NCBI GenBank assembly: GCA_020724555.1
Contig: DYGT01000005.1
Span: 39,742-84,030, forward strand
Reading direction: 5' to 3'
Length of the DNA: 44,289 nt
Source of the DNA: Candidatus Microgenomatus sp.
Lineage (GTDB): Bacteria; Patescibacteriota; Microgenomatia; UBA8517
Positions 1 through 44,289 of the stretch are shown here, one piece after another. The notes under the pieces are model-generated. The model did not search any database. It was not told where the DNA came from and saw nothing but the letters and a program-made list of their open reading frames with translations. Position 1 is the first letter of the stretch; each line of letters starts with the position of its first letter. The position numbers were made by a program, and so were the translations under genes.

Positions 1-407
1 CAGCTTAAGGTTGAATAAAGCTTTATTCTTTTTGGTTTAAGCTCGCCTACATTGGCCGCCTGATTAATAACCTTTTCCAACTCCTCATTAAGCACATTCG
101 ATAACTCCCAAATTTCTGCGCCACTATTTAAAGAAGACAAAAGCCTGGGGTTAACGGTTCCCACATAAACGCCTTCATTATTTTCAAAGACGATTGCACT
201 AAACGGTAAAAACGCCGTTAAATTTTTATCTATTTTAAGGATTTTATTAAAAACGTCTTTTTTATAAAAAGAAATAAAATAATTTTTAGCCTGTAAATCT
301 TTCTTGCTACCCAGCACTTCCCAACCATATTGTTCAAGAGCTTTTTTAAGCTCAACAAATGCTTCTTCAAGGCTTTGTCTGGTGCGGCGAAAATAAGTTA
401 AATTCAT
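1..407 (-). CDS. DUF302-like protein, partial (runs off left edge)
   Basis: Reverse strand open from ATG at 405-407 to the window edge: MNLTYFRRTRQSLEEAFVELKKALEQYGWEVLGSKKDLQAKNYFISFYKKDVFNKILKIDKNLTAFLPFSAIVFENNEGVYVGTVNPRLL...; resembles the DUF302 pattern. Absent from ORF track because it is truncated. Confidence 0.6.
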   Translation of the reverse strand, partial: MNLTYFRRTRQSLEEAFVELKKALEQYGWEVLGSKKDLQAKNYFISFYKKDVFNKILKIDKNLTAFLPFSAIVFENNEGVYVGTVNPRLLSSLNSGAEIWELSNVLNEELEKVINQAANVGELKPKRIKLYSTLS

Positions 408-484
408 AATTTATTATACACAACTCATATTAGCATTTACTAATATAATGTCAAGATATTTGGACTTGCAAGGTATAATATAGT

Positions 485-1516
485 ATGAAAAAAATATTAT
501 TTTCAATTCTTTTGGAGTTTTTCGCAGTTTTTTTGATTTTTGCCAGGCCAACAAACGCCCAGACCAATTTTGAATTTAAGCAAAACAATAAATTTGGCAT
601 TCATATTCTATCTGAAAATGATATCAATGATGCTTCGGCATTAGTTAATTCAAACGGCGGCTCCTGGGGATATGTAACCATAGTTATCCGTGAAGACGAG
701 CGTGATTTAAAGCGTTGGACCCGCGCTTTTACCCAGATGAATGAGCATAAATTGATCCCCATTGTCCGTATAGCCACTTCCCAGCAAGAGACTCTCTGGC
801 GTAAACCATCTCCCGCCGATGCCCTGGATTGGGTTAAATTTTTAGAACAACTGCCCTGGCCTACCGAAAAAAAGCATGTTATGGTTTATAACGAGCCAAA
901 CCACAGCAGCGAATGGGGAGGAGAAATAAACCCCAAGGAATATGCACGCGTCTACCGGACCTTTTGGGAAGAATTTAAAAAATCAGACAAAAACTTTGTG
1001 GTTCTGCCTGCTGCTTTAGATCTGACGGCGCCAAACGGTAAAAATACCATGGATGCTATAGACTTTTGGGAAAAAATGTACGAGGAAGATGACCTGATAT
1101 TCACCCTCTTTGATGGGTGGAATTCCCACTCTTATCCCAACCCGGGTTTTTGCGGAAGTCCCCAAGACACGGGAAGAACCAGTATCCAAGGGTATCTTTG
1201 GGAAATGGAAAACTTAAAAAAATTATATTTAAACCCGAGTTTACCGGTTTATATTACGGAAACCGGTTGGGGCTGCAATTTGCTTACGGAAAAAACTATC
1301 TCGGAAAACTACGAATATGCTTTTAACCATATCTGGTCAGATCCCCAAGTAGTTGCGGTGACACCGTTTGTGTTGAATTATCCCAACCAACCGTTCGCTC
1401 ATTTTTCATTTAAAAACCAAAGTGGCCAATTTTTTGACTTTTATGAAGTAATTAAAAATTTACCAAAAATTAAAGGGGAGCCGAAACTCATAACTAATAC
1501 TCAAATAGGTATTTGA
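485..1516 (+). CDS. Secreted glycoside-hydrolase-like (TIM-barrel) protein
   Basis: 343 aa with N-terminal signal peptide (MKKILFSILLEFFAVFLIFARPTNAQ); motifs VYNEPNHSSEW and YITETGWG resemble acid/base and nucleophile Glu regions of clan A glycosidases. Confidence 0.6.
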   Translation: MKKILFSILLEFFAVFLIFARPTNAQTNFEFKQNNKFGIHILSENDINDASALVNSNGGSWGYVTIVIREDERDLKRWTRAFTQMNEHKLIPIVRIATSQQETLWRKPSPADALDWVKFLEQLPWPTEKKHVMVYNEPNHSSEWGGEINPKEYARVYRTFWEEFKKSDKNFVVLPAALDLTAPNGKNTMDAIDFWEKMYEEDDLIFTLFDGWNSHSYPNPGFCGSPQDTGRTSIQGYLWEMENLKKLYLNPSLPVYITETGWGCNLLTEKTISENYEYAFNHIWSDPQVVAVTPFVLNYPNQPFAHFSFKNQSGQFFDFYEVIKNLPKIKGEPKLITNTQIGI

Positions 1517-2162
1517 TATCCGCGTTGCTTTGTGCAGTTTGTAGCCAAGCTTGAAAAGAATCAACCAGCTCTGTTTGCTCCAGGTTCTCCCTGACCGCAG
1601 CCAGCCGCTGCTCATCGTTTTCATATTCAGGTAAGGTCTCACCATAATCAGCGATATATTGATCGATCTCTTCCTGAGTTACATCTACATCTTCCGAAAA
1701 CATTTTTTCAACCATCAGTTGGATTTGTATTTGTTTTCTAAGCTCATCCATGCTCATACCTTGAAGATTCAAAATTTGCTGGAAATCCTGCCCTTGGGCT
1801 TCAAACTCGCTTCTTAGGGTTGCAATTTCTGTATCTATTTCTGTATCAGTTACTTCTATACCTCGGCTGTTGGCTTCTTGGCGGATTAAAGCTTCGGTAA
1901 TTTTACCTTGTAAAACTTCCTGCCCAGCTTGAGACTCCAACTGGCGGATAACGCTATAGCGGGAAATAGGCTGGCCGTTAACTGTGGCGGCAACAAAATA
2001 CCCTCTAAAATAATACAACGCACCGGCAATCAAGACAACGATGAGCGCCAAAAAAAATACGCTATTTTTTAAAATAAAGTTTTTGACTTTCAAAATGACT
2101 GGTGTGCCAACTCCTTTTCTTTCTCCCTTTAGTCTTTTTTTATCTTCAGCTTTTGCTGCCAT
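1494..2162 (-). CDS. SurA N-terminal-domain-like membrane-anchored chaperone
   Basis: One TM helix, then VNGQPISRYSVIRQLESQAGQEVLQGKITEALIRQEANSRGIEVTDTEID, typical SurA_N; no rotamase domain apparent. Confidence 0.7.
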   Translation of the reverse strand: MAAKAEDKKRLKGERKGVGTPVILKVKNFILKNSVFFLALIVVLIAGALYYFRGYFVAATVNGQPISRYSVIRQLESQAGQEVLQGKITEALIRQEANSRGIEVTDTEIDTEIATLRSEFEAQGQDFQQILNLQGMSMDELRKQIQIQLMVEKMFSEDVDVTQEEIDQYIADYGETLPEYENDEQRLAAVRENLEQTELVDSFQAWLQTAQSNADIKYLFEY

Positions 2163-2286
2163 GCTATGAGTATAGCATAAAAAAATTTTTTACAACACTT
2201 CTTTCACTTTTCTTACTCCCCTTTAACTAACCTTTACTAAAACTTGCCTATTCTAAAAATTGTGAGAATTAAGGAGGTGATAAAAT

Positions 2287-2811
2287 ATGAATAACGATGA
2301 CAAATTAATAACAGCCTTGTTTGTGGACAGTAAAAAGGCAGGAGAAGCTATAGCGGAACTAAAAGAAAAAGGCTACACAAAAAACATCTCCGTGATTATC
2401 CGCGACGAAACAGATGGCGAGGTTAAAACCAAGGAAGTAAAAGACGAAACCGGCGACGGCGCAATCAGCGCAGCTGCAACCGGAGGAGTCATCGGTGGTT
2501 TGGCAGGACTTGCTGCCGGAGCAATTTCACTAGTGGTACCCGGTGTGGGTCCTTTAGTCATCACCGGCCCGCTGGTAGCCACATGGGGTTTGACGGGCGG
2601 AGCGTTGGGTGCTCTCGCAGGCGGCTTAGTTGGTGCTTTAGTAGACGCAGGTGTATCACAAGAGGAAGCCGAACGGTATGAGACAAGAATAATGGAAGGG
2701 GATGTATTAGTAGCCGTCACTACGGACGACGAACACGTAGATGAAGTAAGGGAAATATTAGATAATCACGACGCCTTGGATAGTGCTGTCAGGCAGTACG
2801 TTAGTGCATAA
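2287..2811 (+). CDS. YflT/general-stress-protein-like protein with glycine-rich hydrophobic segment
   Basis: SD aaggaggtgat before ATG; N-terminal LITALFVDSKKAGEAIAELKEKGY and central glycine-zipper-like region. Confidence 0.6.
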   Translation: MNNDDKLITALFVDSKKAGEAIAELKEKGYTKNISVIIRDETDGEVKTKEVKDETGDGAISAAATGGVIGGLAGLAAGAISLVVPGVGPLVITGPLVATWGLTGGALGALAGGLVGALVDAGVSQEEAERYETRIMEGDVLVAVTTDDEHVDEVREILDNHDALDSAVRQYVSA

Positions 2812-2820
2812 ATTATTAAA

Positions 2821-2854
2821 AACCCCGGGTTTAGGGCAGGATCCGGGGTTTTTT
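2821..2854 (+). terminator. Rho-independent terminator
   Basis: aaccccgg-gtttagggcaggat-ccggggtt followed by tttt, immediately after the 2287-2811 stop codon. Confidence 0.85.
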
Positions 2855-3479
2855 ATGCCTTTAATAACAATAAGCCCATCAAATTAAAAACAAGAGGGAC
2901 AAGCAAAAGAAGTGCGGCTTCTTTTAAAAATGAAATTATTACCGCCGGCAAGCCGAAATAAAATAACAAACCACACCCCAAAGATATTATAGGAATTAAA
3001 AATACCCAGACTCCTTTCATGTCCTCCCGCGACAAAAACATGGTATTACCCAACAAAAAAACCAAATATCCCCACAAAACCCACTGCCACCAAGATTCAA
3101 AGGGGTGGAGATGTAATAAATACACTAAACCAATTAATCCTGTCAGCCCCAAAACAAACGGTGCCACTCCGATTAAAAAACGCCTAAATAAACCGGTTTG
3201 CGCCAAGGAAACCGAACCCATTATCACTTCGTTGCCGCTTCTTTTTGGCCTTAAGGAACTTAATTCGGCGCGAACTCCCAACAATCTGGCCGCCAAAAGA
3301 TGAGAAATTTCATGAAAATAAGTGCCACCAAAAAATAAAAGCGAAAATACCCACAAACCCAATTTGGGTTTAAACAGAACGTTTAAAAACTTTAAGGTCT
3401 TGCCTTGAAGCGCCCGGGATGTACGAAAAAGCATTATTATTTCAACAATTAAGAGTGCGGGCCATAAAAAAGTTGACAT
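2853..3479 (-). CDS. M50-like membrane metallopeptidase
   Basis: HExxH in a TM segment: GTYFHEISHLLAARLLG; multi-TM. Start re-assigned to MSTFLWP (3479) rather than 3545. Confidence 0.65.
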   Translation of the reverse strand: MSTFLWPALLIVEIIMLFRTSRALQGKTLKFLNVLFKPKLGLWVFSLLFFGGTYFHEISHLLAARLLGVRAELSSLRPKRSGNEVIMGSVSLAQTGLFRRFLIGVAPFVLGLTGLIGLVYLLHLHPFESWWQWVLWGYLVFLLGNTMFLSREDMKGVWVFLIPIISLGCGLLFYFGLPAVIISFLKEAALLLLVPLVFNLMGLLLLKA

Positions 3480-3508
3480 TATTGTATTATAATTATTATT
3501 TCCAAAGT

Positions 3509-4120
3509 ATGTATAAAAACGAAGTTTTTTTCGACATAGAAACACAAAAATTATTTTCCGAAATTGAGGATTTCGACCCGGGTAAATTAAAGCTCTCTAT
3601 TGTCTCTGCATATGTGCGGAAAGTGGATTTAAGCGGCACGGAAACGGAAGGGCAAATGTTTAGTTTTTGGGAAAATGATCTGGCTTCACTTTGGACCCAT
3701 TTTCAAAATGCAGACAGAATAGTAGGGTTTAACTCCATAAAATTCGACGTTGCCGTGCTTCAACCTTACACACAAATACCCCTTTTAAAGTTTAACCATT
3801 TTGACATTTTAGACGAGGTCAAAAAAGCCTTTGGCAAACGTATAAGCCTAAACGACATTGTCAAAGAAACGCTGGGTGTCCAAAAAATTGACGTCGGCAC
3901 TAATGCTGTGGCTTATTGGACCCGGGGAGACCGGAAGAGCCTGGCAAAATTACAAAAATATTGTGAAGCAGATGTACTTTTAACACGCGACCTCTACGAT
4001 TTTGCCTTTAAAAACAAACGGCTTAAATTCAAAGATAAATGGAATACAGTCCGGGAAATTAAGGTGGACTTCTCCTACCCAACGGCAGAAGATCCCAATA
4101 AACAAATTGGCCTTTTTTAG
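3509..4120 (+). CDS. RNase H-like / DnaQ-like exonuclease-fold protein
   Basis: Starts MYKNEVFFDIETQKLFSEIEDFD; FDIET, IVGFNSIKFDVAVL and YCEADVLLTRDLY motifs match a 3'-5' exonuclease (YprB-type) fold. Start moved to 3509. Confidence 0.7.
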   Translation: MYKNEVFFDIETQKLFSEIEDFDPGKLKLSIVSAYVRKVDLSGTETEGQMFSFWENDLASLWTHFQNADRIVGFNSIKFDVAVLQPYTQIPLLKFNHFDILDEVKKAFGKRISLNDIVKETLGVQKIDVGTNAVAYWTRGDRKSLAKLQKYCEADVLLTRDLYDFAFKNKRLKFKDKWNTVREIKVDFSYPTAEDPNKQIGLF

Positions 4121-4147
4121 CGCCTCACCATGTTATAATTAAAGACA

Positions 4148-4417
4148 ATGGAAGAACAGGAAAAAGCTAAAGTAAATAAAAAAAGAAAATTAAGTTTAAA
4201 AACAAAAATTATCTTGTTTGAGCTCCTTGTCATTATTGCCTTAATAATTGCCGGAATTTATTTCAGAAGCCGGATTATAACTTCTAATAATTACATTGAG
4301 GAGCATAATCAACTCAGCAAAGAAAAAACCCGCTGTGAAGAATTAATGAGCAGACAAAGTGGGGATTTTGATCAGTACCAATACTGCAGGCAACTGCTTC
4401 AAACTTTTTTTGAATAA
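4148..4417 (+). CDS. Small single-pass membrane protein (FtsL/DivIC-like topology)
   Basis: Basic N-terminus, one TM helix, short coiled-coil-like tail; tataat box 8 nt before ATG. Confidence 0.45.
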   Translation: MEEQEKAKVNKKRKLSLKTKIILFELLVIIALIIAGIYFRSRIITSNNYIEEHNQLSKEKTRCEELMSRQSGDFDQYQYCRQLLQTFFE

Positions 4418-5060
4418 GCAATATAAAAATATCAAAATTTACGACAACCGCAGTCAAGCGGGAAGGCTACTAGGTGAAAATTTAATAAAATTCAAAAAAT
4501 ATAAGCCTGTCGTAATCTCAATCCCCAGAGGAGGGGTGGTTTTGGGCAAAGAAATCAGCAAAATTTTAAATAGCCCGCATACAGTGGTCATAGCCAGAAA
4601 AATTAGTCATCCAGAGCACCCCGAATACGGCATCGGAGCAATATCAGAGGACCTTGAAGCGTATTTTGATTTTAATTATTTTGATTCAGAAAGCTATGAC
4701 GCCTCACTTTTAACCACGCAAATAATAAAAGAGAGAGCAGAAGTCAAAAAAAGAGTCAAACTTTTCCGTGGGAATAAAAAACTAAAAATAAAAAATCGCC
4801 TGGTGATTGTAGTCGACGATGGTCTGGCAACGGGTGTAACCGCTACTTCCGCTTTGAGGTATTTACAAAAATTGTCTCCCCAAAAAATTATTTTTGCCGC
4901 TCCGGTTTGTGCATATCGTTCCCTTAAAGACATTAAAAGGTATGCACAAGTTGTGGTGTGCCTCCAAAAACCAAAAAATCTTCGGGCAATAAGCTCTTAT
5001 TATAAAGATTTCTCTCAAGTAAGCGACGAGTTGGCTTTAAATCTTTTGCATGACTCCTAG
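4410..5060 (+). CDS. Phosphoribosyltransferase family protein
   Basis: PRPP loop VIVVDDGLATGVTATSALRYL and VVISIPRGGVVLGKEI. TTG start at 4410 fits better than the 4359 ATG. Confidence 0.7.
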   Translation: MNKQYKNIKIYDNRSQAGRLLGENLIKFKKYKPVVISIPRGGVVLGKEISKILNSPHTVVIARKISHPEHPEYGIGAISEDLEAYFDFNYFDSESYDASLLTTQIIKERAEVKKRVKLFRGNKKLKIKNRLVIVVDDGLATGVTATSALRYLQKLSPQKIIFAAPVCAYRSLKDIKRYAQVVVCLQKPKNLRAISSYYKDFSQVSDELALNLLHDS

Positions 5061-5648
5061 CGCTTTCCTGCCACAGACAGGCCAAGCCCCAAAGCCATCG
5101 CGGGCCATTTTAAAGGCAGCTGTTCGGGCGGCCTCATGAGCGTCAAAGCGAAGCTCGTCGTCTGGATCAAGCCCCATGGCCTTGCGGTTAGAAGCCCATG
5201 TACTTGCCAAAAACTGAAATAATCCACCATAAGGCCCGTTGACGGCATTTGGCCGAAGACCGGATTCACAAGCCGCAATCGCCAGCATGGCGTCACCATT
5301 TACACCATATTGAGCCGCTGCCTGGCGAATTACGACCTCGACAGCACTACTGGTTTTTACAGACACTTGTGCGGGGGCGGGCATGTGCTTGGCAGGCACA
5401 ACCGTTGGTTTGAGATTTTCCGCCTTAATCTCGGAATTTTTAAAAGATTCGTTTTGCGCCGCTAAAACACGGCCATACAGCATTTCCCAACCAAGGTCGT
5501 TTTCCACGCCCAAAACCTGATCATAATTAACACTCGCTATCGTTTTTAGGCTAAACTCAGGCTTTTGGACGTATAAAGCTGCCCCTGCTAGCAAAATGAT
5601 GGCCGCGTTGAGCACAATTGGGGATATTTTTAGGTGTTTTTGCCACAT
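5037..5648 (-). CDS. Transglycosylase-like (lysozyme/SLT-like) domain protein, membrane anchored
   Basis: N-terminal TM; IRQAAAQYGVNGDAMLAIAACESGLRPNAVNGPYGGLFQFLASTWASN has the ESG...GGLFQF pattern. Confidence 0.75.
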   Translation of the reverse strand: MWQKHLKISPIVLNAAIILLAGAALYVQKPEFSLKTIASVNYDQVLGVENDLGWEMLYGRVLAAQNESFKNSEIKAENLKPTVVPAKHMPAPAQVSVKTSSAVEVVIRQAAAQYGVNGDAMLAIAACESGLRPNAVNGPYGGLFQFLASTWASNRKAMGLDPDDELRFDAHEAARTAAFKMARDGFGAWPVCGRKALGVMQKI

Positions 5649-5730
5649 GAGAAGGCAGGTTATTTTGGCTTAAGAAGGCAGAGTTTTATTTTGGGTAGTA
5701 GGCCGTATTATACTAAAAATTGCCTAAAAA

Positions 5731-7545
5731 TCAAGCTTTTGCATTTATTTTGCGGGCTCGTCTACGGTCAAGCTCAGATAAATATTTTTTCCTAAGCCGA
5801 AGGGCCTGAGGAGTAATTTCCAGCAAATCGTCGTCGCTTAAAAAATCCAAAGATTGCTCCAACGAAAGGTGGGTTGCAGGAGTTAATTGCAGTACTCCAT
5901 CTGAGGCTTTGCTTCTCATGTTTGTTAACTGTTTACCCTTGCACACATTTATGGCTATATCTTCGTCTTTTACATTCATGCCGATGATCATGCCTTCATA
6001 GACCTCGGTTGCAGGCTCAATAAAGGTTACTCCCCTGCCTTGTGCGTTATTAAGTCCATACGCCAAAGCTACTCCACTTTCGCTGGCAATCAAAACTCCA
6101 CGCTTACTTCTGGAAATTTCTTTCCCAACTGGCCTGTAATCTAAAAATGCACTGTTAAAAACCACTGTTCCTTTTGTGGCGGTATTTAATAAACCCCTTA
6201 GGCCTATCAGACTACGGGTAGGAATAATATAAATAAACTCCACTTCGGCATCATTCACGGGTTTCATCTTGACAAGCTCCGCTCCCCTTTTTCCAAATTC
6301 TTCGGTTATAACACCCGTATATTCACTCAAAACCGTAATATAAGCCTCCTCATACGGTTCACATTTTTGCCCGTTTATTTCTTTAATAATTACTTCAGGT
6401 TTTCCGACTTCCAGCTCATACCCTTCGCGCCGCATGGTTTCCAAAAGAATAGACAGATGAAGCTCGCCACGGCCGGAGACCACGAATTTTCCATTAGTTA
6501 ATTTTTCCACTCTTAGGCTTAAATTAGTCTCCAATTCTTTGTTCAAGCGCTCTTCAATCTGTCTGCTGGTTACAAATTTTCCTTCTTTACCTGAAAAAGG
6601 CGATGTATTTGGCCCCAAAGTCATATGAAGGGTAGGCTCTCCTATAGAAACCGAAGGCAAGGGATCAGTGTCAAAAGATGTAACCACACTGTCGCCTATT
6701 TTAGCTTTACCAATACCGGAAAAGGATACGATTTCACCGCTTTTTGCCTTGTCTACTTCCACTTTTTCCAGTCCCTGCCAAACAAATAGTTTTCCCACTA
6801 AAAAAGATTCGTCGCTACCTGCCAGTTTTACTTTATCGTTTTTTTGGATCATCCCTTGGTGGATTTTTCCTACAACAATCCTTCCCAAATGCGGATCGTA
6901 GTCAATTGAGGTAACCAGCATTTTAAATGGTCCGGGGTTTTGCTTACTTTGTGGAATGTATTTTTTGATGGTCTCCAAAAGCGGGATGACATCACCTTTT
7001 TCCTCACTACCGGGCAGATTATAAAAAACAGCACCCTGCCGGCCTATGGCATATAAAACTGGAAAACTAAGCTGGGACTGATCATGGGCAAGGTCTAAAA
7101 AAAGGCTTTCTATGTTGGAAAGGGTAAGGGCTGGATCGGCGAATTTTTTGTCGATTTTGTTGATAACAACGATTATTTTAAGACCCAACTCCAATGCTTT
7201 TTTTAAGACAAATCTTGTCTGGGGCATGGGACCTTCTTGTGCGTCGACGATTAAAAGCGCACCATCCGCCATACCAAGAGTACGCTCGACTTCGCCTGAA
7301 AAATCCGCGTGCCCCGGTGTGTCTATGATATTAATTTTTATGTCTTCATAAATTACGGCACAATTTTTGGCAAATATTGTGATACCACGCTCACGCTCAA
7401 GCTCATTTCTATCTAGAATCTGAGTTTGCTGCATCTCCTCCTCGTTCTCGCGGAATACATGGCTTTGTTTTAAGATCGCGTCCACCAGTGTAGTTTTTCC
7501 ATGGTCTACATGAGCGATTACGGCAATATTTATAATTTTTTCCAT
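5731..7545 (-). CDS. typA: Translational GTPase TypA/BipA
   Basis: MEKIINIAVIAHVDHGKTTLVDAIL, DTPGHADFSGEVER, NKIDK and TypA C-terminal domain (ANVCKGKQLTNMRSK-like INVCKGKQLTNMRSKASD). Start re-assigned from 7599 to 7545. Confidence 0.95.
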   Translation of the reverse strand: MEKIINIAVIAHVDHGKTTLVDAILKQSHVFRENEEEMQQTQILDRNELERERGITIFAKNCAVIYEDIKINIIDTPGHADFSGEVERTLGMADGALLIVDAQEGPMPQTRFVLKKALELGLKIIVVINKIDKKFADPALTLSNIESLFLDLAHDQSQLSFPVLYAIGRQGAVFYNLPGSEEKGDVIPLLETIKKYIPQSKQNPGPFKMLVTSIDYDPHLGRIVVGKIHQGMIQKNDKVKLAGSDESFLVGKLFVWQGLEKVEVDKAKSGEIVSFSGIGKAKIGDSVVTSFDTDPLPSVSIGEPTLHMTLGPNTSPFSGKEGKFVTSRQIEERLNKELETNLSLRVEKLTNGKFVVSGRGELHLSILLETMRREGYELEVGKPEVIIKEINGQKCEPYEEAYITVLSEYTGVITEEFGKRGAELVKMKPVNDAEVEFIYIIPTRSLIGLRGLLNTATKGTVVFNSAFLDYRPVGKEISRSKRGVLIASESGVALAYGLNNAQGRGVTFIEPATEVYEGMIIGMNVKDEDIAINVCKGKQLTNMRSKASDGVLQLTPATHLSLEQSLDFLSDDDLLEITPQALRLRKKYLSELDRRRARKINAKA

Positions 7546-7651
7546 AGTTTTTTCCAAAAAAAATTCCCCTCCATTTACGGGGAATCTATATTTTAGCATA
7601 AAAAACCAATATTAATCCACCAAAGCCGGCAAACGGGCAGATAAGGCCTAC

Positions 7652-8713
7652 CTACGACTCAAGTCTTTCATTCATCTCATATAAAGCAACAACAAACAAA
7701 GATTCACTCCAGCCCAAAGGAGTGTTTTCATTGTATTCCGGGCTGTTACTGAAATAAAGCTCGGGCATGCCTCGGGGCGTGTCTTCGGCAAGAAGGCTTT
7801 TGATTAATTCTTCGGCTTTTTCAACCTGCCCCATTTTTTGGTAAATAATTGCGAGCCAGGAAAGCCCGAATGTCCATTCGGCCTCTTCACTCAGGGTGTC
7901 AATATTTTTGTTGTAATATCTATCGCCTTTATAGCGAATTACACCGCGTTTTTTTAATAAATGGTATTCAACGTTTGTTAATATCTCCTCTTTTTGCTCG
8001 TCGTTAACGACGTCGTACGGCCAGATTAAAGAAAGCTGGGCAAGGTCTACAAATTTACGTTTAGACTCACGCGGTAGTAACTCACTTAATGCTTTTTCCC
8101 CTTTTTTAATTAAAGAAAGCGGTACTTCAATATATGAAAGTCTGGAAATGGATTTAAGGCCTGCCACACAAGCCCCGACACTACTGGCGTGAAGCTCCTC
8201 ATCTTCTTCCCACATACCGGAATCGGGATCATGCCAGTATTCAATGGCTTCGAGGTATTTAATAAGCTTATTTACAATGCGCACATGGTCAGGAGTTTTG
8301 ATGACTGCGCGTTTATTTTTTACTTCAAGCTCCCCCAAACGAAATAAAATGCAGCCCACGGCATCATTTTGTTTGTTGCCCCACTCTTCCCAAAATTCAG
8401 CAAACGTTTCTGGATGAAACCTGGCATGAATATATTCATAACTATAAGTGGGTTTATTTTTGATCGCCTTATCAATCTTATCTTCGTGGTGTAAAAAAAT
8501 ATTTAGGATTGCGCGATATGTGCGCTCGACCGTTTTCCAGTCTCCGATTATCTCAAACGCCAAAGTCTCATAAAAATTGTCTCTAAGCCAACTTTTATCG
8601 TACCCCGTGGGCACACCCTGTTTTGAAGCCAAAAAAAGCCCGGATTTACTTTGAAGACTCTTTAAAATTCTAATATGTTTTTTAATAAGATCGTCGTAGG
8701 TTACCCTAGCCAT
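7652..8713 (-). CDS. Glycoside hydrolase family 15-like protein
   Basis: GYDKSWLRDNFYETLAFEIIGDW, YSYEYIHARFHPETFAEFWEEWGNKQNDAVGCILFRL resemble GH15/glucoamylase-like (alpha/alpha)6 proteins. Confidence 0.65.
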   Translation of the reverse strand: MARVTYDDLIKKHIRILKSLQSKSGLFLASKQGVPTGYDKSWLRDNFYETLAFEIIGDWKTVERTYRAILNIFLHHEDKIDKAIKNKPTYSYEYIHARFHPETFAEFWEEWGNKQNDAVGCILFRLGELEVKNKRAVIKTPDHVRIVNKLIKYLEAIEYWHDPDSGMWEEDEELHASSVGACVAGLKSISRLSYIEVPLSLIKKGEKALSELLPRESKRKFVDLAQLSLIWPYDVVNDEQKEEILTNVEYHLLKKRGVIRYKGDRYYNKNIDTLSEEAEWTFGLSWLAIIYQKMGQVEKAEELIKSLLAEDTPRGMPELYFSNSPEYNENTPLGWSESLFVVALYEMNERLES

Positions 8714-8757
8714 ACAACTATTTTAAACTATTTATAACAGCTTTAGCACCTAATATA

Positions 8758-9456
8758 TCAAAACCCATGGCTTTTGATTGCATTTGTATAATTGCAGTGC
8801 TCGCATTCCTGAGCTGCTTCTGGTGGTATAGGACTATCCAAACAATCGCGGATCTCCATAATTTTCCCCTCCACCCACGAATCGTCACCGCTGTAGGCAA
8901 TAAGGTTTATCTCAAACTCCAGTTTTCCGTCAAAGGCTTTTCTATCTTTTTGCCCGTTGGCATAAACAAAATAACCGGTTGAGGAGACCTTGTAACCGTT
9001 TTGTCGCAAGAGCCACTGGTAAATCTCCATTTGCCGCCTATAGGCGTCGTGCCAAGGGGTGTCTTCCAAATGATCAACCACCCCGTTTTTGGCTGTAGCT
9101 TTATAATCAACCACGATGTATTCGCCTTTGGAGTTAATCCACAAGTCATCAATGGCACCGAAGATGAGTAAATCCGTTGGCTTGTGGTGGTATTGCACTC
9201 CGGTAAAGTTATGCCGCCAAGCATCTAGCATCTCGTGCGCCACCGGCCGAGCGTCTATCCCGTATTGCTCCTGCAACGGGTGCGGCTCCCCTTTTGCGCG
9301 GTGAATGTCAAACTCCTCTTTAAGGAGGTGGTCCACGGCGGAGTTAAGGGTAAAAGCGGGCATCCCCGGCCGCTTAATCCCCGCCACCTGATCCAGCCAA
9401 AAGCACCTCGGGCACTGGATGAAAAGATCAATTTTAGAACGGGAAAGTTTTGTCAT
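8758..9456 (-). CDS. PD-(D/E)XK nuclease superfamily (RecB/Cas4-like) protein
   Basis: MTKLSRSKIDLFIQCPRCFWLDQVAGIKRP, FGAIDDLW..GEYIVVDYKATAK (D...DYK), C-terminal Cys pair CEHCNY. Confidence 0.75.
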   Translation of the reverse strand: MTKLSRSKIDLFIQCPRCFWLDQVAGIKRPGMPAFTLNSAVDHLLKEEFDIHRAKGEPHPLQEQYGIDARPVAHEMLDAWRHNFTGVQYHHKPTDLLIFGAIDDLWINSKGEYIVVDYKATAKNGVVDHLEDTPWHDAYRRQMEIYQWLLRQNGYKVSSTGYFVYANGQKDRKAFDGKLEFEINLIAYSGDDSWVEGKIMEIRDCLDSPIPPEAAQECEHCNYTNAIKSHGF

Positions 9457-9503
9457 TTAATACATTTTACCCCAAAATCCCGAAAGTTGTAGAATGTAAG
9501 AAA

Positions 9504-10070
9504 ATGGATATTAAAAACATAAAATTTCAGTCCAAGGAAGCAAAATTCCCAGACAACCTTTATTTTTTTGGTATATGGCTTGTGTCCAAAGAAAGGCTTA
9601 CGCTCTATTTTCCCCAAAAAACCTATATCTCAGCTGAAAATACACTCAAAGCAGGTAAAAAATATCTTCCTCATGCCCGCAGTCAAGTTCACAAAACCAC
9701 AAAAATTCCTAATGTAATTATAATTATTAGTTTAAAATATTCTAAAAAAATCAAACTTCAAAAAAGTTTATGGTCTCAAAATCCATCGGGTAATATAATA
9801 ACGCATTCTTACTCGTTAATCGAAGCAGTTGATAAATATCACGATCACCACGTCGTTGTAGCACCGGTATGGGAAAAAAACAAATGTGAGCTTAAAGTTG
9901 CCCTTGGAATAAACAAAAAGGCTAAAAAAACCGAGCTTTATAAGGCCATGCAGTCATCCGATACCTATATCAGTCCGGAGGCAAAACACGCTGCGCTTTA
10001 TTCAATCTTTGATGTCTATAGCTTTGATTTTGATACAAACCAATTAGTTGAAAAGAGTTTGAATAACTAA
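9504..10070 (+). CDS. Hypothetical protein
   Basis: ORF, start re-assigned to ATG 9504 (MDIKNIKFQSKEAKFPDNLYFF); no family recognised. Confidence 0.6.
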   Translation: MDIKNIKFQSKEAKFPDNLYFFGIWLVSKERLTLYFPQKTYISAENTLKAGKKYLPHARSQVHKTTKIPNVIIIISLKYSKKIKLQKSLWSQNPSGNIITHSYSLIEAVDKYHDHHVVVAPVWEKNKCELKVALGINKKAKKTELYKAMQSSDTYISPEAKHAALYSIFDVYSFDFDTNQLVEKSLNN

Positions 10071-10110
10071 ATAGCCAGGTTTGAAACTCACGTTTTTGTA
10101 AACAAATTAT

Positions 10111-11397
10111 TTAGCTGGTATAAAACCATGACCAGTCCGGTTTATAGACCTCCTTGATATTGCTTTCATTCATTTTGTAGATATTATCCTCCAAAACGGT
10201 TTCCCATGTACCTTCATAATAATGGTAATCCACATCCATCCCGTCCCACGTTTTTGTTGAAAATTTTATAAACACCGTGTCCGCACTATCTTCAAAGCGC
10301 TCGGTGTAATAGACCTCCACATCCAATACATCCATAAACCTCGCCGTCCACTCCTCAAAATCCGTTTTTAATAAATAGTTTTCACTTAAAAGAGCAAAGC
10401 CCTCCTCCATCTTCCTGGCTTTAAGATAGGTATAAAATGCCTCAACCGCCGCTTCCGGAGAGATTGACGGATCAGCCTCAATTTTTACAATATTGGCGTC
10501 ATTAAAATCCGGAAGCTTGGTGAGCACGTCAAAGGAGGAAATAAAAAGAGACTGCCCTGATATGCTCATTGTATTTACACCAACAACCTTGCCGCAGCGC
10601 TCGATCAGCGGTCCACCGCTCATGCCCCCGGCAAGGTCAATATCCGTATGGATATAGCTGACGGGATAATATTTAGAAAATCTGACATCAAAATAATTGC
10701 CTTCGATAACCGTGGCGTTGCCCGTAATTTCCGTTCCTAACGGATAACCAGCGGCAATCAACTTCTCATTTTTGTAAAGGACAAACGGATCTAAAAACTC
10801 GAGTACAAAATCCGAATATTCACCTTCAACTATTAATACGGCCAGATCCGCATCCGAATCCCCGATGATTGCCTTGGGTGTGATAAATTGCCCGTCCGGA
10901 AAAATAATTTTGGGGCTGGGTTCATCGGCGATGACATGAAAATTGGTCAGTACCCGGTCTTTATCTATAAAAAATCCAGAGCCTTCCGAATACCCGCCGA
11001 CAACCCTTACGACTTTTTCTTGCAACTCATTTTCCGCCCCATAGGAACACAAGAATTTGCCGATATAGCCGTATTCTTTGCCCAAATAATCGGTAATTAC
11101 AAAAATGGAAGCAAAAAGATATGCAATAATCACTACAAAAAAACCGGCTTTGAGAAAATTTTTCAGGCTACGAAAAGGGTAAAGCACCATTTCAAAAACA
11201 AGACTGATAAATGCAAAAATAAATTTGATAACAAAACGGGTAATGTAATAGGCGGTATAGGTTATGATCTTTATCGGAAACAAATAAAGGGGAAAAAGCA
11301 ACCGGCGGATATATTTTACAAAACGGGAGATGAAACTTCTGGCTTTTTGTCTGATACGACGCGCGAGTCTTTCAAAATAAAGGTTAATATAATTCAC
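10111..11397 (-). CDS. Membrane-anchored trypsin-like (HtrA/DegP-type) serine protease with C-terminal extra domain
   Basis: N-terminal TM segments; VLTNFHVI (His), DSDADLAVLIV (Asp), AGGMSGGPLI (Ser); C-terminal SPEAAVEAFYTYLKARKMEEGFALLSENY resembles an NTF2-like domain. GTG start. Confidence 0.75.
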   Translation of the reverse strand: MNYINLYFERLARRIRQKARSFISRFVKYIRRLLFPLYLFPIKIITYTAYYITRFVIKFIFAFISLVFEMVLYPFRSLKNFLKAGFFVVIIAYLFASIFVITDYLGKEYGYIGKFLCSYGAENELQEKVVRVVGGYSEGSGFFIDKDRVLTNFHVIADEPSPKIIFPDGQFITPKAIIGDSDADLAVLIVEGEYSDFVLEFLDPFVLYKNEKLIAAGYPLGTEITGNATVIEGNYFDVRFSKYYPVSYIHTDIDLAGGMSGGPLIERCGKVVGVNTMSISGQSLFISSFDVLTKLPDFNDANIVKIEADPSISPEAAVEAFYTYLKARKMEEGFALLSENYLLKTDFEEWTARFMDVLDVEVYYTERFEDSADTVFIKFSTKTWDGMDVDYHYYEGTWETVLEDNIYKMNESNIKEVYKPDWSWFYTS

Positions 11398-11464
11398 TAT
11401 ATCCCCGATTATAGCTTTTTATATAAAGTTGTAACCAGGCGCTAATCACAAATAAACTTTTTTA

Positions 11465-12199
11465 TTAAATTTCAATAATACCGCCGACGCCGTTTTTAAT
11501 ATAATTTTCCCCGTACCCTTTTTTAAATAACTCCCGGGCAAGACCCCCGCTGCAGTGTGAAGGTGCCACCTTCTCTACCCCTAACTTTTTAAAACTTTGA
11601 ATAATATTTTCTATCTCAACCTTTTCCGAATCTTTTAAATGGAATCCGCCCATCACCAAATATACCTTATTATCGGGTAACATTTCTTTTGCTTTTTTAA
11701 CTATATTCACAATCCCCGGATGGGCACAACCAGAAATTATTACCAAGCCTTTTATTGTATCCAAAACCAATGATTGCTCGACAACATCCATTCCCATCTG
11801 TCCGGTTGAATAAACAGACTCAAAAATAGCCTCGTTTTCATCAATCTCTTTGTATTCTACTAAAAAAGATTCAATAGTTTGTTTAATTGAATCGGGGAAG
11901 GAAGCAGGAATAAACACTTTAACGTTTTTATTTTTTTTCAATATCTGCGGTAGTCCCCCGACATGATCCGAGTGGATATGGCTCAGGAACACATTTTGGA
12001 TATCATTTGTATATAACCCTAGCGCTTTTATATTTGAAAGTAACACTTGTCCGTCTCCACCTGTGTCAAAAAGAATATTTTGCTGTTTACCCAAGGATAG
12101 TGTTTCGACCAAACAAGAAATTCCATGTGATGTTTTTAAACCGCTTTTGTATTCACAGTCATTAAACAACGTTGTTATGACCACATTTGTGATTTTCAT
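11465..12199 (-). CDS. MBL-fold metallo-hydrolase
   Basis: FLSHIHSDHVGGLPQIL, ISGCAHPGIVNIVKKA, MGGFHLKDS: metallo-beta-lactamase fold, DHPPS-like subgroup. Confidence 0.85.
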   Translation of the reverse strand: MKITNVVITTLFNDCEYKSGLKTSHGISCLVETLSLGKQQNILFDTGGDGQVLLSNIKALGLYTNDIQNVFLSHIHSDHVGGLPQILKKNKNVKVFIPASFPDSIKQTIESFLVEYKEIDENEAIFESVYSTGQMGMDVVEQSLVLDTIKGLVIISGCAHPGIVNIVKKAKEMLPDNKVYLVMGGFHLKDSEKVEIENIIQSFKKLGVEKVAPSHCSGGLARELFKKGYGENYIKNGVGGIIEI

Positions 12200-12226
12200 C
12201 TGTATTTATAATTTTATCACCTTTAA

Positions 12227-12430
12227 TCAGTTGGGGAATATAGCACCCAAACCCAAGTAAATAAAGACAGAAGTTACCATGCCCAAAACAAAAAGGTAAG
12301 GATTTTTGTATTTATTTGCCAATGCAATAAGCTCGTGTAGAGAAATAAAAATCATGGCAAGCACTACACCTATAATCGTGGTCATACCTGATAAAATAGA
12401 TAAAAATATAATTGCCGCAATTTCTGTCAT
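12227..12430 (-). CDS. Small two-TM membrane protein
   Basis: 67 aa hydrophobic ORF between two co-directional genes. Confidence 0.4.
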   Translation of the reverse strand: MTEIAAIIFLSILSGMTTIIGVVLAMIFISLHELIALANKYKNPYLFVLGMVTSVFIYLGLGAIFPN

Positions 12431-12441
12431 CTTTAATTAAA

Positions 12442-13119
12442 TCAAACAATATAGTGCCCGGTATCCAAATAAACAAATTTTTTGGGGTCAGCAATATTTA
12501 GCCCTTCCACTATTCCTCTGTCTAATTTTGAACTACCTACAAAATAAACCATCTCAAAATCACCTTTATCAATCATTTTCTGAAGAACGCGGGAACCATC
12601 CTGGCTTTTGCCTGCCCTTACCTCCACATTTGTGATACCCGTTTGAGGATCGCGGCCCAGGTCTTCAATCCTTGTAGCTAAATTTTTCCCCATAAAGGGA
12701 AAGCGCCCACTGCCTGCCAATCTTCCTTTTTGCGGCATTAACCTGTTTGTCCAGACAACCATTTTATCTGCAGCTTTAACCAATCGGGAAAGCACATACA
12801 TTTTTTTAAACCCTACCTTTCTCTCCAGATGTATAGGGCTAATCATCACGCCGTCAAAATCCATGACTATTAGCACCTTTGCATCATCTCCCAAGCTTTT
12901 TTCGTACTCACTTAACACTTCTTCGTTGGGAGCGTATTTTTCATCGTTTAATCTGTAACCCAAGACCGTGTTTCTTAAAATATCTGCCGGGTCTACTTTT
13001 TTCCCTCCCATGCCTATAACTCTGGTTTCAATCGACCTTTCGGCTAAATGTTCACGGGAATTAAGCATATTTCTAACGCCCGGGCTTATAAGCCTTAATA
13101 TCCCTACGTCTTCAACCAT
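12442..13119 (-). CDS. HAD-like hydrolase (putative)
   Basis: VLIVMDFDGVMISP (DxD-type motif I) and KMVVWTNRL (motif II Thr). Confidence 0.5.
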   Translation of the reverse strand: MVEDVGILRLISPGVRNMLNSREHLAERSIETRVIGMGGKKVDPADILRNTVLGYRLNDEKYAPNEEVLSEYEKSLGDDAKVLIVMDFDGVMISPIHLERKVGFKKMYVLSRLVKAADKMVVWTNRLMPQKGRLAGSGRFPFMGKNLATRIEDLGRDPQTGITNVEVRAGKSQDGSRVLQKMIDKGDFEMVYFVGSSKLDRGIVEGLNIADPKKFVYLDTGHYIV

Positions 13120-13205
13120 ATACCATTTTAAACTAATTTTTTGGGTAATTCCATTTATGAGAAATTTCCAATACTTTACTTTTTTAGCTCTTCTATTAAT
13201 AAACT

Positions 13206-13228
13206 ACCGCGGGTTAAAAACCCGTGGT
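13206..13228. repeat. GC-rich palindrome
   Basis: accgcgggtt-aaa-aacccgtggt. Confidence 0.7.
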
Positions 13229-13292
13229 ATTCTCGCCCTGCGGCCTGCCTACCGGCAAGGCGGGGCTCGACAAGTTTGTTCACTGCTTTGTT

Positions 13293-14165
13293 TCATCCCC
13301 GCTGAGCGGGGTTTTCGCAAAGTTTGAATAAATTTTCAACCAGCTCCATTTGGCCATGGAAATGAAAATAATCTTTAAAATCTTCATACTTCACCCACTT
13401 AACTTGCCTAATCTCACCGGCATCAGGCTTTATGTCATTTTTATCACCTGTAAAATTAACAAAAAACAGAGCCGCTTCCTGCCCTCTGTAAATATTTTCT
13501 TTTTCTTGGGCTATATCCCTCGCGATTAACCTATTTGGCCATTCATATTTGTTTATGTATTTACTTTTCTTGATAATTTCAAATTTTCCGGTTCCCAACT
13601 CTTTCTTTAACTCTCGCAATATTGTTTGTTCTTCTGTCTCACCTTTTTCAACCCCGCCACCCGGGAAATTCCAGTCAGTCTCATCATACCCCTGTAACTG
13701 GACAATTAGATAATTATTATCGCCATCGGTAACAACTGCGGATGTCTTTTTTCTATAATTTAAACCCACTGAATTTTTCAAGTACTCCACATACGAGCAT
13801 TGGACTGACAAGTGGATTTCTTCTCCCTCGCCAATATACTCATTATCATCCTTATCAATTAGACATGCATAAGTTACAAGATGATACCCTTTAGCGCTTG
13901 CCACTCCGTAGTCTTCAGACGAAGGATGGTAATCATGGAGTCCACCTTCCAGGCCAAACCAGAAATCAGCATCAGGATTTGCTCTTTTCGCATTTGTCGC
14001 ACGATTTATTGCTCCCCTTTTGGTCGTTTCTTTATTCAAAGGCTGGTCTGTAATCCCGGAATCTACTCTCTTTCCTTCAACTTCGACATTCAGATGAAGC
14101 TCGGTCAAAGCGTCTTTAACAATTTTAATTTTGTCCGGATTTCGTGAGCCAACTACTATTTGCAT
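13293..14165 (-). CDS. DUF84 (inosine/xanthosine triphosphatase-like) - NUDIX hydrolase fusion
   Basis: N-terminus MQIVVGSRNPDKIKIVKDAL...SGITDQPLNKETTKRGAINRA...FWFGLEGGL (YjjX/DUF84); C-terminus WNFPGGGVEKGETEEQTILRELKKELG (Nudix box, one Glu replaced by Lys). Confidence 0.8.
   Translation of the reverse strand: MQIVVGSRNPDKIKIVKDALTELHLNVEVEGKRVDSGITDQPLNKETTKRGAINRATNAKRANPDADFWFGLEGGLHDYHPSSEDYGVASAKGYHLVTYACLIDKDDNEYIGEGEEIHLSVQCSYVEYLKNSVGLNYRKKTSAVVTDGDNNYLIVQLQGYDETDWNFPGGGVEKGETEEQTILRELKKELGTGKFEIIKKSKYINKYEWPNRLIARDIAQEKENIYRGQEAALFFVNFTGDKNDIKPDAGEIRQVKWVKYEDFKDYFHFHGQMELVENLFKLCENPAQRG
13297..13311. repeat. GC-rich hairpin overlapping the 3' end of the DUF84-NUDIX gene
   Basis: ccccgc-tga-gcgggg then tttt; encodes the terminal NPAQRG residues on the reverse strand. 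Confidence 0.7.
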
Positions 14166-14293
14166 AAACCATATATTAGCAGGAGAAAGTTGATTATAAA
14201 AATATAAATTCTACAATCTCTTTAATATGACAAAATTTTCCGTAAAACAAGAGGATAAAATGGGCTGTTTAGTCTTATTAGATCTGGATAATA

Positions 14294-15256
14294 TCATCTA
14301 CCAAATAAGTCCTCAATAATTTCATCCAAGGGAGTGGGCCTAATATCTATATCTTCAACCGGCAATTTTGAAATAATACCAGAAACCGCTTCCCCTTGCC
14401 TTTCTCTGGGAACTTCGATTGTGTACGAAAGGTTGTGAGAAGAGACAATCCTGCCAAATTTTTCAATTTTTTCTTTATCCACTTTTCTTTTTAAGATTAC
14501 GTCAAAATATTTTTTATCTTTATACTTGCCGATTAGTGTTGTCATTGAATCATCAAAAACAATCCTCCCTTGATTAATGACAATCACTCTGTCACAAACC
14601 TTCTCGATATCCGCCATTTCATGGCTGGTCAGGATAATCGTTGTTTTTTCGGTTTCATTAATATGTCTTAAAAACTGCCTAATTTTTCTCTTTGAAATAA
14701 TGTCCAGTCCAATCGTAGGTTCGTCAAGAAAAAGAATCGCAGGTTTGTGAAATATGGCAGCAATTAACTCAAACTTTAGTCTTTGTCCAAGAGACATCTT
14801 TCTGATCTGGGTATCAAAAAAATTATCCACTTCAAGCATTTCTGCCATTTCTCGAATAATTTTCCAAGAAGAAGTTTCACTTGTTTTATACATACTGATA
14901 AAAAGCGAAAGATTCTGTTTTGCCGTTAAATCCCACGAAAGGCTGTTTTTGTTTCCCATAACCAGTGCAATATCTCTTAAAAATTCCCGCTTTCTGTCAG
15001 TAGGTGTAAATCCTAAAACCGAAACATCACCGTTAGTTGGATAAATTAGCCCCGTAAGCATTTTTAAAGTCGTGGTTTTGCCCGCTCCATTTGGCCCTAA
15101 AAAAGCAACACTCTCTCCCGCTTTGACAGAAAAATTAATTTTGTCAACAGCAAGTATTTCCCTGTGGCTAGGAATAAAAAGGTTTTTTATAAACCCCCCG
15201 TCTCTTTTTGCAACTTTATACACTTTTGTTAGATTGGTAACTTCAATCATGTTCAT
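14294..15256 (-). CDS. ABC-2 type transporter ATP-binding protein (COG4586-like)
   Basis: Walker A GPNGAGKTTTLKML, signature MSLGQRLKFELIAA, Walker B ILFLDEPTIGLD. Confidence 0.9.
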   Translation of the reverse strand: MNMIEVTNLTKVYKVAKRDGGFIKNLFIPSHREILAVDKINFSVKAGESVAFLGPNGAGKTTTLKMLTGLIYPTNGDVSVLGFTPTDRKREFLRDIALVMGNKNSLSWDLTAKQNLSLFISMYKTSETSSWKIIREMAEMLEVDNFFDTQIRKMSLGQRLKFELIAAIFHKPAILFLDEPTIGLDIISKRKIRQFLRHINETEKTTIILTSHEMADIEKVCDRVIVINQGRIVFDDSMTTLIGKYKDKKYFDVILKRKVDKEKIEKFGRIVSSHNLSYTIEVPRERQGEAVSGIISKLPVEDIDIRPTPLDEIIEDLFGR

Positions 15257-15259
15257 TTT

Positions 15260-15520
15260 TTATGATGACGCCGATGAATACTGTCTTAAGGCCAACTTCC
15301 AAACAAAATTTTTAGCCAATAGTGCAACCATTGTCGCACCCACAACTAGTAAAAACAAATCAAGGTTAGTGGTTTTACCCAACAAATAAGAAGAAGTCAA
15401 AGCAGTATGGAAAATAACAGGCAGAACAACAAACCCCCAATTTCTGAAATTTGCAGGATACCCTTCAAACGGAATTGGCTCGTTATAATTACCAAGCTGG
15501 TAAGCCAGATGCTCAAACCC
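15260..15520 (-). pseudogene. C-terminal fragment of ABC-2 permease (COG3694-like)
   Basis: Reverse-strand frame reads GFEHLAYQLGNYNEPIPFEGYPANFRNWGFVVLPVIFHTALTSSYLLGKTTNLDLFLLVVGATMVALLAKNFVWKLALRQYSSASS*, a typical C-terminus of this permease family with no start codon; 3 bp from the ATPase ATG. Confidence 0.8.
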
Positions 15521-15636
15521 CTTTGCCCCCGCTGAGCACGATCGACTCGCCGCGCCAACGCCCCCCAGCGAGCCCTACAAAGCCGAAAGTAAAGGAATCA
15601 AAAAACGCAAAAATTTCTAGAGAAATCACAATCCTG

Positions 15637-16518
15637 TTATTGGTGAAGGTGTTCTAAGGCTATATCAATTATTCGATTTCGACCTATCTCATCCTCTATT
15701 ACAAAAGTGGCTATCATAATAAACTCCCGCCCAGCAAAGAGATCGAATCTGTGTTCATCAAACTTTTCAAGACCAACCTCCCTAACTACTTTTGCAAGAT
15801 CTATCCTCCCACCAGCATAGAGATTAGAGTAAAGAATCGTGTAGTCTACGATTGGATCAGCAAAAGTTGTATGTTCCCAGTCAATAACAGCCACAAGATT
15901 AGATCCTTCAAAAAAAGTGTGTTGAGGTTTCAAGTCTCTATGAGACAAAACAAACATATCACTCCGGCCAAGGTCATGTATCAAATCTCTATAACGAAAA
16001 GTCTCTTGGTCAAGCTTCAACTTGTTCAACCCATATAGGTATAAATTTCCAAAAAATGATGATTGATCGGATGTATTGTATAATACTTCCCCGGCAGGAA
16101 ATCCAAAAGAGTTGCTACTTACATCATGTATTGCTTCGATAACTGCTAACGTCGCATCGAGATCCAAACGCGAGTAAGATGCATAATCTCTACTAGTACC
16201 ACTTGCTTTACTTGTGAGAATGCCTACTCTGCCAAAACTAGTTTCTAGAGGTATCACCCTTGGGGTTGGAACGCCAACTAAATTGGCTAGTTTAACAGCA
16301 GCAATCTCATTCGCCACTCTAAACCTATCATTCCTTCCAGAATATATTTTTGCTACAAATTCTTCTCCCTGATTTTTATAAGACACTGCGAATGAATGCT
16401 TATCTTTCGTCTGAAGCGGAGTATGTAAACTACTCTCAGGAAACATCTTTTGCAAATCTTGAACCAGTAATAATCTTTGTTCATCTGTTATGCCCTGTGG
16501 TTTTTCTTTCTCTAGCAT
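15637..16518 (-). CDS. APH/choline-kinase-like phosphotransferase
   Basis: FVLSHRDLKPQHTFFEGSNLVAVIDWEHTTFADPIVDY: Brenner-type HxD and IDWE motifs of the APH fold; canonical Asn after HxDLxxx replaced by His. Confidence 0.8.
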   Translation of the reverse strand: MLEKEKPQGITDEQRLLLVQDLQKMFPESSLHTPLQTKDKHSFAVSYKNQGEEFVAKIYSGRNDRFRVANEIAAVKLANLVGVPTPRVIPLETSFGRVGILTSKASGTSRDYASYSRLDLDATLAVIEAIHDVSSNSFGFPAGEVLYNTSDQSSFFGNLYLYGLNKLKLDQETFRYRDLIHDLGRSDMFVLSHRDLKPQHTFFEGSNLVAVIDWEHTTFADPIVDYTILYSNLYAGGRIDLAKVVREVGLEKFDEHRFDLFAGREFIMIATFVIEDEIGRNRIIDIALEHLHQ

Positions 16519-17450
16519 AAAAATCTCCTATAACCCTCGAGCTTCATTCGGTAAAATTCTACAAGAGATTGATAATATTCTCTGTCCTGCGATGGCCGAT
16601 TCGCATCCTCAGCTTTAGAAAGCCAGGTTGGAATAACTTTTTCAACTTCTTCACTTTTCAGACTTAATATCGATCTCAATTCGCTCTCCAACCAAACTCG
16701 ATTACGATCGTCATTTTGTAGTTCTAGAGCTCTTTTGAGTGGTCTTTCAGTCTGTGTTCCAACTTTGTGAGCACTGATATAATATTGAAGTGCCTCATCA
16801 AAATATCCTCCTGAATGCATAAGTTTACCGGCAGTGTGATAAATCTCTGCTTTTATAGGGGTTAGATCTTCTGTTAGTGGAAGATCTAACATTTGTTCCA
16901 TAGAAGCAATCCCTTTTTGATATTCAACTTTCTCCCGGATTGCCAATAAAACATCGCTCATTAAGTTATTCAGCTTGTTCAAAGAAGATCTATCTATTGT
17001 GACAAAATGGGGATAGAGAACTGTATCCAGATCCATCCCAGAAAAGTTTCCTATTGTCCAGCTACTATCCCTTTTAATCCATTTGTCTTGGCAAATGGGA
17101 GTACCAATTCTCCCATACCCATAACCTCTTTTAAGAGGAGTGGGGTCTGCTACAAAAACCTGATCTCCTTCTTGAACCACGACACCAAAATGAAACGCCA
17201 TCCCGCTACTAAAGTGTCTTTTGGGTAAATATACGAGATTAGATCTAATACCTTGAGCTTGTAACCGATCAGAGTATACAATCGAGCTGGTAAGACAATT
17301 TAAGCCGCTACCGACATTTTCTCCGTCTGCACTCAACTTTGAAGACATGTCAAAATCAAACTCCGCTCTTAGTTGAGCCATCGCCTCTAACGCTATAGCC
17401 CGCACTTCTCCTACATTTGATTCTTTGTTAATATTTTTTCTTTCTAACAT
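16512..17450 (-). CDS. Transglutaminase-like (Cys-His-Asp) domain protein with helical/TPR-like C-terminus
   Basis: GSGLNCLTSSIVYSDRL (Cys), GMAFHFGVVVQEGDQVFVADPTP (His, Asp) in the order expected of transglutaminase-like enzymes; YFDEALQYYISAHK TPR-like. Confidence 0.55.
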   Translation of the reverse strand: MLERKNINKESNVGEVRAIALEAMAQLRAEFDFDMSSKLSADGENVGSGLNCLTSSIVYSDRLQAQGIRSNLVYLPKRHFSSGMAFHFGVVVQEGDQVFVADPTPLKRGYGYGRIGTPICQDKWIKRDSSWTIGNFSGMDLDTVLYPHFVTIDRSSLNKLNNLMSDVLLAIREKVEYQKGIASMEQMLDLPLTEDLTPIKAEIYHTAGKLMHSGGYFDEALQYYISAHKVGTQTERPLKRALELQNDDRNRVWLESELRSILSLKSEEVEKVIPTWLSKAEDANRPSQDREYYQSLVEFYRMKLEGYRRFLC

Positions 17451-17451
17451 T

Positions 17452-18165
17452 TTAGCTAGAAAAGGCGATGTATTTAATTAATTGAGTTGCTTTTTGGATA
17501 CCTTCCATTCCAGTGGCACTCTTTACATAATGTATTCCTCCTTCTTTTAAATAAATCTCATCACTATCAACCAATTTGGTAATACTGGCCATTAAATCTC
17601 TAAAATGTTCTTGCATCTCAATACTAAGTCTTTGCAACATTGTGTCCGAAGAGACTCGATCTCTTTTGATTATTCTAGCAACCAATTCTTCCCAGGAGCC
17701 AGGAACGACAACAAACCTTTCATTTGGTACCCCAATTCTATTTAGAGTATTGGCACCGTCTGGAGTCAAACAAGCTACAACGCCGATTGAGTCTTCCCTT
17801 TTCTTAAACTCAGATATTGGAACCCCATAAAAATTTCCAAATATGTGAGTTTGCTCAACTAAGACGTCGCTGTATGACAGTAATTGAAAATTAGACGGAT
17901 CAACAAAATGGTAACTGACACCATCTACTTCTCCATTCAGCAATCTTGGTTCTCTAGTCGTGAAGGTGACAATTCTCGCGATATCTCCATCACTTGATAG
18001 TAGGCTATTTGCAATAGTATCCTTTCCAACACCAACAAAGCCAGAGATTACGGCCACCTTTCCAAGTTCTGGCGAAGTCAAAAGGTGTTCTCTTCTTTCA
18101 TGCTCAACGGAAAATAGCTGAGGAGCCTTAAATTCATGAATATATTTTTCTCTTCGCTCACTCAT
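17452..18165 (-). CDS. Guanylate-kinase-like P-loop protein
   Basis: VAVISGFVGVGKDTIANSLL (P-loop), TFTTREPRLLNGEVDGVSYHFVD and QTHIFGNFYGVPISE parallel the guanylate kinase fold. Confidence 0.7.
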   Translation of the reverse strand: MSERREKYIHEFKAPQLFSVEHERREHLLTSPELGKVAVISGFVGVGKDTIANSLLSSDGDIARIVTFTTREPRLLNGEVDGVSYHFVDPSNFQLLSYSDVLVEQTHIFGNFYGVPISEFKKREDSIGVVACLTPDGANTLNRIGVPNERFVVVPGSWEELVARIIKRDRVSSDTMLQRLSIEMQEHFRDLMASITKLVDSDEIYLKEGGIHYVKSATGMEGIQKATQLIKYIAFSS

Positions 18166-19801
18166 CTCCTGGATCCTTTATTACTTCATGCAAGGGAAGG
18201 TGAAGCAAATCAAGATACACTAATACATTTCTATTAAATTCTTGCATCATTGTTTCCCTAGTACCTGAGCGAGGAGGATGCTCAAGATGATAGACACCAG
18301 TATTAATAACCGGAATTACATAATTTCCTTGAGAAATCAAGCAGGCACCAAGAAAAGTATCTTCCATCCCCCAACCTCTAAATTGTAAATTAAATCCGCC
18401 AATTGCCCTAAATTCTTTAGTTTTCATAGACACAGCATTTGTTACTACAACTGAAGGCAAATCCCAAACTCCAATTACTTTATCTTTACCAAAGTTCTTT
18501 AGGTAATTTGTTTCCTCCATAATCCTGACTTTCCTGACTTCTACATTCCTAACATGTCGGTGCATCCTTAACCACTCAGGTTTAACTTCTTTTTCAAATC
18601 GAAAATCCCTTGAGAAGTCTGGCTTAGGGAGATTCCTGAAAAAATCTCTGCTTCGTAACCTTTTATCATCTCTGCCGATGTTCTCTTTAAAACTAATAAG
18701 TACAATTTTATCTAATAATTCGTGTCTAATAGCGTGCTCCCTAATGAAATGTTTCTCAAGAATTATGTCTGAATCAACAAAGATTAAAGTTCCGCCACTG
18801 GCAAGAACCGCACCCGCGTTTCTTGCCTGTCCTCTACCCATATTATTTTGTCTGAAATATTTCAATGGATAATGCTTAGAATATTTATCTACAACTTTAA
18901 GGGAATTATCCGTTGATCCGTCATCAACAACGATAACTTCAATTAGTTTTCTCTCCTTACTCGTAAGATACTGGTTTTTTATAGATTCCAGTGTGTATTG
19001 CAATGTTGAAACTGAATTATATGTTGGTATAACTATTGAAACCTGCTTAGTAAATTCTACAGATCTAGGAAGAAACTTCTCTGTTAATAAACCCAGTTTA
19101 ACCCTATCCTTATATTTACTTTCCAAATCAGTATAGTCATTAGAGCGAGATTTAAGCAGATCTGAAATAGTTACATTTTTCTTCCTGAGGTTTTTATTTC
19201 TTGAGTTTTGGATCCTTGCATATACTTCACGTATTCTGGGGGATATTTTGCCTGCATCAATTAACTTTTGAGGTCTCACATCTTTCCATGAGTTTTTAAT
19301 CAAGTTCTGATACACCTTCTTATCCCAAATCAAAAGCCCATGTTGACGAACTATTCTTTTTATCCTTTTCAAAGCAGCATTAACTTTTTTACCATCTGTA
19401 ACAAGCTCCTCTATCTCAAAAAAATCGCCTATTTGTGAACCAAATTTAAATGATATTGATTTATTATTCTTAACCGCTTCGTATTTTTCCACATAAGAAA
19501 ATAATCCCTCTGTAAAACCTAGATTATAAACAAGCGAGACAGCGTTCTCTAGCTGGTCAATCCCTGATTTAAAAACCACTTCGGACTTAGCTTCACTTTT
19601 CTTTACAGTCTTTTTTAAGACCAGCTCAACACCATTGTTGTTGATTTTAAGCCTCAAGTCATGTTCGCCTTTAAAAAATACAACTAACTCTACAAAATGC
19701 GTAAGGGGACCCCATTTTTTCTCAACAGATGACTTAATATCATTAAAGTCGCTCCATGTAATCGGGCCCCGCAGTTCACACTCAATTAATGATTTATCCA
19801 T
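18158..19801 (-). CDS. GT2-family glycosyltransferase with N-terminal extension
   Basis: VSIVIPTYNSVSTLQYTLESIKNQ, VIVVDDGSTDNSLKVV, GRGQARNAGAVLASGGTLIFVDSDI, FRGWGMEDTFLGACL (GT7-C-like). Confidence 0.85.
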   Translation of the reverse strand: MDKSLIECELRGPITWSDFNDIKSSVEKKWGPLTHFVELVVFFKGEHDLRLKINNNGVELVLKKTVKKSEAKSEVVFKSGIDQLENAVSLVYNLGFTEGLFSYVEKYEAVKNNKSISFKFGSQIGDFFEIEELVTDGKKVNAALKRIKRIVRQHGLLIWDKKVYQNLIKNSWKDVRPQKLIDAGKISPRIREVYARIQNSRNKNLRKKNVTISDLLKSRSNDYTDLESKYKDRVKLGLLTEKFLPRSVEFTKQVSIVIPTYNSVSTLQYTLESIKNQYLTSKERKLIEVIVVDDGSTDNSLKVVDKYSKHYPLKYFRQNNMGRGQARNAGAVLASGGTLIFVDSDIILEKHFIREHAIRHELLDKIVLISFKENIGRDDKRLRSRDFFRNLPKPDFSRDFRFEKEVKPEWLRMHRHVRNVEVRKVRIMEETNYLKNFGKDKVIGVWDLPSVVVTNAVSMKTKEFRAIGGFNLQFRGWGMEDTFLGACLISQGNYVIPVINTGVYHLEHPPRSGTRETMMQEFNRNVLVYLDLLHLPLHEVIKDPGDE

Positions 19802-19842
19802 ATCAAACTATATTATAAGCTAAATGAGACAAAAAATAAAAA

Positions 19843-20358
19843 CTATGTAACTACTTCTTCCGGAATTCTGCTGATAGAGACTACCTTTATACTCAACTCA
19901 CTTCCGTCGGGCGTCTTAAATATTGTACTTGTTCCAGCCTCTTTTCCAAGCAAATGGTTTCCAAGCGGGCTATCTATAGATAGCCATTGTTCTCTAGATT
20001 CTCTGTTGTTCAATGATAATGCATCAAGTTGAGAACCCAACAAATAGATTTCTTCTTTATTATCCACCTCCAAGATCACCTTTGAACCCAAAATAGCGAC
20101 TGTTGGATCCTCAGGCAGCATAACCACTTCTGAACCGCGAAGAGTGGCTTCTAATCTGGAACGCTCGGCTTCCAAATTTCGAAGGTCGAAGTGAAATCCA
20201 CCTGCGTCATGTTGCCAAGGAACGCCTTGTTTATACATATTTGTAAGCTTATCTACAGTAACTTTTAATTTGTTTTCAAGAATTCTCTTAGTCTTTGGGA
20301 ACATCGTGTTTATCTTTCTATCCCTTTCACTATTTCTAACTCTTTCTTTATCACTCAT
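19843..20358 (-). CDS. GreA/GreB-like protein (C-terminal Gre domain, divergent N-terminal coiled coil)
   Basis: C-terminal WLSIDSPLGNHLLGKEAGTSTIFKTPDG; N-terminal helical hairpin without the canonical ENAEY-type tip. Confidence 0.65.
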   Translation of the reverse strand: MSDKERVRNSERDRKINTMFPKTKRILENKLKVTVDKLTNMYKQGVPWQHDAGGFHFDLRNLEAERSRLEATLRGSEVVMLPEDPTVAILGSKVILEVDNKEEIYLLGSQLDALSLNNRESREQWLSIDSPLGNHLLGKEAGTSTIFKTPDGSELSIKVVSISRIPEEVVT

Positions 20359-20558
20359 AACGATCCACCCAAATGAATTATAACTTACTATTTAAAATTC
20401 TTGAATGTAGGTGTGGTATAAGGGACCGAAATTCCCCAAACTATGAGCGGGATGACATTAAGCCCATTTAGCCTATCGGCAGATTGTGTATTCTCTCGGC
20501 TATAAATAAATTGCACGCAGAAAAAAGAAAACGAGGCAGCCAGGCTTCTTAAAATAAC

Positions 20559-20586
20559 GCGGCGGCTGGTTGGCAGCAGCCGCCGC
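20559..20586. repeat. Perfect 10-bp GC hairpin at right boundary of insertion
   Basis: gcggcggctg-gttggcag-cagccgccgc. Confidence 0.85.
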
Positions 20587-20587
20587 T

Positions 20588-21111
20588 CCGCTTTGAAACA
20601 ACGTTCGAATTTGTTCTTGCATCTGTCCGCTCCAAAATGCACCAAGGATTAAAATAAATTGAAAACAGTGTAGAAAAATCTGCCCAAGAATGATCATTAC
20701 AATTCCCAAAAGCACATTATCGATCCCAATATTTAAATTATAATTTTTAAGAAGTAGGTAGATTAATGGAATCATTGCCGGCACCGCATTTGCGACAAGC
20801 AGAACTAAGTCAATCTTTCTGAAAGTCACAAACCAAAGGTGGGGGACCGGTTTGGTCAAATAAAGATCTAATTCCCCAGTTTTTACCCCCCGCCCGAGTT
20901 TAACGACGCTAGGGAGGCTAAAGCTCCAAGTAAGGTAATAATTAATTTGAGCAATAAGAACAAAAACCAGCATCTCGGGATACGAATAACCGGCAATACT
21001 TTTTACATTCCCATAGATTGCTGACACAAAAATTAAAAAAGTAACCATAAAAATAAACGTCGAAGCAAGCGATCCCCAATTATTAGCAGTATAAGCGACA
21101 CTCTCCTGCAA
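20588..21111 (-). pseudogene. N-terminal fragment of ABC-2 permease (COG3694-like)
   Basis: QESVAYTANNWGSLASTFIFMVTFLIF...NVKSIAGYSYPEMLVF...GRGVKTGELDLYLTKPVPHLWFVTFRK...FWSGQMQEQIRTLFQS, then GAAAAANQPP (hairpin-encoded) and unrelated residues to a stop at 20500. Confidence 0.8.
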
Positions 21112-21165
21112 AGAATATTTTGTGTTAGCTTTGAGGATTTTCCACCTGATTAAAAAAACCCCTCC

Positions 21166-21948
21166 TTAAATTCCGACAGATTCATATTGTCTTACTCCTT
21201 TCTTCCAAAGCCAAAATCCAAAAAATATAAGCAGAAATGACCAAATAAAGGCGGAGAAAATACCAAAAAATATCTCACTCGTAATGCTACCCCTTATAAG
21301 TATTCCCGGAATATAAGCAAACGATGGGAAGGGGGTCGCCAAAATTAACAATTTAATCCCGTCGGGAAAAAATGTAATTGGAATCAACGAGCCGCCAAAA
21401 ACTCTGATAACATGAGACACAACATGTCTAATTCCCTTTGACTCAGCTGTCCAAAACGAAAAAGATCCCACTATCAGATTAAGACCAAAGGCACAAAGCA
21501 AAACAAAAAATACTGTTAATATAAATAAAAGTATTTTTATTAAATTTCCCTGAAAATAAACAAAAAATCCAAAAACTGTAAGCGCAAGCGAAATGATAAT
21601 TATCAATCCTTGGTTTCCGAGAAACCTCGTATATAGAAAAACCGGCGCATTAATCGGGCGCAGCAAATAAGAGCTGACAGTACCGTTTTTGATCTCCTCG
21701 GTCAAAAGTCTGGCAAAACGAAGCGCTTCTCCATCCACCAAAACCTGAACTGCGTTGGCTATAAAAAAATAGGAAATCAGCTCACCAATTTCAAATTCTA
21801 TAGGGGATGTTTTTGAAATTACACTCCAAAATAAAACTAAAAGAAAAACCTGAAACACCTTTGCCAAAATTGTAAGCCAGATCTCACTTTTGTAATTGGC
21901 AACCTGCACAAAACCGGCAATCACGGACTCTCTATAAATTTTTGGCAT
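21166..21948 (-). CDS. ABC-2 permease (COG4587-like)
   Basis: MPKIYRESVIAGFVQVANYKSEIWLTILAKVFQVFLLVLFW...NGTVSSYLLRPINAPVFLYTRFLG...WKKGVRQYESVGI. Start re-assigned to 21948; tataat 6 nt upstream. Confidence 0.8.
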   Translation of the reverse strand: MPKIYRESVIAGFVQVANYKSEIWLTILAKVFQVFLLVLFWSVISKTSPIEFEIGELISYFFIANAVQVLVDGEALRFARLLTEEIKNGTVSSYLLRPINAPVFLYTRFLGNQGLIIIISLALTVFGFFVYFQGNLIKILLFILTVFFVLLCAFGLNLIVGSFSFWTAESKGIRHVVSHVIRVFGGSLIPITFFPDGIKLLILATPFPSFAYIPGILIRGSITSEIFFGIFSAFIWSFLLIFFGFWLWKKGVRQYESVGI

Positions 21949-22004
21949 AGCTAAATTATACATTTCAACTAAAAAATCATATAATTAGTCAACGGCTTGC
22001 ATCC

Positions 22005-22079
22005 CCAAGGAAGGATCCTTGGATCCTCATTCGTACACGTAGGCTCGGGGATTAAAACCCGTTCGTCCCGCTCTGCGGG
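22005..22079. repeat. Cluster of three short GC-rich palindromes
   Basis: ccaagga-agga-tccttgg (22005-22022), cggg-gattaaaa-cccg (22046-22061), cccgc-tct-gcggg (22067-22079). Confidence 0.65.
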
Positions 22080-22085
22080 ATTAAA

Positions 22086-22418
22086 ATGGAACACAGGATA
22101 GTTTTAACAAACAAAGAAGCATACGAGCTTTGCCAAAAGCTTAATTTCAAAAAAACCGGCTTTGTTATTGATAAATACACAGGCACAAAAAGGATAAGAA
22201 AAGACAGCCAGGGAGTTACAACAAAAGTTTATAAAACACCGGTAAAAGGTACAGTTTATCGTTTCTCGGCAAAATGCAATCTTGGAGAAGTTGAAAATAT
22301 TTGGTTTGAATTTAAGTGGACTGAAAAGAAAAGCAGATTTGAAATCGAATTCGAAGACAAAATTCCCAAAAAATTCAGAAAAAGAAAAAATATTCCTGGG
22401 TGGGATATTTTAAGGTGA
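22086..22418 (+). CDS. Hypothetical protein
   Basis: 110 aa ORF starting 7 nt after a palindrome; no family recognised. Confidence 0.5.
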   Translation: MEHRIVLTNKEAYELCQKLNFKKTGFVIDKYTGTKRIRKDSQGVTTKVYKTPVKGTVYRFSAKCNLGEVENIWFEFKWTEKKSRFEIEFEDKIPKKFRKRKNIPGWDILR

Positions 22419-22551
22419 TGAATATCCTCCGTGCTAATATAGATACCGGAGGGGTTGCTCGACCTGTTTCATAAGCTGAAACCGTCTTATCAGACAAACC
22501 CAGCTTTTTGGCCAGTTCTTTTAGGAACAAACAGGTAACTTTCCTTTTCAT
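22375..22551 (-). pseudogene. XRE-type HTH domain remnant
   Basis: LKELAKKLGLSDKTVSAYETGRATPPVSILAR is a clear HTH_3 core; N-terminal helix is short and C-terminus degenerates (QEYFFFF*). Confidence 0.55.
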
Positions 22552-22553
22552 AT

Positions 22554-23060
22554 ATGGTGATAGAAAAAAATTTAATGACAGCTGAAACAAAAGCGCGTCT
22601 AGAAAAAGAGCTGGAACGTGTAATTGCTGAGGTGGCAAAAGCTGGACAAAGAATGGGGGATGCTTTCGGTCCGGATTGTGATTGGCACGATAATGCTGCC
22701 GCAGACTTTGCCGTAGAAGAATACAAAAGAATAACTGCGCAAGAATCTGAACTTCGCCACAAACTTCACAACGTAGAAATTATCAAACCAAGACAAGAGA
22801 CTAAAGATGTGGGACTTGGAAATACAGCGGTAGTAAAACTTGGAGATTTTGATGAAGACGAGACTTTTACAGTATTGGGGCCTGACGATTCCAGTACAGG
22901 TAAAAGCCGTGGATGGATTTCTTATGAAAGCCCCATAGGTCAAACTCTTTTAGGCATGAAGATAGGTGAGACTAAAAAATTCCAAATTGGAGATTATATC
23001 CAGACCGTGACTGTTAAAAAAATCCTGCCAGGAGATTTTAATAATGCAGGAGAGAACTAA
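22554..23060 (+). CDS. GreA/GreB-like transcription factor
   Basis: MTAETKARLEKELERVIAEVAKAGQRMGDAFGPDCDWHDNAAADFAVEEY and C-terminal SYESPIGQTLLGMKIGETKKFQIGD. Confidence 0.75.
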   Translation: MVIEKNLMTAETKARLEKELERVIAEVAKAGQRMGDAFGPDCDWHDNAAADFAVEEYKRITAQESELRHKLHNVEIIKPRQETKDVGLGNTAVVKLGDFDEDETFTVLGPDDSSTGKSRGWISYESPIGQTLLGMKIGETKKFQIGDYIQTVTVKKILPGDFNNAGEN

Positions 23061-23084
23061 ATCATATATGGCCGTAGATATTAT

Positions 23085-23495
23085 TTATTTTTTTACAAAA
23101 TTTAGAAATTCTCTTTTCGCGTTCTCTGGCAGCAGGTTGAGATTTCTAACTTTCTCAAATTCAACCCACTGCGGAGAGTACCAATCTTTTTCTGATTGCC
23201 TTTGTTTTTCCGATCCACCCAATTTAATCTCATCGCTGTCAACACTGCACAAGAAATATGGGTCTTTATTACCTCCAGGGTAACTTTCTACCGAAAAAAG
23301 TAGTCTCTCCACCTTACTCGCTAAACTCAATTCTTCATGTACTTCCCTGATAACTGCCTCTTCAGGAGTTTCCCCCTCTTCAACCCCACCGCCGGGAAAA
23401 ACCCAATAGTCTTTCCCTTCTTTTTTGCGATGAATCAAGGCAACTTTATTATTTTTGACAATTACTGCAACCGCGCGAATACCCGTTCTAGCCAT
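23085..23495 (-). CDS. NUDIX hydrolase
   Basis: GGGVEEGETPEEAVIREVHEELSL Nudix box. Confidence 0.9.
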   Translation of the reverse strand: MARTGIRAVAVIVKNNKVALIHRKKEGKDYWVFPGGGVEEGETPEEAVIREVHEELSLASKVERLLFSVESYPGGNKDPYFLCSVDSDEIKLGGSEKQRQSEKDWYSPQWVEFEKVRNLNLLPENAKREFLNFVKK

Positions 23496-23585
23496 TACCC
23501 AATTTTACCAGTTCTACCAGGCATTGCCATATAATAACAAGAACTGGCCAAACTCTGCTTACCAGCTATGCAGTATAATCAAAAC

Positions 23586-24209
23586 ATGAATGTTTACTTT
23601 GTCAGGCATGGACAATCTGAAGGAAATTTAAATGGCCTCCACCAGGGGCCGGAAGTTCCTTTGTCTCAAGAAGGTAGGCAGCAAGCAAAAATTCTGGCTA
23701 AACGCCTAAAAAATATTCCCATTGATATTATCTACGCCAGTCCATTTATTCGCGCCAAACAGACAGCTGAAATTATCTCAAAAGAGTTAAACTTGCCAAT
23801 CGAATATTGGGAAGGCTTAAAAGAAAGAAAAAGACCAACAGAACTGGAAGGACTGCACATAGATGACCCAAAAGCGATTGAGATTAAGAATCAACTGGCC
23901 GAAAATTGGCTAAGAGAAGATTGGAAATATTCAGACGAGGAAACTTACAAAGAATTAATAGACAGAGCCAATCTGGTAGTTAATCATCTTCTGAAAAAGC
24001 ACAAAAATCAAAACGTTCTTTGTGTCTCCCACGGCACCATAGTCAAGGCAATAGTTGGATCAATGATTTTTGGCGAGCGACTTACTCTCCCAACTCTAGG
24101 TAGCCTTAACCATCATTTATGGATTGATAATACTGGTATTACTCATTGTGAATACACCGAAAAATATGGCTGGGGCTTATTAACCTGGAACGATACAACA
24201 CATTTGTAA
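23586..24209 (+). CDS. Histidine phosphatase (phosphoglycerate mutase-like) family protein
   Basis: VYFVRHGQSEGNLNG, IIYASPFIRAKQTAEII, VLCVSHGTIV. Start re-assigned to ATG 23586. Confidence 0.9.
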   Translation: MNVYFVRHGQSEGNLNGLHQGPEVPLSQEGRQQAKILAKRLKNIPIDIIYASPFIRAKQTAEIISKELNLPIEYWEGLKERKRPTELEGLHIDDPKAIEIKNQLAENWLREDWKYSDEETYKELIDRANLVVNHLLKKHKNQNVLCVSHGTIVKAIVGSMIFGERLTLPTLGSLNHHLWIDNTGITHCEYTEKYGWGLLTWNDTTHL

Positions 24210-24214
24210 TATTT

Positions 24215-25045
24215 ATGTTAACAAAAGACGAAAAAGATTATCTAGCAAAAATACCGGCCTCCAAAAAAGTTTCAATCAAACCGTTTGATCCACAAGCCAA
24301 AAGGGCAGGAGATTCGATTGTCTCCAAAATCAAGAAAACTCTACCCGACCTCGAAGTTTTGTTTATGGGCGCAACGGCGCTTGAAATTGCCGGACAGAAT
24401 GATATTGACATTTATGTTTTGGCAAAACAAAAGGACTTTGACAAATATCTTCCAACGCTGAAAAAACTTTTTGGTAAACCAGAACATGTTCATAAGACAT
24501 TTATTGAGTGGGAATTTAAAGAAAACGGCTATCCAGTTGAACTTTATTTAACTGAACCACCGGAAAGACAGATCAAAATCTATGAAATTCTCAAATCTAA
24601 CAGAAAACTGTTAAAAGAATATGAAGATTTAAAATTATCTTTCAATGGCAAAAGCTTTAGAGATTATCAAGGAGCAAAATATGAATTTTACAATCGCATT
24701 TTACCCACTCAAGCAAAAGACTTTTTGGGCAAAGAAGTTGAAATAATTATGGACAGGCCCCTTGGAAGTAAACACCCGAAGCACGGTTTTGTGTATGAAG
24801 CAAACTATGGCTATATCCCAAATACCAAATCCCCGGACGGCGAAGAACTCGATGCCTATTATTTAGGAATAAATAAACCGCTAAAAAGAGCGAAAGGAAT
24901 TTGTATTGCAATAATCCATAGGACTAATGACAATGATGACAAATTAGTTGTTATTCCAGAGGGAATGAAATTATCAAACAGTGAAATTGAAAAACAAACT
25001 AATTTTCAGGAGCAGTGGTTTAAGCATATAATTATCAGGAAATGA
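24215..25045 (+). CDS. Fusion: nucleotidyltransferase/GrpB-like domain + family I inorganic pyrophosphatase-like domain
   Basis: N-terminus LFMGATALEIAGQNDIDIYVL; C-terminus DRPLGSKHPKHGFVYEANYGYIPNTKSPDGEELDAYYLGINKPLKRAKG...RTNDNDDKLVVIPEG. Confidence 0.75.
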   Translation: MLTKDEKDYLAKIPASKKVSIKPFDPQAKRAGDSIVSKIKKTLPDLEVLFMGATALEIAGQNDIDIYVLAKQKDFDKYLPTLKKLFGKPEHVHKTFIEWEFKENGYPVELYLTEPPERQIKIYEILKSNRKLLKEYEDLKLSFNGKSFRDYQGAKYEFYNRILPTQAKDFLGKEVEIIMDRPLGSKHPKHGFVYEANYGYIPNTKSPDGEELDAYYLGINKPLKRAKGICIAIIHRTNDNDDKLVVIPEGMKLSNSEIEKQTNFQEQWFKHIIIRK

Positions 25046-25338
25046 AAATCAGACTTAAAAAAGACAAGTATAGAAAAGCTAGGGGTGGAACATCAAAACT
25101 CTTGGATTTATTCTGTGAGTCCTGCTCTACCCATCTGTTTTACTATCAAAAAGATGGACCAGGAATATTAAAGAGGCTTTACCTAGATAGTATTATTGAT
25201 TTCGAAAAATCTTCTGAAAACAAATTGGTTTGTCCAAACTGCAAAGATACACTGGGTGTATATTACGTTTATCCTAAAGAAAAACGACCGGCATACAGGT
25301 TGTTTGCGGGAGAAGTAACGAAAAAGATCGTAAAGTAA
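25042..25338 (+). CDS. Zinc-ribbon-like small protein
   Basis: CESC...CPNC. Confidence 0.55.
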   Translation: MKIRLKKDKYRKARGGTSKLLDLFCESCSTHLFYYQKDGPGILKRLYLDSIIDFEKSSENKLVCPNCKDTLGVYYVYPKEKRPAYRLFAGEVTKKIVK

Positions 25339-25397
25339 GAACAAATTTAATGAAATGAGACATCAAAAAGTTGCAACAAGGAGGCCTTTGATTTAAT

Positions 25398-25823
25398 ATG
25401 AACGGCTCATCTGCAATAATTATTCACAAAAACAAAATATTACTTTTTCATCGTGATGATATCCCAACCATTCCTTATCCTGACCATTGGCAACTTCCAG
25501 GGGGTGGTATTGAAAAAGGAGAAACCCCACTTGTGGCTTTAAAGAGAGAGTTAACGGAGGAGGTTTCTTTTGTCCCCAGAGACATTAATTTTTTGGGGAA
25601 ACTAAAAACAAAAAACGGACTAGCTTACTTATATTTGTCTTTCGTGGACGACAAAGAAGCAAAACAATTTAAACATGGGGAGGGCGAAGGGCAGGAGATT
25701 GGCTTTTTTACAATTGACGAAGCATTAAAACTAAAACTTCAGCCAGCTATCAAAGACAGATTTATAAAATCAAAATCAGAGATTGAAGAGGCCATGAAGA
25801 ACAAAACTGTCTCAAAACTATAG
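25398..25823 (+). CDS. NUDIX hydrolase
   Basis: LPGGGIEKGETPLVALKRELTEEVSF Nudix box. Confidence 0.9.
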   Translation: MNGSSAIIIHKNKILLFHRDDIPTIPYPDHWQLPGGGIEKGETPLVALKRELTEEVSFVPRDINFLGKLKTKNGLAYLYLSFVDDKEAKQFKHGEGEGQEIGFFTIDEALKLKLQPAIKDRFIKSKSEIEEAMKNKTVSKL

Positions 25824-25824
25824 T

Positions 25825-26088
25825 TTATGTCCTTGTTGACTTCACTGCACCGTGGTTAATCTTTGCTGCAGGTCTGCCGTGAATCATATAAATTGTTGCA
25901 ATTCTTTTTTTGCAATTCGGGCTGTAGATATTCTCTTGCACTTCAAATTTTCTACTAAAAACGCCGGCGCGATCTTCCAAAATCATATCAAGATACATCT
26001 TCTGTAAACTCCCTCTTTTCACCTTTTTATATCTTGCCAATTCCTGCCCACATTTGCACTCAACATCTATTATTCTCGTCTCGGTCAT
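25825..26088 (-). CDS. Zinc-ribbon-like small protein, paralog of 25042-25338
   Basis: CKCG...YLDMILEDRAG...SPNCKKRIATIYMIHGRPAAKINHG aligns by eye with YLDSIIDFEKS...CPNCKDTLGVYYVYPKEKRPAYRLFAG. Confidence 0.5.
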   Translation of the reverse strand: MTETRIIDVECKCGQELARYKKVKRGSLQKMYLDMILEDRAGVFSRKFEVQENIYSPNCKKRIATIYMIHGRPAAKINHGAVKSTRT

Positions 26089-26089
26089 T

Positions 26090-26668
26090 TTATGGTTTAG
26101 CTATTTGGTACACTGTATGTCCTCGACGTTTTCTAATTGACTTTACTTTCATTTGATTCACACCACCAAGCTTTGGAATCAACCGATTAAGTGCACTAAC
26201 CACTACAACCCACAGCTCTCCTCCGGGATTAAGAAGCCCATAAGGAGCAAAAATAAACTCCTGCGCGATAGCCTCATCGCCGATTTTTGCCGGAATGTTT
26301 GAAACAATCAAGTCAAAAATTTTTCCTTTTACTGCTTCAACACCTACACTCCCCAGAACAGTTGCGTTAGTAATATTGTTTTTCTCCAAATTATATTTTG
26401 CATAGCGAACAGCCAAAAGATTTGAGTCAAGCATAGTCACTTCTGCCTGAGGATTGGTTTTGGCTAAAATTATTCCCAGAGGTCCATAACCGCAGCCTAA
26501 GTCTAGAATTGTTTTTGGATTTTTTGTGACAATGGAACGAATTAAGATATCACTTCCATGGTCCATTTCATAAGTTGAAAATAATGTATTCGCTACATCA
26601 AAAGAAAACTTTTGCCCTTGGAAAGAATACTCTATGGTTTTCTTGAAATAGACGTCAGGAGTATTCAT
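26090..26668 (-). CDS. Class I SAM methyltransferase (RsmC/MTS-like)
   Basis: TILDLGCGYGPLGIILAKTNPQAEVTMLDSN...FDLIVSNIPAKIG. Start re-assigned to MNTPDVYF. Confidence 0.8.
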   Translation of the reverse strand: MNTPDVYFKKTIEYSFQGQKFSFDVANTLFSTYEMDHGSDILIRSIVTKNPKTILDLGCGYGPLGIILAKTNPQAEVTMLDSNLLAVRYAKYNLEKNNITNATVLGSVGVEAVKGKIFDLIVSNIPAKIGDEAIAQEFIFAPYGLLNPGGELWVVVVSALNRLIPKLGGVNQMKVKSIRKRRGHTVYQIAKP

Positions 26669-26720
26669 ATAAATGGGTTCCCCTTTGGTATTGTAGCAGA
26701 ATTTTGGGTATAATCTGAGC

Positions 26721-27154
26721 ATGAAGCCAGTTGTCCAAAAAATCATTGTTGCCGGAGTCATAATTCACAGTAATAAAGTGCTTATTATCCAAAGAAGCGC
26801 CGATGAAGATGTATTCCCCAATCTCTGGGAAATACCAAGCGGAAAGCGTGAATCTTTTGAAAAATCCCAAGATGCTCTTGTGCGTGAAGTTAAGGAGGAA
26901 GTCGGCATTAAGGTGAAACCAATCAAACCACTTGATGTTTTGAATTTAAAGTCGAAAAAGAAAACGAAATCAGAGATGCAACCCAAATTTCATTTTTATG
27001 TGAACTTGTTGGCAGGCCAAAAGTTGAACTAAGTGGCGAGCATCAAAATTTTGCCTGGATTAAGAAAAATGAACTTGAGAAATACAACTTGAGCAAGGAA
27101 ACAAAGGAAGTTATCAAAAAGGTATTTAACTTGGTAAATGAAGAAAGCAAATAA
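26721..27154 (+). pseudogene. NUDIX hydrolase with single-nt frameshift
   Basis: IPSGKRESFEKSQDALVREVKEEVGI; after T4 at 26938-26941 the reading continues in another frame as EFKVEKENEIRDATQISFLCELVGRPKVELSGEHQNFAWIKKNELEKYNLSKETKEVIKKVFNLVNEESK*. Confidence 0.8.
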
Positions 27155-27515
27155 AAATAAATCTTTTAAAGGCAGTTTGGGAGACTTTCAAAAATTCAGT
27201 GGTTATTTTATTGGACAGTTTATGGGTGAAAAGGGATTTCCAATTTTGGAGACCGATGAGGTTGAGATTGCCTACAAAAAACTGCCTGAGAAATTCTCAG
27301 AAGAAAAACCTCATTACCATAAAAAAGGTATTGAGGTAAATATTGTCATAAAAGGAAAATACAGGGCACAAGTTAACGGAGAAATCGTTGAAATTTCAAG
27401 TAACGAGTTTTTGGTGATATATCCACAAGCTACTTTGAGAAACATTTCTGCCCAAAAAGGGACAGAACTTATTGTTGTCAAAGCGCCAAGTGTTCCTGAT
27501 GATAAATTCCAATGA
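27138..27515 (+). CDS. Cupin-domain protein
   Basis: EEKPHYHKKGIEVNIVIKGKYRAQVNGEIVEISSNEFLVIYP. Confidence 0.75.
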   Translation: MKKANKNKSFKGSLGDFQKFSGYFIGQFMGEKGFPILETDEVEIAYKKLPEKFSEEKPHYHKKGIEVNIVIKGKYRAQVNGEIVEISSNEFLVIYPQATLRNISAQKGTELIVVKAPSVPDDKFQ

Positions 27516-27531
27516 GTAAAGAGGTTAATTT

Positions 27532-27936
27532 ATGAAACTAGCAACGATTTGCTATTTAATTGATAAAGACAAAAACAGAATTCTTTTAGGAAGGAAAAAA
27601 TACGGAGTTGCGAAGGGAATATTAAATGGCTTTGGTGGAAAAGTGGAAGAGGCTGATAAATCCATAAAAGATGCTGTCATTAGGGAATTCTTTGAAGAAA
27701 CAAGTGTAACTCTTATCAAACCAACTCTTTCAGGGATTATTCACTTTCACTATCAAGACGTCAGCAAAAATGCCTGTGCTTATATTTATTTATGCGAAAA
27801 GTGGGAAGGAGAACCAAAAGAATCTAAAGAGATGGAAGTGGTTTGGTTTGATTTAGACAATATTCCAATTAATGAAATGGGCCGGATGACAAAATTTGGT
27901 TTCCCACATTTCTGGAAAAGAAAAATATTTTGGTAA
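27532..27936 (+). CDS. NUDIX hydrolase (8-oxo-dGTPase/MTH1-like)
   Basis: KGILNGFGGKVEEADKSIKDAVIREFFEETSV. Confidence 0.85.
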   Translation: MKLATICYLIDKDKNRILLGRKKYGVAKGILNGFGGKVEEADKSIKDAVIREFFEETSVTLIKPTLSGIIHFHYQDVSKNACAYIYLCEKWEGEPKESKEMEVVWFDLDNIPINEMGRMTKFGFPHFWKRKIFW

Positions 27937-28036
27937 AGTCATATCGAAATGAACCGGGAGATTTTCCTTACAAGATTTTGGTAGAAATTGGTAAGAAAAT
28001 TTTTGAAGGCATGCACGAAATTTGAAATATTGAAAA

Positions 28037-28282
28037 ATGAAAAGGGTAAACACAGATAAATTATTTAGAGAAAAAACGGACGACTTTTACTGTGACTTTG
28101 TATTTAGTGGTAAGATCAAAGTTAGAAAAGTTAAAGAAACTGATAACCTTCTTGCTTTCTATCATACCAGACCAAGTTATAAATTCCATGTTGTTATTGT
28201 TCCTAAAAAACATGTAGTCAAACTTTCCGGTGCAAAAAAGCATGGACTTAATTACTGCAAGGAGGCCTTTGATTTAATATGA
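28037..28282 (+). pseudogene. Truncated HIT-family protein lacking the His triad
   Basis: LLAFYHTRPSYKFHVVIVPKKHV then abrupt KEAFDLI*; no HxHxH present. Confidence 0.65.
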
Positions 28283-28443
28283 ACGGCTCATCTGCAATAA
28301 TTATTCACAAAAACAAAATCCTCTTGTTTCATCGTGATAATATTCCAACTATTCCTCATCCTGACCACTGGCAACTTCCGGGAGGTGGTATTGAAAAAGG
28401 AGAAACCCCACTTGTAGCTTTAAGCGGACTTACAATATATTAG
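28279..28443 (+). pseudogene. Truncated duplicate of the 25398 NUDIX gene
   Basis: Block 28258-28423 matches 25377-25542 with constant offset 2881, then diverges and stops before completing the Nudix box. Confidence 0.9.
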
Positions 28444-28516
28444 AAGTCCCAAAAATAAGAATAAGGATTATGCCTGGTGACTGCGCCTTAATAACTTATA
28501 ATTTAAGCATATTCAA

Positions 28517-29293
28517 ATGCAAGATGAAGTAGATACTAAAGAGAAACTAGGACAACAATATCCTCAAGTTAGCTTTGTACTGAACGAACAGCTAGATGCT
28601 GATAAATTAAGCAATTTTATTGCTAGAGGAACAAATAGAGGTGGAGCAAATTTTAGCGAAATAGCTGTGAGGACTCACCCACGACTCCTTGGGTTTGATC
28701 AGTTAGAACCCACTGTTAGACTTAAAAAGATAAAAGATTATGTTCATGGCTTCTATGCGGATAAGGAAACTGAGTTAACTGAAGCCGCAAAGGTAATAAG
28801 TGCAGAATGGAGAGGATACTCTCCCCATTTTTTTGAGATTGCTGGTAGAATTTTTGATGGGAAAAAATGGCCGGAAGGTAGATATGTAGGATATCTTTCA
28901 ATTAGTCCACCATATCCAAGATTTTTGGACTCCAAGACCTTTCATCTACCGTACAAGTCAGTAAATGAAGCTATGAGGGTAACAGCTCATGAGATGCTTC
29001 ACTTTATTTTTTATGATTATGTGAGACAAAGATATCTACCTGACATGCCAAATACCATTGGTAACGAGATGGAACAAAGATTAGAAGGCAAATTCTCAGT
29101 TCCCTTATGGGAACTTTCAGAGGTATTCAACCTCGTAATCTTATCTAAAGATGAATGGGGAAAAGGAACCAACAAGCAGTCATCAAGTGCTTATAGTCAT
29201 TTAGTAGTGTATCGCGATACCTTTGAAAAATTTTGGGAAGAATGCGCAGAAAATATTGATAAACTATTTGATAAATTAGAAGTAAGAAGATAA
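28517..29293 (+). CDS. Hypothetical protein with HExxH metallopeptidase motif
   Basis: AMRVTAHEMLHFIFYDYVRQ. Confidence 0.55.
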   Translation: MQDEVDTKEKLGQQYPQVSFVLNEQLDADKLSNFIARGTNRGGANFSEIAVRTHPRLLGFDQLEPTVRLKKIKDYVHGFYADKETELTEAAKVISAEWRGYSPHFFEIAGRIFDGKKWPEGRYVGYLSISPPYPRFLDSKTFHLPYKSVNEAMRVTAHEMLHFIFYDYVRQRYLPDMPNTIGNEMEQRLEGKFSVPLWELSEVFNLVILSKDEWGKGTNKQSSSAYSHLVVYRDTFEKFWEECAENIDKLFDKLEVRR

Positions 29294-29384
29294 CAAGCAG
29301 ATATGACATATAGATAAGTAATGGATATACAATTTTCTAGCACAAAGCTCAAGTCCAAAAAGTGGCACCAAAGAGGCAATTGAT

Positions 29385-29987
29385 TTAATCTAGATATTTT
29401 CCAATAATCTCCAACAACTCCTCATCAGATAGTTTGTTAGCATTTAAATTTACTTTCTCATTCCATTTCCTCCAAAAATCTTCAGTTTGAGTGGGTAAGT
29501 TTATTGAGACGTTATATTTTTTCATTAAATCTTCAGGCTTACAAGAGTCCTCAAATACCTCGAATTCACAGTTATAAGCATCACTTCTACCAAACTGGTG
29601 AGTTAGTTTAATTTCAATGCCTTCACTTTCCCAGATAAAACTTTCAAATTGCATGACAATGTTTTCAATTTTTGTCCCTCTCATTAAATTGCGAATTATT
29701 GTGTATAAACCTGCAATCACATCGGCATCACTTGGCAAGGGAATCGAGATTTCCGTGCGGGACTTGCCTTTGGTGATATTCCTCCAGTCTCCCACTTTTT
29801 GCATCAATTCAGCTTTACCATTAGTAATCCTAATCCTGGTATCAATATCAGTTTGTCCATAGTCATCGGACTGCAAAGAAAGTCGTTTCTGGACCTTTGG
29901 CTCACCAAATTCCTCCTTTAAGCGATCCAATACTTGTTTGTATTCATCTTTACTTAAAATTGTTAATAATTCTTTTTCTTCAGTCAT
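29385..29987 (-). CDS. CYTH-like domain protein (putative)
   Basis: DTRIRITNGKAELMQKVGDWRN...RTEISIPL...WESEGIEIKLTHQFGRSDAYNCEFEVFED resembles the triphosphate tunnel fold pattern. Start re-assigned to 29987. Confidence 0.45.
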   Translation of the reverse strand: MTEEKELLTILSKDEYKQVLDRLKEEFGEPKVQKRLSLQSDDYGQTDIDTRIRITNGKAELMQKVGDWRNITKGKSRTEISIPLPSDADVIAGLYTIIRNLMRGTKIENIVMQFESFIWESEGIEIKLTHQFGRSDAYNCEFEVFEDSCKPEDLMKKYNVSINLPTQTEDFWRKWNEKVNLNANKLSDEELLEIIGKYLD

Positions 29988-30042
29988 ACCCCAAAGTATA
30001 CTACGTTTCACTTCGTATAATGCCCCGGATTATAATACAAGC

Positions 30043-30885
30043 ATGGATGTTCAAAAAGAACTTGCTAAATTGGGCATTGACCCGGATGTTTCAAAGGATC
30101 AATTTTTTCTGGCTGACGAGAGGGTTGCCAGGAAACTTGTGGATGTTGCGCAAATTAGAAGAGAAGATCGGGTTTTAGAAGTAGGAGCAGGTTTGGGAAT
30201 AATTACGCGCGAACTAGCTGCAAGGGCAAAAAAAGTCATTGCTATAGAAATAGACGAACAATTCAAGCCGGTTCTTAGTGCTCTTCCAAGTAATGTAGAG
30301 GTAATTTATGGTGACGCCTATCGATTGTTGAATGATGATAGTTTTCGTGCCAAAACCAAACCGCCAACAAAAACGGTTTCCGGTATTCCCTATTCAAGAG
30401 CACAGAATATGCTTCACAATTATACTAATTCATATTGGTATCAAGGTGATCTGGTTTGGCTTGCCCCTGCATCTCTGGCGGACAAAGTAAACAAAGAGCC
30501 AATTTTGGGCGCATATTTTGATGCAGAAATAGTGGAAATAGTGCCCAAGGTTGCATTTTACCCACAGCCAAATACGACCTCGGCAATTATTTATTTCAAA
30601 AGAATTGCTGACCCTGTCAAATCAAAAAACTTTGAAATATATTTCCGGCGCTGGCTTTATAATCATGAGGGTTGGAAAGTTAAAAATACCCTTAGAGAAG
30701 GAATCATAAAATCTGCACATGATCTTAAGGGTATGAGAGTTACTAAAAATGAGGCTAAGAAACTGTTGTCCGAATTGAAAATACCAAATGAGGAATTAGA
30801 AAAACTAACCAACAACATCCGCCCCGAGTATTATTTTGAAATACCTGAAAAATTAGAGAGGTGGTTTAATAGTTCAAAACAATAA
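30043..30885 (+). CDS. KsgA/Erm-like rRNA adenine dimethyltransferase family protein (divergent)
   Basis: KDQFFLADERVARKLVDVAQIRREDRVLEVGAGLGIITRELAARAKKVIAIEID; NLPY-equivalent region is SGIPYS. Start re-assigned to ATG 30043. Confidence 0.75.
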   Translation: MDVQKELAKLGIDPDVSKDQFFLADERVARKLVDVAQIRREDRVLEVGAGLGIITRELAARAKKVIAIEIDEQFKPVLSALPSNVEVIYGDAYRLLNDDSFRAKTKPPTKTVSGIPYSRAQNMLHNYTNSYWYQGDLVWLAPASLADKVNKEPILGAYFDAEIVEIVPKVAFYPQPNTTSAIIYFKRIADPVKSKNFEIYFRRWLYNHEGWKVKNTLREGIIKSAHDLKGMRVTKNEAKKLLSELKIPNEELEKLTNNIRPEYYFEIPEKLERWFNSSKQ

Positions 30886-30913
30886 TACGACAAGAAAGTT
30901 AAACAATCTTCGT

Positions 30914-31543
30914 TTACTCTTTTCTCTCTAAGAATTTCTCCCATGAAGCCATTTTGAGGGGTTTTAGCCCTTTTGGTTTAAAACGAACTTTATCATGTAA
31001 ATAGACATATTTTAGTCTCTGGTAACTGATGTAGCCCAACACTATGCCTGTACTTGTCCCAAGGTTCAGGCTCTCCACTACCCCACCCATGGGAATTTGT
31101 ATGCACATATCCGCGCCTTGCAGTGCCTCATCCGTCACTCCTCTGCTTTCATTGCCAAACCATACAGCCAAACGCTTTTGGGTGAAAGTCTGCTCGTACA
31201 AATTTACATTGTTCTTCCCTTTTTGGTGCGAGGAGGTGACCGCGACTGTGTAAAGATTTTTCTTAAGGTGAGCCAGACACTGGGACGTATTTTCAAAGTG
31301 TTTAACAAACACCCACTTGTTGGCTCCAGCGGAAAGCCCTTTTATGCGCTTATTGTTCCTTGCTGTTTCAAAGCTGTGAACCACTTTGGGGCCGCCGACA
31401 ACGTAGAGCTTCTGGACTCCGAAGGCAGAAATATTTCTGATTGCTGTTGCTATATTTTTAACATCCTTCGGGTACTCCAAAACACAAATGAAGTATTTAT
31501 TTTGAAGGTGTTTAATCTTCCTGATTCTATTTCTGATTGCCAT
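30914..31543 (-). CDS. SpoU/TrmH-family RNA methyltransferase
   Basis: YPKDVKNIATAIRNISAFGVQKLYVVGG, VWFGNESRGVTDEAL, IPMGGVVESLNLGTSTGIVLGY. Confidence 0.85.
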   Translation of the reverse strand: MAIRNRIRKIKHLQNKYFICVLEYPKDVKNIATAIRNISAFGVQKLYVVGGPKVVHSFETARNNKRIKGLSAGANKWVFVKHFENTSQCLAHLKKNLYTVAVTSSHQKGKNNVNLYEQTFTQKRLAVWFGNESRGVTDEALQGADMCIQIPMGGVVESLNLGTSTGIVLGYISYQRLKYVYLHDKVRFKPKGLKPLKMASWEKFLERKE

Positions 31544-31626
31544 AATTACTTACTCCCCCAAAGAAGAATTTCACAATTCGACTATCTTGCTTGCCCGCCA
31601 TTTATGCTATTCTAGCACTAAAGGTG

Positions 31627-32424
31627 ATGAAAGACTTCACAAATATAAAATCACTAGATGACTACTTAGAACTGATTGGAGCAAGTGAAGAAAATGTTGT
31701 TGCAATATGGGAGCAAGGGTCATTTTTGGAAGGACTTAATGACGAGTTCTCCGATCGTGATTTTTCTGTCATCTGGGAGAGTAATATTCCAGCAGCCGAA
31801 AAAAGACTAAAGGCAGCTCAAAGGCTTAACTTTGACATTCATGAAATTAAAGATGTTACTTCAATTGGCCAAAGCTTTGATATGTTTTCTGACGGGGAAT
31901 TTCTTTTTAACATCGGTCATGGTACAAGAGAAAAAGAGCCTAAATGGTATGAATCTTTGTTCGGAGAAAGGTTCCCGAGTGATTTGGAAGAAATTTTAAT
32001 GTCAATCTCTGCTCTTGATAGCTCAAGGGTTTATTATCAAAAGGACAGCTGGGTAGATAAGCTGAAAGAGAAAGTAAAACTTACTTCTGAAATCAGGATA
32101 AAAATTATTGAGCATTATTCAAAGAAAGTAAGCCAAGATTTAAAGCTTCTTCACAAATCAAGCTCCCGCGGGGACCTTCTTGAATTTATTAAATACTTTG
32201 GAAAAGTCACAAGATTTCTGCAACTGATTTATTTACTAAAAAACGGCCTGCCAGTTGTTTCTCAAAAGCACTTTGAAAAAAGATTTGCCAAGCTTGAAAA
32301 CGGCAGTATAACCAAACTTATTAGAAACACTGCTTCACGGTTTAATATGGATGGTGTTTACAAAGAAACATTAAAAGTAGCTTTTGAATTTGGATTAAAA
32401 CAGTCTGAAAAGTTTAATGCGTAA
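31627..32424 (+). CDS. Nucleotidyltransferase-fold protein
   Basis: VVAIWEQGSFLEGLNDEFSDRDFSVIWE (GS...DxD-like). Start re-assigned to 31627. Confidence 0.6.
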   Translation: MKDFTNIKSLDDYLELIGASEENVVAIWEQGSFLEGLNDEFSDRDFSVIWESNIPAAEKRLKAAQRLNFDIHEIKDVTSIGQSFDMFSDGEFLFNIGHGTREKEPKWYESLFGERFPSDLEEILMSISALDSSRVYYQKDSWVDKLKEKVKLTSEIRIKIIEHYSKKVSQDLKLLHKSSSRGDLLEFIKYFGKVTRFLQLIYLLKNGLPVVSQKHFEKRFAKLENGSITKLIRNTASRFNMDGVYKETLKVAFEFGLKQSEKFNA

Positions 32425-32468
32425 AATATACAAAAAGTGTTATCTTCTGGCTTTCTTTCTTGCTTCAC

Positions 32469-34163
32469 TTACCGAATTGTCGCTTTTTTATCCTTTAAAA
32501 ATTGGCTCCACCCCTCAACCGTATCAAGAGCAAGTGCAAAAGGAGTTTCAATTACAAAATTAAATAGTATTGTGAAAACATTATATTCTTTCCACTTGGC
32601 CGCAAAAAACGATCCGACATTGGCTATAGGCACGAAAATCATATCAAGCAAAAATTCATGAAAAGATGTTTTATCATCAACATTAAGTTCTTTTGATTTA
32701 TTTCTTATGCCAACAGCGGCAAACACAGTTAAAGAAATCGTAAATGTATCAAAGATTACTGAAGTTGGCGGTAGCCCGGCAATATAAAATGACGCTCCTA
32801 CCGCTGTGAATACCAACAAAGTCATAAACAAATAAATCGTTACATAAAGCGCCCTAGACAATACGCCCCTCCTGTTTTTTCCAATCTGGATTTCATAAAA
32901 TTTCTTTTTTTCACCCTTATAGACAAAACTTTCGACCACTTTCAGTACATGCTGCCGATTTTTCTCCGATGGCGCTTTTATGATCACAACCAAAAGAAAC
33001 ATCACGAGCGTAGGTATAATAAAATCTATAAATGCCGTAAATAGATTAAACTTTTCATAGAAAAAATTAGCCAGTGGAACTTCTACTATAAAAAATGTAA
33101 ACCAGTTAGATAAAAATACGGATAGGGTCGAAAAGATTCCCAGTCTAAAGAGCCTCCTTTTTAAAGTATGATAACGTTTATCATACAGCTGACTAATTTT
33201 TTGCTTAAATTCTGTGCGGTCTTTAATAGTGGGAATAATGCCCTCAGGCTCATCCTTTGCTTCTTCCATAAAATCGCTTAAAAGAGAGAATACAGTATCA
33301 TTTTGATCACAGATACGGTTAAAATTCTTAGCCAACGGGTGCCTGAGAATGCTTTCCCGGTTATGCCAAAAATCTATTACTTCATTTAACCGCGCGGGGA
33401 AAGCTTCGTCCGGCAAATCATTCCAGTTAGGATACCTAAGATTTAACAAGCGGTATGCTATAAAGGCATCGTCCAAATTAAATAAGGTTCTACAAACGGC
33501 TATATATATTTGCTGCTCCTTTTCATTTTCTGTTAGCGCATCCGCGGGCGACAAGTTGATCCGGCTTTCCATCATCTTTGCCATTGCCTCAAGCAACGCA
33601 TATTCTTTAACAGGTTGTGCAAGAATTTCCTCAATCTCACAAGCAGCAATTTCAATTATAAAAGTATAGAAATTTGTTTGTTTTTTGATGTTTACTGGTG
33701 AGTTATGCGCTGGCTGGCTTAAAAAATATAAATATTTGGTTAGTGATTTTGAAACTACCAAAATTGATTCTTTACAAACTTCGTCATTAGGCAAATGACC
33801 GCCTCTTACTAATTCTGTCGTGATAGTTTCTGCCAAACTGTCCAGTTTTGGCGGCTTAGACATAGGAATTCTCAAATCTTTTGCAAAAAGCAGACGTTTG
33901 AGTATCCTTTCAATTGCTCGTCTTCTTAAGACATTATCCTCCTGCCAATCCACAACTTTACGAATTTTTTCATATAGCTTTGCAATACTACTGGCAATTT
34001 CATCAACATGTATTGGTGTACCGTCCTTATTCAAAGCTTTAAGGTCGGTAGTATACCCCTGCATCAGGGCAAAAATTTCGTCATTTATTTTAAGATCCGA
34101 CTTGTCGGAACGCTTTGACTCTTGTTGATTATTTTCAAAAATGACTCCGTTATTTCCTATCAT
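32469..34163 (-). CDS. Large hypothetical protein with C-terminal TM helices
   Basis: 564 aa ORF; several hydrophobic segments from LGIFSTLSVFLSNWFTFFIVEV onward. Confidence 0.7.
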   Translation of the reverse strand: MIGNNGVIFENNQQESKRSDKSDLKINDEIFALMQGYTTDLKALNKDGTPIHVDEIASSIAKLYEKIRKVVDWQEDNVLRRRAIERILKRLLFAKDLRIPMSKPPKLDSLAETITTELVRGGHLPNDEVCKESILVVSKSLTKYLYFLSQPAHNSPVNIKKQTNFYTFIIEIAACEIEEILAQPVKEYALLEAMAKMMESRINLSPADALTENEKEQQIYIAVCRTLFNLDDAFIAYRLLNLRYPNWNDLPDEAFPARLNEVIDFWHNRESILRHPLAKNFNRICDQNDTVFSLLSDFMEEAKDEPEGIIPTIKDRTEFKQKISQLYDKRYHTLKRRLFRLGIFSTLSVFLSNWFTFFIVEVPLANFFYEKFNLFTAFIDFIIPTLVMFLLVVIIKAPSEKNRQHVLKVVESFVYKGEKKKFYEIQIGKNRRGVLSRALYVTIYLFMTLLVFTAVGASFYIAGLPPTSVIFDTFTISLTVFAAVGIRNKSKELNVDDKTSFHEFLLDMIFVPIANVGSFFAAKWKEYNVFTILFNFVIETPFALALDTVEGWSQFLKDKKATIR

Positions 34164-34183
34164 ATTATTTTAATAACTTATTT

Positions 34184-35401
34184 TTATTCATATCTTAACG
34201 CCTCAATCGGTGAAAGCAGGGATGCGCGCCTGGCAGGGGCTATTCCGAAAATTATTCCGACTCCCGCAGACACAGCAAAAGCAAGAATAATCGACCAAGC
34301 GGTAACGGTCATTGGTATAAAATTGTTTAACAAAAGGGCGCCGCCACTACCAAGGAGGATTCCGATGATTCCGCCGCCCACGGACAAAAAGACTGCCTCG
34401 ATCAGAAACTGGGTCAAAATTACTTCAGGCGTAGCGCCCAAAGCCTTCCTCAGGCCGATCTCTCTTGTTCTTTCTGTCACGGAGACAAGCATGATATTCA
34501 TAATGCCAATACCACCGACCAAAAGCGAGATGGCAGCGATGCCGCCCAAAGCGATAGTCAGAGTATCAAGAATAGAAGAAACCGTTGATAATATTTCCTT
34601 TTGATCAATGACGGTAAAATCTTCCTCCTCGTGCCGTCTTAGCATTACCTCTTCTAGCAAGGGAATGGTTGAGGCAACCTCGTCGCTTGAACTCACTTCG
34701 GTGAATATCAAGCTCACGTTATCCATACCGAATTGGCGTTGAGCAGTGGTAATGGGGACAAAGATTTTATCATCAGAAGTCAGGCTGCCCTGACCGCCTT
34801 GCTCCTTCATTACCCCCATAACCAGATAGCGATAGTCGCCAACTTTAATCTTTTCTCCTATGGGATTTTGTTTCCCGAATAATTCCTCGGCGATGGTGTA
34901 CCCCAAAACCGCTACTTTTCTCCCACTGTTGACCTCAGATTCCGTGAAAAAACTGCCGCTCTCAAATTCCGAACTTCGGATGTTTATATAATTTTGGGTA
35001 GTGCCGATGACCTGGCCGGTAAAGGTTTCACTCTTGTAACTGGCCAGACCGGGAGCCATAACCATTGCCGCGGTATCTTTGATTTGAGGTAAACTTCTTT
35101 CAATCTCCACAGCATCGCTCAGTTTCAATTTAGATGCCGTTATTGAAGAAAAAGCGCCGCTTGCCGCTTCTCCACCCGCTCCCGCCCCTTCAATATCAAT
35201 ATCACCCGGGACAATCATAATCAGGTTCGAGCCCATATCCTGCATTTGCCCGGTGATAAAATCTTTAAGTCCGGAACCTACGGACACCAGCAAAATCACG
35301 GACGCAACGCCGATAATCACCCCGAGCGCTGTCAAAAAAGAGCGCGAGCGGTTTACGGCCAAAGATTTGGTTGCAACCCTGATAAGTTGTTTTAATTGCA
35401 T
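34184..35401 (-). CDS. MacB-like/FtsX-family ABC permease
   Basis: RSRSFLTALGVIIGVASVILLVSVGSGLKDFI..., VTERTREIGLRKALGATPEVILTQFLIEAV. Confidence 0.93.
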   Translation of the reverse strand: MQLKQLIRVATKSLAVNRSRSFLTALGVIIGVASVILLVSVGSGLKDFITGQMQDMGSNLIMIVPGDIDIEGAGAGGEAASGAFSSITASKLKLSDAVEIERSLPQIKDTAAMVMAPGLASYKSETFTGQVIGTTQNYINIRSSEFESGSFFTESEVNSGRKVAVLGYTIAEELFGKQNPIGEKIKVGDYRYLVMGVMKEQGGQGSLTSDDKIFVPITTAQRQFGMDNVSLIFTEVSSSDEVASTIPLLEEVMLRRHEEEDFTVIDQKEILSTVSSILDTLTIALGGIAAISLLVGGIGIMNIMLVSVTERTREIGLRKALGATPEVILTQFLIEAVFLSVGGGIIGILLGSGGALLLNNFIPMTVTAWSIILAFAVSAGVGIIFGIAPARRASLLSPIEALRYE

Positions 35402-35402
35402 C

Positions 35403-36083
35403 TTAATTTATTACCTTACCGTCTTTTAATCGGATGGTTCTTTGTGCTTGGTTGGCAATATCGTCATCGTGGGTGACCAGGATAATTGTCCTGCCTTGCT
35501 CATGAAGTTTTTTAAATATTTCCATGACTTCCACTCCTGACTTTGAATCCAAATTTCCCGTTGGCTCATCGGCAAGGATGATTGAGGGGTCGGTAATGAG
35601 AGCCCGGGCAATAGCTACTCTTTGCTGTTGGCCTCCTGAAAGCTGGTTGGGGTGGTGGTCAAGTCTATCGCCTAAACCGACTTTCCCCAAAACTTCAGCA
35701 GCTTTTTTCGGTATCTCGGAGCTTGGGGTGCCGTTATACAACAGGGGTAGGCTGACATTTTCAAGCGCCGATGTCCTGGGCAGTAGATTAAACTGCTGAA
35801 ACACAAATCCTATTTTTTTATTTCTAACCTGCGCCAATTGCCTCTCAGTCATTTGGCTCACTTCCTGACCATCCAAAAGGACTTTGCCGGAGGTAGGTGT
35901 ATCAAGGCAGCCAACGATGTGCATCAGAGTTGATTTTCCGCTTCCCGAGGGGCCAATAATGGAAACAAACTCACCCCTCATAATCGCAAGGGTGACATTA
36001 TCAAGGGCTTTTACAGATACCCCATCCATTTGATAAATTTTGGACACACTCTCCAATTTGAGTATATTTTTTGTTTCTGTCAT
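35403..36083 (-). CDS. MacB/LolD-like ABC ATP-binding protein
   Basis: [51 protein letters not shown]. Confidence 0.95.
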
Positions 36084-36089
36084 TGTTCA

Positions 36090-37133
36090 TTATTCGGTTA
36101 TGCTATCCGGGAGGATAATAGTCTGCCCTTCTTCCAATCCTTTAAGTATTTCTACTTCAGTCAATGTGGTCAAACCGGTAGCAACCTCCCTTTCTACTTT
36201 GCTGCCGCCCTCAAGGACGTAAACAACACTGGTGCCGTCTTTTTGCTCTATATAATTTACCGGAACAGTCAGCGCATCTTCTTTTTGGTCCAAGATAAAT
36301 TCCACATCACCACTTAAACCGACTGCCATACTCTGCCCTTTTGCGTCAAATTGAATCTCAACGGGGATAGTAACTCCTCCGGCAACGGTTTTAACTCCGG
36401 CCTTGCCGATATAGGAAACGGTTCCTTCAAAGGTTTCGTCAGGGAATGCATCAAGAGATATTTCAGCCTTTTGCCCGAGTTTGATTTTGCCGAAATCCAC
36501 CTCGTCGACCTGAGCCGTAAATTTAAATTCCGAAACATCGGCGACAATTATAGTATCCGTTAAGGAAACATTGGCGCCGGGAGTAAAGTTATCGGATATT
36601 GACACAATAGTTCCATCAAAAGGCGCGATCAAAGTTGCGTTAGTCAGGGCGTTTTGAGCAGCCAAAACAGCATTGTAAGCATTATCTTTGGCAACTTCGG
36701 CGGCTGTCCTTGTTTCTTTTTGAGTGAAAGACTCATCGCTGTCATGCCCTTTGACATTATCGTAAATCCTGTCCAGCGTTGCTTCAGCGGCACGCAAGTT
36801 AGACCTGGCAATTTGAAGATTGGCATTAAGCTGCACAGTATCAAGCTGAGCCAATGATTGCCATTTTTTAACCTCGTCGCCTTGGCTTACGCCAACCCAC
36901 GCCAGCTTACCGGGAGCATTAAAATGAAGAGTTGCCTGATTTTTTCCTTCGATAGCTCCTGACGCTGATATGGTTGAAGCCAAATCCTGCCGCACTACTT
37001 CTTGGGTCACCATTTCATTATTGCCGTTATCCGTAACCAAATTTATACCAATTAATATAAATAGAACAATAACGATAAGGACCACAACTCTCCGCTTATT
37101 TTTGCTGATAATTTGACTTATATTTTTAAACAT
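36090..37133 (-). CDS. MacA/HlyD-like efflux periplasmic adaptor
   Basis: N-terminal TM, GAIEGKNQATLHFNAPGKLAWVGVSQGDEVKKWQSLAQLD, IAPFDGTIVSIS. Confidence 0.9.
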   Translation of the reverse strand: MFKNISQIISKNKRRVVVLIVIVLFILIGINLVTDNGNNEMVTQEVVRQDLASTISASGAIEGKNQATLHFNAPGKLAWVGVSQGDEVKKWQSLAQLDTVQLNANLQIARSNLRAAEATLDRIYDNVKGHDSDESFTQKETRTAAEVAKDNAYNAVLAAQNALTNATLIAPFDGTIVSISDNFTPGANVSLTDTIIVADVSEFKFTAQVDEVDFGKIKLGQKAEISLDAFPDETFEGTVSYIGKAGVKTVAGGVTIPVEIQFDAKGQSMAVGLSGDVEFILDQKEDALTVPVNYIEQKDGTSVVYVLEGGSKVEREVATGLTTLTEVEILKGLEEGQTIILPDSITE

Positions 37134-37144
37134 AAGATTTTTGT

Positions 37145-37705
37145 TTACTTAACAGTTAATGAATATCTGGTTAATTGTCTGGCTAACTCTTTTGAGCTCA
37201 TCTCTTTAGGGACAAACGGGCCGAAAATAAACCCTAAAAGAGACGCCGAAAAGACATTTCTAAATTTGCAACTCCTTCTTTTTGTCAGATCTATTTCTTC
37301 AATTGGTTCTCTGATTAATTTAAGAACAGATACCCTCTTTTTGGCAATATATTGACTAATCGGCTCTTTTTCATTGCCGCCCTCAGTAAAACTTGTTAAA
37401 AGATTGATCTCCGGGTGTTTTATCCGAAATTCCAGAAGTACCAAGATAATCTGAAACAGGGTATCAAACGGTGTTACGCTTCCCTTGACCGCTTGCCTTA
37501 AGTCTTTTTTGAGGATGGAAAGGTTTTTTCGCATAAGCTTTTTACACAAATCTTCTTTGCTCTCAAAATAATAATACAGGGCAGATTTACCGATTCCAAC
37601 TTCGTGGGCTATATCACTCATAGAAGTACCAAAATACCCACGTTCGGCAAACAGCCTCCCTGCGGTTGCCAATATTTTAGCTTCTGTGCCAGATGTTTTA
37701 GTCAT
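37145..37705 (-). CDS. TetR/AcrR-family regulator
   Basis: [44 protein letters not shown]. Confidence 0.93.
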
Positions 37706-37715
37706 TACAAAAATT

Positions 37716-37735
37716 TACTGACCGAATGGTCAGTA
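37716..37735. promoter_or_regulatory. Probable TetR operator
   Basis: Perfect 20-nt inverted repeat tactgacc-gaat-ggtcagta, 10 bp upstream of the tetR-like start codon. Confidence 0.8.
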
Positions 37736-37742
37736 CCCTGGT

Positions 37743-37770
37743 ATTGTATCAAAATTAGAGCTGAAGTCAA
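37743..37770 (-). promoter_or_regulatory. Promoter for the TetR-MacA-MacB operon
   Basis: Reverse strand TTGACT-N16-TACAAT (-35 at 37765-37770, -10 at 37743-37748), just upstream of the palindrome. Confidence 0.75.
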
Positions 37771-37818
37771 TATTCTGACATTAATCGATCAGCTGGCAGC
37801 ATTCCAAATAATTGACCA

Positions 37819-37846
37819 TTAACAATACGTATGGTCCGTGTATAAT
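37819..37846 (+). promoter_or_regulatory. Promoter of toxin-antitoxin operon
   Basis: ttaaca-N16-tataat; only 7 nt to ATG at 37854. Confidence 0.6.
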
Positions 37847-37853
37847 CGTACGT

Positions 37854-38100
37854 ATGAATACTAAACTTACCTTGAGTATAGACAGTGCAGTCATCGACAA
37901 GGCAAAAAAGAACCTGCAAACTAAGAACAAAAGTCTGTCGGGGCTTATTGAGGACTACTTTAAGCTGCTTATCGCAGCTAAAACCAAACAAATTCCAAGC
38001 CCCCCCCGTGGTAACAGAGCTTACTGGTATTGCAAAACTCAAGGAGACTACAGATGAGAACGATGTAATTACAGAATATCTTTTAGAAAAGTATCGATGA
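37854..38100 (+). pseudogene. DUF6364/VapB-like antitoxin, frameshifted at C8 tract
   Basis: MNTKLTLSIDSAVIDKAKKNLQTKNKSLSGLIEDYFKLLIA in one frame; PPVVTELTGIAKLKETTDENDVITEYLLEKYR* in the next after c8 at 38000-38007. Confidence 0.75.
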
Positions 38101-38501
38101 AAATTTTTGTTGATAAAGATGTTATTTTAGACGTTTTACTCGAAAGAAAAGATTTTGAATATTCCAGAGAGCTACTCACTCGCGTCGAACAAAAACAACA
38201 TAGCGCTTATACTTCTCCAATTATTTTCACCAATAGTTTTTACGTTATTAGCAAGTTACGAGACAAAAAGAAAGCTTGGTCTGCTCTCAAAAAGATCCGA
38301 TTATTATTTAATGTTTCAAGCGTTAATCAACAAGTCATCGACTTAGCACTAGCTTCAGAGTTTTCCGATTTTGAGGACGCCGTCCAATACTATTCTGCCA
38401 TAACACTAAAGGTAGATTATTTAATTACTAGAAACAAAAAGGACTACGTTGCCACACAAATTCCCATTGCAACTCCGCAAGAATTCATCACAATTGCATA
38501 A
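38097..38501 (+). CDS. PIN-domain (VapC-like) toxin
   Basis: MKIFVDKDVILDVLLERKDFEYSRELL...EFSDFEDAVQYYSAITLKVDYLITRNKKDY; ATGA overlap with the upstream antitoxin frame. Confidence 0.85.
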   Translation: MKIFVDKDVILDVLLERKDFEYSRELLTRVEQKQHSAYTSPIIFTNSFYVISKLRDKKKAWSALKKIRLLFNVSSVNQQVIDLALASEFSDFEDAVQYYSAITLKVDYLITRNKKDYVATQIPIATPQEFITIA

Positions 38502-38616
38502 CTTTGTAATATCCCCAATTAAGGCGAACGGTTAGCGCAGTTGGCAATCGCCTTGAGCAGACACCGCCTACGCAAATACTTGACGCCTCCAGTGTGATTG
38601 CTGATTTTTTTGAACT

Positions 38617-38794
38617 ATGAAGAAAAATACTAAAACAAAAAGGAGTACTTTTGGTGTTGGCATTGCCTTAGGGGTGGCTATCGGCAGTGCCTTAAGGATT
38701 AGTGCTATTTGGTGATGTTGCTGTTGGAGTTGGTGTAGGTGTGGCACTTGGTGTGGCCATTGCGGTTGCCATGGACAGTAAACCAAGGCGTTAA
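38617..38794 (+). pseudogene. Small glycine-zipper-like protein with frameshift
   Basis: MKKNTKTKRSTFGVGIALGVAIGSALRISAI then, after shifting at ttt 38708-38710, GDVAVGVGVGVALGVAIAVAMDSKPRR*. Confidence 0.5.
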
Positions 38795-38845
38795 TTCAGG
38801 GCATGACACTAAAACAACTCATTGACAATATTGACTTAAAAGCGC

Positions 38846-39306
38846 TTGCACTCCCCTCAAATATCGCTTACGGCACAGCAATATTTGAAAGAAGCGCTGT
38901 ACAGAATCGCGATATCAATATTTGCCGTTGCCTTTGGCTTTGTGGAGGCGGCAGTGGTAGTCTATCTTCGCCAACTTTTGGGAATAACCCAGCCGCAAAT
39001 AGCGGAGGACGAAGTCTTGTTCTTGCTTCCGGGCATTGCTTTTTTAGAGCCTAAAAAAGAATCGCTTATTTCTTCCTTTCCTTTGGGATATGGGACATTT
39101 TTTACTATGTATTTTTACGCCTGACAATTGGCTGGCCTCAGACTCTGGGTGATTTGGATATCTTTTTCCTGCTTCCGTTCCCCTGGGTAGGGCCTATCTT
39201 TGTCCCTATGACAATTTCAACCATCCTCACCCTGGTCTCCTTGCGGTTTGTTTCAAAAGAATCAGTGTCTCGTAAAAGAAAGAATATACACCATGGGGGT
39301 AAGTGA
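38846..39306 (+). pseudogene. Multi-TM membrane protein with frameshift at A6 tract
   Basis: YLKEALYRIAISIFAVAFGFVEAAVVVYLRQLLGITQ...GIAFLEPK then in another frame RIAYFFLSFGIWDIFYYVFLRLTIGWPQTLGDLDIFFLLPFPWVGPIFVPMTISTILTLVSLRFVSK...*; shift near 39053-39058. Confidence 0.65.
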
Positions 39307-39310
39307 ACTT

Positions 39311-39409
39311 TTAATCTTCATTGGTTAAAATTTTTTCAATCTTTTTCTCCATCAGATCAACGAGGCGACAGTTGGAGGTGATGATTTCTTCTTTATTAAA
39401 AATTATCAA
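39311..39409 (-). CDS. Possible 32-aa ORF overlapping the res 3' end
   Basis: TTG start inside the res stop region: (M)IIFNKEEIITSNCRLVDLMEKKIEKILTNED*. Confidence 0.3.
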   Translation of the reverse strand: MIIFNKEEIITSNCRLVDLMEKKIEKILTNED

Positions 39410-42383
39410 TTTTCTTTGCAAAATCATCAAAATTATCAAACCAATACCTTTTATAATTTTCCAAAACTTCTGCTATGCCCCGCCTCGGTTTGAGTAATAG
39501 TTTTGTATTTATAGTAAATCCGTTGTATGAAAAATCCCGGCTTTGCTTTTGTTCGCCAATTTCAAATATCCTTGAATAGCCGTCAATTTTCCTGTATCCG
39601 TCTGCGTGCTCTGTCCCCTTTGGGTCAACAAACAGTATTAAATAGTCTTTATCCTTTTGCACCCAAAAGATGAAGTCAGGTTTGAAATTAGCGATGTTAT
39701 TTTCTTTAGGGCTAAAGTAAGGAATCAAAACCTCGTCTAGCGTTTGATCGAGTTTTGAAAACATCCACCAATCAAATTGCGTAAATACATTATCGGGTCT
39801 GACAAGATATTTTTCCAATTGCTCAATAAATTTTACTTCGCTATCAACATTGATAATATGATTGAGGTAGTCAATTTTTTCCGTTTCTGAAACTATCACT
39901 GGAAGGTAGTAATGATTAGCTAAATACTTGATTTTTAATCTGTCATACTCGACTTCAGGCTGAAAGTCTAATTCTAATTGCTTTAATGCTTGTTTGTATT
40001 CCCCCTTGTTTTTTGTTCTATCAAATTCTTCATCTATCTCTTCCTCCCGAACTTGCTTTTGGGGATAATTTTTTACTTTTCCAATTGCCTCTAATATTTT
40101 TTGATATTTTTCGCCATCACTAAACCTAACCTTTTTGAAATGCACGATTTCATTTTCCAACTCCTTGAATTTATCAAATTCTTTGCTTTTCACTCCGAAA
40201 TAGTCAAAAATTCGGTCGAGGATTAACTCTGGTTCAAAAAGTGATGCCTCATCTTTGCCAAGCGTGTAGTATCTATTTTTGTTTTTTTCTTCAAAACTTT
40301 CTTTTGCTTTCCTCAAAACCTTCACTTCGCAATCATATTTCGCCACAGCCACTTTGTCGCCCAAAAATTCGTAAAATTGCGAAGTTATATCAAAATCCTC
40401 GCGGCTGACAGAATATTTTTGGGGGGCTTGTTCTTCAGCAAAAATTCTCTCGGCGGTTTTATAAACCGGCACCAAAAGTGTATGTTTTTGCGCCTCGGGA
40501 TTCAAAATAAACGCTTCACCCAAATTTTTATCTTGTTTCTCTGCTTTTAGTGTTGCAATTATTTCCCTCAAGTTTTCAGCATTTGTACCAAAAACAAACA
40601 AGCTCTCAATCGGCAAAACCAGACTTTTTACTTTCTCAAATAATTGCTCTTTTACAACTTTAGCGTTGAGCAAATTTTGGAGCCGTTTCCGTAAGTTTTT
40701 TTGTGGCTCTATTCGGACACCCCTCCCAACCGATTGCAAAACGAATTTTTTAGCATCGCTTCCAACTCCGATATTCACAAACAAAAGCAAATTTGGCCGG
40801 TTAGAATCCCAACCCTCGTAAAAAGAACGGGAACCCATTAAAACATTTATGTCGGAATCATCGCGATTGATTGCCTTAAAATAACTTTCATTTTCAAAAC
40901 TTTCATTTATTTCGTATCCTTCAAGTTTGTCCTTCAGCCAGCCGGAAATGTCGCCGATCTTAATTAAAGCAAATGGCTTTTCAGCCGTCATTAATCTAAA
41001 AATCAATTCTTGCCGATTCCCAGGGATTTTCAAAACTTCAATCTTGCCCGGCGTATTTGCATTTAAAACATATTTCAAAATATCCTTATAACCTAATTTT
41101 GAAACCAAATCAGCATTGATGACGCACTCCAACTCCTCAAATACGAATTTAGGGTTATCGCGAAATTCTTGGACAAGTTCCTCTTTTGCTTTTTTTAGTA
41201 AATCCGCTCTAACATCATTTTTCGCAACCTTCTCCAATTCCCTAAAAAACAATTCTAGGTCAGATTGCTCCACATCCACAGAATTAACCAGAGTTAGAAG
41301 AAGTGGACGGTGGTATAGCGCCCCGTTAGATACAGAGTTATCTAACGGGGTAACTTTTCTGATTTTTTCAAAATACTTATTAATGTAAGTTAAAAGCAAA
41401 AGTGTCTTTAAAACGATTTTCTGTTTTTCTATTGGAGAAAAATCGCTTTGACTACGAAAAGCAGTAATTTCTGCCGACGATAGATAAATATGTTTACCAT
41501 AACCGTTTTCTACAAAATCAGCAAGATTATATCTAAAAGCACAGGTCGCAAAATCCCTTTTGTCAGTAAAGGTAGCGGAAAAATTAAACAAAAATCCATT
41601 TCTTGAAAGTATGGAGTATAAAATCTGCCGCTTGCTGTCTTCTTTGTCGCCTTTGTGGGCTTCGTCCAAAAGGATATACCACCGCCCGCCATTATCGTAA
41701 TTTTTAAAATTAACGATTTTTTCTTTGTGTTCGTCTGAAATCAAATCCGAACGATAGTAAAAAACGGTAATCTCGTTTTTGGCAAACGGCAAAGCGTTTT
41801 CGCGCTTCACACTTTCGTAATCCCGCAAATTTTTGAGATTTATCTTTGTATCAAAATTGAAGCTGTTAAACTCATCAACATGATTTTTGAATTGGTCCAA
41901 AAGGTCATCGCGATGAGCCAAAAAGAGGATATCTCGCGCCGGCAATTCTTTTTCAGCCATCAGTTTACCCAAAAGCTCAATCAGTTTAACGATAATCAGA
42001 GTTTTGCCTGAACCGGTCGCCATCCAAAAACTCATTCGGTTGATAAAATGAGCAAAGGAAATTTTATTATCAATAACTGGATAATCTTTATCGTATTCCA
42101 AAAGATACTTTGCAGTTTTGCTATCTTGCTTTTTCTTTAAGTCATAGTCAAAATCTTCTTTCAAACCATTAAGCTTGTAATGGTTAAACAACACTTTTTT
42201 ATCTTCATTTTCATCTTTGAAATACAAATGCAGCGCCTTCAGTGCATTTTTTAAGGCATTTTGCTGAAAATCAAAAAGCGTTTTGTCTCTTGAAAACTGT
42301 ATTACGTTAAACCCTTGCCATTTTATGGGCAGGTCTTCAGAAGAAATGTCATCAACGATGTTTTGTAAATATAATTTCGCCAT
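39396..42383 (-). CDS. Type III-like restriction enzyme Res subunit (SF2 helicase + nuclease domain)
   Basis: FWMATGSGKTLIIVKLIEL, ILLDEAHKGD, LQSVGRGVRIEP; C-terminal KPDFIFWVQKDKDYLILFVDPKGTE. Confidence 0.88.
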   Translation of the reverse strand: MAKLYLQNIVDDISSEDLPIKWQGFNVIQFSRDKTLFDFQQNALKNALKALHLYFKDENEDKKVLFNHYKLNGLKEDFDYDLKKKQDSKTAKYLLEYDKDYPVIDNKISFAHFINRMSFWMATGSGKTLIIVKLIELLGKLMAEKELPARDILFLAHRDDLLDQFKNHVDEFNSFNFDTKINLKNLRDYESVKRENALPFAKNEITVFYYRSDLISDEHKEKIVNFKNYDNGGRWYILLDEAHKGDKEDSKRQILYSILSRNGFLFNFSATFTDKRDFATCAFRYNLADFVENGYGKHIYLSSAEITAFRSQSDFSPIEKQKIVLKTLLLLTYINKYFEKIRKVTPLDNSVSNGALYHRPLLLTLVNSVDVEQSDLELFFRELEKVAKNDVRADLLKKAKEELVQEFRDNPKFVFEELECVINADLVSKLGYKDILKYVLNANTPGKIEVLKIPGNRQELIFRLMTAEKPFALIKIGDISGWLKDKLEGYEINESFENESYFKAINRDDSDINVLMGSRSFYEGWDSNRPNLLLFVNIGVGSDAKKFVLQSVGRGVRIEPQKNLRKRLQNLLNAKVVKEQLFEKVKSLVLPIESLFVFGTNAENLREIIATLKAEKQDKNLGEAFILNPEAQKHTLLVPVYKTAERIFAEEQAPQKYSVSREDFDITSQFYEFLGDKVAVAKYDCEVKVLRKAKESFEEKNKNRYYTLGKDEASLFEPELILDRIFDYFGVKSKEFDKFKELENEIVHFKKVRFSDGEKYQKILEAIGKVKNYPQKQVREEEIDEEFDRTKNKGEYKQALKQLELDFQPEVEYDRLKIKYLANHYYLPVIVSETEKIDYLNHIINVDSEVKFIEQLEKYLVRPDNVFTQFDWWMFSKLDQTLDEVLIPYFSPKENNIANFKPDFIFWVQKDKDYLILFVDPKGTEHADGYRKIDGYSRIFEIGEQKQSRDFSYNGFTINTKLLLKPRRGIAEVLENYKRYWFDNFDDFAKKIDNF

Positions 42384-42384
42384 G

Positions 42385-44289
42385 TTACTCCCACCAAATC
42401 AATGGTTTAATTAATTTATAATCTATGTTTTTTATATCAATAGGACTATCCATTCCTTCCAACCAAACTTTATCTTCTTCTATTTTCTTAATCCATTTAC
42501 CTGTAAGGTTAGACAAGGTTTCGGCAATGTCTATGTTGGGATAGATTTTTGCCAAATCAACTTTGACTTTATCTTTTTCATAATCAATCTCTATCGCTTC
42601 GAGCATTTTTTCATCTTTCATAAAGACATATTCCTGATACGGACTTCTGCCCGGCGCATTAAACAATTCTCCGTCTTCATATTTACAATTCGCCAGCGCC
42701 TCCTCATATTGCTCCAGTTCGTAATACTTGAAAAACCCCCCGCCTTGATATTCCTTGACTTCTTTTGAAATGCCTGATTTATCGTAAGCCAAAACCTTTT
42801 TCATTCTTGGCAAAACCACAGTCCAAAAATGCTCTCCCATTTCAACGCCAATCCATTTTCTACTGAGTTTATGGGCCACGGCTGTGGTGGTGCCAGAGCC
42901 AAGAAAGAAATCCATTATTATTGATTGTTCATTATATTCCATTCCATCAATTACTCTTTTTAGTAATATTTCTGAATTTTCAGTAGCAAAAAAAGTGTTA
43001 TGAGTTTCATAACTTTTTATATCAGTCCAATTTGTATCTAAAAGAAGTTCTGGCTCTTTAAGGTATTCTGGCATTCCTTTTATTTCGTTGCCCTGTGTAT
43101 CAGTATATTTTCTGCCAGGATTAATTCTTATCCATCCTAATTTTTCGTACTCAGTAATTTTTTGCTGCGATAATCCCCAATGTTGCCCTTTTGGAGGTAA
43201 CCAAGGCTTTCCAAAGAAATATCTCACTTGCAATTCATAAGTTTTTCTTTGTCCAGGCATATCAAGAGAGATCCATTGCCTATCCTCCTCCCTTATTTTC
43301 CGCTTTGCACCTTTAAACGCTATTTTATTTGTATTTTTTGCATAGAAAAAAATTGAATCAACTCCTGTTAAATACTGATTAGTTAGTCCTTTTGGAACAT
43401 AGCCCCTTTTAACGAAAATCTCATTTCTGAAATTTTTATCAAAAATCTCATCCATCAAGCATCTTACAATCCAGTTTCCATTGTAATCACATCTTACAAA
43501 AATACTTCCTTTTTCATTGAGGCAATCTCTGGCAATTCGCAATCTATTTTCAAGAAGCGTTGCCCAGTTGGCGTCTTTGTAGTTTGTGCGGTATAAAAAC
43601 TGGTCCGATGAATCCAAATTAAACGGCGGATCAATATATATTGTCTGCACTTTTTCTTTGAATTTCGGAAGGATTGTGTTTAGCGCCTGATAGTTTTCGC
43701 TTTTTATTAGCCAGCCGTCCAAAGATTTATCTAAATCTTCAAACTGGCTTAAAATCTCAAGCTCCAAATCCTTAAAATACTTTGTATCAATCGGCGCTTT
43801 GGGATTGTTTGGGTCTATGCCTAATTCTTTCCACTCTTTAACCTGCTCCGAAAAGTTTTTGTGTTTTTTGATTTTCTCGACGATTTTCTTATCGGCGATT
43901 CTATCCAGCGTAATCACATAGTTTGAATTTTTCACAAACTTCGGCTTGTTCCAGATTTTTACCAGCTCGTCTTCAAACTGCGAGATAAAATCAATAATCT
44001 TAAAGGCAATGTCTTTGAGGATTTGCAGTTGATTAACTCTGTCCGCACTCCATTCTTTTGCCCCTTCCCAAAAATACTGATAACTCCAGAGCTTAAATTG
44101 CTCCTGTAAAAATGCCTTGGCATTTTTGTTAATGAAGAAGTCAACCTCGCTTTGTTTTTCAAAAACCCTAAAAGCACGTTCCAGTTGTTCTTCGGTAATG
44201 ACAATGCCTTTTTTCTTTATCGCTTTTAGTATCTCGTCCTGTTTTGTTTTTGTACCCCTTTCTGAATATTGAACACTAAAAACAATCGT
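42385..44289 (-). CDS. Type III-like Mod / adenine-specific DNA methyltransferase, partial at right edge
   Basis: Motif IV TIYIDPPFNLDSSDQF, motif I IIMDFFLGSGTTTAVAHKL. The ORF-track start at 43935 is an internal GTG; the same frame stays open to 44289 (TIVFSVQYSERGTKTKQDEILKAIKKKGIVITEEQLERAF...). Confidence 0.88.
   Translation of the reverse strand, partial: TIVFSVQYSERGTKTKQDEILKAIKKKGIVITEEQLERAFRVFEKQSEVDFFINKNAKAFLQEQFKLWSYQYFWEGAKEWSADRVNQLQILKDIAFKIIDFISQFEDELVKIWNKPKFVKNSNYVITLDRIADKKIVEKIKKHKNFSEQVKEWKELGIDPNNPKAPIDTKYFKDLELEILSQFEDLDKSLDGWLIKSENYQALNTILPKFKEKVQTIYIDPPFNLDSSDQFLYRTNYKDANWATLLENRLRIARDCLNEKGSIFVRCDYNGNWIVRCLMDEIFDKNFRNEIFVKRGYVPKGLTNQYLTGVDSIFFYAKNTNKIAFKGAKRKIREEDRQWISLDMPGQRKTYELQVRYFFGKPWLPPKGQHWGLSQQKITEYEKLGWIRINPGRKYTDTQGNEIKGMPEYLKEPELLLDTNWTDIKSYETHNTFFATENSEILLKRVIDGMEYNEQSIIMDFFLGSGTTTAVAHKLSRKWIGVEMGEHFWTVVLPRMKKVLAYDKSGISKEVKEYQGGGFFKYYELEQYEEALANCKYEDGELFNAPGRSPYQEYVFMKDEKMLEAIEIDYEKDKVKVDLAKIYPNIDIAETLSNLTGKWIKKIEEDKVWLEGMDSPIDIKNIDYKLIKPLIWWE

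Follow-up and report, generated by a model that had tools for sequence, protein, structure and literature searches.

In the genome studied here (901 kb in 16 contigs), the gene for the second permease of an ABC-2 transporter is interrupted by a block of about 5.1 kb that holds five complete genes. Our preferred explanation, which we hold at a probability of roughly 0.6, is that a foreign five-gene operon was recently inserted into the intact permease 2 gene and was joined to it non-homologously after import. That the insertion is real and recent, and that it is ordinary in kind, namely a horizontal gene gain that by itself reveals no new mechanism, is well supported. Here the gain of an operon and the simultaneous loss of a gene can be seen cleanly and with a known direction, in a genome of 0.9 Mb; the edges are exact, and the acquired DNA encodes no recombinase of its own. 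The small size of the genome, its gene content and its relatives make the host probably a member of the Patescibacteria (CPR). The locus lies in a window of contig C3, by which we mean the whole stretch of 44,289 nucleotides that was analysed and to which all coordinates refer unless a locus is named.

The transporter genes are located on the minus strand in the order permease 1, N-terminal half of permease 2, five open reading frames, C-terminal half of permease 2 and ATPase. Permease 1 (21166..21963; 92% identity to G310 and 88% to G023, two related genomes) and the ATPase (14294..15256; ABC_tran match, 88% identity to G310) are intact, and both permeases of the triad match the Pfam family ABC2_membrane_6 (PF06182). 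A first-pass annotation of the sequence had proposed this three-gene order as well as the splitting of permease 2; the former was recovered from open reading frames and Pfam matches, and the latter is borne out by the alignment of both halves to one intact gene of 275 amino acids, in G023 and also in G310. These two genomes represent another genus of the same family as the host genome, and their unbroken 275-codon permease 2, the uninterrupted gene that had been proposed as a check, is found in the same triad (G023, L021 9170-9997; G310, L068 9476-10303). Identity to the two relatives is about 81-85% for the N-terminal and about 86-87.5% for the C-terminal half, and a third, more distant intact triad exists in G021. 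Because G310 and G023 have an uninterrupted permease in the same gene order, the comparison indicates that the insertion is the derived state in this genome. A second ABC-2 triad of an ATPase and two PF06182-like permeases is encoded on contig C5 of the host genome (L018, G000:C5:26691-30104), appears intact as far as it was covered, and could serve as a back-up for the broken one.

The edges of the insert were placed by DNA comparison with the relatives, which read FW(S/T)GEARGFELLAYQ at the site. The native N-terminal part of permease 2 (20627..21185, minus strand) ends with the residues FWSG, after which the window diverges from the relatives; the following residues, QMQEQIRTLFQS, are insert sequence that is in frame by chance. 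The N-terminal half therefore does not extend to ~20588, as had been annotated, and the native C-terminal part (15260..15533, minus strand), running from AKGFEHLAYQ to SASS and the stop codon, begins with AKGFEH rather than with GFEH at 15520. In consequence, the join given in the first-pass annotation does keep the frame open, as claimed, but carries about 10 extra residues that occur in no relative and lies about 12 codons off. The proposed splicing and family search gave 104.8 bits to PF06182 for that join and 110.1 bits for the halves joined at the corrected edges (profile positions 1-229 of 229), compared with 111.0 to 113.6 bits for the intact relatives. The insert itself (15534..20626, minus strand), absent from G310 and G023 and oriented as the host permease operon, is a multi-gene insertion as had been stated; its length becomes about 5,093 bp instead of ~5.07 kb.

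Native DNA ends at GGAGCGG (20627) on the N-terminal side and resumes at AGCGGGG/GCAAAG (15533/15526) on the C-terminal side. In BLASTN against G310 the two flanks overlap by 5 bp, AGCGG, so that this motif forms a direct repeat at 20627..20631 and 15529..15533 (both minus strand). On the C-terminal side the edge shares a 7-nt match (AGCGGGG) with the G310 site, followed by a 2-bp deletion (shuffle test, p about 0.006), and no target sequence beyond about 2 bp was lost. Going by these alignments, the repeat may reflect duplication of the target site, or it may be microhomology. Staggered-cut transposases and site-specific integrases likewise leave a 5-bp repeat and an almost complete target, which weighs against a non-homologous joining. 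Terminal inverted repeats were not detected, the best 20-nt end-to-end match (11/20) not exceeding the shuffled mean of 11.8, and both insert ends are single-copy, with nothing but short chance matches at other places in the genome. Likewise, no IS sequence was found at the junctions, an Rfam search of the ends and their neighbourhood returned nothing approaching the gathering score, and a Pfam search of the end ORFs for decayed genes gave no match.

Permease 2 is affected by a second lesion, overlooked in the first-pass annotation. Its ATG at 21185 opens the reading MNLSEFKEGFF, which runs into a stop codon at 21152-21150, owing to a +2 indel within a T run relative to both G310 and G023; a sequencing error could still account for this indel. 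The C-terminal half has no ATG, GTG or TTG in the open frame upstream of its native part. Because of this lack of a start codon and the frameshift near the beginning of the gene, permease 2 is very likely a pseudogene, as judged from its reading frames. The dN/dS values of its two halves (0.12 and 0.08) do not exceed those of the intact neighbours (0.08 and 0.11), and we therefore conclude that the inactivation is recent and that little time has passed since.

The cargo consists of five complete ORFs on the minus strand, of which genes 2 to 5 either overlap or follow one another with almost no gap. The upstream end of the insert carries a perfect hairpin with a 10-bp stem (20559..20586, minus strand), followed by the short, T-rich GTTATTTT; this hairpin is the best terminator-like site of the region and, since it is unique in the genome, we read it as a terminator and not as a repeated element. 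Between it and gene 1 the sequence contains a TATAAT stretch. Gene 1 (19843..20358, 171 aa) encodes a protein with a GreA/GreB C-terminal domain (PF01272, E=1.1e-9), and gene 2 (18158..19801, 547 aa) a GT2 glycosyltransferase (PF00535, E=1.1e-26) with an N-terminal CYTH-like part that matches cyaB weakly (TIGR00318 at 47-156, E=2.9e-4); relatives of this protein that are CYTH-fused or similar occur in other families of the class. Gene 3 (17452..18165, 237 aa) is guanylate-kinase-like (PF00625, E=1.5e-13), and gene 5 (15637..16518, 293 aa) encodes a phosphotransferase-like kinase of the APH fold (PF01636, E=4e-14). The orphan gene 4 (16512..17450, 312 aa) has a TPR-like C-terminal part, similar to designed TPR chains at 195-246, and its motifs suggest a possible transglutaminase-like N-terminal part with a Cys-His-Asp arrangement. 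It has no match in Pfam, NCBIfam, PHROG, PADLOC or genome_contigs and a single, very weak one among the 286 genomes searched in the class, and its single-sequence structure model (mean pLDDT 42.6) is too poor to be used. The GC-rich downstream end (15534..15636, minus strand) is single-copy in the genome and contains no recognised gene.

As the first-pass annotation had observed, five genes lie between the halves and none of them is a recombinase; searches of Pfam, NCBIfam and PHROG revealed no recombinase, transposase or integrase among them, and no tRNA is encoded in the window. Its view of a discrete DNA acquisition also agrees with the empty site in two relatives and the compact five-gene operon. 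Codon usage of the insert is within the host range, with no foreign signature, and a donor was not found in the genomes searched. The five genes are not conserved elsewhere as a cluster, relatives of the GT2 and guanylate-kinase genes being scattered and the other insert genes not being nearby. A role in defence was considered and rejected, all five proteins lacking a PADLOC match, as was a phage origin, the orphan having no match to phage records and the GT2 and guanylate-kinase genes having only generic PHROG matches.

Several further differences from the relatives were observed around the locus. Upstream of permease 1, a stretch of ~90 bp that is GC-rich and full of hairpins (about 21985-22078) is not present in G310 and G023, and in a DUF84-Nudix fusion gene (13293-14165) the DUF84 part has an in-frame deletion of ~40 codons compared with both. 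Downstream of the ATPase, G310 and G023 carry different genes, and in G310 this downstream region contains the 94-bp equivalent of window positions 14180-14273 twice, as direct repeats (L068 5199-5292 and 8055-8148) with other genes, about 2.8 kb in all, between them. The window also encodes a second GreA/GreB-like gene outside the insert and across the operon from it (22554-23060), and a Type III restriction-modification pair of methyltransferase and restriction enzyme (39396-43935, PADLOC). On contig C9 (L089, G000:C9:155000-165500), two 1158-bp IS3-family copies, 100% identical and in the same orientation (2547-3704 and 7420-8577), bracket 3.7 kb with deoxynucleoside-kinase-like, GT2 and Ham1-like genes in a composite-transposon-like arrangement, and a serine-recombinase fragment adjoins one of the copies.

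In the explanation we prefer, the DNA segment would have been imported from outside and would have been joined non-homologously at the short AGCGG(GG) match. The terminator-like hairpin and the promoter-like region of the insert would now lie between the permease upstream and the ATPase downstream, leaving permease 2 dead and the ATPase reliant on transcription that starts within the insert. Saccharibacteria have been shown to undergo com-dependent natural transformation, and com genes are reportedly conserved across the CPR (PMC10633639). The genome encodes a ComEC homologue, and this lineage may likewise be competent; against this explanation stand the one in-frame stop in the ComEC match, the lack of a donor in the genomes searched and the host-like codon usage of the insert. 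An alternative that is possible, but clearly less probable, is a non-autonomous mobile element moved in trans by a transposase or tyrosine integrase that has since been lost, through a 5-bp staggered cut or recombination at a 5-7 bp core. The AGCGG on both sides of an otherwise preserved target would fit such an event, and rve-type transposases and two tyrosine recombinases are encoded in the genome, which lacks a Y1 (IS200/REP-type) transposase. However, the ends of the insert are asymmetric, lack terminal inverted repeats and have no second copy, and they do not resemble those of the resident IS3-family element, TG(T/A)CA(A/G)GTACCC. That the block belongs to an undescribed family of recombinase-free cassettes with a 5-7 bp core and an enzyme acting in trans seems to us improbable. 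To account for the insert it is enough to assume that imported DNA was integrated non-homologously, or that an enzyme acting in trans integrated it. The first-pass annotation was fair in calling the mobilisation mechanism unknown, but no novel type of element is indicated by this: inverted repeats, a second copy and repeated ends are all missing and only the 5-bp repeat is present.

The remaining alternatives carry little weight. Cargo of a composite transposon, or cargo otherwise moved by IS elements whose copies were lost afterwards, would have a precedent in the arrangement on C9, with its loosely similar type of cargo, but neither junction has an IS remnant or IS end, and the stretches at the ends of the insert are so short that, in a recent event, they could hardly have housed IS copies since lost, so that we regard it as unlikely. 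Slightly less credit still is due to an assembly chimera: the genome is indeed fragmented into 16 contigs, but the flanks are correctly ordered and oriented with a target loss of at most about 2 bp, the junction sequences are single-copy and the codon usage of the insert is host-like. For an ancestral split, with the insert lost in the relatives, no supporting point was found, and since the gene is continuous in three relatives at increasing distance, each of which would need a precise loss, it can practically be dismissed.

Compared with known systems, the host locus corresponds in gene order and Pfam families to ABC-2 permease-permease-ATPase triads (two PF06182 permeases and an ATPase; COG4587/COG3694/COG4586), but differs from those with an intact 275-aa permease, as in G023 and G310, in that permease 2 is interrupted and frameshifted. 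The insert shares with the IS3-family composite-transposon-like unit on C9 a scale of about 5 kb and a cargo of nucleotide kinase and GT2 genes, whereas the two identical 1158-bp IS copies of that unit have no equivalent in the insert and its ends are different. The insert also resembles horizontally acquired blocks or genomic islands without a cis integrase, which are likewise discrete and multi-gene, with an empty site in relatives (found here in G310 and G023), a plastic neighbourhood, as is the case around this locus, and no recombinase; in contrast to such islands, it is small (about 5.1 kb) and placed inside a coding gene.
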